A stretch of 64,000 nt of DNA from NCBI GenBank assembly GCA_903813345.2, contig CAIIXF020000004.1, positions 15,447,196-15,511,195 of the forward strand, in the 5' to 3' direction. The notes under the pieces were generated by a model. It saw only the letters and a program-made list of their open reading frames with translations. It was not told the DNA's origin and searched no databases. The stretch is from Owenia fusiformis (taxonomy: Eukaryota > Annelida > Polychaeta > Sabellida > Oweniidae). How positions within the stretch are numbered: position 1 is the first letter of the stretch; each line of letters starts with the position of its first letter. Of the stretch, positions 1 to 64,000 are shown one piece after another. The position numbers and the translations under genes were made by a program.

Positions 1-937
1 TCTGGATCATTTCCCACATGGCTTGCCAATGATTTCAGATTTATAGGTTGAAATCTGGCTTGTCCCTCTGCTGCTTCCAAGCTCTTTGGCAGAAAACCAA
101 TGAATGGATAGAGGAAAACTTCTGTATTGTTGTTTTTCCATTGTATCCTTGTAACATCTAAGGCATGTATCTCACTACGTCTCTTGCCCGAGAGGCTAAC
201 AGTAGAAGAAATACAGTCTTTAAAGTCACCCATTTGATATCTGCAGAATTCATAGGTTCAAATGGAGGCTTTAATAGTTCATGAAGTACAAAAACCAAGT
301 CCCATTTGGGTAAGGTAGACTTTGGAATTGCATCTTCTAATTTAAAGGATCTCAACATATCATGTATCACTTGTGATTCTGAGAGATCTTTAGATTGTGT
401 AGATTTCCTGACATTGTTTATAGCTGTTCTGTAGCCCTCGATAGTAGAAAAAGACCTCTTTTTAGTGTTTCTGAGATAAATGAAGAAATCTGCAATCATT
501 GGAATAGATGCCTCGATGGGATTGGTATCTCTTTCTCCTAGACTTTTGTACTGCTTTGGACACTTCTTCAGAAAACCCCTCCTCTCGCAAGTTATTGTTG
601 ATAACAGACAAGCGTGTAGAGACATCTTTTCTGGATCTTGATGAAAAATCGAGGTCCTTGGCATAAGAAGGAGTTTCTTCCATATTGGAATCAGTACAGG
701 AAAATCTACTAGCAGACTGAGAAAATCTGGGTACCATGGTTGATTGGGCCATTTTGGTACTATCATTACACATTTTGTGTTTTGGTGAGCCTGCAGTTTG
801 TTCAGGACTGCTGCTATCATTGGTGTTGGGGGAAATATGTAGAAGTACATGTTGTCCCAATTCAGTGACACGGCGTCTGTTTTCCACGACTGAAGATCTG
901 GAACTGGTAGTTTGTGATTGTGAGATGTGGCCATCAT
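1..937 (-). pseudogene. DIRS retrotransposon tyrosine recombinase, broken and cut by window edge
   Basis: The first ~90 codons (from 937) are the conserved tail that follows RNase H in DIRS elements (FPPTP, IVPKWPNQPWYP). After that comes the recombinase N-terminal SAM-like domain (ADFFIYLRNTKKRSFSTIEGYR). The catalytic block GKRRSEIHALD, with the first Arg of the R-H-R-Y tetrad, lies near 160-195 but in a different frame, so a frameshift near 195-205 breaks the gene. The frame is also shifted from the RT ORF near 965-975. The last His-Arg-Tyr residues lie outside the window. The enzyme would integrate circular DNA by strand exchange without a DDE integrase. Confidence 0.82.
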
Positions 938-968
938 GTCCAGATTGGGAGTTGGCCATATTTTCAGC

Positions 969-2471
969 TCATATTTTCCATAGATTCTTGGTTATGTCTG
1001 CATGAAGAGACCACTCTGTGTTGACAATCTGGTTTTTCCGGGATAACTGATCTGCCCTTCTGTTCAGTGATCCTGGAATATGATTCGCTCTGAGTACAAT
1101 TTGCTGATTGTGACACCATAAGAGAATCTCCTGAGTTAACTGGAGTAGTTGAGGGGAATGTGTTCCGCCCTGGTTGTTGATATATGCTGCTACAGTCGTG
1201 CTGTCTGTGCAAATCAGAATATTCTGTCCAGTTATCTTTTCCTTGAAGAACATCAGAGCTTTCTTGACTGTTAGTAACTCCAGAAAGTTGATGTGATGAC
1301 TTGATTCCAACTGGGACCAGACTCCAGAGCATTCCTGCGATTGTGTGTGGGCCCCCCATGCTTCCAACGATGCATCTGTGTAGATTGTCATTGTTGGGTG
1401 AAATCTGTTGAAAGGTTGACCAGCTTGTAAATTCCTGGGGTCTAGCCACCATAGAAGTGCCCCCTGAGCATCTGGTGAGAGGACAACTAGATGTGACTGG
1501 GGCTGAGATAGAGGAGACCACTGTTGGAACAGACAACACTGTAGAGGGCGTAGATGAAGACGTCCCAATGGCACTTGTTTCTCCGCAGATGACAACAGGC
1601 CTAGTAGAGACTGCCAAGTTTCTGCTGAGGCTATTCCCTTCTCTAGAAGATGTTGTCCAGCTTTCCATATTTTTTCTACTCGATCGTGAGGGGGACGGCA
1701 AATTCCCTTGCTGAGATCGTATTCTACTCCCACATAAGTGAACTTCTGAGTTGGTTGTAGTTCCGACTTCTTGAAGTTTATGAGGAAACCCAGAGCCTGG
1801 GCCAGTTCCAGCACCATCTGAGTATGTTGTAGAACTACTGTAGGTGAATTGCCTCGAATCAGCCAATCGTCGAGGTAATAATGAAACAGTATGCCTCTGG
1901 AGTGAAGATGAGCTGCTAGAGGCCGTAACAGATGTGTCCAAATCATCGGGGCTGATGCCAGACCAAAGGGCAGGGCTTTGAATTGAAGTACTTGGTCCTG
2001 AACAACAAAGCGCAGGTATTTCCTGAATGACTGCTTGATTGGGAGATGAAAGTAAGCATCTACGCAGTCTATGGACGTTACCCACTGTTGAGGCTGTACT
2101 GCATCCATGATCTGTGCTACTGTTTCCATCTTGAACTTTGGAACTTCTAGATGAAGGTTCAGATGATGCAAGTCGATGACTGGTCTTAGAGAGCCGGATT
2201 TTTTTGGGACGAAGAAAAGATGACTGTAAAGGCCTGGACTGGATACGTTCTGGACAACTTCTATGGCCTGTTTCTCCAGAAGTTGAGTGACTGTAGCTGC
2301 ATAAAGGTCTTTTCTGTCTCTTGTTGATGACTGGAAAGGCCAAGGATTGCATGTAAGGGTAGGTTTTGTGTGAAGTTTCGGCTGGTAACCTTCCTTTATG
2401 ATCTGTAGAAATCCTCCTAGATCTGTGATTTCTTTCCATTTGGCAAGAAAATGCTGTAGTCTGCCTCCCAC
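969..2471 (-). CDS. DIRS-type reverse transcriptase/RNase H
   Basis: This ORF of 500 codons contains the RT fingers (FFVPKKSGSLRPVIDLHHLN), the palm LPFGLASAPMIW and the catalytic YYLDDW, then RNase H with its acidic residues in IYTDASLEAWGAH, NFLELLTVKKAL and CTDSTTVAAYINN, ending GSLNRRADQLSR. Spacing and motifs are those of DIRS/Ngaro-type elements, not LTR or LINE elements. It copies element RNA into DNA. The frame stops at 969-971, where an intact element would continue into the recombinase region, so this copy is damaged. A methyltransferase domain, present in some DIRS elements, was not seen. Confidence 0.93.
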   Translation of the reverse strand: MGGRLQHFLAKWKEITDLGGFLQIIKEGYQPKLHTKPTLTCNPWPFQSSTRDRKDLYAATVTQLLEKQAIEVVQNVSSPGLYSHLFFVPKKSGSLRPVIDLHHLNLHLEVPKFKMETVAQIMDAVQPQQWVTSIDCVDAYFHLPIKQSFRKYLRFVVQDQVLQFKALPFGLASAPMIWTHLLRPLAAHLHSRGILFHYYLDDWLIRGNSPTVVLQHTQMVLELAQALGFLINFKKSELQPTQKFTYVGVEYDLSKGICRPPHDRVEKIWKAGQHLLEKGIASAETWQSLLGLLSSAEKQVPLGRLHLRPLQCCLFQQWSPLSQPQSHLVVLSPDAQGALLWWLDPRNLQAGQPFNRFHPTMTIYTDASLEAWGAHTQSQECSGVWSQLESSHHINFLELLTVKKALMFFKEKITGQNILICTDSTTVAAYINNQGGTHSPQLLQLTQEILLWCHNQQIVLRANHIPGSLNRRADQLSRKNQIVNTEWSLHADITKNLWKI

Positions 2472-2488
2472 TGGTAGCTGTTGAGGGC

Positions 2489-2637
2489 TTACATGTAGCT
2501 GTGGGAGACAAAGACTTGGAGGACTGGATGATATAGGTAGATAGTCACTGTGATTTTTTTCTCCTCTTCCTTGCCACGAAAAGAGTTAGAGCTGTTCTTT
2601 TTACCAGGGCCATTGTTGTTATTGAAACTGGACTTTC

Positions 2638-2676
<39 letters not shown>

Positions 2677-3190
2677 CTTTCTTATTTGATTGAGAAGACT
2701 TCTTTGATTCAGCTCTCGCATTCATCTTAGCCAAGGAAGTTAAAGCCTGGTTGGTGAGATCAGACTGGTTGGACTTCAAAATTTCAGTGACTGACTCCTG
2801 TGAGAATAATTCCTGAGCCAAAGGGTTTATGGGTAGAGTTCTGAGCATTTCCTTTGCTGCAGAAGGGCAAGCCATGTTCTTCAAGAAGCCATCTCTCCTA
2901 AGTAGAACTATGTTGGACAGCAGTCTCACATTTTGATCAGTCAGACAGCCAATGGCTTGTGCTGCAGGTTGTAGTAGATCAGACAACATCTTAGTATCAG
3001 TGGATGAAGAATCGTTGAGAATTTTGGCCACTGCACCTAACAGCCATTCTGCATATGCCAGGGGTTTCAGTTGGAATCTTAAGCCTTCCTCTAGAAGCCT
3101 ATACTGGGTCTTGCTGATAGTCAAATCCTTGTCAGCTTTCTTGAAATTTTCTTCAGACATCAACGCTGACAGGCTGGAATTTGGCCTCAT
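2489..3190 (-). pseudogene. DIRS gag-like ORF, 3' part
   Basis: This reads as a gag-like protein from the same element, directly upstream of the RT. It contains PNSSLSALMSEENFKKADK and LPINPLAQELFSQESVTEIL, then a Lys/Ser-rich tail with a run of 12 Asn from an AAC microsatellite (about 2638-2676), which may vary in length. Its true 5' part is in another frame (3187-3898), so a frameshift lies around 3190-3230. No CCHC zinc knuckle is visible, as is usual for DIRS gag. Confidence 0.75.
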
Positions 3191-3898
3191 ACAGTACTCG
3201 AAACAACAAGTCCTCCGGCTGGAGGAATTGGTAAGCGTGATGCCTTGTCGTTTCGGGAAAGTTGTCCTACTTTTTTGAAGGCGAAATCGTTCGCGATGAT
3301 CGAGGATCTGTTAGAAAAACAAGTCATCACCGTGGGTGATAATGGTAAGAAAGATTTTTCATTACCTTCAGACTCGTTTTTGAAGAACTGCGATGCCAAG
3401 GGCTTGATAACCACCGCTCTGTCTGGAACTTGGTGCGTCAGGTTAGCGTCTGGTAACAGGTTTTTGACTTGTGATATCGCCGCCGCGTTGTACGAAGCCA
3501 AAACTTTCTCTTCTTCCGAAATCCTGGAGCCGCCATCTTGAAAATTTTCACTGGGCGAGTCCATATCCTCGGGCCCCTCGTGACGTTCGAGACTGTGATT
3601 GGTTGAACTTTCTTTCGAAAGTGAAACTGGAGCAATCGCTTCCTGGTTAGGTGAGCTCGTTCGAACTAGACTTCTGCTTCTAGAGCGGGACTTTGGTCTC
3701 CTATGGGGACTTCTGTGCTTGTCTCTGCTGCTACGAAGTGACGGGTCACGTGGTCTAGGCGTGTAACTAGAAGAGACACTAGTTTCACGACTGTAAGACC
3801 TACTACGCCTGCGTGGACTGTGTTCACCATGACGGTCATGATGACCTCTTCTCTCCGGCGTATAACGTCTGGGTTCTGGTCTCCTAGGGCTCCAAACT
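3187..3898 (-). pseudogene. DIRS ORF1 middle part, SR-rich
   Basis: The frame open from 3898 to 3187 encodes an Arg/Ser-rich domain (SPRRRSRSYSRETSVSSSYT, RSPHRRPKSRSRSRSL), then MDSPSENFQDGG and a gag-like segment, stopping at a TGA at 3187-3189. Upstream it joins in frame with the segment at 4363-4949 if the inserted element at 3905-4356 and one target duplication are ignored. SR domains like this are known from splicing factors; in ORF1 they could help bind RNA or enter nuclear speckles (inference). Confidence 0.7.
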
Positions 3899-3904
3899 CT
3901 GTCC

Positions 3905-4356
3905 CAGGCCTGTCAACTGTCCCGCAATTTGCGTATTTGTCACGCATTTGCTGAAGAATTTGAAGTCACGCCAGTTTTTTTGCGTGACACAAAATGTCAC
4001 GCAAATACGCATTTTACCTGGTAATTGTCACGCAAATATGTTTCTGTAAAAAAATTTTCAAAATATGTTTATGATACGGTAAAAATACGAACGTTGGAAA
4101 AAAACGAACGCAATTTGTTCGGATTTGTCACGCGAATCCCGTATATGTCACGCATGTTCATTGGAAATTTTCGTAGCGAGCGCGAAAAATTTGAGGTTAT
4201 AAAAGTTTAGCAAAGGTGCTCAAACTTTGGCCAAACTGAGGTGTTTAAAAGTTGGCCAAAGGTGTTCAAAATTTGGACAAAAGTGTTCAGATTTGGACTT
4301 CGGTGTCCAACATTTGTAAGTCACTCATATTAGGTGGTCCCAAGTTGACAGCCCTG
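3905..4356. mobile_element. 452-bp MITE inserted in DIRS ORF1
   Basis: The termini are inverted: CAGGCCTGTCAACT on the left and CAGGGCTGTCAACT (reverse complement) on the right. The 6-bp target duplication CTGTCC lies at 3899-3904 and 4357-4362. Removing element plus one duplication restores the ORF1 frame. Inside are repeated TGTCACGCAAAT-like motifs and TTTGGCCAAA/GTGTTCAAA motifs. The CAGG start and short duplication suggest a hAT-related (hAT6-like) non-autonomous element. Confidence 0.82.
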
Positions 4357-4362
4357 CTGTCC

Positions 4363-4949
4363 CGACTGCTCGAATGTCTCCCATGTCTCCTGGGGCTGCC
4401 ACGTCTCAAAAGACTTGCACGTCTCTTGGGATTTGCATGGCTTCTGGGGTCCTGATATCTCCATGGGCTAGGGCTCCTGCGGGGACTCCTGTAACTTTTA
4501 CGGGGACTTCTGACAAATTCACTCCTTGCCGCTGGGCTTGGTCTGTCCGACCTTGCCTCCTGTTGAAGCCTCTGAGGACTGCTGTGCCTGGTGTTCACAC
4601 TGTTCCTTGGGCTTTCTTGTTGCTTGTTTTGAAGCATTTCGTTCATCAGAACAGAAATCTTCTCCTTGAGAAAGTTGTCAGTCAGACTCATGTTGAAGTT
4701 CTGGTCTGCACTCTCTTGAATCCCTGCTTGCTCTGTGTCTCCGTCAGTGCATTCTCCTTCTTCTTGCTGGAGAATGATAGAAGGACATTTCTCTGAGATG
4801 TTCAAGTAAACGTCCTCGTTGTTCATCATCTTGACGAATATAGTTGCTCCAAGTTCTGTTGAAGGCTTGTAGCGAGATGGTCGTCGAAAGGTAATATGAA
4901 GTAGGTCGTAGCATGAAGCATGGATAGGCAGTGTATTGGACGAGTTCAT
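4363..4949 (-). pseudogene. DIRS ORF1 5' part, SR-rich
   Basis: The ORF starts with an ATG at 4949 (MNSSNTLPIHASCYDLL), has an acidic/Gln-rich stretch (CPSIILQQEEGECTDGDTEQ) and then Arg-Ser-Pro repeats (RSPRKSYRSPRRSPSPWRYQ). It is interrupted by the MITE at 3905-4356. The left boundary of the element upstream of 4949 is not visible to me. Confidence 0.65.
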
Positions 4950-7900
4950 TCACTAATCCGTTCATTCAATAGGGGTGTTAGACCTTTCGACTAGTCAATT
5001 TATTAAGGTAATGGCATATAATTAAGAGGGAAGTAAGTGATATAAACGCCTAGATTTGTGGCCATTCACAGTGGGCTTTTAGACAAGGCTCCGCACTTCA
5101 CTTTCATGTACTTTGTAGACAATTTTGTCTCACTCGAATAGCTATAAGAAACATTGCTCCTCTGAAAATCTTAGAAGTAGCTCTAAAATACAAAATTAAA
5201 AGAGATTGTTCCATAATTGTATATATGTGTGATTCTACAGATCCCATTGAACTGGATGCTTTTGTAGCAGTCTCAGTAGCTCAATGTATTAACATTTTTG
5301 GAATAAACCTGAGGTTACAGTATTTTTAACATGTATTTTATGTTTGTCAAAATGTGCAACATGTACAATGCAATAAATTATATCTTGGACAAATTGATTG
5401 ATTTTCATCAAGTGGGTGCGAAGTTTTGACTACACCCGGGACTACACTCGGATGAAGTGTAAGTTGTCACTCGTTATTTTTTGTGACTGCATAAATTTCC
5501 CTGGCCAAATTTCCCTGCTTATTATCCTAATTTCCTGATTTTGAGAGAAATACTTTGAAAAACAATAAAAGGTCAGTGAGCCCGGAAATTATAAGGTGGT
5601 TTCATATTACTACAGAAGTTCAACTGTGAACTTGTGCAGACATAACTTCAAAATCACCAACAGTCCGAGTGCATGACATGCACTTCCTCCAAGCTTAAAA
5701 TTGATCGATGAAATTGCCAGTTGTTCTGCTGATTTACCTTTGATGGAATTTGGTAAATCTGCTAACATCTTAAGATGTGCTATATTGTTTCTGAGACTAA
5801 CATAAAAATAGTATCAGATTGTTTTCAGAATTGAATACAATGACATGTTTTGTATTTCAGTTGGAGTGAAGCAACTCCCAACATAGACACACTGCGGATC
5901 ATCGCTATAACAACGCCTTACAGAGTTACATGTTCATGGAGACGTATTTACAGCAAGAAAAACAAACAGTATATCGGTCAGATTTAGATTTAAAAGTTGT
6001 ACAATACAATTATATTGTTTGATATTTACAATGTATTGATTGTGTGCGAAATATACAATTTACTCATCATTATCTTAGTTGTTAATTTCATGTTTAAATT
6101 CTTCCAAATCAGGCTTTTATTGCTTCCATGTCATGTCAATTCAAAGATTCGTAAATCAAAGTAAAACTCAACTACACCCAGTAAAATTCAGCTTTGTACA
6201 ACTCAACTCATTAATGCATTAACCAAAAATTTGTCCTTCCGTTTGTACGTCTGTTTGGGTGATTATCTATATAACATCCGTCTGTCTTGCTTAAATTCTT
6301 ATCAGAACTCTGCTCATTTTCAAAATGGTCACTGTTTTTCAGTCAGGTATTGCAAATGGTTTTCAAAACGTCACCAAACTCATTGTGAAACTCAGTGCTG
6401 ATAAGTTAACAGAATGACAATGATATGTATCAGTGTGTTACAGATTTACTGTAATATAAGATATCACTTAGTTGCTTTTAAAACAATAACCAAGCTAGCT
6501 CAAATTTGTAAACTGAATTTTTTCATTCTTTTTTTGACACTACTGCATGCTGGTTATCATCAGTTTCTGATGGTGAAAATCAAAATTATTTTGGATTTGG
6601 TTCGATACTCTTTAGTACTGTATCAATTGTGATTTTTGGCTTGACCACAGTGTTTGATTCTCTATATCCTTACACAAACTTCCATTAATTTGGGGAAATG
6701 CAACAAAGTCTGTTTAATCTGTCGTATTTTTGAGACCAATTGTTGGTATCTAAAATGCTGTAATTTAATTGGTCAACATAATTAACTTCAACCAATAGAA
6801 ACCTTACCTGTTGTCACATGACCCAATATTATAATTATTACCCGCCAATTTTACTTACCTTCACTTACAACAAAGAACTTCAGCTTCTTTTTAAAATTCC
6901 AGGTAAGGTTTTTATACATTTATTTATTTCAAATCAAGTTATTTTCAATATTGTAATTAATTAAAGTAATTTCAATCCTTTATTTACAACAAAGAACTTC
7001 TTATATCAACAGCTTTTTTTAAAATTCCAGTTGACGTAAAAATCCATTTCCCCACCCTAAACCCACCCTCTACATTTTATCAAGAATTCGCAATTAGGGT
7101 GGGCGCGACCAGTTTGATTACTTTAAATTATCATGAAAACATAATAAATATATTTTCCTGCAAACTAGTCGCCCTTGCGCCAAATAAATATGTTATAAGT
7201 TGTCATTTTATTTTATGTTTTTATGTTTTGTTTTATTTTACGTTGTCCTGTTTTGAGTCTTATTTAATTTATGTATGTTTTGTCAATAAACTGTAATATT
7301 TTAAGTGTCATAATATGTCACATTATTGTTTGTATTTAACTAACAAACTAAGAGTTTGTAATGTATTGTATTCATGTGTGGTAACAGTTTCCATACAAAG
7401 AAACACAAATCTTATTTGAATGAATCATCAATAAACTATAAATTATTATTTTAACCAATTTTCAGTTACTTGGATCAATTTAATTAGGACGCTACTGGGA
7501 CCAGTCAAGTGTTCGATTGGCTTGGTTTTCATATGGCAGGTTTTTATATTTCAAAGTTTTTAAATATTGAAACCTATGGCAGTAAAAAGTAGGACCGAAA
7601 GTGTTCACACTGACGTGTTTAGATTACAGGGTGTTCAGATATACAGATTTATCACTTTATACATATATTGCTATAACAACAGAAGTGAATTTTATGTCCA
7701 AGATTTATTACAAATATTCTCATCCCTTTGGCTACAATTATCAAAAAAAACATTGCTACACAACTACATTCTAAATAGAACTACAATTATATACAATGTA
7801 TGACTACGATCTTCTCTTGTACATCCCTTAATGGTATGAAACCATGTATGTCCAATACCTTAAACAATTTACACAATATACCTTACGGCTAAGCCTTATA

Positions 7901-7999
7901 ATCGTATAAGGTCTTCCAAGCTAACCCTACTGGTATAACAACTTACAAGTTTTGTCTTTTAGTAAGCATCATACCAATCAGATTCCTGTTTCCGACTCT

Positions 8000-8127
8000 T
8001 CTTTGTGCTTAACTCAGATATCTTTGTGCTTAACTCAGATATCTTTGTGCTTAACTCAGATATCTTTGTGCTTAACTCAGATATCTTTGTGCTTAACTCA
8101 GATATCTCTGTGCTTAACTCAGATATC
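8000..8127. repeat. 21-bp minisatellite, 6 copies
   Basis: The unit TCTTTGTGCTTAACTCAGATA is repeated six times almost perfectly, with one C/T difference in the last copy. The unit length is a multiple of three, so it gives a repetitive open frame that is not a gene. Confidence 0.92.
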
Positions 8128-9709
8128 AGAGAGTCCACCCTTACTAATGTCTTAACAATTTAATTACGCTAACATATATCATTAAGTTTCTATATTTACA
8201 CTGTGAGAAGTGAGATATAATATTTCAAAATCAATAAACAGGGTAACCAAAAAGTATCTTTAAAATTGTACAAAATCTGTGTAAAGAGACTTTATGGATA
8301 CCCTGTATATTGTGTAGTATTTGTAGTAAATGTTAATAAATAAGATATATTTGGCATAACAGTGAGACCAAATCATAAATCAACACATACGACCCGTAAA
8401 ACACCATCGTGGTGGTATCATGTTTTGGGAAATGAATAAAGAAAATGCCTTAAAAGATGAGCCAAAAAACCATGGATTGGAATCAGGTTATGAAAGAAAA
8501 GTGCCTTTCATTTCTTCTACAATGCTTCTCACAATCTGATTGGTCCATTTGCACTGAACATTTCAATATTTTGAAAATGGTGTAGGATAAGTGTGACCAC
8601 CACCATGCATGAACATGTGTATATCATTACCTCATTTCCCTGGACTACTTCCTTATATATAGTACACATACCAAACATGGTATTTTGATTATTTGGCTTG
8701 ACAAGTTTTTTGCCATTCTTCATTAAAAGCAACTCTAATTCCTTCTCCAAAATATGGGAAATCTAAATTTGCCTATTAATAGTAGTAAGTCACCAATTTG
8801 AAATGTGCATCATATTGACCTATGTATGGTTACTATACAGATGCAGCCAAATCATTTTTATGTACATGTACATATTGGTATACCCAAGGAAATATAACAA
8901 TATTAAATATATACAATATAGCTGTACAAATTTAAAGAAATCTAACATCTAAACTTCTAGTTTCAGTCAACTCACTATGTCTCTGTGGTCACTAGCTACC
9001 ATAACACTGGCATAACCATTTTCAAATCTTATACTATTGATTTTCACACATGGTCTCCAATTGACCATCTAAGTATCCATTCATTGTCACCACAAATACA
9101 CACCAATCAATTGCAATTTTAACGCTGTAGGACTCTGTCACTTTAAATTCAGTGTGCTTACTAAGTATATGAATGATTGGTGTTAAATGCATTCAATGGA
9201 AGTGAGAAATTAATTTCAATGTGACCTCTTATAAGCCACCAGACATATCGGTAAGCGTAAAAATATTTCACATAGACTTTCTAGGTATACAGTTTTTGGC
9301 TACAATTAGCCACAAATATAAATAAAATCTACTGGTCTAATAATTAATGTTTATCTTAATATCAGTCTTAGGCACAGGCATGCCTAAATTGAGAAAGTTC
9401 TCATTCTATTACATGGGTTAATTGGCTATGTTTTTGGTGCCTGGGCCATGTGGACTGACTGAATCATAAATAAGCAATATCCACGTTAAATGCATTTTCA
9501 TTGGTCGTTACTTCTTTATTATTAAACCCCTCCAACTCTCAGTATGCTTATAAGTGCCACTGTTTTTACAGGGTGATCAAGAAATAATGACAAAATATTG
9601 ATATAGTTTGGTAGCACTGGTGTCATTATCTATAATCGCCCTGTATGTGATTGGTCATTTACTACCTGAATCTTATAAATGCCATCATTTGCATAGTGTT
9701 TCCCATAAT

Positions 9710-9800
9710 GCATTACTTTGAAGCAGACGTTCATAATGAGATCAGTTACTCTTCTCCCATAATGCATTGCTTTGGAGCAGACATTCAAAAATGAGATCAG
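9710..9800. repeat. Short tandem duplication (~58 bp)
   Basis: Two diverged copies of a segment with CCCATAATGCATTRCTTTG, AGCAGAC and ATGAGATCAGTT. Confidence 0.75.
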
Positions 9801-10723
9801 TTTGACTACTTCTAAATTCGCATTAGCTTTTTTACTAAGAATCAGTCTTTCTTACCATTATAATTCCTTAGAAATCTTATAAAAATATCACACTCGTGTT
9901 GAAATATCAACAGATCAAAGTGAGGTTTATTGGTGGTCTGAGGTTATGTTTTACAACAATAGATGGCAGTAAGAGGCCTCTGTATTTCATCATATTTGGG
10001 CACCAAAGTGATTGTGGTACATGTACATTGATATTGCAGACACTGTACATCACTTAATTATGGCCCTTGAGCACTATCATAATGCTGTTTCTATGGTTTC
10101 CATGAACACAACAAAGTTGTCATGGTGACATGATGGTAATGATTTGTACACTTATGATCTGTCACCTAGAGGTTGCTAGGAAACAATAATATAGAGATGG
10201 CTATATATTACCTAGAGGTGACCATGTATAGAAATGGCAAGGGTCAAGTAGTCTACAGTATATTGCATTTTGGGCAAGTACAATTGCCCCAAAACACAAA
10301 CAATTTCCACATCCATAATGTATTCCCCATTGTCCAAGGAGTTTTTTGTTATGATGATAGCTGTAACTGATAATAATGACCTGTTACTGTAGCTCTTATG
10401 ACAACTGAAAATGGCCTAGAAGTTCCTATGACAATTGATATGACCTAGTAGTTCAATGAAAATAAATCTACATTTGTTTATTACGCGGTCCTATTGAATT
10501 GACCAATAACCATTCCGTGTAAGTACAATATTACAGTATGTAGGGGATTGGCTCCCAGGTGAAATGTCCAGTATTCATTTTAATAACATGTTTATGTACA
10601 AAACAAAACAAGCTAAATACAAACATGTTCGTTAAATATATGCACATAATTTCAGGATCAATAAGTTAAAAAAGCTCAATAAATATATGTATGCAAAAGC
10701 AACAATTATATGATGCATTATAA

Positions 10724-10843
10724 CTTAGCAATATACCATAGCTAAATATACAATAATTGCAATTTAGCAATATACCAATCGCTAAATATACAATAATTGC
10801 AATTTAGCAATATACCAATTGCTAAATATACAATAATTGCAAT
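10724..10843. repeat. ~40-bp tandem repeat, 3 copies
   Basis: Three copies of a unit with TTAGCAATATACCA, GCTAAATATACAATAATTGC; AT-rich with a weak internal palindrome. Confidence 0.88.
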
Positions 10844-11468
10844 CATAAGTCAAACTATGTTTGAATCTACATATCATCAACAATAACTGAACTGACCAAT
10901 CAGTGTTGCATTGTGGGTTTGTTTACCCTCCTCATTAAAAATTCCTCAAATATGATTGGTCAGTACAATCATGTGACACTGAGGCTTCTGGGATACTATA
11001 TTGTGCTCCACTTCTTTGGACAAGAATTGAGATCTTTGTTGGGTTTGCTATTAAAATACATGTACATATACACTCAACTGTGTCAATTATATATTTATAT
11101 CTCAATTGGAGGAACTTCTGTAGATTTCTGTGTGTTCATCATACGTCACATTTCGTCACATTCAACTATGTCATTTCTTTGTTCCTTGAAGGACATTTTA
11201 TATTTTGTTTGATATATGTTTAATTTATTTTGTAAATAAATGTTAGATCCTTGTAGACTACCCAGAAGGGCTACGCACATTCATCTCCTCGCTCTTATTC
11301 AGTAGTTATTGCTGCAATGCTTCCATTTATGGACATTTCAACTTTGTTTCCATATATGGACATTACAACTCATGCTTCCATATATGGACATTTCAACTTT
11401 GAAGTTCATCACCTTGATTAAGTTTTTATGACATTTTCACCAAACTGTGAATTAACTGCATTTCAGTT

Positions 11469-11676
11469 TTTATTAATATTTTACGCAATGTTTGGTCACC
11501 TTTCACTAAACATACCATCCTATTTAATTTCGCATTGATGCAACAAAACTTTGGTTGCGTATATTGCATTACATTTGCACTGGTGATTCATGTATATGAC
11601 CTATGTCTTAATGATCTTAACATTGTGATGCCATTGTGATGTAATTATGATGTCAGGATGAAGTGATGTCAGCAGA
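11469..11676 (-). other. Probable KDM6A 3' UTR with polyadenylation signal
   Basis: Downstream of the stop on the minus strand, AATAAA occurs at 11469-11474 (TTTATT on the plus strand), about 200 bases after the stop. This is a plausible poly(A) signal, but other AT-rich candidates lie nearby. Confidence 0.4.
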
Positions 11677-11706
11677 TTAAGCGTATGAAACAAGTCCTGT
11701 TGGTGC
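11677..11706 (-). CDS. KDM6A: KDM6A terminal coding exon
   Basis: After acceptor TCATTTTCAG the frame reads APTGLVSYA and stops (TAA at 11677-11679). The resulting QLHQAPTG tail resembles the vertebrate UTX C-terminus (TLAPPLPSASS). The exon is short and inferred from phase, acceptor and similarity only. Confidence 0.65.
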   Translation of the reverse strand, partial: APTGLVSYA

Positions 11707-14700
11707 CTGAAAATGAATTAAATTTACACCAATCAACATTTTTTAAACATTACAAATAATTTTACAATTGTTCCAAAAATTTTAGAACTCTTAAATTTGA
11801 AATAAGAAAAACAATATCTAAATTACAAGTGAAATAATTCGGACAGTAAAATTCTCAGCAATTCCTTCAAGTTCGAGGACAACTCAACACCTTAATGTGG
11901 GGGAAGTGTAACAGCTAACTTACTTGATGTAACTGGAAATTATCATAGACCTCTTTGAGATCCTGCATGTGATATTGGTTGAGGATGACAATGTTGTCCA
12001 GTTTCTTCTGAATCTTTCCTGCACAGTCCAGGCAGTGGACTACAAACTTTTTGTCCTGCTCAGCCACAAATAGTATGTTGAAGACCTCCACCTAAATTAT
12101 AAAATGCTTGAATGTATTATTTTTTTTCTCCAAATTGGTTTAGACAGGATCTAATCGGGAGACTTATTACGACTTTTTTTCGTTATATCTTCAAACTAAG
12201 TCAACGAAATAATAAGTGCAATGAAGGCTGACTATAATTTCACATGTTCACATCCATGTTCTACAAAACAATACTTAACCTCTATTGAACTTAACCTCCC
12301 TATTGAACCTAACCTCCCTATTGAACTTAACCTCCCTATTGAACTTAACCTCTCTATTGACTAAAAGAGGTAACTTACCTCGCATTTGTCACAATAGTGG
12401 GCAGCCTCTCCCTTCTGTTTGTCATGGTATTTAATTGTCTTACCAAGACCCTTGATGTAGTCTATGATCAACTGTACTTGCTTTAATGTACGACATAAGC
12501 AATACCTGAAATAAAATATTCTCTGTAAATTTGAGGTGCACTGTGTATGGTAAATGAACCACGTGTATGGGGACTACATTAGACTGTTTAATTATTGTTT
12601 ATTCCTTCCTTATACTAAACAGATTAAAACATGAAGTCGTTTATTCGTCAAAAGTTACATATTCATATTCTGGACCCCATTCTTGTACCATTCTTACTTA
12701 CGTTTCTTGGTCCACTGTTAAATATTTATATTTCTTAAAGTTGCATTTCTTAAAGTTGCATTTCTTAAAGTGCATCATAAAGTTACGGACGATTTGTTAA
12801 GTTAGGAAAGTTAAGAAAGTCATGCCTGCTCTCGTTCATAGTAATACTAGTAGCACATCTGACCCTTTCATAACTTTGCAAACTACAATGGCATAACTTG
12901 AAAGACGTGCATTATGAAACTTACTTCATTTGCTGGAACAATGCCATATCTGATATCCGTACATTCCTGGCAAGGTTCCAAGTGAGATGAATCATGGGAA
13001 CGATCGACTTGTAGCTTTGGAGTTTGTTCCATTCGTATCTTTCAACTGCGGATGAGTATTGCTTGGCATTCAGAGGACCTACATTCCAGGCTATATTGTT
13101 ACACCAGCCCTAGAATCAAAGAATTACAATACACACCAGCCCTAGAATCAGAGAATTACAATACACACCAGCCCTAGAATCAGAGAATTACAATATACAC
13201 CAGCCCTAGAATCAGAGAATTACAATACACACCAGCCCTAGAATCAGAGAATTACAATACACACCAGCCCTAGAATCAGAGAATTACAATACACACCAGC
13301 CCTAGAATCAGAAAATTACAATACACACCAGCCCTAGAATCAGAGAATTACAATACACACCAGCCCTAGAATCAGAGAATTACAATACACATCAGCCCTA
13401 AAATCAAAGAACTACAATACACACCAGCCCTAGAATCATAGAATTACAATACACATCAGCCCTGGAATCATAGAATTACAATACACACCAGCCCTAGAAT
13501 CATAGAATTACAATATACACCAGCCCTAGAATCAGAGAATTACAATATACACCAGCCCTAGAATCAGAGAATTACAATACACACCAGCCCTATAATCAGA
13601 GAATTACAATATACACCAGCCCTAGAATCAGAGAATTCCAATATACAAGCCCTAGGACCACATGTTAGTAATCTCATTATTTAGGGAGTTTGACCTCCCA
13701 ACTAATTTTAACAATGTTACAAGAGACTCAAATTTTCATAACTGCTTTGAGATAATACTAAACACCGATGAAAGTCATACTGTTCAGCTAATTTTTGATT
13801 TTTAACAATAATAGAAACACGTTGACCAAGGTGATACATACATTTTGGAAAATTTTCAAATTTTCTTAGTTTATGCAAAACTGGACAACAAGGTCCCATG
13901 CTAATATTATAAGCCCCATATAATAATGACAAAATCTCAAAATAAAGCCAAACTTACAATTGCTTGCACCCAGTGTACACAGCCAGCGTTAATCCAGACC
14001 AAATCTCCAGGTTTCTGAATGAACCTATAGACAGGGACATCTTCCTTGTATAGATCATCTAGTATAGGCCACCATGATCCTGTCAGGTAGTTGATGTTGT
14101 ACCTAAAATATACAGAGTGTTCTCATATGATAAATAAAGTTAACATGCAAAATGTCACTACCTGCCATTTGTTACAGATGCTCATCGCAAACACTGTCCA
14201 CAAAAATGTTTGAGACTATAAAAATATGTCATCACTTCTGGCAGTGACAAAACAATGGTATTGGAGATATATATTTTTAATATGCACAACTCCAAATTAA
14301 TATATAAGTGATGATCCCAAAATTACAATGGCTTTCAAGTAGCTGTTTTTGTTGTTGTTTGTTATCATATATGATTTATGGAACCTGAACAACTAACATG
14401 ATTGGAAATTTAAATGTTTCTCAAAATGTCTATAATGTTAATCTAAAATTACTTTAAAGTTACTTAAAATACAGAGGGCATGGGATTTATAATTTTAATT
14501 CAATATTTATGTTTCCTGAATGATTGCATATTTAGGCAAAATACATAGTACATGTACATATAACCATTGTATGGCATTAAAATACTACAATTATGTACAA
14601 TTTTCAGAAGGATTTAATAATTGCAAATATGATTAAAATACTGAAGTTGCATCTACTGCTCATTGTATAATCTTCAGACTTCAATTACAAAGGGCATTAT

Positions 14701-17700
14701 GATGCGATAGTTCTACCTTTCACAAAGGGCATTAATAATGCCCCAATACTGTTCTGGAACAGCAAACCACTCACAGTCCCCAGGTCCTATGTTAATGTTC
14801 ACAGCGCAGAAGTTATTATTTTCTTGGTGGCCTACAAAATTGGTGAATTTCATTACAAATGTGCTGTATTGAAATGATAGCCATTTTGAATGTTGCATCT
14901 TGGTTATTGGAATCACAGTCGAATTTACTTGCGGTGACAAGCTGGTGAACAATTTTGATCATTTTCACCCAGAGTGCATCATTCAAAATGGCGAGCATTT
15001 TCTTTTTTTCATACCTTTCGCATATATTATGTATTGCTCCCCAGTACGATTCTGGCACTGCGAACCATTCACAATCTCCCGGCCCAATATTTATATTCAC
15101 AGAGCATAAGTTGTTGTTCTCCTGATGACCTATGAAAGAATAAAATAAATAATTACTTATTTTTGTCACACAAATAAATAATTATTTATTTTGTTTGGTA
15201 CCCTCACCTACATGTAATAAATACATTCAACAACAGTAATAAAAATATATATATTTATCTTAAATATTCTTTGAGATTAAAAGGTTTCTTTCAGAACTGC
15301 AAAATACATAAACATTGAAATATTTTTTTATGTTTTAACTTTCATATTCAAATTTTGATATTTATCAATTTAGTTCTAAAATCACTCACCAGGGGTTCTG
15401 CATCCTGGCACTTTCATATAAAGTTGCACGCTGTTCATTCCTAATATGGTATGTCCTACGTGGCTCAGCATATTGCTAGCCGAAACTAACTTGGTGAATG
15501 CTGGGAGTTTGGATATTTCATGTAATTGTGGTTTCCATTTTCGTTCGTCAGAGAGATCAACATTGGTACCAAACTTTATCATCTTTTTAGCCTTTTTCCT
15601 AAAAACATATTAAAAATAAAATTGGCAAAGTTTCAGGGCAATGATGGCGAACAATGTTTAATGTACCCAGTGATCTCCTCAGGATTTTTCTCAGGTTGGT
15701 GCAAAACTCAGGTGGGTGCTGCGCCCACTTGGTTTTATGCTGGGAGATCACTGGACCACCAATGTAACTAATTTTCTTTTGTTAATTTGAGCACAGAGTA
15801 CAATTTCTAAAAAATTGGGTGAGGAAGGAGGAAAATCAGAAATGTAAATTGATACATTTATAAGTATCTAAATATGTAACTGGTAACTGGTCATCACTCA
15901 AGCAATCATGAAACATGAAAACTTCTTGCGATGTGTGATTTATTAACGGAGTAAAAATTATTCAAAAATTTAGAATAATCAAGATTTCCTACCCTTCCCT
16001 TCCTCTTTTTATCAAAACTACTATCCTAAATAAGGCTAATATTTTATATAAATACGATATTATAGCATATGCAACTACTGTATGTTTTCTTTCTACAATA
16101 TTGTATTTGTACAACTTTTTATACAGAGTAAAAAAAAAAAAAAATCAAAAATTGAAAAAAAAAGATTCCCTACCCTTTGCCATTAGAATCCTCGTCTTTG
16201 TCACGTTGAATTCCACGAACTTTTTCCGTTTCTTCTTTGAGAGATTCTTGGAAGGATGACGCTTGGTATTGAGCATACTTTGTAACTGTGGTGTGACTTC
16301 TCGTGCTGGCACAGTGCCAAACATTTGCCCCGAACTGGTCCCTGTTTTCATCGGGGCCTTGGAGTCTCTGAAATCAAAGTTGTGTTGTTTTGTTAGATTT
16401 CAAATAAATGTGCACATAATCCTTGAGATGTAAAAATATTACAAAATGACTTCAAATAAGACACTGGTCCTTTTGAAAAATGCACCATACTTATTAACAT
16501 AATGGTGAAATACTTCAGCTACAAAATAATAAAAACTGTGTTAATGCAAGGAATCATTCTTATTTTACCAGGAATTCAAGTTCCAGGAAAGCAATGGGAA
16601 CGAGATTTAACATTGAAGAGTATAAGCATGAGTTCAACCCTCACATGAGCGAATAGGGTAATCAGAAGTGAAAGAGACAATGATGCAAGACTTGCTTACC
16701 CGAGTTCTAAACTGAAACAGAAAATATTGGGGGGGGGGGGGGCAGAGACTTGATGCAACATTAATTAAAGAGTTTGAAATGTTTACCTGAGTTCTGACCT
16801 CACATGGGTGATCAGGGTTGGCCTCTACCAGGCTTTTAGTTGAGAATAGGCCCAAGTCTGAAAATATAAAATATCATATGTAATGATAGTATTATCTGAC
16901 ACATAATCCTTTTAAATCCTTTGAAGTAACAAATAAGCAAATATGAGGCATCAACATGCAAAATGTCACCACCTGACATTTGTTACAGACACTGACTGCC
17001 AGGCGCTGAACACCAGAGACTATAAAAGTATGTCACAAATTGGGGTGGTGACATAATATATATTTTAATATTCACTAAACTAAATATTTCTGTGTACAAT
17101 AAGTCAATGCATTACTGAAGGCATCACATGTATACTAACCAGTCCCAGTACATTACTAATAGGGTTAAAAAGCCATTAAATTATTTTGGTATAAATTCTC
17201 CTGGTCCTTAACTTCACCACAAAAAATGAAGAAAATTTTATCTATTATTTACTATATTTAGCTATTCCACGTATGACAGCCACAGGTTGGGACAGACAAT
17301 ACTGCTGAGGTTCTTTGGAGAAAGCAAGATATATAAACTTGACATACCTAGTTTTAATGCCCCTGCTATTCCACGTATAACAGCCACAGGCTGGGACAGA
17401 CAATACTGCTGAAGTTCTTTGGAGAAAGCATCCTTCTTACTTTCCAGCTGAAAGAAGAAAATTTCATCTTTAATCTTAAGCTTCATTGGAAAATATTGTA
17501 CTAAATAATCATATTTAGTACAATATTTGGCATGCAACTGTTGTATTTTTTTTTTTATTCCTAATTGCTTATTTCACTTTTAAACTCTACTTTGCACTTC
17601 AAAACTTGAAAAGCATTTTACTGACATACATATATGACCGTGATGCTCAATTTAGTCGGAAAAGATCATTTGTACACATTCTAAAATGTATTTTGAGTAA

Positions 17701-20700
17701 ATTGGAGTGAATTGCAGTTTTAGTGAAAAATTTTGTGATAAATCATCTCGTCAATCTGGGTTTTAAGATCATCTCTAAGGTGATGTGAAATGTCATCACT
17801 CTGGGTGTTCAAGAGGTCAATATGAATTGCCAAAAAATCTTTTAAATTTACAACGATCATATTAAGTTATGACAGGATAAGATGTAAAACAAATGTTAAA
17901 AAATGTTAATACACACTGTAAATGTTTATTCTTTATATATATTCATGAGCTTGACAACTTAGTGAAAATGAGTTACTCACATATACACTAGGTGTAGCAG
18001 GGTCAAGTTTGTCTTTAGGGAGTGGGGGGTAGGGGGCCTCTGGGGGACAGGGGGGCGGGCATTTCTCAGAGAGGATACTAGTGTTGAAGGAACCTGAAAT
18101 AATAACAAGCATAATGAAATTTTCAACTTTTGTTGACATGTTTGAAAATTATAATTTCTTTAAATTACCCATTAACTGATTTTTAATTTGATTTTGATTA
18201 GTGATGATCACTTTTTAATCTGTTAAATTCTAATGAATTTTTTCACAAAGTAAATTAAAAAAATGCAATTAGTTAAATAATGCTATATGAGATGAAACAC
18301 CCTCCATTTCTTACTCACCTCCAGATTTTGGTGTCAGAAGTGAAGAACTCATGTTGATTGAAATAGCCGAAGGACTCAATATGACGCTGGGGTCAGATTT
18401 TGTCCCATCAGTATTGACTTTTAATTGGTCTAATATATCTTCCTCCAATTTAGGAGAGCGTGGTGTTTGCGAACTGGATAGGCTCGCTTCACTTTTTGGA
18501 GATCCAATATTTGATGGTCCGCCATCACGGATTTGATTTGTATCTAAGCTATGGACTGAACTGGAATGTACGCTAGGAGGCTGAGAGTTAAGATTCCCGG
18601 AATCATCGGGGAAATTGTCAGTATTTTGGAACGAGCTAAAAGCGTCCAAGATGTCGTCATTTGTTTGACTAGAGTCTTTTTTGGTTTCAAGTCCTTTGAG
18701 AATATCACTATCTTGTGTAATTTGTGCTAGGAGATCTTCCGCGAGGGATGTCGCTATATCCTGGCGGGATAACAGAGCTGTTAATTCCTGTTCCGTGACT
18801 GGATTATTCTGAATGTCTTTAGAGAGTTCTTGAAAAACACCACTTTGGCTTGTTTGAGGCTGAAATGTGTTGAAACTATTTGTAGTGACAGGTCCTTGTC
18901 CTGATGCATGCTGGGAAGAGGCAGGCGGCATTTCCTGTCTGAAAGGCACGTTGTTGACAATCGTACTTGGGGTGATTTCAAAGCTGCGTCTTGGGGGTTG
19001 GTTCATTCCTGAAGGACCTCCAGGGAAGTTGACAGAATTTGAGTAGCTGGGTGGGGGCTGTCGCATCCTACCCTGGTCCATGGGGTTTGGCGGCATACCA
19101 CCTTGGGGCATCATACCATTGGAACTAGGGTAAGGTGGAGGCATATTCATGTTCTGTCCCTGAAAAAATTGGTAAATAAAATGTTAATAAAAAAGTGAAA
19201 CAAATGAATTATGCCTAAAAAACTAGGACGTTTTTATATATGGTAAAACCTGTTAATCGGAACACCTTTATTAGTGGAACACCTCTGTGAGTTGAACACC
19301 TTAAGTAGAACATCTTTCTCAGTCCAATGATCCAATGACATTATGTTCATAAACCTCGATAAATGGAACAATTTTTAGTTGAACTGAAGGTGTTCTACTT
19401 TAATTTGCATGCAATATTGAATATTGATTCTAGAATATAAATCACTATTCTTATTTTTTGAATACAAATATCTACATAGGTGACTTCTGGGTCATTAAAA
19501 CATGTAGCCTAGCATTCTGGGTAGATACCTGTTGTGACATAATGCCATGCTGTTGTTGTTGTAATCTCATCTGCTGCTGATGTTGTTGTTGCATTTGATA
19601 TTGATGTTGTAATTGATTAAGAAGTTGTTGCTGCTGTTGAGTGAGGTTGGACTGTGAAAATAAAAAAACAGAGTTAATTGAATAATAATATTGTCTATTT
19701 TTAATATATTATACAGATGTAAGGCAGGAAGGATCATTCTTGTGACAGAAGCTAAAATAATATCCTAGAACAACTTACTTACATGATTCAATTTCATTTA
19801 AGCTTTAGTTTGAGTAAAATTAACAACATTGGACCACTTTTATATGGAGGTTACATGGCTACATGTTTTTAAGAGAACAAGCATTTGAACATATAATACA
19901 ATAACCCAGGGATAACTGTTCTCCTCTCATTTGGTTTTTCCAGGAATCTAATTGCATATGTTGTTCTTGCAAGTTCATACTAAATCAGTCGAGTGAACTG
20001 CGTTGAAAGCAAAACCAGGTCACAATTGTACACATTCATATACCAGTTCTCTTAGATAAAGCTCCTTAATACTTGTGAAATATCATTACCTGGTTCTGCT
20101 GTAGACTCATCATCATGTGCATCTGTTGCGGATTCAAGTAGAAAGGTGGGGTCGGCTGTGGCTGAGGGGAGGGGCTTTGGGGTGGGGTGCCCCCTCCAGA
20201 CTGAAATATAACATAATTATTAAGAATATTTTATGTTTACACTATGTTCTTTTAAAATGAAGTATCATATGGTTGGCTGTCCAATGAAGTCTTCTACGAA
20301 TTTACCAATAATATTTCATTTTATTGAGGGTAATATCTTTTGCGTATAATATTTCACGATACCTTTATGGCAAGGGGAATATTATTTCTAAAAGTGACAA
20401 AGTTATTTTGAATTTTGACTGTTTTAGTTTCTAATCGTGCCCTTTTTTTCTTTAAATAATTTTGCCATTTCATTTTTTTTCTTTATTCAATACTTACCCT
20501 CTTTTTTGCATTTCCCTTACGCCTTTTAGCAGCACTACCTTCATCCCCTGGGTGGGGCGAGATACCTGGGGGGTACCCGGGGTGACGCTGCATAGGCTGT
20601 TGGCCGGGCATGCTGGGAAATCGTTGCTGTGGTTGCGGGCCTTGTTGCTGAAGCATCCCAGGTTGCATCATTCTTGGCTGGTTGCCAGAATTGGGCGCAC

Positions 20701-23700
20701 TTTGTCGTGACGTTAATTCCGCGGGAATAGGGAGAGACCAGGCTTGTTCAATGCTGGGAAGTGTCTTGGTTCTGCAAACACACAATAATGCAAAAATATG
20801 ATACAATAATGCAAAAACATACAATAATGCAAAACATACAATAGAAAAAAATAACTCAAATTTCCAGAAGGCAAAATGACATATATCCTCGTTCAATATT
20901 ATTTATAAGTGTTATATTCACATTAACGCATCTTATTAATCAATTAATAACTTTGTTTGGACATGAATTAAGTCAAGATTTCGTTTTGAAAGAGACTTGA
21001 CTTTCATATATGAAAGATAAACATTGTATGGGGGGGGGGGGGTGGTAAAACCCAAATTATGTATGTTCCAATTCTTGAGATCATGCCTAAATTAAAAAAT
21101 TACAGACATAGACTACTGTACTTACTTGGGTTGTAGGTCAGGTATAGGACTTTTAGCAAATTGTTCCTCTATAAAAGCAATCCTTGCGCTAAGATTGGGC
21201 TGTAGGTTGGCTAAAAATACAGCACAATATAATATTACATATACATCCAATGATTGAAGGTTGGACATGGGACACTTTGCCATAGACTGCACTCTAGGTT
21301 AGCTACAAATATAACAGTAGCAAATGTATAGAACAACAGTAATAAAGATCAATTTGTGTAATTTCAAAATGTTTGCGACAGCTTGCTGACAATTTAAAGC
21401 AGAATTTAGTGAAGAATTATCGGATAAATTAGCATTGCAAATATCTATAAAATGTATGTAATACATCGTCCATGTCACTGTACACACGGGACAAACAGGT
21501 ATTATTGAATTTACTCTGACATATGGCATGATAACCCAGGTTTCTATCTGAGCATGATGACATAGACGCAAAACTAAAACCAAATCCTTTACAATTCAAA
21601 TGATGCAATGGCTGATATAATTTATTTTGATGACAAAAATAAGAATAGGGAAAAACAGACTAACATGTTAAATTCAAATAACAAGTTAAATTCAATATGG
21701 CTTGCACTTAGGATGCTAGCTAAGATATATTTAGCCATTATGTTCCTATCATTGAATATACGCCTGAGGTCTGATGTCAATATAGCCCAATCTTGCGAGG
21801 GTTATATTGACGATGGACCGAAGGCATATATTCAATGATACAGACATAATTGTTGTATTACATACCTAAAGTACATTTACATAACATTTCATAAAGATAA
21901 TATGTAGAAATGCGTGAAAAAAGACCCAAATTTTACACAATTCCAGTCAAAATCAATTTGTTTACATGTTATGACGTCATAAAGTTGTCATGGTAAAAAG
22001 GTTTGGCAGCTATACAGGAATATATAGCCGACCTTCAGCTCCATTGACTTCCATACAAATGCTTCGCTAGGTATGTAATACTCAACATTATTCCATGATG
22101 GTGAAATTCCCTGCAATCTGATTGGTGCAAGTGACTTAAATATATCCTGTATTTACACTCACATTCCACTAAGAGTTGGATACAGAGTGAAAAAGACGTC
22201 AACGTTGGGATACGGTCTAGTATCCCAACGCCCAAGATTTCCATCCAGGATATGACTATTACTGAAAAAAATCAATGGTGATCAGTTTACACCAACGCAT
22301 GCTAATATTTGCATTTTGCTAGAAATATCTGATTTGAATATCAGTAAATGATACGGTGATCATCACAATTTATAATTTTAGGATAAAAAACAAACATCTG
22401 TGAATATAAAAAGATCAATATGAAGCATGCACATTGCTTTCATGAACTAGTAATAAAATTTAAAATCCAATATGGCAGACGAAAGTCAAAAAAAAGTTTC
22501 GCTACACTGCACTTCCAGCTGATGAAACTGAAGAAAAAAGAAAGAAAATCAAATGTCTCGTATAATACAATAAAAAGCAAACAACAAGGCCATAAAGATT
22601 TTGAAGGAATATCGATGTAAAATATCTCTGAGGTGAGAAGGTTGATCTGTTTCTCCGGCCCCAAGCCAAGGGACTTGATTTAGGCAAGTTTTATATGGGT
22701 AATCATGGAATAAAAATGTTATTCAATGATTTCTCGTGAAATACAGAAAATATTCTTCCCTTGAACATCTGTATTTGTATGGAAGGCATATATTCAATGA
22801 TAGGAACATAATGGCTAGATACTGACTTTGTACTTTTTGAATGTGAATGTTATGAACCAACAATACCTTTATCTGTCTTCAGAGCTTTTTTATAACACAC
22901 AAGAGCGTCTTTGGGTTGACTGCACGATTCATATAGTATACCAAGATCTGACCAGGCAGAGCTATGACTTTTATCCAATTGTACTGCACATATATACGCC
23001 TGCAATGCGTCCATAGGCTGGTTCTGTTGCTGGTAAAGAACACTGTAAACAAACAACAAAACAATCAAGTAAACAAACAGACAATCAATCAATCAAAATG
23101 CACAAATAAACAACATAGGTAGACACAGACTCGTACTATCATTGGTACTACATGTAAAGTATACTGAAAACAAACAAAAAATTCATGATTAAGCAAACAA
23201 ACAAAACAATGTTAAACAAACAATCAATTAATCTCATAAACAGACTAATAAGTAAACAATCTAATGATATATCAACTTATATGCATCATGAATCACCATG
23301 GCAACCTCCTGATTTAGCAACACAGATTTACTATTACTCTGTGGTAAAAAGTAGATGACATAATATCAGAGAGACGAATGAGGCCAATTATCACAAGACA
23401 TATTTATCGTAGTGAGCATTGATTTGACATGTTATACAGAATTCTCTCTTAAAAAGACATCTATCAAGTACATGTGTATATTATTGATTTCATAGTCTCT
23501 TCTTCCTTTCTAGTATTTAACCTAGGAAGGCCAAATGTCAGTAGGACAGCATTTAAACATGCAAAATGGCACCACCTACCATTTGTTAGAGATGCCAATC
23601 ACCAAATGCCAAACGCCAACTGCCTAACACTGTCCACAAAAAAAGTCAGACACTATAACAATATGTCATTCTTGTGGTGACATAATAAAACTGATGTGCC

Positions 23701-26700
23701 AATTTGTTTTTCAAGAAGCCCAGTAAATGTACAAAATTCTGCCCTCAATATCAGATTTCAAAATTAGATAAATTGCTAAATGAATAAATTTCTAGTTACC
23801 CTATTGAGCACCAGGTGTCAGCATTGGCCTCTGTTTTGTCGATGGAGTGACGATAAGAGACAAACGCATCATGGACTTTGCCAATATTAGAAAAGCACCT
23901 AGAAACAATTAAAATGTTACTTAGTCTATTTGTGTTATAATCCTATAACAGGAGTTTTTAGCTTTATTACATCAAATTGGATTTCTAGATTTACATTTAA
24001 TTTGTTTCAAATATTGCCCTTTGTGCAATTTAAATAATTTACAAACAATATATATAATAATGATAATCTTTTTTATTAGCACAGAGTATTTTATAACTTA
24101 CCTGCCTAGGAAGTACCAACTTTGTCCACTAGAGGGGTCTGCCTGTATAGCTTTATGTAAACAATCAACAGCATAAGCTTCCCGGGTGGCCTTATCACCA
24201 AACTGCTCCTGAAATTGTGATATTTGAAATAGTGAATCATTAAAATCATGACATCATTGCAAATGAAACATTTACGACAGACTCGTGAGAGAAGTGACAC
24301 TGTGTATGAAAAGTATTATGAATTTAACTGCAAGCTGACACACCTCTCATATAACAGCATGATGGAGACTGTAATTATGTGAAAGGGACTAGTTATACTG
24401 AAAATGAGACTTACCTGCGTGTGGTGCATCCATCCTAGTTGACGTAGTGTGTTACTTTTCACATTATTTGGTAGACCTTCGTCTTTCAGCAGTGTCTCGT
24501 AATGCTCCTTCGCCTCCTTGAAATCACCTTTCACTTCTAGGATTTGACCAATATAGAACTTGACTGGAAGAAAATTAAATTCATGTACTTGAATGTACAT
24601 TACGAATCAAAATAATAACTGATCAGAGAATATAACATAATCTAAAATTCAAAAAATTCATGGCGCATGTTTACCTTATTAGCATCGTTAAAAAATCCTC
24701 ATTTTAAACAATAAGTCACCTGATGTTTCGAGAAAAATTTTGCAATTGTTATGTAAAAATTAGATAATTCTTATAATATCCCTGCTCTCTGTCATCCTGC
24801 CTTGCCAAGAAATTCACTTGAAAGCTCTGATTTAATATGAAACGCAACCTGTTTTCACTTCTGTTGTATCTTTTAATAGCACCACTTTGCATTGTCTTTA
24901 TATAAGTCAGCCGCATCTATATTTAAAGTAGTCCTACGCTCACTGTATCGCCCTTGTGGTTATGCCTACTCTACGCCTTTTCTCTCTTATATTTGATTGA
25001 ACTGCTGATTATCAGACATTTCTGTATTATTTAGATCTTGGATTAGATGCAGGTTTACTGAATTTCTTGCCGATTTCACTCTTTTCTTCTTATTTTTCAT
25101 TTTTTTAAAATGACCGACGTGAACATTTTTGATGGGACATTCTGAGGAAAATTTACACACCTCAATAATTGGGAGCCATGCTTTCAACAACCACATTTAG
25201 ACACTGATTGATTTGTGGGACAGGTTTTTAATGTCTGTCTGCTTCTGCTTATTTCACTCATTTTCTCTCTAAAATTTGAATGAACTGCCTGATTTTCTTG
25301 CATTTCTATATAATTAAGAGTGTTGACTACATGCCTGTTTATTTTATTCCTTGCTGATTCCACTCTTTTCCACTCTATTTTGCATTTCGAAACATAACCG
25401 TCATGTCATTTTACGAATAGGTACACTCCTCCATGTTAAAACCAAAATTATTGTTTAGAAATTGAAATTAATGGAACAGTTTTCTGTTATACCACAACTG
25501 ATGCGTTGGTTAGAACATTGTGTTACGAAATAAAAGCTCCAAATGTTAAGATAGTTGGATTTCAAAATGAGAAATATACCACCAAAGAATGGAATCACAG
25601 GGAATAAAGTAAAAAGCCATGTTATCCACACTCTTGATCTCATTATTATGTCAAAAAATCAAGCAGTTTATTCAAATTTTAGAGAGAATGAGTTGAAAAA
25701 TTAGAGAGCATGGTAACATTTTAAACACTCCTATTGTTCTCCGTTACCACCCATTATACAACAAAGACTTAGTAACAAAGAAAACAAAATTGATGACTAT
25801 TTATTACAAAACCTCAAAGATTTAATCACTTTAAGCATCCGTTTAACGAATCCAGCCAATTAGAAGGTATTATCACATATTCAAGACCACTGAGACGAAG
25901 GACTGATTCGAGATGTCACGGTGACCCAGGAGGACAACAAGAGGTCACCATGACCTCTTAGTTTAATGTGACCCAATATCAAAGTCATTGTTACACAATA
26001 ATAGAAACATAATGAAACCTCTAATTCAAGGAGGATTGGAAGCCAGGGTTCCAACTCGATATTCTTTAATCTCCACGCATGCGTCATTTGCTATTCGTGT
26101 CTGTATAATTTGTACGACTGCATGGAGAATGACCCGATACTCTCCAACAAAGCTATCGCTAGGTGATTGTTTTGCAGAATATCGGTGTTGCATTCTGGGA
26201 GCCAATCCTCCTTGCTCTAATTTAAAATACTAATTAATTACTTAGTGAATTCATTCCTTACAGAACAACAAAAAGTGTATAACAAAAAAAGAAAACAAAT
26301 AATTTCAAGATGAATGTAATTTTACATCAACCTTAAATAATCCATTGCGTAAGAATGTCATTTCAACCTCATAAAAATTGAAGGGTGTTGTGAAATATGT
26401 CTCCATGGTGATACACAGCATGTAGGCTGCTGAAGTGATCTTTTAGAATTATTGTGTCATAATAAAAATTGTCACAGTGAACATGACCCTCATCACATAC
26501 CTTCCAAACAGAATAATACAATTATAAACAAAGCAATTTTTCTTTCTTTAGAGGCAAGGATCAGTAAGTAGGGAGGGGGGGGGGGTTACAAAAAAATATC
26601 AGAATATCAGATTCCATCACTTTACAGGCCAATCTGCAGAGGGGGGGGGATTTTTCCAGAAAATCTGTTTTTTATGGCTCTCAAATATGCCTGGTGTGTC

Positions 26701-29700
26701 AGTGGCAAAACCCATCCATATGCAAAAATCCTTCCTCGGGAAATCCGTCTTAATGTGTTTATTATACGTTGATTGTATGACTGATTGTTAACTTGCCAGC
26801 GGATACCAAATTCATCTTACATATAAGGACTCGGGATAATGTCAAAATGTAATTTTCACCTATGCTAGCTATCCTCGAATTGTACAATGCATTGGAAAGT
26901 TATTAAATAATTAAATGAGGCCATTGACCTCAAAAGGAATCATAAAGGATGATGAAACATGATGAACAATGGTGATCTATTTCATTAGATTTTCAAAATA
27001 TCACCATAATAGCAATGACAAACAAAAAAGTTCAATACAATAATACTAATAAAGATCATCCATTTTTATGCTAAAATTGTGGCGACAATCATTGATAGGA
27101 AAATAAAAAAAAATGACATCCATGAAAGTGTCAAGTTGACTCATCTTGTTTTACGTGGCATTACAACAATGATCTGTATATCTATACCAAAAATAAATTA
27201 ATACCTCTAATAATAAACTGAAGTCAGTCATTAACAATTGTCATTAACTGACATTTTCTAAAAATAGTCCATTTCGAGAATTCTGCCCTTTCCATATTTC
27301 AAATGTCATTTGCTTCACCTTCTTGACTTCACATTGATATTTTACATAGAAAGCACCCTTCAACTTAATTTACAGTAAAACCTGGCTTGGTGAACACCCC
27401 TCTCTAGTGAACACATGTCTCCAGTGAACACTTGTCTCTAGTAGACACCATTCTTCCGCACATACTCTACTGACTTCTGTATAAATTACCCTCTCTGTAG
27501 TGAACACCTACCAACAATGAACATTTTTTTCTCAGCAAAAAAATATTTGATGTACAAAGGTTTCACAGTATTTGCTTTTGAATTAGACCAAACACTTACA
27601 CCCAAACTTCCCTATATATACCCAATCAAAATAATAGAGTGGTTAAGCTTATGTCTTTAAATTAGAGATAACACCAACTTAACCCAGGCTCTACCGAATA
27701 TAAATAATGCCTGAAAATCACAACAGAGAACTCCTAGTTGAAATCCCATAAAAATCCCATAAAAGTCAGGCCAGTAGTCAGCTTTTGCCAAGGGGGTAGT
27801 CTTGTTTCAAGACTGTAGACTTGGCTCCTATCTAAACAGTTGTTAGAGTAGATAGTCCAGGGTCTTGAAGCAAGACTACTAAGGGGGGGGGGGTCACTTC
27901 TCAAAAAAAATTCTGGGGGATTTCACATTTGACAATTTAGCCCAAAATCATTTGAAAAGTGCTCAGAATGGTGAAAAACGCATAATTTTGAAAGAAATTT
28001 TAACCCACCCACGGCTATGGGCCTGAAAGCAACATTTCACATCGAAAATAACTTCAAGACCTCATCCACCGAGTTAAGACTCTCCCCTTCTACAAAACAA
28101 GGGAGACAATGTGAAAGATAAAATTCAAATTGCCTTACCCACACCATATAAAGAAGACTTAACTTACTTTTGTGTTTGCTAAGAGTACATGGGCTGGAGT
28201 CATTCAGAGCTAGCCTTAGATGCTGAAAAACATAAGATAGCTAAAATACATGAGGTGCAAATTGAATATATGAGGTAGAAACAAATAATTAGAATATACA
28301 ATGAGGTAAACACACAATTTGGATACACGAGGTAAATTACAGAGAGCACATGTAGGCATTTCCTTCTAAATGAAATTTTAAGATGGGAAATCTTTTTTTT
28401 TCTGATAAACTTAAAGCACATAATCTAAAAACTATGAAGAAAAATATAGGGTGCAGTCTGTATATATTCAAAGAAAAAAGCCTTGATATAAATATCAATA
28501 TAAATAATAATATGTGCTATTTCAATCAAAAAGCTTACTTTCAAAGCACCATCGTAGTCTTTCTGTGTCTTTAAGATACTACCAAGTCTCAGTTGAATCT
28601 CATTGGCTCTTGAAAACCCAGGATCGATGTACAATGCTTGTCGGAATGCTTTCACTGACCTGAAAAACATGAAAGTTGATACTGGTTAGAAACTGAATAT
28701 AATCGACTCCCAAGAAACCTGCAACAATCGAGAATCTTGGATTGATGGAAAGTACTTACCGATATGCTTTTACTGACCTTAAAAGTTGAGACTGGTTAGA
28801 AATTGAATCTGATTTGCGCAGTGTTGAGAGCAAATAGCAAGTCCAGTGTTTGAGAGATTCGTAGGTTCCCACATACAAGTATCCACCTTTTTCAAGAACT
28901 CTGCGTTCAAATGAATGTTTTCAATTAAACATGTAAAAATTGCTTAAGTTTCTGTGACTAGGAATTGCCTTTTAGTCATTTTGTAGCTATATCTCTTCAA
29001 CACCTACAGAAAAACCTCGCCACTATATTTCTTTATAGGCAACTTGTTTACATGACACCATGGGGTGTCATAGCCTGTATAATGTTGTAATTTTTGTAAT
29101 GAAAACTGAAATAAATTATTTTGAAATTGAATTGAATTGATTGATATACGTTATCATGACATAGCAAATAACATAATTGTTTTGTTTATAAAAACAGGAA
29201 ATTACAATGAGGGAGGAATGAATTGATGTCTTCTAAATGATACTGTAACACTATTCCCCCTCTTACAATCATGATTGTCCTCGAATCAGTTAAACCACAA
29301 ATCTATAAATTGTGATTTGTATCTAGATAAGCCACAACCTCAATACAAGTTGAGTATACATAATGCTTAAATTCCTGATATAGCAGCAAATTTTGGTGAT
29401 TTGAAGTTTGATTTCCTGGACTGCAGGTTAAGAAATTTAAGTCCATGTGACGTCATTTTGCATTAAGACTTCAAACCCATCCCCCAGCCCCCCCTCCCTC
29501 ATTTATTTTTTACTTTTTTGTGTTTATAGGGGGAGAGAAATCATATGGGTGAATTTCAAAACAGATCTAAGTTATCTTAAGTGCTGAGCCATAGATTAGT
29601 CAAAAAGTAACTTCTGAATTGACAACCTCAGACAATGTTATACTTTAGCAGCCCCAATTGCCAGTAGCTGTCCTTCTGCCAATGACAGGTTCTGGTCGGC

Positions 29701-32700
29701 TGAACGAGTTTCTCTTAAACTTTAAAATTGAACATGAAGCAATCTTTAAAGAAGCCAAGTCAAATAAATATGAAGGATATTCTAAGTACATAGACCTAGT
29801 GGATCCACATGTGACAATAATGACCTATTCACCTTGGAGACAAATTACAAAGCACCTAATGGCCTATTTACCACCAAGTAGCCTTTCATCTTTTACATTT
29901 AATCACACATAAATTATCTGAAGCCTCGTTAGGTGTGTGATATACCTTTAATATATTCCATATATTAATGGCTCTTAGACAGATTTTAAAAATGAACTAT
30001 GTTAATATGAGATCATGGTATGGCATAATATCCTAGAGGTGTCATGGAACAAAAAAAAGTCGGAACTGCATAATATACTACTGTGGTATTCATAAGATAT
30101 CATGTTAAAATATAAATAAACTTATTTCTTATAAACAGTGTAAAAATATCATATTTTGGCATACTTTCACAATTATGATATCTAAAAATACTACATCTTT
30201 AACCATGAAGTGGCTTACACAGTCATACTAATATTTTAAAACCCATTCTCCCAAGGCTATAAAAGCTACAATTGTGAATATTAGAGCTAAACAATATAGC
30301 ACCACAAATCTATCATTTATAGTAAGAGGGTAGAATACCTAGCTGAAATAGATGCAGGGTATGAGAATGGCATGTAAACAAAGCCCCTATGACATACTAC
30401 TAAATAAGATATAATTATATGCTGTTTGTTTGTTTGACAGTTTGTGTTATAATATCTGTCTGATACACCTGCCTTCTAAATAAACAGCCAACTCATCCAT
30501 TTTTAATTCTCACCAATGTATCTATCACCTGTGTTTAATATATTACTATGGTTTGACCTTTTCCGAAGTCTTCCATGAAACCTTGGGATGTGACTTTCCA
30601 GGGCCGTCAGATGGGGGGGGGGGGTGCGATGGGTGCGACCGCACCCCCCTTTGTAACCCCCCAAAAAAATTTGAAAAAAAAATTTTTGAAAAAGAAATTT
30701 TTTTTGAAATTTTTTTTTTGTAATTTTTTTTCATTGACTCATACACTTTGAAAGTACCCAGAAAGCACCAAATAGCATCTTAAAATTGTAAAATTTTCTA
30801 GGGGTATTGGCCACCCCTCACCCCCCCACAAAACAATGGAAAAGTTCTAAATTTATTTTAGTGTTTTGTCTCAGACACTTTTAAAGTGCATAGACACCAT
30901 CAAATAGCTCCTTGATACAGTTAGTGTTTCTGGGGGACTAATACTTGCTCTCCCTCTTGCATCTTGCACTTGCATCCCCACACCAACTCCCCCTCTGACC
31001 CCCCCCCCAAAAAAAAATTAATTTGATAAAAGTTGTGATTTTCTCAAATTCTTTAATTGACTCATACACTTTGAAAGTGCCCAGAGAGCACCAAATATCG
31101 TCGTAAAATTGTAAAATTTTCTAGGGGGAGTGGGCCACCACTCACACCCCAAACAAAACAATGGAAAAGTTCTGAATTTGTTTTATGTATTGTCTCAGAC
31201 ACTTTTAAATTGCCTAGACATCATCAAATAGCTCCTTGATATAGTTAATGATTCTGGGAGACTAACACTTACTCGCCCTCTGGCATCCCCACTCCACCTC
31301 CCCCTCTGGCATCCCCCTTGACACCCCCCCAAAAAAAAAATTGAAAAAGAAATTAAGATTTTTCAAATTTTTTATTGACTCATACACTTTGAAAGTGCCC
31401 AGAAAGCACCAAATAGCATCTTAAAATTGTAAAATTTTCTTGGGAAATAGGCCACAGACACTTTTAAAGTGCCCAGACTTCATCGACTAGCACCTTGATG
31501 TTGTAAATGTTTCTGGGGGACAGATACGGTGGACAAACACTTGCTCCCCCTCTGGCACCCCAACCTCACCTCCCCCTCTGGCACCCTTCCCTCCCCTCCC
31601 CTTTGACACCCCCAAAATTTGAAAAAAATTATGATTGTTTTGTTTTTTAATGTTTTTATTGACTAATACACTTTAAAAGTGCCTAGAAGCACCAAATATC
31701 ATCTTTAAATTGTAAAATTTTCTAGAAGAGTTAGCCACCCCTCACATCCCCCACCTTGATATGGTCAATGTTTCTGGGGGACAACCCCTTGTTCCCCCTC
31801 TGGCACCCCGCCCACTTCACCCTCTCATCTTTTTTGCCACCCCCAAAAGAATTTGAAAAAAAATCACATTTTTCTTATAGACTCATACACTTTGAAAGTG
31901 CCCAGAATGCACCAAATAGCATCTCAAAACTGTAAAATTTTCTAGGGGGAGTGGACAACTCCTCACATCCCCCACAAAACGATTGGAACGTTTTGAAGTT
32001 GCATTTGTTAATGCCAAACCGATATAGGGAGTAACCGACCCCCCCTCTGACTTAGGCGATTTGATTTACGCGGCAAAAAATTGACAATTTTATATTCTCT
32101 TTAGTAAAAACCGCACCCCCCTTGGAGAAAAGTGTCTTACGGGCCTGCTTTCTTAATAATATATTTCCCTACTCTATGTAATATATAATACTGGCACCCC
32201 CCCCTCTAAGGTAGGCCAATTTGATAAGATCTGCCTTTAGAAAAAAAGGAATCTTTTTTAAATTTTTATTTTGGTTTTTCCATTGTTGATTTCTCCCTCA
32301 GGAACTGCCTTAATTTCAAGCTCTTGAACACAGTAGTGTATTAACTATATTTTATTTCTTGTTGGTTGTTATACTCTTCTTATACATTTACACCTGCCAG
32401 ATTAATCAACACTTTCAGTTTTCTATCACTAATTTGTCATGCTGCCAGCTTTACTTGTGTCTGATTGCCCCTATACCTTTAAAAGAGGGCTTCATATTAG
32501 TTAGTTCTATGCTCTGTACCTACTGTTTACAAGACCCTGTTGTTGAAGTAGGGAGAGTGGAGATCTTGAAACATGACTATACCTCAGGGTAATAGCCCCT
32601 AACAATCACCCCCCCCCCCCACTTCTTCCTTTCTCCAACATATAATAGAGAATACAGTAAAACCTGTAAAGTAGAACACTCCAGAAGTGGAACACCTGTA

Positions 32701-35700
32701 ATGCCTGGGTCACATTTGCTCCGATCCATCGGCCGGCGCCTAGGTGATTGAGTGTTTTGTTCAATATAGAATTCATTTTTGAACAAAATACTCAATCGCC
32801 CGGGCGCCTTAGTGAAAATTTGAGCAAATGTGACCAAGGCTTTAGTCGAGCACTTTTCAGTTTCAAGACCAACTGACTTAATATATAATGAACCTCTATA
32901 GGTGGAACACCTCCCAATATTGGAACACCATGCTTTTTAGAGGTATCAAAGGTATTTCACCTTGCCAAGTTTTACTGTATGGTGAATACAGGCTAGACAT
33001 TGTTTTATGATGTAATTAATAAATTCATGAGACATGGAGATATACATGAAGCTCTCTTTTAAATACACAGCTTGTATTAATAAGGGTAAAACCCATGTGG
33101 TTAGAGCTTATATCATAATTCTTGACAAACAATGACAAAACCATATAAAACATACTCCATCTTCTATCTTTAACATGATTAAAAAACAGGCCTTTGTGTG
33201 CGCTCGACATGCCTCTAAATTAATACAGAAATATTGCAGTTCTGATAATAAACCAAGTGCCATTTGTCAGAGATGATGAAAAAATGAATGTGATAGATGC
33301 TGATTAATTGTTACATCTTGTTAGCTTCCATTGTCTGTATAAACAAAGAAACACTAATAGGAGGAGCCTCGTGAAATTATCACGATGGGTCACGTTTTAA
33401 AATGCAAAATACAAAGGAAAAGAGTGGAATCAGCAAGGAATAAAATACACAGACTCAAAGATAAGACTCTAAAATGTATAGAAATGACAGAAAATCAAAG
33501 AGTTCAGTCAAATTTTAGAGAGAAATGACGCGAAATCGACATGACCTCCAGTAATGTTTTTCTTGGGTATATTATATTGTAAATGTGATAGCAGATAGCA
33601 TTAACCTGCTAATGACATAATTAATATGATACACTGTGTAATAGATATGCCACTAATCACTGAATACACGCCCTTGGCTGATAATACCCGATTTCTAATA
33701 TTTATAGCAAAAAGGTGATCTCCATTTGAAAACCCATTTGAATCTAAAGGAAAATTATTGCAAAAGCTCACCATGTGATACCCTTTGCATTCGTTTGACC
33801 TCACTTCTTAAAAGAAAGCTTCGTATTTACTCTTTCAAACTAAAATAAACCTGTGAACTCACCGCGCCAATCAGTGTTCGTCGGCCAAATTTGACCGACG
33901 TTCTATATATGGTCATTCCTTCTGATGTCATCGTTGAGCCCGGAATTGACCAATGACATGCGCATATTTAATTATAGAACGCATTTGGCGTATGTTTCTT
34001 CAAGCTCGCTGATTGGTGGAAGAAAGGTCAGCGCGTAGGTCAAAAGTGATTTATTACCCAAACTGTCACCGGTACCCGTCATGGGGGCGGGGCTACTAAA
34101 CTGTAATATGGTCTCTACTAGGCAGAGTGTAGTTTAACTAGACTCTGCACGCAGGGTAACCATGTGAGCTAATGAGGATCATTTGGCATATTTTGATTGA
34201 CGGAACTCAGAACTGTGATAAATAAAAAGACTGAGAAAACCTGAGCAAGAACATTGATAAAGGATCTCCCCTTCCCCCTTGTATCCATACCTCTTCTTAA
34301 AATTTCTTCCCCCCCCCTTCCCTCATCAATAATCCCCATTGTATTCTAGTTTCATAGTACAAAGGGTTAACCCATCAATTTGTTGCAATTAAACACAGAC
34401 ATGTTAACCAGATCATTACATATGATAGCCCAATAACAGCTCCTAATAGCACTTCAATTATCTCAACCTTGACCCTGTCTACATGTTATGCAGTTATGTA
34501 TGGCTTGCCAATCCAGACAAAACTTTTTTGGCTTAGTCTTATATAACATCTCATACTTTATTCTCTGTTTTGGTTTCAGTGCTAAGCCCTCTCCATTTTA
34601 TCATGAGAAAATGGTGTGGCAACCAACAAAACTACAAACATACATTACATCCAACCAAATGTACCAACTACCAACAGGAAGGTGTCTCTTATATCATACT
34701 ATTGTATAGTATAGTGTAGTGTAGTATAATGAAGTGTAGTGTAGTGTAGCATAGTGTGGTTGATTTACAATTTGCACTGACTAATATGTTATGGCATTTA
34801 AAGGGCCAATACCATTTAAAGGGCCAATAAAAACATTATTATTATATCTTATATGGTGAACACAGGCTAGACATTGGCCTCGCTAATTACTGGCTAATAC
34901 TTCTGTGTGGGTCTGACTAGTCATAGTGCCAATGCCCCCATAATATTAAAGTCTGATGATGAAGCATGGCAAACAGAGATGTTGCTATAACACTGTCACC
35001 ATAACCTAATCCTACACAATATGCCAAGGTAAGACAGTGTCTTGTTAAGTGATATGGAGGAAACAACCTAATCCTACACAATATGCCAAGGTACTAGGGT
35101 AGTGTCTTATTTAGTAAAACACTTGAGAAAGCCAGTATGAGACAATAATATAGGCGATAATATAGGCATCCCTAAATTATAAAATACAATCTTATACAAG
35201 TCTTTAAATCCCTCCAACTTTGTCTTAAACCTACTGGATAGATGGAGAAAGGAGTGACTAGAGACTTGCTAGAACTTGAAATTAAATGATATACATCATA
35301 CCTGGGAAGTTTTTACAGGTAAACCAGAGATGTCTTATATGATCCTTTAAAGAAATACTAGAAATGTCTTAGACTAGCCCTTAAACCTGAGATTTTAATA
35401 ACATATCAACAAAAAGAATCAGGGTGACCTCTTAGAAGACAGAAACAAAGAAGACTTTTACCTTAAATAAGACCATTCTACACCAATTCCTCATACTTTG
35501 TAATAGATAACTATAATTGAAATTACTTCTGAAAGGTTAATGTTTATTTTGATGTAGTATGACAGATGTCTAAGTAATTAAATCTTCATATTTTTTGTTG
35601 TTAGCAACAAATGGTTCATTAATGATATTATTGTGTGGTTTAAATTGTTTTCTATCTTTGAATATATTAATAACTACTTCAACATCCAATATTTAATCTT

Positions 35701-38700
35701 AGTTCAAGAGAGTCATACTAAGAAATACTACAAGAAATTAGTTTTGAACCTTGGGTTTTTGCTTGGAGAGATACATATAATGACACACTTGAGGAATGAC
35801 CTATTAAAGTAGATATTCACAAATGAATTATAAAGTCGTATTATGAGGTAGAGAGATTACTATTTTTGTAAAAAATAGCCAAAATTATGGCTTTATTTGC
35901 CTTTGACAATTGAATCAGTTGGGAGATAGTTCACAAATGAATTTTACAGCCGTTATTATGTACCCTTTGCATTCGTTTGACTTCACTTCTTAAAAGAGAG
36001 CTTCGTCTTCACTCTTTCAAACTAAAATAAACCTGTGAACTCACCGCGCTAATCAATGTTCGTCGGCCAAATTTGACCGACGTTCTATATATGGTCATTC
36101 CTTCTGACGTTATCGTTGAGCCTGGAATTGACCAATGACATGCGCATATTTAATTAGACCGCATTTGGCGTATGTTTCTTCAAGCTCGCTGATTGGTGGA
36201 AGAAAGGTCAGCGCTTAGGTCAGAAGTGATTTATTTCCCAAACTGTCACCGGTACCCGTCGTGGGGGCGGGGCTACTAAACTGCAATATGGTCTCTACTA
36301 GGCAGAGTGTAGTTTAACTAGACTCTGCACGCAGGGTAGTTATTATGAGGTTGAGGAATTACAATTTTTATTGGCATTATTTGGCTTTGACAATTGAATC
36401 GGTTGAGAGAACTGCCATTTGCATTAGTCTTTGACATTTCAAACTGACTTAAATCTTCCTTTTGTTAATTAAAAACTATTTTCTGCTTACCTTTACTCCT
36501 TATAGGTAAGCCATCATCTACCTGTTCTCACAGAAGTCAAGATCACTGAAGTCAAGATCACAGAAGTCTCAAATGTCACAAGTCCTCAAGATAAATACTC
36601 CATATTATGTATTCAAAGATCTTATAAGACACAAAATTAGGCAAGCTGTTCCAATTCCTTCTGCATGATTCAAGGTAAATTATCTAGCATGTGTCCAGAG
36701 CCCACAATAAAAGTTAAATGTCTAAGATCCTTTGAATCAGGCTTAAGATTCCAAAATATTTCGTATATTTTTTCTTCTGCTGATTACATATACTTAATAA
36801 TAATAAAAACCATGAATATGTTCATAGCCCACAACAGGAGCTTGAGGTTCCAAGACTAAAATATGTTAAAATACTCAGTCTTTGAATGGGGAAGAGACCA
36901 ATTGATCAAAGGACCTGAAATCTTCAGCCTTTCTTCTCATAACTCATACAAACCAATAACATATCTCCTAAGAAGCTAACATTGCGTTCCTTGAAGTCCG
37001 TAGGGCAAAATTAATGTTTGATATAATTTAAATGGCCCTAAATGTTCAGTTATATATGCCTGTAGGCTATCCTGGGCCTTTTCTCAGTAAATGTAAATGT
37101 TTTGCCTGGGAGTCTTTGAATTCATCTTCAAAGTCAACAGATTCAATGCATTCCTGACCCTTCCAATTTATAAACAATTGATTGCCCTTACAAATTAGAT
37201 AACACTTTTTGGGCACCATCATTTTTTATCAAATAGAGGACCAACAAGGCTGTCGAACTTGAACCATTTTGTAAGGACTTTTAAAAGCTGTTTTTAACTT
37301 TGTGGAAATTGCCCATGATGTAGAATCATGTGTTTGAATGTAAGACTCATGTGTTATGATATTTACAAATAATTCAACAAGGAAAATCAGGGTTCTTACA
37401 CCTTTTTCAAAATGAAATTCCCTGACAATTCCCTGACATTTCCAGGCAAGAAAGGAAATTTCCAGATCTAGTTTTGCATGCACGGCCTCATAAAAAGTCT
37501 CAGACAACTGTAATATTTAAAAGACAAGACTTATTATGAAACATAGTGGGTTTCTCCTTTAGTACCATTTCTCATGACTTAATTTACTTCTTAAGTTTAT
37601 TCACCAATTTATTCCTGATACACACTATTTTTAATATTTTTGCATTCCATAAGGCCAAAGGTAAACATACATCAAGTACAAGGGCGTAGCCAGCAAATGT
37701 CAAGGGTGTGCTATTCTTTGGGTTTGCATCACTGCGAGAGATAGTAACCAAAAAGGGGGTTTTTCATTGTATTTGGTGCATTCTTAGCATTTCAAACTAT
37801 AATTTGTTATGTTTTGTAATAAATCCAAATGACAACTGAAACTTAAAAATTTTGATCTAATATCATACTAGAAAAATAGCAACTCTATTGAGGGGAAATT
37901 CTCATGCAACTAATGAAACATATTTTATCAAATACTGATCATTGTGAACATAATATGATAACAATAACCTGGTATTAATATTGTCTTCTTCCTTTTGGGA
38001 AAATCTATACCAAAACATGATACCATATAAGAAATTCCTTCTCAAGTACACAAAAGGCACAGGCCTATGATACCAAATCAAATATCAAAATATTATTTGT
38101 GTTATCAGGAATCGTATTTCTTTAAATTATCAAAAATTTCATAAAAAATGGTGGCTGTTTGAATTCATCTTAATATTTCTTCTTGAGCAGGTCCTTTGTC
38201 CCTGAGGCATCACCATATAAAATTTGAGCCAAAGAAAAACTCTAGGTTCATCTTTACATGAAGAAAGATTCTTAATTCTTTTGATTCTTGGTTATTTCCT
38301 CCCCTTCCCTTGACATTTGGACCAAATCTAAAAACTGTTGATAATGTTTTCAAAATTATTTTTTTCATGAAAAATGGCAAAAGTATGTTCTTGAGCAGAG
38401 GCCCTATATAACCAAAGCATCGGAACATAAAATTTGAACCAAATCTGTCAATTGATATTTGAGTTATCAACCTGACAGATGGACAGATGAATGGAGTGAT
38501 GTACCACAGGACTGTTGAACAGGCAGCTTCTTAATATAAATACAGTTTTACATTGAAAAGAGTTCCCGGAATTGTTTTTGTTTTTCGCCTCCCACCCTCC
38601 TCAGATTAACCCCTCAACAAAACATGCAACATATACCTTTAATTAACTTTGAATGGCCCAAGAAAACTAACTACATGGAAAAGCAAAAAATAAGAGCACT

Positions 38701-41700
38701 TGTATCTTTACTTTCCGGACACCCTGTATATTCTTTATTGCTTGGTTTCAGTATAATGTTCAAACTGTTCTTACAAACAGACAATATACCAGATAGAATG
38801 TCATTCAATCAACCCTAATAAAAAGATTTCAAATTTGTGGAAACAACTAAATTCTAGATTTTGGGTTTTATTGATATCCTGTCATCAGCCCTAAAATACA
38901 TTTTGCTGGAACATTATTTTTTCAACAATGATACAAAATTCCCTGACATTTCCCTGACATATCTACTGTTTCAAAATTCACTGACATTTTTGGCCCTTTT
39001 TGACCAAATTTCAAAATTCCCTGACATTTCCAGCACCTGGAAAAATAAATCAATTTCCCTGACATTTCCAGGTGTGTACGAACCCTGAAAATAAATAACA
39101 ATTAAAACACTTCCTTCAAATCACATGCCTTTTATATACTACATCAGTGTAGTATTTTTCTTTTGTTTTTTCTTACTCCACTGTATATTCTGTATGTGGA
39201 CGAAATGTCTACTTTTCAAAATTTCACCTAATCATTTGCTGACTTTTCACTGATTTTTCTCAGATTTTTAGAATTAACTGATCATTTTATTTTATAACCA
39301 TTTTGGGGTTCCAATTCTGAAATTTACTTGACTTATCCAGTTTAGGGAAAACATTCTTTACATGACTTTGGCAACAGGAAAAAGCAGGAAAAGGAGTATA
39401 TTATAATTATAACTTTTATTGACATATAGTATCATAAACATGATTACATTAGTCAGAACTATGGTCTACATATCTAAACTACAAAACACTAACTAAACTA
39501 AAAATACAAAAATATATAAAACATATAAGGTAACAATAATAGTGTGGTGCACACACAATGCATTATGACCATGTTAAATTCTTAAATGAATGGTAAATGA
39601 ATTTGCCAATATGTCTTTGCAAGGTTACGTTTTTACTAGAAATAAGATTGACAAATAAATTTTCACTTTGTAAATCCAAGTTAGGTAAAATTTCACGGGC
39701 TTTTGTAAATAATATTTGCCTATTCTCATCATTTTTTGTACAAGTTAAAAAGAAATGACATTCATCCTCTACATCTTTACAAATATTACATAATCTTTCC
39801 TCTATAGGTTTTGGTTTTGGCTTTGTATGTCTTCCAGTCTCAATTGCTAACTGATGAGAACTCATTCTAAATCTACTTGTAGCCAATCTATACTTTTTAT
39901 TATCTAGCTTCAAATACAATTCTTTACCAAAATCATTTTTAAATAATTTGTACATTCTCAATATAGGATAAGTGTTCAAATCATTTTTCCATTTTTCTAC
40001 AAATAATATTTTTAATTTCTTTTCAACCATGTTCACCAGATTTTCAGTATCCAGATTTTGATTATTCCAATAATCTAATAAATCACATTTTCTGAGTATA
40101 TCATAAACCTTGCTTGACCAACTTTTAAATCCTAACTCTTGATTACCCCTATCATATAAGTATGCTTGATTCAATACATTACTAGAAAACTGAGAACTGG
40201 AAGCCAAGAAATTCTAAAAACTTTCTTTCACTTTTTCCATGAGGGAAATTATGGGGGAAAACACACTTTCTCTGACTGAAGCAACATGAAAGAGAGTATG
40301 GGAAAAATGGAAGCTGGGAACATTCCTATGTTAATTTGTAAAATATCAAGAAGACTGAGGTCAAGGAGAAGGTGGTCAGTTGACAATACAGAGAGAGTTT
40401 TATACCAAGCCTCATTATAATATAGATATTTTATTACTTTTTAATGATAATTTGCTATTCATTTTTACAAAGGTTCACATATTGAAGGGGTCATTATAGA
40501 TAGCGATGTGATGATAAAATTACAATGAACACCTTTTTACACCTGTATCACGAACACCTACTGGAAATACCTTCAAGCTGAACACTCCAGTCTGATGAAT
40601 ACCTCTATATAGTCAAAACCTATTCATATTGGACACAACAAGTGAACACTTTCTAAGATAACAACAAAGAAGTAGAACATATCTTTTTAATTTGACAAAT
40701 AAAGAGACCAGGAAAATATAAAAGCCCCTTTAAAGACCCTGACCCTTAATGTTATGAAATAATTTCAAAGTCAACTTGATTAAATATTGATCTTTTATAT
40801 TAATATTGATCTTCTAAACATATCTTTAGAATTCAACTTTGAAAGGAAGATTAGATTCAAGTACTATTAAAACATGTGTGTCCTTAGAGAACATCTTGAT
40901 TCTCTAACCATAACCTAGATCTGATTCATTGCTATACCAGTTCATGAAATCCATGGCTGGTCATGTTTTCAAATGCAAAATAGAGTGAAAAAGAGTGGAA
41001 TCAGCATGGAATAAAATAGATAGACATGTAGCCAACACTCTATTGTATAGAAATGCAAGAATCAGACACTTCATTCAAATTTTAGAGAGAAATCGTGTAA
41101 AATAAGCATGATTTGGATCACATTTTTGAGGTTGGTTTAAAGAAGGAGACAAAGAAACAAAGGATGAGGAAATAAAAGGAAGATTGTTTTTCTTTCATGT
41201 AGACTTGTATTACAATGTTGTGGTTATGTGGTGGATATGGCAAATTAAGACACCACTCCTGTCCTGTCCTTACCAAGCCTAGCCAAAGTTTAGAAAAATA
41301 GAAGATGCTCTTCCTTCAAGAATCCACCCGATCTGGAAACTAGCAAGGGGGAGGCAAATTTCAAGTCTGAAAAAAATTGTTTTCCCTAAAACCAAAAATC
41401 GGGCCCAAATATTGAAAATCTAAGGCCCTTCCCCATCAACCAGTGCCATCTATCGTTTGATTTAGCTTATCTATAGGAAGCTTTGTTTTCAGTCTAAGAG
41501 ATAATATATTCAAGACCTGATCATTTATTGCTTGCCTTAATCAGATGATAGCAATCATTACTTCTAACCTCTGGGTATTCATCAAAATTACAGAAGAATA
41601 AATATAACATACATAAACAACATATGCAAAATGTCACCACCTGCCATTTGTCACAGATGCCAAACACCAACCATCAAACACTGACTGCCAAACAACATCC

Positions 41701-44700
41701 ACAAAAATTGGAGACTATAACAATTTAATTGTCACCAATCGTGGTTAAGTGACATAAGAACACTGGACCATCATTTTTATGTTTTCAATTTAAAAAATCT
41801 AGAGGTTTAGTTTCTAGCAAGATTAGAAAAACCACAATAAACCAAAGATTCAGAGGACAAAGTAAAAAAAAAAAGATCTGCCAAAATATGACAAAAAATA
41901 CCATCCCTTGAGCAAACCTAATTATATACTTTCAAGTTTAGTCCCTTGAGCATAGCTGTGGTCAGAGGAGGTCTGATCCTAGTTGGCCCACTTGACCCCA
42001 TGTGACAAACCCTGACCAATCAGGTTCAAGAGTCACCAAGAGATGCTTGTACTGTATAAGCTTATGTGCTTTATGGTAAGGTTTGTGGTTTGTATTGTGG
42101 CCAGCAAGTAGGGCTGACAATGTGAGGGGGTGGGTAGAAAGGTCAACAACTGACTCACTATCTAAACATATCTGAAAATGCAGCTGGTACTGTTATCATG
42201 ATTTTGCCTTTTAAGAAAACTTTATTCATAGTAAGAAATTCAAGTCTAAAATTGGCTTACATGTTAAGAAAACCTTGAAATGTGGAAAAATGCTAAACTG
42301 AACACTCTTTAATGTCAGAGGTGTTCTGATTATACGGGTTTTACTGCACTATCTATTTGGATATATAGTTGTCAGCTTAGATCCTTTGTCAATACCAGTT
42401 TGAGACTCATATATCTACTTTAAAACATGCACAGGAAGCTGAAGAGCCTTATTGGCAAATCTTTAACTTCCCTTTCCAATTTGATCTTGCTCCTTTAAAA
42501 GGAAGCTTCATCTTTCTACATAATAACAAGGCTTAGACACCCAGTGTCAGTTTTCAATTCATTGAATGATTGACCAAATTGAGTTTGACTATTTTGGTTT
42601 TAAAATGAAAACAACAGGGGAAATAGCCTTGTGCCTTCAGCTAATTAAATCGTACCAATCGGTAAGATCAAAATGTGAAAATATTGTCCAAAATGAGGCA
42701 CAAGTAGGAGCCGGGACCAAACACCATTTCGTTCTTGTGATAGAAGAACCTCAGGAAACCACACACAACATTATGTCCAATCTATAGAAGGCCATTTAGG
42801 AACTCTGACTGACACTTTATATTGACAGCCTAGGAAAGACACAAAGAGTTTCTGACAATATCAAATAGCTAAGTAGAAACCACAGATATATAAACTGAAT
42901 ACCTCTCTCCATATAGACTCCATATTTCTCTTATACCTGGGTCTACCACTCCTTGGTTCTCTGAGCACAAAGGTTAGTTCTAATAAAAGCAACCTCGGAA
43001 TAGTTAATTTTGCTGTTCAACAGAAAATTGTCCTTCTACTGATGACAAACTATATGTATTCTGATCATCACACCTTCTGATCTCAAATAATAATGATGAA
43101 TAGAACAGATACAGGCCCGTAGCCAGGATTTATCTGGGCGAGCGGTTTTACAAAGGGGGAGCTTTTGCCATGCTGGGGGTAGGGGGCTTTCGACATTTTT
43201 GGCAAAAAAATCATGCGAAAAGTGATCAGAATGGTGAAAAACTGCATGATTTTGAAAGAATTTCTGGCCAGGGGGAGGGGGGGGGGGGCGGCCGCTCACA
43301 CACTGGCTACGGGCCAGCAGATAGGACCTATGCTCTTTTAAAATGTATTCAGACACAGCATATATGAAAATGCCTCATGCACGCATTATTCTAAGCCATC
43401 ATTAGTTTTGTATCAAAAAGAAATATGAAATACAAATAGACAATGCAAAATGTTATACTGGTATTATATTCTGATATTCATCACATCTTTCTGTTGAGCT
43501 TAACATACTAGCTAACCTAAGAAGGAAAGTGACAACATAGTTTATCACCAAAACTTCAAGAAACAACTGAAAGTCATTCTGGAACTCATCACATCTTTCT
43601 GTTTTAGTAATATGTTTCAAGAAAAGAACTGACAGAAGGTTGTGATCTCTCATTCTTATATTCATCACTTCTCCTTTCTTACATAGAATATCCCATGCTA
43701 TATCTAGCTTTTACCAGGGTGGGGGGGGGGGGCAGTTTTACCAAGGGGGCTTTTGCCAAGTTCTGGTTCAAAAATCATGTGAGAAGTGCTCTTAATAATG
43801 AAAAACTGCATGATTTTGAAAGAATTTCTGACTGGGGAGGGGGGGGAGCGAATGCTACAGGCCTGTATATCATGATGGTGATCTCATGATGGCTTAAAGT
43901 TCACTAGAGTGAAAGTTTGCTTTCTATATAATTAACTTGACAAATGGGAGGAGTCTATCCAGAGATAAGATACAATCCCACAGCCCCAAAACACGGAGAA
44001 AGGATGTAAAGTATACCTAAACCTGTACTGTTCAAATCTTGGCAAACAGTTGAATGAGTTCAAAACAGTCAAGGCCAATTATATGAAAATGTACAACATG
44101 CAGGAATGAACACTAAAAAGACCCCCTTCCCACTGCCCATCTTGATATAAGAGGTTCTAGTTGTTCAAAGACCTGAGCAAAACCATCTTAATTCCTGAGG
44201 ACATTTCATATGACTAAAGGAATACATGAGGCCTCAGATCTTAGTATATTATGACATAGAAGCTCTCCCTAAAGAAGAAATTCGAACAATTGGAAAAGGT
44301 GTATCTGAGCATATTTGTACCTGTATGAAATGGCCAATCAAGGTCACATCCTTATATCCCACACCTGTGTCAAAGATTACCATAGGTAAATACATATGCA
44401 AAGGTATATATACATAGACCAACAGGTGTCGGAACATAATCCAATCTGCCAACATTAATTCTAGTGATAAATCCACTTAGGACAACATGTAGATCAATGT
44501 AATATGGTCTCTACTAGGCAGAGTGTAGTTTAACTAGACTCTGCACGCAGGGTAATCAATCAACATAGGTATTGGCTGATATGAGCAAAAGCACCATAAC
44601 CCCTGTGTCCCCACTCACGATAGTGATAGAAGTAATCAGGATGAAGCTCTCTTTCGAAGAACCCAAATGATTATTAAAAAATGTTCATGTTCATATAATT

Positions 44701-47700
44701 GGTTTACAGAAAAGGATGCTTGAATGGGGAAGGGGGAGGGGATGACAGAGTAGTGAAAGCATGATTTTGATATGTTGTACAGTTTAAAGAATAACCCTTA
44801 ACCCTTTCAAACCTAGTACCTTAGTATGACACTAATATTTCAAAAAAAATAAAAACAAGTTGATAAATATAATGACTTACAATATCCAAACAGGTTGAAC
44901 GTTTTTACCTAATTGAGAAGCTACTTCTCCTTCAGGAGACAACAGGATAAACCTGAGTATTGTATGTACATGTAGTTGACATGGTTACTTAATTGTTGTA
45001 CTCTAATAGCTTCCCTGAACATGAAATACAAATTCAAACATGTCATAAATATGGTTTATCTTGTAAATCTATTTTAAAAGTAGCACCTATCTTTAGAGTT
45101 TGTTGATAAATATTACATTATGATAACCTATATAAAGATAGCAAGGTGAAGTACTATTGAGTCTTTACTTCTTGATCACTCTAGAGTTTAGTCACCTTGT
45201 TCATATGTCTTAGGCCATAAGAAGTAGATTCTTTGTTTTGCGTCCCCTTGCTTGCACGATTTTGAGTAAATCAGAAAAAAACAAACACATCAAAATAGCA
45301 ATCACAAGGGTCTGAAAGTTCCATCACATTTCGTTCAATCAGAATCAGACGAAATGGTGGATAATTTGGTGTGCGTCAAAATTGACTGTGTTATTGATTA
45401 CTCTGACATACATTGTGCATTTTCTTATTTTTTACCCTCGAATAATAGCTATGTTAAAATATATTGTATAAAATGTATAGATATGGGTTTGTAATCACTG
45501 CAAATTGGTATGTCATCCCTTTTTATGCCCATAAAATGTATACATTTCTCAGCAAACAAGTTTGTGTTTTTTCTTGAGTTTGTGTTTATTTTCCTTGTAC
45601 CCTTGCATGATTTAGATTTTGCCAGGACGCAAAACAAAGAATCGACTTCTTATGGCCTTACTGATCAATACCAGGTCAATCAAAAAGTTCTTAGAAAAAG
45701 TCACTTAACTTTAAAGTAAATCAATTTAAAAAATAGGTAAAATTATTTGAAATTAAAATTCTAGATTGAACAGTTGTAAAATTAAACAAGCAGGCAATTT
45801 TTGTAAAAACAACTCCTGGGAGAATTTCTCTGTTGTCTTCTGCTAATGAACCCCTGTCAGGGGCAATATTTCACTCTATTCTTAACCTATAGGTTAATGT
45901 TTTTTAAAGTGATGACAGGTGACACTTTATATCTCTCTTCCTCTCTCATACTGCTAGGTATACCTCAACATATATGGGGGTCACGATGGTGAGTCTACGA
46001 TGGCTATTAGTTAGTTTGGTCTCTTTCCTCTATTTTAGAGCAAGAAAATGCTACAGTGCCCCAATTTTGCATTATTTCAACCTACATTCTTGTCTTTTTG
46101 TTACCATTCTCCCCTTGTCAGACATTTTATGAACTGAAGTCATTTCATCCCATTGAAACCCTTGTTCGATTGTTGCTTTGTACTTTAGGTGCCTCAGGAT
46201 ACCATTAGGAACAGAGGTCAACCAGTTTAGAAAATGTCAAGGTGGTCGTGTTTTAAAATGCAAAATAGAGTGAAAAAGAGTGGAATTAAGAAGAAATAGC
46301 ATATACAGGCTTGTACTGAATACTCTAAAGTATATAGAAATACCACCAATTCAGACACTTTATAGACATTTTAAACAGAAATGAAACAATTCATGACCCC
46401 AGTAATATTTGACTTTCAAGATGGCCTAACTCTCTGAACTCAGCAAAATACAGCTGTTTAAGCATGGGAATTAGACTAGCCACTAGTCCCTTTGTTTATT
46501 TTTATTAGAAAGAGGTTCAAAAAAGTTAAGTATACTTTGGCAAGTCTGTATATAGAAATTTCTTCAAGAATCTATTTCACATTCATGGGGTTTCTTAGTT
46601 CCTACATTTGCTGCATTAGCATGTTTTTCAAGATTTCTTTTCAGGTTAGCATTATATGTATTATGGGGTTTAATAAAACACTTTGCAAGGCCTAGTCCAA
46701 AAGTTTAAATTCCATTATTTTCTGAATCCTCAAGCTCTGTAAACTAATTTACCCTATCTACATTAATTACACCTACCCAATGTCATTTTAACACAATCGT
46801 GAAAAGCGCGAAACTAAATCACGCGCACAAAATACCGGGAGTACAGTAAGTACTATGTGATATGCTTTTCAGGCAGCATACTTAATATTGGATATAGAGT
46901 AAGTGAAATCAAAGAATCATATCAAATTTAAGAGAGTATGTACACAAAGCTATGCTCTTGTCAAGGGTAAACTATAACAACGTTGACCTTTTTGAAAAGG
47001 TCCTCATTAGCAATGTAATGTTCATTAATGTAATAATCAATGTTAGTTTATCTTATCATACTGTTTAATTACACATTGGTATCTACCCCTGAGAAAAATC
47101 ATCATGCCTATTTCACTCTATTTCTCTCTAAAATTTGAATGAACTGCTTGGTTTTTTAACATTTCTGTACAATTTAAAGTCTTGACTACATGTCTATTTA
47201 CTTTATTCCTTGCTGATTTCACTCTTTGTCACTCTATTTTCCATTTTAAACATGACCCGCCATGATATTTTTCTGCCTGGTAATGATGTATGGAGTTGGC
47301 CTGGGTTACCAGCATGAACAACTTTCACACATTATATCATAATGCTGGTATAATGTGCAAGTAACTTATGCAAGATATCATTAATGTTTGACAAATGAGG
47401 CAACCAAATGAATGCAACAGACAAAAATGTTGAAAATTATAAATTTAACATTGACACAGTTGCAAAATTCATCACAACATCACATAATTTGTAAATTGCC
47501 TGTTGCTTTTGCTTTTGCTTATGATGCCCCTGCCCCACAGCCTCTACCATATGATTCCCTGATTTGATATCATTTCTAATTCTAATATTAAGAATTCCCA
47601 CACATATAATTTCTATGTACCCCTACCCCCTACAAACTACTCCTTGTTGAGGTGACATATCGAGGAGTGATCACAAGTGCTCGAAACAAGAGTACCTGAT

Positions 47701-50700
47701 AACCAGTCATCTCTACATTTTACTTTCTGGTCAGACTGCCATGTGCTGCCATATTAATATAGCCACATCAATTATATGAACCATATTTTCTGGACATATT
47801 AATACATTTCTACAATCATCAATAAATTATACCAGCGGTAGATGAAATATATCAAACAAAACAGGTTGAAATGAAAAAAAATTCTTGGGAGGAGGAAACA
47901 ATTGAAATTGATTGATTGAGAATGTATGTAAATAAGATATCCTTTACAAGAGCTCAATTTTGTATTCACTCTTTAATTGAGAAATATTACTTGGATCTAG
48001 CCAATATCCAATAGGAATATGAACAAGTAGTTCATTTATTTCACATTTAAACAACAATAAAGTGCCATTAAATTATATTGGGATCCTACCAGCATCAAAA
48101 CAGTCATATCATCATTCATAGTAGTCAGAGGGTAGAGTGATTTAGATGTAAAGATTCAGGGTTAAAATCAGGGATTTAATCTGTACCATCACCAAAACTG
48201 CACTATTATCCCTCCTACTCAGAGGCTAGCTTGTGTATTTTACTCTTCAGGGTATCAGTCCACCTATTTCTGAGAGTAAAAGAGAGTCAATCAATATGGT
48301 TTAAGTCAAGTCAGCTTTACCAGCATCTTACCACCATCAAAAAATGCACTATTCTCTCCTCAGAGTATTTTACTCCTCAGGGTATAAGTTCATCTACTTC
48401 TGAGAGTAAAATGGAGTGGATTAATATGGTATAAGTCAAGTCAGCTTGCATATTCATCAATGTAATCTAGTTAATAGTAGAAGTCTAGGCATCAGATTAA
48501 CCAATCTAAGCTTATAACAATACAAGACATGCCTGTTTCAGAATACTATTGATTTGTCCTGGATTGAAATGTATTGTACTGTACTACAATATGTGTGTGC
48601 TATGCATAATTCTTGGTAATGTAAGGTCTAGTATTGCAATTATATATAGACTATATATATATCAGTCATTCATATTATGTCTGGTATTGTACAGTGTGTA
48701 GTATTGTGTCTGGTGCCATGACATGTTATTGTGCCTAATGTTTCATATATTGTATACATTGCATTTCAAATGTTTAATGTATATTTTATACAGGGTGGTC
48801 CAAGAAAAGTTAACCCTTGCAACAAGCTATATCTCTGTTCTTACTTGCATTAATGGGCTGATTTTCTCACATGTTTTAGAGGAAAGTCTAAAATCTTTGT
48901 GGGTATTGCATCAACAGACAGACTTTTTTTTACCAACCTGTATACTGGTCCAGTATTGTAAGTTATAAGCATGTATATTTTGCTTTATTTTCATATTGTC
49001 CAAATAAAAAAACAATTTGACTTCTTAAGGACCAAGAAATTCTTGAATACTTGAATTCAACATCCAAGCCCCCCCCCCCCCCCCAGCTGTAAATCTTAGT
49101 TCAACTTTGCATAGGTGAAAGGTTGGAAGGGTTGGCAACCCATAAATACATTAACCTCTCTGTGAAGAATCACTAACAGCCTCTAGTTGTATTCAGTAGC
49201 ACTTCAGAGGACAATTCATATGAAAATAATGACTTTGATTTGAATAATGGCATTGGTAATGACCCTTGTCAAAGAACTGTCTCAAGTTTGAATTGTCTCA
49301 GTGCATTTTCCCAGCACATTCCAGGTATTTAAATCTGTGAAAAATCAAGTAGTCTTGCTTAAAGCCCTTCGTTTCAAAACTGTTGGGGTATTTGTTGAAA
49401 AAGAAAAAAAGGAAAATGTCAAAACTACAGGATTTGAGGCAAAAGTTGAATGAGGTAATTTCAATGAGGAAAAAGTTGAATGAGGCAAATGGATTGAGGC
49501 AAAAGTTGAATGAGGCAAATTGATTGAGGCAAAAGTTGAATGAGGCAAATTGAATGAGGCAGGTATCTTCACTAGTACATATAGGTCTGCATTCTAGGTT
49601 TGCCAAGAGACTTTTGGGAAACAACCAGTTATTTCCCTTCAACTCAGAGCCTAGTAGTGATGACACTAATGAAAAAGGGTACCAGTTATTAGGGCTTGAG
49701 CCAAGGATCATTCTGATACTCATCCCATCTTTCTGTTTCACAGACACATGGCTAAAAAGAAATGAGATGTTATGGTCAAACTTGATGGCTAAAGCTGGTC
49801 TACTGGTCATTGCCAGGTAGTGTGTGGCAAGAACCAGTTGATGTTTTCATCAGATAACGCAAAATAATATTGCAAATGGTCTGTAATGCAATCTAACAAA
49901 ATTTCAACAGGGTACAATACCACAATGCTTGAATACATGGGGATTCTGGCTTTTTATATTCACTTTCACGAGTCTGTCCTGGACCTGGATATTGCAGTCT
50001 TGGTTCTTAAAGCACATAAGATAAAATACATCTGCAGCTAGCTGTATGGCTTTATTAATAACCCAATGATAAATGTACAATGTGGAATGAGAAAGATAGA
50101 TTGTAGCCTTGATGTATGAGGTGAAATATTATTAATATCAATATTAAACCATGTTAACTTAGAAAGTAATAGATAGAACTCTCGTATTCTATATAGTCTC
50201 GTATAAAGTCAGCAAGTGGGGGGGGGGGGGTCATAGGGTCATAGGAGGTTTACTTCTAGTTACTGTAATATTATAGAGTAACCTGCTTATCCAAACACTT
50301 CTCTAATTTGAACACCTAACAATCAAAACACCTATTGGTCATATTTTTTAAATCTGCCAATCTTTTCCACTTTTGACTGGTTCTAGTACTTTTTGGAGGA
50401 GAGCAGTTTTACTGTGCCTCTATAGTTTTAAAATAAACTGTTCAGAATTTTTTATGAATACAACATAAGAGGGAGAGAAGGGGAGACTAACTGATGCCTC
50501 TGCCTGTGGAGTCCTGGGATAACACAGAACCAAACAATGTACAGTAAACACTATATATAGTAAACACCTATGGAGCCACATGAATGTGTTCATTGTAGAA
50601 AGGTATTCATTACAGAGAGGCGATTTTATACAGATTTTAGTGGAGCATGTGCTGAAAAGATGTGTTCCCAAGACATAGGTGTTCATTAGAGGTGTTCAGT

Positions 50701-53700
50701 AATACAGGTTTAACTGTATAAGAATAAAAGATGCTTGCTTTCAGTGAAGCTTAATCAAACTATTGAATGGGTACAGTTCTATTGATACTACTACCTCTAA
50801 CACAAGATAGTGTTTCCCATGCATATCTGTATACCTATTATTCAATCAATAACTATGAATTATTACCAGAACAAAAAACAATATTTGATTGATTTCTGAT
50901 TGGTATGTCACTTTGAGACTTGATTTATATGCTGCCTTTATATATATTTGATGTAGTCTTTCACTATACATGTACCGTAAAGCTTGTCTAAAGTAAAACA
51001 CCTTTGGTACCTCTATTTCACTTAAGATGTGTTCTACTTATAGAGGTTCATTTAACATGAAGTCATTTGGTCTTGGAACTATGAAAAGTGTTCCACTAAC
51101 AGAGGTGTTCCACTTTTTTCACTTTACAGGTATCACTGTACACTATTTCACACTAGAAACTGCCACTGTGATTACTTTTGTATTGTACATAAAAGGATAT
51201 TTTTACATCAATCTTAATAGCTATTAAAGTTAGAACACATACTCATGTCATATACTTGAACTATAGAAACTTCAAATACGTAAGTCATCTAATATTTCTT
51301 CTGAAAATCATCTAAAATATATGGCCTTTAATTACAATGGACAGATGGGCAACCTTTATAGACAATACATAAACTGACCACTGCACGGTTCACCCTTTAC
51401 TGGCCTTTTTCTATATATCTCTACGTTTAGAATGAAAACTAACTATCCAATGATTTCTATCTGAAACGCAGATTTAAACATAATGTAGTTTAATCAAGAT
51501 CTACACATTTCCGCTGCACATCTACATATCCTGTAGTTAAAGTCCCAGATATAAACTAGTTCAACCTTGACTATAAATAGACACATAATATCAATATAGG
51601 CCGACAGCCAGTCAATGAATTGAAATACAGACGAAAATTACACCTACCTAAAAACTCCAAACCTGCGATTTGAGTAATCCTATATGATTATACACGCGAT
51701 GTATTCCTTCTATTGGTACTATACTTCAATCCCTGTTAAAATGGTTGTGTTTAGAGGTTCATATCGCTATACATATCCATACAAAGACTTTCAACCATTG
51801 CACACACTACTTTATAGACAGCCACCAACCTACTGGCTCAGGTCTGCATACATTAATAAATCAATATTTAAAGGGCCAGTGAAACACCCTTGCAAAAAAT
51901 TACATTCTGTGTTACACCAGTTATAGTTTGGTGCAGTACCTTGTTGAATTAAGAAATATCCTCACACCATGCTGAAATCTCATTTGCATATGTTTAATTT
52001 TTCAGAAATAGAACTTTCACAAGTGTAGAATTTCTTGAATAAGAATTGCCAACAATAGTAATTTCACTATCAGCAATCAATGAGAATTTCAGGGGAGAAA
52101 CTGCTTTGAAATTGAATTTGAAAATGCAAACACTGAAATCGTCAACATTTTAAAAGATTAAAGTAAATTGATTCAAGATATTACTCCAGATTATTTCATT
52201 GTTATAAGAATGCATGTAAATTGGATTAGATATACAAACCAAATACGTGGACAAAACTACAAGGCTCTCAAATCAAATCAAAATAAATAAAGATTCTGTG
52301 CAAAATAACTAATTTAAATTCTCTTATCTCTGTGTAAGAATTAATTTGAATTAATAATAATTAACAAAGGTGATGAAAATCCATCGAACAAAAAAATACT
52401 GTTCTAACCAAAACATTTCATTCAGTCATATGAAATACCATTATGGGACAGTCTAGATAACTAAGTGTATTGGATGGTCATGCTAAAAAGCATCACTGAT
52501 TCGACTGATTTCTTGATACAGATTGTGTAAATGTCTGCCTCTGTAATATATGTACAAGTACTTTAAATCAAGAGCAAAATTGCTCACTGTTCTTTAACAA
52601 GGACAAACTATTTTCAATTCAATTAGTGAAGTAACCACATAATAATAATTGGAGAAAAATACAATTTGTCAACATGAACAGGTGGCAAATGTAACCTACT
52701 ATCAATTATAATAGAAAAAGTTAATGGGGAGCAAACGTTATGATTCCATGCAAAGTAAAATTTGCTAATAAAAATCAATAGAATAAATAAATATTAGATT
52801 ATTAATAGCATGAGACCTGATTCATCTATTTGCCTGGGTATTAATCTTGGCTCTGCTTGCTCTCTTGGCTAATACTGCAGCCAGGGACTCTATATGAGGT
52901 AGTCTATCTAATTGAACTATACCCCCCCCCATTGATATTGTGATATTACAGTTTCATTGAGGGATCTTAACAACCTCCCCCCCCAGAAAAAAACATTCAT
53001 TTCCTGACCAAATGTGGACGAGCCAGAGGACAAAGATTATTGGAGCTAAATACAGGACTTCCCAAGGCTACATATGAGACCAATTTTTTCTACCCCCTCC
53101 CTCCTTCCAACTACACACAACCCTTATCTTCCTAAATCTGACAATTTTCAAAAATGTTTGACTTTGAAACTGTTATTCAAAACTAATCAGAATATATGGT
53201 CAAAAGCTAATAAGTCAGCCCTGTGAGTAGAATTCATTTCATATTCTATGATACAACTCCATGAAATATTCTTTTGAGATCATTAAGATCCCTTAGCATC
53301 AGATTCATCTGAAATCTTTGGACTCGGAACGTGTATAAAAAATTATGGGTCACTTTAGGATTCCGAGACTCCGATTGGTCAAACTTTGATTGTGAATTAG
53401 TTATACATGTTCCAAGGCATATGTCTGCAATAGTCAGAGGATAATTGTGAGGCTCGGAATTTGGGTATCATGGTACCTTATTTATTACAAAAATGAAGTA
53501 AAGAAGTTTAATCTGAAGAATGGAGGAATACCAAGACTGGCAGAGCATAGAACATAAGGCAGGTGAAGCTCTCTTTTAAGAGGCAAAACTCAATCTTCAG
53601 TGAAACCTGTCCTAGTAAACACATCTCTCTTGTGAACACCTCTGCTTTGTAAACACCACTTCAAGACACATTTTACATTGACTCCTGTATGAAATTCCCT

Positions 53701-56700
53701 CTCTGTAGCGAACACTTAGCTATTGTGAACATTTTTTGTGGTTCCATAGGTGTTCACTATATACAGGTTTTACTATATCGGAAAGGGTTAATTTAAGGAA
53801 ACTGGGTGTTCTCAGGTATAACTGAAGATGAATCAAAGATCAAAGCCATTAATATACCTATTAGTACCATCTTCTATTGTCTCATATTGTCTGTCAACGG
53901 TTTAACGAGCTGAAAGATAATATTCTCTTATGCACTCAATACCCAGTAAACCACCATACAAAACATCCCAAAACTTTTCAACCCTCATATCCTCCCCTCC
54001 ATCTTCTACAATATTTTTAAATATCTCAAAAAATATTTAGGAAGGTGTAGCATTGACCAGTTGACATGGGGGGTGGGGGAAGGGGGGGGGGATAGTTGAT
54101 GGTCATCTTGAGTTTTCCCTCAAAGGAAGTTCTATTACAATCTAGTCAAAGGTCAGAGGTCAATCATTATAACTCAAATATAATAGATCCTTAAGACTGT
54201 TTTAAATGTAAATGAGATTCTAAATCAAAGGTTGGAGACAATCGATTACCATGGAAATGAGGGTAGCTGTTTTTGAAGATTCATGTCTTGGGTTTGAATA
54301 AACTCACAGATGATTATAGTTCAGAGTTTCATTCAGCTAAATATTCTTCATTCAAAAATTTATATAAAATATTCCAAGCCCAAATCGTATTGCAAACTAT
54401 GTACAAACTGGAGATTGACATTGATTGTTTTGAGATGCCTCAAACATGGCATATAGGCAGAAATGATAAAAAGCAATATGATATCTGCATGTTGCTGAAA
54501 AGCAAATCTTTGAATTTTTTTTATAGGTTATGTTTTATTTATCAATACTATCATTTCACAATGTCCGACAATGGGCCAATCTTTGAATTCAATCTTAGAA
54601 TCAACTTCCCCAGAGACTACTTTTTTATATTGTAATTATAATTTCATCATTGTCATCATTCAATTTATAATATCATTATAAAGTTTATTAGTGCTGTTAA
54701 GACAATTTAAAGAAGATATACACGCAGATGAAGTTTTTCTTGTTAAAATACATCTTTACATTATTAAAGGGATTGGTTTTATAATTTTGGAATGATGTCC
54801 TATGATTTTGTTTATATTATAACTTTGTCTATTGAACATCACATAATCATCTAGTCTTGCACCAAGACCCTATAACCACACGACCATCCACCCCCTTGAC
54901 CATCCCTCTGGGTAAGAGAAGAGGGGAGTGATACAGCAAGGGTTTCATTAGCAGCAGGAAACAGGCTATTTTCACCCAGTTGTTTTCACAAAATCGCCTG
55001 TTCTTTTTAGGGACTTTTCAACTTTTCCATGTTAAATTCATGATTTCCATTAATTTTGCCTGTTGTTTTTATTTATTTAGCCTGTTGTGAAAAATTCGTG
55101 TGAAACCCCTGTACAAAGTACTGGTGCAAGACTACATATTAGATATTTGTACCAGACTTCAGGCTAAGACTAACTATTTCAACAAGCCTGTAATATCAGT
55201 CAGTACTCCAGGTCTTACTATTCAAATGTGTGTACTTGAAGTACCACTACACAAAAATTATTTTTCGTTTTCATTCATTCTATTTTCATAAATATCGATG
55301 AAATATCTTGAGTACCTATATATTACAATAAAAAACATATTCACTCTGCTCTGAAAGTCTGTGGTATTAAATATATTCTCTACTGTAAGTATTCTATAGG
55401 GTATAGAATTAAGATTGTCTGTTTCCATAGTAACGTAGCAGCTATCCAAAATGGCCACTTGTTAAGCTTTTATCAGGTTGTTATATTATGACTGTAATGT
55501 GAATGAACTTACCCTGCATGCAGAGTCTAGTTATAAACTACCCTCTGCCTATTTTAGACTATATTACAGTTAAGCAGCCCTGCCCCCATGCACGGTGCCC
55601 ATGGCATGAATCAATTTAAACCTATCACACTGTCCTTTTGTCAATCAGGGAGCTGGAAAAATCTTGTGCTAAATGCGAGCATAATAACTATGCGATGATA
55701 TCCGAGGAAATGGCCATATATATAGAGAATCGTCCATATTTCAACGACTATTCCTGATTGGCTTAGTGAGTTCGGAGATTTATTGTAAACTGAAAGAGTG
55801 AAGATGAAGTTCTCTTTTAAGAAGTAAAGTCGAACAAATGCAAATGGTAGAATGGACTATGCCACAGGACAGAAACCTGAATCAGTTTTAAAAACAAAGT
55901 TAATTTTCACAATAATCAAACAATGAAATAATCGAGCAAAGTGAATCTGGTATATAGGTCATATATAGCCATGGAGCAGTATGTCAGTTTCATAAATCAT
56001 CCTACATGACCTACCTTAATGTCATTTTAAGGTAGTTATTGATAATCCTGAGTTTGGTCAAAAACTAATATACATGTATGACTCTTGTATCAAAACTCTG
56101 GAACCCCCCCCCCTTTTATATCTAATTCACCATGTTAGATATGTTGGGGGATCAAACAGCAAGAAAAGCCTCTAATTTCCCTTAAGAAATTATGTATGAT
56201 CCTGAGTTTAACCAAAAGTTGACATACATTCTCACTGCTGATTCGAAAATTGCAATCTAAATGCCCTTATTAATGATTGGTCACCCAGTATAAGAACATT
56301 AATCATAAAGTCACATTTAATATGATTGAAATGCTAAATGAGTATGTCACTTTAAATAAAATATGAAATAAATAGAGAAATTATTGAGAATATGATTAGG
56401 GCTGATTCTAAACCAGCTCCTGTAGAACACATTGAATTTGTACGAGCAACCTTTTTCACAGATTGGTATATTTGTTTCTTTTCACATATTTATGTTTTAA
56501 TGATTCTTCCAAATACCTCAAATCATGCTAGAAATACATTTTGGAATTTTCAATCAAGTGTACTTTTCAATAGATATGTATCGCCTCTTTCAATGGTTTC
56601 TATCTTTAGTAACTACTCCTACGCTTTGGTATAGGGCAAGATGTACCTGGAGTAAGAATTGAAAAAATGGAACAAGTATGTGAAACTATTTAAGCCTAGA

Positions 56701-59700
56701 CTTGTGCACATAAAACCAAATATTTGAGTCAAGTGTGGCTTTTAAAAAAAAGAGGAAGTCGCTGAATAGAAAAAAGAATTCCACCTCAAGTTCAAGAATT
56801 CAGATAAGATGGAAACACCTAGGGGTCATTCGGTGCAAAACGATTGATCTAATGGTTGTATTTTTAGACAAGAAACAGTTTAATATTGACCACAAATGGT
56901 GATACCGGACATAAAACATCAATAAAACTATACTAAATGACCAACTTCAGTTCTACTGAAAGTTGGGTGATTTATTAAATATGTGAATTTAAAGATGAAA
57001 TTAGTTTCATTTGTTACTTCCTAGTGACTTGTTAACCTATAGATTACCCTGGGATCAAAGGTTAGTAACAACTCTCTTACCAGGACTGTAGAAATCATAG
57101 TTTATCATTCAACTTCAAACACCACTGCAGAGGCACAATTTTATTAAACATACAGTTTAACCTGTCATTGGGGAAGCCCTCTCTCATATGAACACCTGTG
57201 TCTAGTGAACACCTCAGTGCATACTCCACTGAGTTCTAGTTCTCTATAACACTGCCTCTGTAGTGAACACCTATCTACAGTGAACACATTTGCTCCATAG
57301 GATTGGGATTAATCCAAAGATCTATTACCTATCAAAGATGAAAGACTCATCCAAAGAACACCTGGAAATTTGTACTTTGATATTAATAACTAGATAACGG
57401 CAACTCCGCAGAGTAGCAAATCCCAACAAACAAAATATTAATTACCGAATTCCAATCAATTATACTCATTACTTTGGTTGAAAATGAAAAAATGAGATTT
57501 TAGAATTGCAAATTCTTGCAAAGCAGCCATTTTGAATTTTCTGAGGTACAAATCTGAAAAATAATACCATAATTGTGATCTACTCCAAAATTCCTTCAAT
57601 TTGAGTATAATATAGCCATACTTTGAAGGGATCGAAAAATTATTGCGAAATCGTACATTAGACGGCCATTTTGAATTTTACGAGGCTCGAATCAGAAAAA
57701 AGATACAATATTTGCAATCTACTCTTAATTGCCTTTCATTTGAGTATAATAAAGCTATACTTCAGAAAGATCTAAAAATTAGCGAAAATTTCTGTTTTCC
57801 TGTCCCCCCATACATGGCCCCTGGGGGTCAGGATGAAAAACACGGAATATATGTGAAATAGATAAATGTTGTCAATACACTATCAAAATTTCAAACAATA
57901 ATATTCATTACTTTGGTTTAGAATGAAAAATTTATGATTTTTGCGAAAAAGTCCCGTCATTTTTAAAGCGGCGGCCATCTTGAAAAAAAAATTTTTTGCG
58001 TAAAACTATTCACCAATATACATCTTTCCACTAAATATGAAGAAAATCTGTAAACTAGTATTTGAGTAATCTTCCGGACAGACGGACGGACTGACTGACT
58101 GACTGACTGACGGACAGACGGACGGACGGAGGGCTTCACTATATCCCTTACGAACTTCGTTCGTTGGGATAATAACTCCTTAGTGAACTACAGTATTTAT
58201 ATGGTATAAGGGCTTAGACATTTTCAAATAGAACAATTAATTTGTCAGTTTAACAAAATTCAATCGCCTTTTTAGAGTGATTGCGCTTTAAATTAAGCAT
58301 AAAATGCAATGATGTTTTAATAATAACCAACCACTCTCTGAAGACAAATAACAAATTCTCAATTTGCCAATATATTTACAATTATTCTGAAAAGTTTGCA
58401 GCTACAGGTGTTGAACGCCAGTCCTTTGTTCACCATCTCTATACTAAAAGACAAAGAAACTTTCTAATAATAAACACTTCACCGATTTATCCCCCAAAGT
58501 AAAGACCACTAAGGTCACCTTGACCTTAGAGACTCTTAACTTGGAAATATGATTCCTTAATGCTATTAGTATTAATTCATCAAAAATCTGAAATCGAGAA
58601 ATTAAATACAAGCAAAAATAAATAAATTATAAACATTACCTCAAGCAGGCTTATTTATTAGAAAATCCAACCACATTTTGTTGATAATTATTCTACAAAA
58701 TGAACCCATAAAATTGTGGTGTTTGAATTAATCAAAAAATCAGTTTTTGAAATTAAATATTGCAATTGGAGGTTTATCTCTTGTAATATATTATATGGCC
58801 CTATAATCTAAACTCAATATTGCCCTACAATTTTATTAAATATAGCCCTACAATTATTGTTAATATAGCCCTAGAATTAAACTTAATCAAGCCCTGCAAT
58901 AATACTATAAAGCTCTACTAATACATGTATAATCAATATAGCCCTAGAATTATACTCAATCATACTTAGAAGATCTCTACAACTGATCTAATGCACGTTC
59001 CCGTTCATTAGAAATAATCTAAAGTAATTCTGTACACAGCTTTTCTTTGAAACATGTTCTGTGATAAAACATTTCAATCTTCCAATGACATCTTGGGAAG
59101 GACAATAGGACATTGCTGTAAGTGAACTCAGAAACACCTGACCCTAGCAATAAAATATCTACCTGTTTAACCATTTTTTTCTATTTATTTTTTTCATATC
59201 CCATATTATTATTCATCTCTAAATAAGAGAACACCTTGCTTTTCTGTCATACAACGTTTCAATCTTCTCATGACATCTTGGGAAGGACAATAGGACATTG
59301 CTGTAAGTGAACTCAGAAACACCTGACCCTTGCAATAAAATATCTACCTGTTCAACTGTATCCCATATTATTCATCTCTAAATTAGAGAAAAACTCACTT
59401 TTCTGTCATTTTTAAACAATTAAGAGAACTGACTATCTGTTAAATCACATCATTTTCTGATTTCTCTCTTTTGTTATTCTATTTTGCATTTTAAATCAAT
59501 GTATTTTTTCAGGTAAGTGAACTCAATGATTGAACGTAAATTGATGTAATGCCAGGTTAAAAATATAACACTTCACTTACATTGAGAATAATAAAAATCT
59601 ATAATCTTACACCTTTTGCCCTTGTAACATCCGCTTTCTTTTATACATTTAAGTTCTTATTCATTATGTAAATTCCTAAATGTAACATACACAGTGAAAC

Positions 59701-62582
59701 TTATCTCATTGCACACATTTTTCATATTTGAGCATTTCATGAGGCGAATCTAGATTTTTGCATTGAGAATATCAAAATTACTATGAACCCTTAGAAATTT
59801 TTTTTTAATAATTCATATTTAATTGAATCTCAAAGAATTTCAATGTCAACATTTTTTTTAATGACTTGCATCAACATTTTTCAACTTTACGATTTGAATT
59901 TTTCTACTCGAGGACTTGAATTTGTCCACTTATTGATTTGGATTTTGCACCCAGTTAAATTTTGGAAGAGATTTCATCTTGATTTTTGTCATTCTGTTTC
60001 ATCGGAAAAATCTACAAGAATATGTGTTATTCTGTATCTGGTATTACTTGTTAATGTTATAATTTACATTGTACTGGCATTCTGAGTGCAAACCAGTCTC
60101 ATTGACTTATTGAATTGTTTGTTTGAACGTGCATCAAGGATGAATGAGCAAATCAATACAATGTTATACAGTGCAAGAGGCTGGGTAAAAAACACAGTCA
60201 GAGTACAGTATAAGTGCAATTGCCAGTGAAAAGATGAACAGTCAGAGTACAGTATAAGTGCAATTGCCAGTGAATGGATGGACCAATGAGGGAATAGGAT
60301 TTGATTGTATCCCTGTATATTAGGAATGAAAGGAATTCTTGAAAACATTAAAAGATTTCATGACTTGTTTTTAAAATAATGAGGTTGAGTGGCTAAAAAC
60401 AAGACCCTTTAACTTAACTGAACCTTGTAAACCTATCAATTTTTGAGAAATTTACTTTTGCTTTAGCACTCCTATTGACTCTATGACTAGGTCAAATGAG
60501 CTAATTGGAAAAGTTGAACAGACTTTCTTTTCAACCATACCTTTAATATTCATTCAAAAACATGATAAAATATAAAATAGGTGGAGTGAGCAATGAGCCT
60601 TTAAATAGGTGGATTGAGCAATGAGCCTTTAAATGCCTCTCAGAAATCACCAGAAATTTTACCAAGGGTAGTTTCCTTTCTTACAAACACAGCATACTGA
60701 CCAGAGAATGAACTTTACTGTCCACACCTGTTGCCAAATAGCACAATAATATCACCCTTACTTTGGAATGCCATGCCAGCAATATCTGTTTCTAATTCTG
60801 GTTATAAATATTTCTTGATATTTTTCTGTAATATTTGAATAAAGTGTCTCATTTTTAAGCATTTTTATACACTTTAGACTGTTCTTTACATGTCTGTTTG
60901 GTTTATTCCTTGGCAATTCCTCTCTTTTGTTTGTTATTTCTCACTTTTAAACATGATCTCAATGATATCTCTATCACGGGTAATTACTTGCAGGAGCTGT
61001 GCAGATCAATATTGAGGATATGTCCTCAGAATCCTCCCCATCAATGAAATATTGTATGGGCATTGCTAGCAATGGGGCCGACATTTTCAAGATATCTGTA
61101 TTTCAGATTTTTTAAATTCTTAATTTAACAGTGAAAAGTATGTCCCATACCCATAGAAGTATATTATCTTCTGGCCAAAGTTTTGCCTCAACTTTCAAGT
61201 TGGCCTCATCTTGTCAATTTGCCTCACCTATTTCCTGTGTTGTGAGGATCACATTTCCAAATAGTAAATACCAGAAAGAAAGGAAATTAGGGAATAAGCA
61301 ATGAACAAAGTATACTGGACATGGAATGAATTCATTTTTAAATGTATGAAAACCCAGAATATCAGGAAATTGAAAGACAATGTGAAAAAATTGTATGAAA
61401 TCAGATGACAAAAAACAGGTTAGACATGGGTAATTACCTTGTACAAATAACATATTACATAGTTCATTGTAAGTAATGTATTACTGCCTATTTATGTACT
61501 AGGTGACCAAGTCACCTTATTTCATTGTCCCTGGATGACTTGACAGCTCAATCACTATTTACTGAAGTATCTATCTTCTCAAGCTTATTACACAAAATTC
61601 CTCTCTAAAATTTGAATAAAGTGCCCAATTTTTCAGAATATATACCATTTGGAGAATTGGCTACATGTCTGTTTACTTTATTTATTGCTGATTCCTCTCT
61701 TTTGTATTCTATTTTACATTTCAGAACATGATTATGTGACAGTAAACACAAAGGAAATAAAGGCAGTTGTGTGTACACAGCTTTCTATTGTTCACCATAT
61801 TTGTGGTTCTACGAGGGTGACATCTTTAGAAGTTTCTACATCCTATTTTCAATGTAGGCATGCAAATTGTATATACCATTTTTCAAAGTGGGAAAATCTC
61901 AAAATTGATTTAATTTTCCACACTATGGCCATTGCAAATGCACACTATAGTCCTCAAAACAACAATTTAATGGGAGGACAATCAATAAGATATTCTATTT
62001 TTTGGGCTTTTCCATTGACAAAAAGTTAAGCTTTATTTATGTAAACCACTTCATTATCTAATAATTATCCATTATGATGCTTAATGTTTAATAATGAAAA
62101 ACAAAAATAATGAAAATTATAATCTTGACATGGAAACAGAAAAGGCAACAGTTATAAACACCAATTATCACTGGAAAAGAAGTCACAAAATGCAAGATAA
62201 ATAAACTTACCATTGGAAAGCACTGAAGTGGAAATAGGCCAATCCAAGTCCATAGAGGAAAGGAGCATCCTGGAAATAAATTGTATACTTTTATTTCATA
62301 AGTTAAAAAAATGGAGCATCTTCAAGTAATATTACACAACATGATGACAAATATTATTTTAAAGCATTTCAATTGGTCCTCAAATGAAGGATAATACATC
62401 AATAAAGAGCAAGACTCAAATCCCATTGTTTCATTACCCTTGTACAGTGTAAATCTGTCATTAACCAATCACAGGTAAGAAACATGATCACATGATATTT
62501 ATCATCCAATCACAATATATATTTTGACTTACTTTCCAATAAAGCTCCTGCATGCTGAAGAACTTCTGGTATGCAGAGAGGG
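11677..62582 (-). CDS. KDM6A: UTX/KDM6A-type H3K27 demethylase (5' end outside window), spliced
   Basis: This is the lysine demethylase that removes methyl groups from histone H3 Lys27, using Fe(II), 2-oxoglutarate and O2, and works in the nucleus with MLL3/4 (COMPASS) complexes (family knowledge). Exons were assembled by hand, reading the minus strand: 62533-62582, 62211-62269, 28539-28659, 28168-28222, 24415-24563, 24102-24208, 23800-23898, 22867-23042, 21126-21210, 20498-20771, 20090-20200, 19529-19651, 18319-19159, 17981-18093, 17348-17447, 16787-16857, 16174-16367, 15390-15598, then 15015-15129 or 14717-14831, 13958-14102, 12925-13109, 12379-12505, 11924-12091, 11677-11706. All junctions have GT/AG and consistent phases, giving about 1,234 codons plus a stop. 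The order is TPR repeats, Gln/Pro/Ser-rich linker, JmjC domain with the HxE...H iron triad, and two CxxC zinc motifs. The vertebrate protein is about 1,400 residues; the missing N-terminus (about 110 residues) accounts for much of the difference. Identity as UTX is very secure; exact linker exons are less certain without RNA data. Confidence 0.95.
11924..12091 (-). CDS. KDM6A: KDM6A exon, second CxxC of zinc domain
   Basis: The 168-bp exon begins [20 protein letters not shown] and includes CLDC, the second zinc half-site, then [20 protein letters not shown]. It can splice at CAA/GTAAGT or read through to an immediate in-frame TAG. Confidence 0.95.
12278..12361. repeat. 19-bp tandem repeat in KDM6A intron
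   Basis: About five copies of AACTTAACCTCCCTATTGA, in the intron between 12091 and 12505's exons' neighbours, ending 18 bp from the donor of the 12379-12505 exon. Confidence 0.85.
12379..12505 (-). CDS. KDM6A: KDM6A exon, helical linker and first CxxC
   Basis: The 127-bp exon reads [20 protein letters not shown] and ends AAHYCDKCE. The CDKC pair is the first half of the GATA-like zinc-binding domain that contacts the H3 tail in UTX. Donor GTAAGT. Confidence 0.95.
12925..13109 (-). CDS. KDM6A: KDM6A exon, JmjC C-terminal half
   Basis: The 185-bp exon begins [20 protein letters not shown] and continues to [17 protein letters not shown] and HLTWNLARN, near-identical to UTX. Its acceptor (GATTCTAG before GGCTGG) and first bases are part of a 32-bp tandem repeat that extends to 13655. 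Confidence 0.96.
13101..13655. repeat. 32-bp minisatellite containing the exon splice acceptor
   Basis: About 17 full copies plus a partial one. On the minus strand each unit contains GATTCTAGGGCTGGTGT, the same 3' splice site and first nine coding bases as the real exon starting at 13109. All copies I checked keep the AG. Use of any upstream copy adds 32 nt and gives an in-frame TAA within six codons (GGC TGG TGT GTA TTG TAA), so only the last copy supports the protein. Confidence 0.95.
13958..14102 (-). CDS. KDM6A: KDM6A exon, JmjC with third iron ligand
   Basis: The 145-bp exon reads [20 protein letters not shown] and then [20 protein letters not shown] and VHWVQAI. The His of VHW is the third Fe(II) ligand (H1226 in human UTX). 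It ends in phase 0 before GTAAGT. Confidence 0.96.
14142..14250 (+). repeat. Dispersed ~120-bp repeat family, copy 1
   Basis: Starts AACATGCAAAATGTCAC, has CTGCCATTTGTTACAGATG and ends near GTGACAAAA. Other copies lie at 16951-17056, 23551-23687 and 41618-41757, all in KDM6A introns and all in the same orientation. Confidence 0.75.
14717..14831 (-). CDS. KDM6A: KDM6A JmjC iron-binding exon, copy B (alternative)
   Basis: The 115-bp exon encodes [11 protein letters not shown], then [27 protein letters not shown] and two bases of Arg. It has its own acceptor TTTTGTAG and donor GTAGAA. Seven of 39 residues differ from copy A, including Ala instead of Ser next to CxVNIN. Synonymous positions differ widely, so the duplication is old and both copies have been kept open, which argues for function. 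Confidence 0.92.
14832..15014 (-). other. 183-bp intron between alternative exons A and B
   Basis: This short intron has full splice sites for both flanking exons and is long enough for normal splicing, so steric exclusion alone is unlikely to explain exclusivity. The frame shift from double inclusion would send such transcripts to decay. Confidence 0.75.
15015..15129 (-). CDS. KDM6A: KDM6A JmjC iron-binding exon, copy A (alternative)
   Basis: The 115-bp exon encodes [11 protein letters not shown], then [27 protein letters not shown] and two bases of Arg. His and Glu of HQE bind Fe(II) (H1146 and E1148 in human UTX). Acceptor TTTCATAG, donor GTATGA. Copy A has the Ser found in vertebrate UTX at the second position after NNNLC, but Leu where UTX has Phe. 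It is followed after a 183-bp intron by copy B, with the same length and phases. Confidence 0.93.
15390..15598 (-). CDS. KDM6A: KDM6A exon, start of JmjC domain
   Basis: The 209-bp exon begins [20 protein letters not shown] and ends [12 protein letters not shown], covering the N-terminal JmjC strands. The Lys of MKVPG and the Thr of RTPG are the residues that bind 2-oxoglutarate in UTX (K1137 and T1143 in human numbering, from family knowledge). It ends in phase 1, splicing to either copy of the next exon. Confidence 0.96.
15667..15754. mobile_element. 88-bp foldback MITE
   Basis: Inverted ends CCAGTGATCTCC and GGGAGATCACTGG flank a short GC-rich interior (GGGTGCTGCGCCCA). It lies in the intron just upstream of the exon starting at 15598. 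The target duplication is unclear. Confidence 0.65.
16174..16367 (-). CDS. KDM6A: KDM6A exon, pre-JmjC
   Basis: The 194-bp exon contains [20 protein letters not shown] and [17 protein letters not shown], clear matches to UTX. The donor is GTAGGG, a weak site. The open frame also exists in another phase, but only this one matches the family. Confidence 0.93.
16787..16857 (-). CDS. KDM6A: KDM6A exon, pre-JmjC
   Basis: The 71-bp exon reads [20 protein letters not shown] and ends RTQ, nearly identical to vertebrate UTX. Acceptor ATTTTCAG, donor GTAAAC. Confidence 0.95.
16951..17056 (+). repeat. Dispersed ~120-bp repeat family, copy 2
   Basis: Shares ACATGCAAAATGTCACCACC, the CATTTGTTACAGA block and GGTGACATAAT end with the other copies. 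Confidence 0.75.
17261..17325 (-). pseudogene. 65-bp duplicate of a KDM6A exon segment
   Basis: It matches 17365-17429 in the upstream exon at 62 of 65 positions; two of the three changes are synonymous and one gives Leu to Pro. It has no AG before it and no GT after it, so it looks like a recent non-spliced duplication inside the intron. Confidence 0.88.
17348..17447 (-). CDS. KDM6A: KDM6A exon, pre-JmjC
   Basis: The 100-bp exon reads [20 protein letters not shown] and then [13 protein letters not shown], matching UTX VIRGLAGALKL. Donor GTATGT. A 65-bp near-identical copy of its middle lies about 40 bp downstream in the next intron. Confidence 0.94.
17981..18093 (-). CDS. KDM6A: KDM6A exon, CPPP motif before JmjC
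   Basis: The 113-bp exon reads [20 protein letters not shown] and then YPPLPKDKL, a block strongly conserved in UTX/JMJD3 proteins. Donor GTGAGT. Confidence 0.93.
18319..19159 (-). CDS. KDM6A: KDM6A large disordered linker exon
   Basis: This is the longest exon, 841 bp. It encodes a Pro/Gly/Met-rich start, then a Ser/Gln/Asp-rich region with short acidic helical stretches such as [20 protein letters not shown] and ILDQLKVN. The equivalent region in vertebrate UTX is disordered and poorly conserved, so the assignment rests on phase, an open frame and position. It ends GGA G before GTGAGT. Confidence 0.88.
19529..19651 (-). CDS. KDM6A: KDM6A Gln-rich linker exon
   Basis: The 123-bp exon (41 codons, phase 0 at both ends) is rich in Gln (about half the residues), with the CAA/CAG repeats typical of disordered linkers. 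It is also symmetrical and may be alternatively spliced. Confidence 0.78.
20090..20200 (-). CDS. KDM6A: KDM6A linker exon
   Basis: The 111-bp exon (37 codons, phase 0 at both ends) is Pro/Gln-rich and ends [11 protein letters not shown]. Both splice sites are clean. Because it is symmetrical it could be skipped without a frameshift. Confidence 0.8.
20498..20771 (-). CDS. KDM6A: KDM6A exon, conserved LPSIEEAW motif and linker
   Basis: The 274-bp exon starts [20 protein letters not shown], a highly conserved UTX block, then a Gln/Pro/Met-rich stretch and a basic cluster [11 protein letters not shown] that could act as a nuclear localisation signal (inference). It ends in phase 0. Confidence 0.92.
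21126..21210 (-). CDS. KDM6A: KDM6A exon, end of TPR array
   Basis: The 85-bp exon reads [20 protein letters not shown] and matches the segment after the TPRs in UTX (SALAARIKYLQAQL). Acceptor ATTTTTAG, donor GTAAGT. Confidence 0.88.
21732..22817. mobile_element. 1.1-kb DNA transposon remnant with TIRs
   Basis: The ends are inverted over about 36 bp, beginning TAGCCATTATGTTCCTATCA on both sides. A third, inverted copy of the end sequence lies near 21815-21850, and the interior has an 11-bp-stem hairpin (CGTTGGGATAC...GTATCCCAACG) near 22205-22230. No transposase is seen. The element ends 50 bp from a KDM6A exon. Confidence 0.72.
22867..23042 (-). CDS. KDM6A: KDM6A exon, TPR repeats
   Basis: The 176-bp exon begins [20 protein letters not shown], nearly identical to vertebrate UTX, and carries the last two TPRs ([12 protein letters not shown]). 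The donor is GTATTG, a non-consensus site. A transposon-like TIR end lies 50 bp downstream at 22817. Confidence 0.94.
23551..23687 (+). repeat. Dispersed ~120-bp repeat family, copy 3
   Basis: Shares AACATGCAAAATGGCACCAC, CACTGTCCACAAAAA and the GTGGTGACATAAT end. Confidence 0.75.
23800..23898 (-). CDS. KDM6A: KDM6A exon, TPR repeat
   Basis: The 99-bp exon reads [20 protein letters not shown] and ends ADTWCSIG, matching the UTX TPR that follows SWYFLGR. Donor GTAACT is weaker than the others but the phase is right. Confidence 0.93.
24102..24208 (-). CDS. KDM6A: KDM6A exon, TPR repeat
   Basis: The 107-bp exon encodes [20 protein letters not shown] and ends with GQSWYFLG plus two bases of an Arg codon. 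The SWYFLGR motif is the UTX TPR signature. Confidence 0.94.
24415..24563 (-). CDS. KDM6A: KDM6A exon, TPR repeat
   Basis: The 149-bp exon reads [20 protein letters not shown] and continues to the UTX signature [11 protein letters not shown]. Acceptor TTCTTCCAG and donor GTAAGT are strong. It forms one full TPR and the start of the next. Confidence 0.94.
24980..25412 (+). repeat. Two copies of a ~150-bp SINE-like dispersed repeat
   Basis: Copies at about 24980-25125 and 25250-25412 share TCTCTCTAAAATTTGAATGA-type starts, CTACATGYCTGTTTA, TTCCTTGCTGATTCCACTC and CTATTTTGCATTT. A fragment in the opposite sense follows near 25648-25700. Confidence 0.75.
26027..26214. mobile_element. 188-bp hAT-like MITE with 8-bp target duplication
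   Basis: Inverted ends CAAGGAGGATTGG and an exact 8-bp duplication CTCTAATT at 26019-26026 and 26215-26222. The 8-bp duplication and CA start fit hAT. Confidence 0.85.
27371..27560. repeat. CAGTAAAACCTG / GAACACC repeat family copy
   Basis: Starts TACAGTAAAACCTGGC and contains repeated AGTGAACACC-like motifs. Related copies are listed in the findings. Confidence 0.7.
27767..28025. mobile_element. hAT-like MITE with G-rich interior
   Basis: Ends CAGGCC... and ...GGGCCTG with interior GGTGAAAAAC...TTTTGAAAGAAATTT shared with 43112-43317 and 43705-43866. A foldback segment (AGTCTTGTTTCAAGAC / GTCTTGAAGCAAGACT) is nested near 27796-27870. Confidence 0.6.
28168..28222 (-). CDS. KDM6A: KDM6A exon, TPR repeat
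   Basis: The 55-bp exon reads [18 protein letters not shown] and matches the UTX segment with the conserved PCTLS motif. It ends in one base of an Ile codon completed by the next exon. Confidence 0.9.
28539..28659 (-). CDS. KDM6A: KDM6A exon, TPR repeat
   Basis: The 121-bp exon supplies the G that completes Trp and then [18 protein letters not shown] and onward, a canonical TPR helix pair (FR.AL.IDP). Donor GTAAGC, acceptor TTTTTCAG. A partial copy of its 5' end lies just upstream at 28760-28777. Confidence 0.93.
28760..28777 (-). other. Possible 18-nt microexon copied from the adjacent KDM6A exon
   Basis: On the minus strand the sequence CTTTTAAG, then GTCAGTAAAAGCATATCG, then GTAAGTA repeats the first 18 nt of the exon at 28659, with its own acceptor and a strong donor. 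The phase is identical and 18 is a multiple of three, so inclusion would add SVKAYR in frame. The flanking intron is duplicated as well (28660-28700 versus 28778-28810). Confidence 0.45.
30599..32147. mobile_element. 1.55-kb element with internal satellite-like repeats
   Basis: Terminal sequences CAGGGCCGT and ACGGGCCTG are inverted, with CTTTC directly flanking each end. Inside, five copies of a segment starting GACTCATACACTTTGAAAGT occur at 30736, 31059, 31377, 31661 and 31880, spaced about 220-320 bp, each followed by AGCACCAAATA and AAAATTGTAAAATTTTCT and C-rich runs. Confidence 0.72.
32655..32977. mobile_element. TA-flanked MITE (CAGTAAAACCTG family)
   Basis: Inverted ends CAGTAAAACCTG and (reverse) CAGTAAAACTTG, each next to TA, as in Tc1/mariner/pogo elements. 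It contains repeats of GGAACACC and a second MITE. Confidence 0.78.
32701..32842. mobile_element. 142-bp foldback MITE nested in another MITE
   Basis: Inverted ends read GCCTGGGTCACATTTGCTC and GCCTTGGTCACATTTGCTC. The interior is also nearly palindromic (GATTGAGTGTTTTGTTCAA / TTGAACAAAATACTCAATC). A TA duplication flanks it (32699-32700 and 32843-32844). Confidence 0.85.
33380..33530 (-). repeat. SINE-like dispersed repeat copy
   Basis: Reverse-orientation member of the family with AAAATGCAAAATA, AGAGTGGAATCAGCAAGGAA and TCAAATTTTAGAGAGAAATG. Confidence 0.75.
33779..34158 (+). mobile_element. 380-bp MITE, 9-bp target duplication, copy 1
   Basis: Starts TACCCTTTGCATTCG and ends CACGCAGGGTA. 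The 9-bp duplication ACCATGTGA is exact at 33770-33778 and 34159-34167. The 3' end carries a hairpin GGCAGAGTGTAGTTTAACTA / GACTCTGC. A 9-bp duplication fits a MULE-type (Mutator-like) element. Confidence 0.9.
34984..35110. repeat. Short tandem duplication
   Basis: Two copies of AACCTAATCCTACACAATAT and GCCAAGGTA about 60 bp apart. Confidence 0.8.
35961..36338 (+). mobile_element. 378-bp MITE, 9-bp target duplication, copy 2
   Basis: Nearly identical to the copy at 33779. The duplication GTTATTATG is exact at 35952-35960 and 36339-36347. Confidence 0.92.
37388..39087. mobile_element. 1.7-kb hAT-like element remnant
   Basis: Inverted ends CAGGGTTCTTACACCT and (reverse) CAGGGTTCGTACACACCT, flanked by AAAAT on both sides. 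Subterminal repeats of AATTCCCTGACATTTCC occur at both ends. No transposase is recognisable. Confidence 0.7.
39400..40207 (-). pseudogene. LINE (non-LTR) retrotransposon 3' fragment
   Basis: The ORF at 39563-40207 (214 codons) resembles the C-terminal part of LINE reverse transcriptase polyproteins: the motif [20 protein letters not shown] followed by a CX2CX7HX4C zinc knuckle ([17 protein letters not shown]). The RT core is missing, so it is a 5'-truncated insertion. The following AT-rich tail to about 39400 is its likely 3' UTR. Confidence 0.78.
40950..41110 (-). repeat. SINE-like dispersed repeat copy
   Basis: Reverse-orientation member (AAATGCAAAATAGAGTG ... CAAATTTTAGAGAGAAAT). Confidence 0.75.
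41618..41757 (+). repeat. Dispersed ~120-bp repeat family, copy 4
   Basis: Shares ATGCAAAATGTCACCACCTG, repeated CCAAACACC-like units in the middle, and AGTGACATAA at the end. Confidence 0.75.
43112..43317. mobile_element. 206-bp hAT6-like MITE with 6-bp target duplication
   Basis: Left end CAGGCCCGTAGCCAG, right end CTGGCTACGGGCCAG, with CAGATA at 43106-43111 and 43318-43323. The interior has poly-G and AAAACTGCATGATTTTGAAA. Confidence 0.78.
43705..43866. mobile_element. Diverged copy of the 43112 MITE
   Basis: Shares AAAACTGCATGATTTTGAAA, AGAATTTCTG and poly-G with 43112-43317; ends near GGCCTG. Confidence 0.65.
44498..44554 (+). mobile_element. 3' end fragment of the 9-bp-duplication MITE
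   Basis: It matches the last ~57 bp of the copy at 33779 (AATATGGTCTCTACTAGGCA ... CACGCAGGGTA) and lacks the 5' part. Confidence 0.85.
45213..45657. mobile_element. 445-bp PIF/Harbinger-like MITE
   Basis: Inverted ends of about 33 bp begin GGCCATAAGAAGTAGATTCT. The flanking duplication is TTA (45210-45212 and 45658-45660). GGCC ends with a TWA duplication are typical of PIF/Harbinger. Confidence 0.85.
46235..46395 (-). repeat. SINE-like dispersed repeat copy
   Basis: Reverse-orientation member (AAAATGCAAAATAGAGTGAA); the far end is more diverged. Confidence 0.7.
47105..47265 (+). repeat. SINE-like dispersed repeat copy
   Basis: Forward member with TCTCTCTAAAATTTGAATGA, GACTACATGTCTATTTACTT and TCCTTGCTGATTTCACTCT. 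Confidence 0.75.
49434..49562. repeat. ~30-bp minisatellite
   Basis: About four copies of a unit with AAAAGTTGAATGAGGCAAAT and TGATTGAGGC. Confidence 0.85.
50974..51143. repeat. CAGTAAAACCTG / GAACACC family copy
   Basis: Starts ACCGTAAAGCTTGTC, includes GTGTTCTACTTATAGAGGTT and GAGGTGTTCCAC, and ends TACAGGTATCACTGTA; inverted ends diverged. Confidence 0.65.
53598..53780. repeat. CAGTAAAACCTG / GAACACC family copy
   Basis: Starts CAGTGAAACCTGTCC and ends ACAGGTTTTACTATAT, with repeated GTGAACACC motifs between. Confidence 0.72.
55510..55849 (-). mobile_element. 340-bp MITE, 9-bp target duplication, copy 3 (diverged)
   Basis: Inverted and older copy starting TACCCTGCATGCAGAGTC and ending CAAATGCAAATGGTA. 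Flanks are GAATGAACT and GAATGGACT (8 of 9 match). Confidence 0.85.
57145..57300. repeat. CAGTAAAACCTG / GAACACC family copy (partial)
   Basis: Starts ACAGTTTAACCTGTC and has several AGTGAACACC motifs; the right end is unclear. Confidence 0.65.
57419..58173. mobile_element. ~750-bp repeat with inverted ends and GACG/GACT microsatellite
   Basis: Ends ATCCCAACAAAC and GTTCGTTGGGAT are inverted. Inside, two diverged copies of a ~140-bp block begin near 57525 and 57660 (GGCCATTTTGAATTTTMYGA, TTTGAGTATAATA). A GGAC/GACT microsatellite at 58074-58133 precedes the right end. Confidence 0.65.
58795..58965. repeat. Degenerate ~30-bp repeats
   Basis: At least six copies of a motif like AATATAGCCCTACAATTAT with variable spacing. 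Confidence 0.75.
59055..59420. repeat. ~195-bp tandem duplication
   Basis: Two copies share CATCTTGGGAAGGACAATAG, ATTGCTGTAAGTGAACTCAG and AATAAAATATCTACCTGTT with few differences, so the duplication is recent. Confidence 0.9.
60180..60275. repeat. 46-bp tandem duplication
   Basis: Two copies of CAGTCAGAGTACAGTATAAG and TGCAATTGCCAGTGAA. Confidence 0.9.
60785..60960 (+). repeat. SINE-like dispersed repeat copy
   Basis: Forward member, diverged (TTTGAATAAAGTGTCTC, CATGTCTGTTTGGTTTATTC). A shorter fragment lies near 59400-59500. Confidence 0.65.
61590..61735 (+). repeat. SINE-like dispersed repeat copy
   Basis: Forward member (CTCTCTAAAATTTGAATAAA, CTACATGTCTGTTTACTTTA, CTATTTTACATTTCAGAACA). 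Confidence 0.7.
62211..62269 (-). CDS. KDM6A: KDM6A exon, TPR region
   Basis: The 59-bp exon reads [19 protein letters not shown] and ends in TG, the first two bases of a Trp codon completed 33.5 kb away. Acceptor TTTCCAG and donor GTAAGT are clear. It matches the conserved FLYGLGLVYFHY segment of UTX. Confidence 0.9.
62533..62582 (-). CDS. KDM6A: KDM6A exon, TPR region (most upstream visible)
   Basis: The 50-bp exon is flanked by TTTGTAG and GTAAGT. It reads [16 protein letters not shown], matching the second TPR of UTX. It starts with the last two bases of a codon, so an upstream exon ending in phase 1 must exist; I could not find it between here and 64000. Confidence 0.88.
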
Positions 62583-64000
62583 CTACAAATACATGAAAAC
62601 ATGAACATTTACTAATGACTATATTGCATGAATTACCCTTTATCATTTATACATAACCCCACATGTGCCTTTCTCGCCATTTCTGTTTTATTTGGACTCT
62701 GACAAAAATAATATATTTTCATGTCCCCAAAAAAGATTGCTTGGGCAAGAAACCAATTATCCACAGCAATTATTGTAGCCTTCTACTTGGCCTAACAACT
62801 GAGAGACGGGAACAACTAAAATGTTTAGATCAAAATGTCTTCTAAAGCCCAGAGCTTAGTAGTGACCATTATTACAATACCATGTGACACAGATTAACTC
62901 TTTATTAATAAGGAAGTAAATCAAATTATAAAGAGTTACAAAAATATATTTGGATACTCCTCAACTACTACAGCGGTGGCGGTAGGCATATATTTTTGTG
63001 AGTCATCATGACTCAGGTAGTTTAAAAAAAGTGAGTCACAAGAAAAAAAGTTGAGTCAAAGCTATAAAAGTGTTTTTCTTGAGTAAAAATGCATACAAAA
63101 TGTAGAAACCACATACAAAATCTATTTTTTGATTTTGTGCATACCTTTTATTGTACTCCTATAGCACATTAACAACTAACAATTAATTAATTAGGCAATT
63201 GCAAGAAAAATGTCACTATTAATCATCTGATTATCTGGTCCAGCGAGTCATGGGTGTGAATGGAGTGGGAGAGGAGTTTCTCCCTGTGTGGAGTTACACA
63301 AATTGGGGTCAAAGCGTTTCATGTTGAAATTCAACATTTTTGCAATCATTCCAAAGTCTAAAACGCCAATATAAGTCCGACCACAATACTGGGCATCATT
63401 TAAATTGAATACGGTAGAATCTTGTAATTATAGCTGATCAAATGAAACCGAAAGTAGATTTGTTTTCATACCTAATTTATCATCATTACCCCCCTTAATG
63501 TGCGATCGACTGGATTTTCATGTGCCCATTATCTATCTTCATAGGATCAGCTTCAGATCTAGTGAATCGAAGATCTTAACTTGAGGGAGTTAATTGAAAA
63601 TACTTGGTGAAAACTTACGATAGATCGGTCACTGTGAGCACCATTGATAAACCTACTGCGCATTACATCTGCGCATGCTGATGAAGGGGACGGCTCAAGG
63701 AAACTTGCTAACTTAGCGAAGGAATTTTGCGAACTTGCGAATGAAACTCAAGGTTCGTAAATCTAGTGTGTGAACATTCAAGGGAAGATTTTATGCGGTA
63801 ATTTAGATAAATATACGATCACTAAAATCCTTAGAAGGGAGTATGAAATTAATAAATTATTGTTCAATGTTATGTTCGTTTTATTGCATTTTTGATACGC
63901 CCCCTAGCAACGTGCTTCACGAGATAAACAAATCGAGGGATCGATCAATGTTTTCAAGTTTATCATTGAATCTGAATCACAGGGCTTTAAAAATTATATG
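62583..64000 (-). other. Upstream KDM6A intron or 5' region
   Basis: No further UTX exon was found here. A segment near 63619-63760 is richer in CpG and has a good minus-strand donor (CTATC before GTAAGT at 63617-63618), but its phase does not join the exon at 62582 as coding sequence. Confidence 0.4.

Follow-up and report, generated by a model that had tools for sequence, protein, structure and literature searches.

The window analysed here, a stretch of 64,000 nucleotides, carries on its minus strand a KDM6/UTX gene, whose enzyme takes a silencing mark off histones. Using tblastn with a human KDM6A probe (without part of the linker), we found colinear exons between position 62583, where TPR parts are encoded, and 11930, in the zinc-binding C-terminus, with the JmjC core in between. 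With the same probe, the colinear matches from 62583 to 22874 identify an upstream TPR part of the UTX type rather than the KDM6B type. Human residues 1–111 and several linker stretches of the probe had no tblastn match in the window, so the matched exons fall short of the gene's 5′ end and of parts of its middle. Most gaps in the probe alignment were closed by GT-AG junctions that restored the human alignment; junction fitting gave none for probe gaps 381–412 and 443–598, and doubtful ones after residue 188 (best score 14) and at 745–767. At E ≤ 0.001, the JmjC core matched 9 distinct PDB sequences, all of them KDM6A, UTY, or KDM6B. The iron ligands His, Glu, and His (human H1146, E1148, and H1226) are present, the first two as GHQE in each of two exon copies, A and B, and the third as VHW in the exon that follows them.

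Genome searches covered an assembly of 525 contigs with a total of 498.3 Mb. A peptide joining exon B to the exon after it had 3 matches, all of them exons of the KDM6/UTX gene, and a general JmjC model had 13, 3 of them within this gene. No second KDM6 gene was found in the genome with the core peptide, the assembly being one that may have gaps or masked stretches. From the matches of the core peptide and the JmjC model, KDM6 looks single-copy, assembly gaps allowing. The genome's two highest-scoring JmjC matches are on contigs C228 and C238 (62.2 and 67.6 bits, respectively), and an in-frame TAA occurs in the C228 match. Eleven homeobox matches fall between 17.97 and 18.47 Mb of contig C1, and another is at 18.96 Mb; in one of them the homeodomain is followed by KLTGP, a protostome mark of Lox5 type. 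A search for COX1 found no match in the genome. The host looks lophotrochozoan and is probably the annelid Owenia fusiformis, whose Hox cluster is reported on chromosome 1, with Post1 downstream (PMC9977687).

On the minus strand, the matched upstream exons for the TPR parts and the linker (15599–62583; tblastn and junction fitting) are followed by an exon at 15390–15598 (sequence and tblastn), which encodes KDM6 residues up to the Pro preceding the Gly-His-Gln-Glu motif and ends in the donor CTG/GTGAGT. The two copies of the iron-binding core exon come next, exon A at 15015–15129 and exon B at 14717–14831, separated by an intron of 183 nt (14832–15014; the A-B intron). The exon after the pair (13958–14102; sequence and tblastn) supplies the third iron ligand within VHWVQAI, and the following matched exons (11930–13109) encode the rest of the JmjC domain and the zinc-binding part, as far as the last human match. 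Exons A and B are each 115 nt long, with AG directly before and GT directly after, and have identical phases, each splitting a Gly codon after base 1 at its start and an Arg codon after base 2 at its end. They agree at 32 of 39 residues (82%) and at 80 of 115 bases. Each of these details had been given in the initial annotation, namely the two 115-nt exons with their coordinates, intact splice sites, same phases, and 32 of 39 shared residues, and each was reproduced here.

Joining the upstream exon and the next exon through either A or B leaves the JmjC core open, with no stop, and, read together with the adjoining exons, each copy matches PDB chains of KDM6A, UTY, and KDM6B. When A and B are joined to each other, the frame reads ...ERPPRK-stop; when both are skipped, it reads GTTSTT-stop, the TGA being the seventh codon. 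Reading the spliced frames therefore bore out the earlier statement that both copies and neither copy lead alike to a stop, and the frame allows exactly one copy in a productive transcript, as had been proposed. The two are adjoining internal exons that match in length and phase, resemble each other in sequence, and are bounded by GT-AG sites; their joint inclusion or skipping is unproductive. These are the features by which we recognized mutually exclusive exons, with likeness of length, phase, and sequence taken from a published human atlas (PMC5740500). No third exon copy was found in the 64 kb; low-stringency tblastn with both peptides otherwise gave weak matches (E of at least 0.42).

Splice-site strength was scored with a model of 13 donors and 13 acceptors of the KDM6/UTX gene, with leave-one-out scores. 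The set includes the donor after residue 188 and leaves out its acceptor; the acceptors 15598 and 14102 and the donor 15390 were taken from the sequence itself. The gene's 13 other donors scored 4.6–12.7 bits. Compared to these, the donor of exon A (5.0 bits) falls within the range and that of exon B (0.5 bits) lies below all 13. The gene's other acceptors scored 1.5–12.2 bits, with A at 5.0 bits and B at 2.8 bits, low and inside the range. On the window strand, 5.4% of GT dinucleotides score at least as high as A's donor and 30.8% at least as high as B's; the corresponding fractions of AG dinucleotides for the acceptors of A and B are 5.8% and 11.8%. Taken alone, B's donor thus stands barely above chance. 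Its weakness suggests that it depends on help from elsewhere or is little used, and argues against equal use of the two exons.

The differences between the copies are concentrated at silent sites. The 35 base differences fall at codon positions 1, 2, and 3 in the numbers 6, 3, and 26, and the 37 full codons comprise 9 identical ones, 21 with synonymous differences, and 7 with a changed residue; where A and B share a residue whose codon is degenerate, 21 of 28 codons differ. We compared codon models on the two sequences (37 codons, no outgroup DNA). With both copies equally constrained, omega was 0.035 and lnL −224.5. Leaving one copy neutral over the same time gave lnL −238.6, 14.1 units lower, so that full neutrality of one copy is rejected, and holding one copy at omega 0.3 gave lnL −228.1, 3.6 units lower, a gap too small to reject a milder relaxation of one copy firmly. 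The other copy's omega hit its lower bound in both unequal models. A run with slightly inaccurate codon frequencies agreed with this: fixed omega values of 0.5 and 1 were worse by 2ΔlnL 28.9 and 47.8, respectively. The fitted divergence time is poorly bounded from above, as expected when synonymous change is near saturation, and the duplication is therefore old. Residues equal to human KDM6A number 30 of 39 in A and 31 of 39 in B, and the likeness of A and B to each other is only slightly higher. Since both copies are old and have kept their protein sequence, both have most likely been translated. Together, these results lend strong support to the earlier proposal that both copies are functional coding exons, and such long selection on both copies as protein is strong, if indirect, support for mutually exclusive splicing.

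The residues that differ lie partly beside the cofactor. In the crystal structure of human UTX, a 2-oxoglutarate analogue contacts K1137, T1143, S1154, and N1156; the description of the site also names Y1135 and E1148, and lists H1146, E1148, W1166, and H1226 as key residues (PMC6052472). Each of the substitutions Y1135C and T1143I is reported to abolish the activity of human UTX (PMC3459986). H1146, E1148, N1156, and W1166 are kept in both A and B. All four cofactor contacts are present when copy A is used, and S1154 becomes Ala when copy B is used. At the positions of F1152 and S1154, the examined KDM6 chains, those of KDM6B included, have Phe and Ser, whereas A has Leu and Ser (the LCS version) and B has Phe and Ala (the FCA version). 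Each copy therefore departs from these chains at one position by the cofactor. Further residue differences between A and B are at 1172, 1176, 1178, 1179, and 1180. The two versions of the exon hint at two UTX forms with slightly different active sites, and the residue differences may change catalysis, the loss in B of a serine that contacts the cofactor being a concrete pointer.

Two predicted secondary structures flank exon A. Upstream of it, an AT-rich palindrome of 57 bases (15139–15195; 28-nt arms, 89% complementary) ends 8 nt before the exon's AG; its predicted fold is a hairpin of 21 bp (z = −3.08; 1 of 200 shuffles). Applied to the sequence before exon B, this test gave z = −0.61 (46 of 200). 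Of the gene's 13 other acceptors, 1 (17447; 17 bp) has a similarly scoring stem no more than 150 nt away. Downstream, the A-B intron holds an inverted repeat with 26-nt arms (14872–14897 and 14975–15000; 88% complementary). Its fold has z = −3.96, with 1 of 200 shuffles as stable; when both exons are included in the folded region, z is −3.47 and 0 of 100 shuffles reach that stability. With the 13-bp core stem formed as predicted, 22 nt would remain toward the donor and 49 nt toward the acceptor. Within the 64 kb, 75 of 1277 windows of the intron's length fold as stably.

The core motif of this stem, GCCATTTTGAATGNTGC, which lies in both arms, has 175 genome matches with at most one mismatch (95 forward and 80 reverse), compared to 2 and 0 for a reversed control. 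Two of the 9 listed perfect sites are the arms of the A-B intron itself. At the other 7 listed, a second 10-base core was found in none and an inverted repeat holding the motif in none; one has an unrelated palindrome. With 0 of 7 on either count, these sites point neither to a mobile element nor to a special splicing stem. A mobile-element origin of the intron's stem is therefore unsupported by them, and the motif may be a dispersed sequence of other origin. At 2 of these 7 sites, GCCATTTTGAATGNTGC adjoins CCCATAATGCA or CCCAGAATGCA, an arrangement that we take to resemble a promoter element.

We propose that the exon for the JmjC iron-binding core was duplicated in tandem long ago within this KDM6/UTX gene, and that its copies are used as mutually exclusive exons, a reading to which we give a probability of roughly 80% on the genomic evidence. 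By its frame, a productive transcript can hold A or B, never both or neither. Exclusivity would rest mainly on the reading frame and on nonsense-mediated decay (NMD), through which wrong splice products are presumably lost. The weak splice sites of B and the predicted hairpin beside A's acceptor suggest that the choice between A and B may be regulated. Both enzymes would have the same iron ligands and most of the same cofactor contacts, would differ at F1152 (Leu in A), at S1154 (Ala in B), and in the stretch 1172–1180, and might differ in their use of 2-oxoglutarate or in activity. Among the mechanisms of choice, we place the frame with NMD first and regulated weak sites second. As a possibility, the inverted repeat in the A-B intron could act in addition to the frame, looping the intron out and bringing donor and branch point too close together for A to be joined to B. 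The short distances left by the 13-bp stem and the stability of the fold, with or without the exons, would suit such a steric block. We rank it last and consider it improbable because 75 of the 1277 like-sized windows fold equally well and the core motif is dispersed, with 175 genome matches against 2 for the reversed control.

Other readings of the pair differ in what they make of exon B. It could be a fading relic, one copy of a duplication once used and now little used or unused, as its donor (0.5 bits, lower than 13 others) and its lost cofactor-contact serine would suggest, and the model with one copy at omega 0.3 is just 3.6 lnL units worse than equal constraint. A relic would, however, have kept 115 nt free of frame damage while its synonymous sites changed almost to saturation, and the models reject full neutrality; we regard this reading as unlikely. 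Alternatively, one copy, most likely B, could serve mainly as a poison exon whose inclusion together with A, or whose faulty joining, produces a stop, so that NMD reduces the amount of UTX. The stop soon after the A-B joint and the weak donor of B agree with this, but a poison exon needs no constraint on its protein, while neutrality of one copy costs 14.1 lnL units and is rejected, and B is stop-free with its iron ligands kept; we hold this to be very unlikely. The initial annotation had also raised the case of an assembly error in which two alleles or haplotypes are set in tandem, a case suggested by the tandem layout alone. Here, the copies are too divergent, differing at 30% of their bases with synonymous sites near saturation. 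The three introns around the pair share short matches at most (the best 16 nt, E = 0.009), and the DNA of exon B and of the A-B intron has no match elsewhere in the genome. The divergence of A and B rules this out for practical purposes.

Mutually exclusive exons that alter a binding or catalytic site occur in macroH2A1, which is a chromatin protein, and in JNK and PKM; to our knowledge, none of these is a histone demethylase. A close parallel is the motor domain of the muscle myosin heavy chain, for which clusters of mutually exclusive exons are described in invertebrates including annelids (PMC3912159). As here, those clusters are tandem exons of similar length and phase, each encoding one variant of part of a catalytic domain, and they are reported from lophotrochozoans and in place of gene duplication. 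Unlike the pair described here, they belong to another protein and have EST or cDNA support for many genes, whereas the UTX pair is known from genome sequence. A human atlas lists 1,399 mutually exclusive exons, and in 377 clusters (60%), the exon length is no multiple of three and including the exons together would shift the frame, with removal by NMD as a usual proposal (PMC5740500). Exons A and B resemble the atlas exons in their similarity, their equal frame and length, and this indivisibility by three; the atlas exons are backed by RNA-seq, in contrast to the UTX pair. The words KDM6A, UTX, and demethylase do not occur in the main text of that paper (PMC5740500).

The human KDM6A, UTY, and KDM6B proteins share the JmjC core with the gene in the window. 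In human, the core variants are in separate genes, whereas here one gene has two core exons. By titles and abstract openings, in a literature made up mostly of papers outside subscription, we found no exclusive or duplicated exons in UTX/KDM6A or other histone demethylases. The mechanism is already known; this literature gave no instance of it in an H3K27 demethylase's iron-binding core. UTX is described as having both catalytic and demethylase-independent roles (PMC3459986). If splicing swaps the iron-site exon, nature would supply two enzyme forms, identical except in 39 residues, by which these roles could be distinguished in vivo. It would also mean that the active site of a chromatin eraser can be tuned by exon duplication, where vertebrates use separate genes. 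A further step is possible and more doubtful than not: splicing could switch UTX, by stage or tissue, between two H3K27 demethylases that differ in their need for 2-oxoglutarate and perhaps oxygen. The A form would have the full set of contacts, and the B form would be low in activity, metabolically sensitive, or a demethylase-dead scaffold. Such a switch would be an old one-gene counterpart of the vertebrate split into UTX, UTY, and JMJD3.

Some smaller features of the locus were also seen. The exon at 13958–14102 has a KDM6B-like stretch of 14 residues (human KDM6A has FLMGSWWPNLEDLY), with Thr at the position of human M1190, which we take to be a site linked to oxygen affinity. By eye, the intron after the pair shows repeated units of about 30 bases resembling GGGCTGGTGTATATTGTAATTCTCTGATTCTA at window positions 13500–13690. 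Also by eye, an intron stretch at 15665–15760 has CAGTGATCTCC and GGAGATCACTG at its ends, an inverted pair about 85 bases apart, and is possibly a small mobile element.
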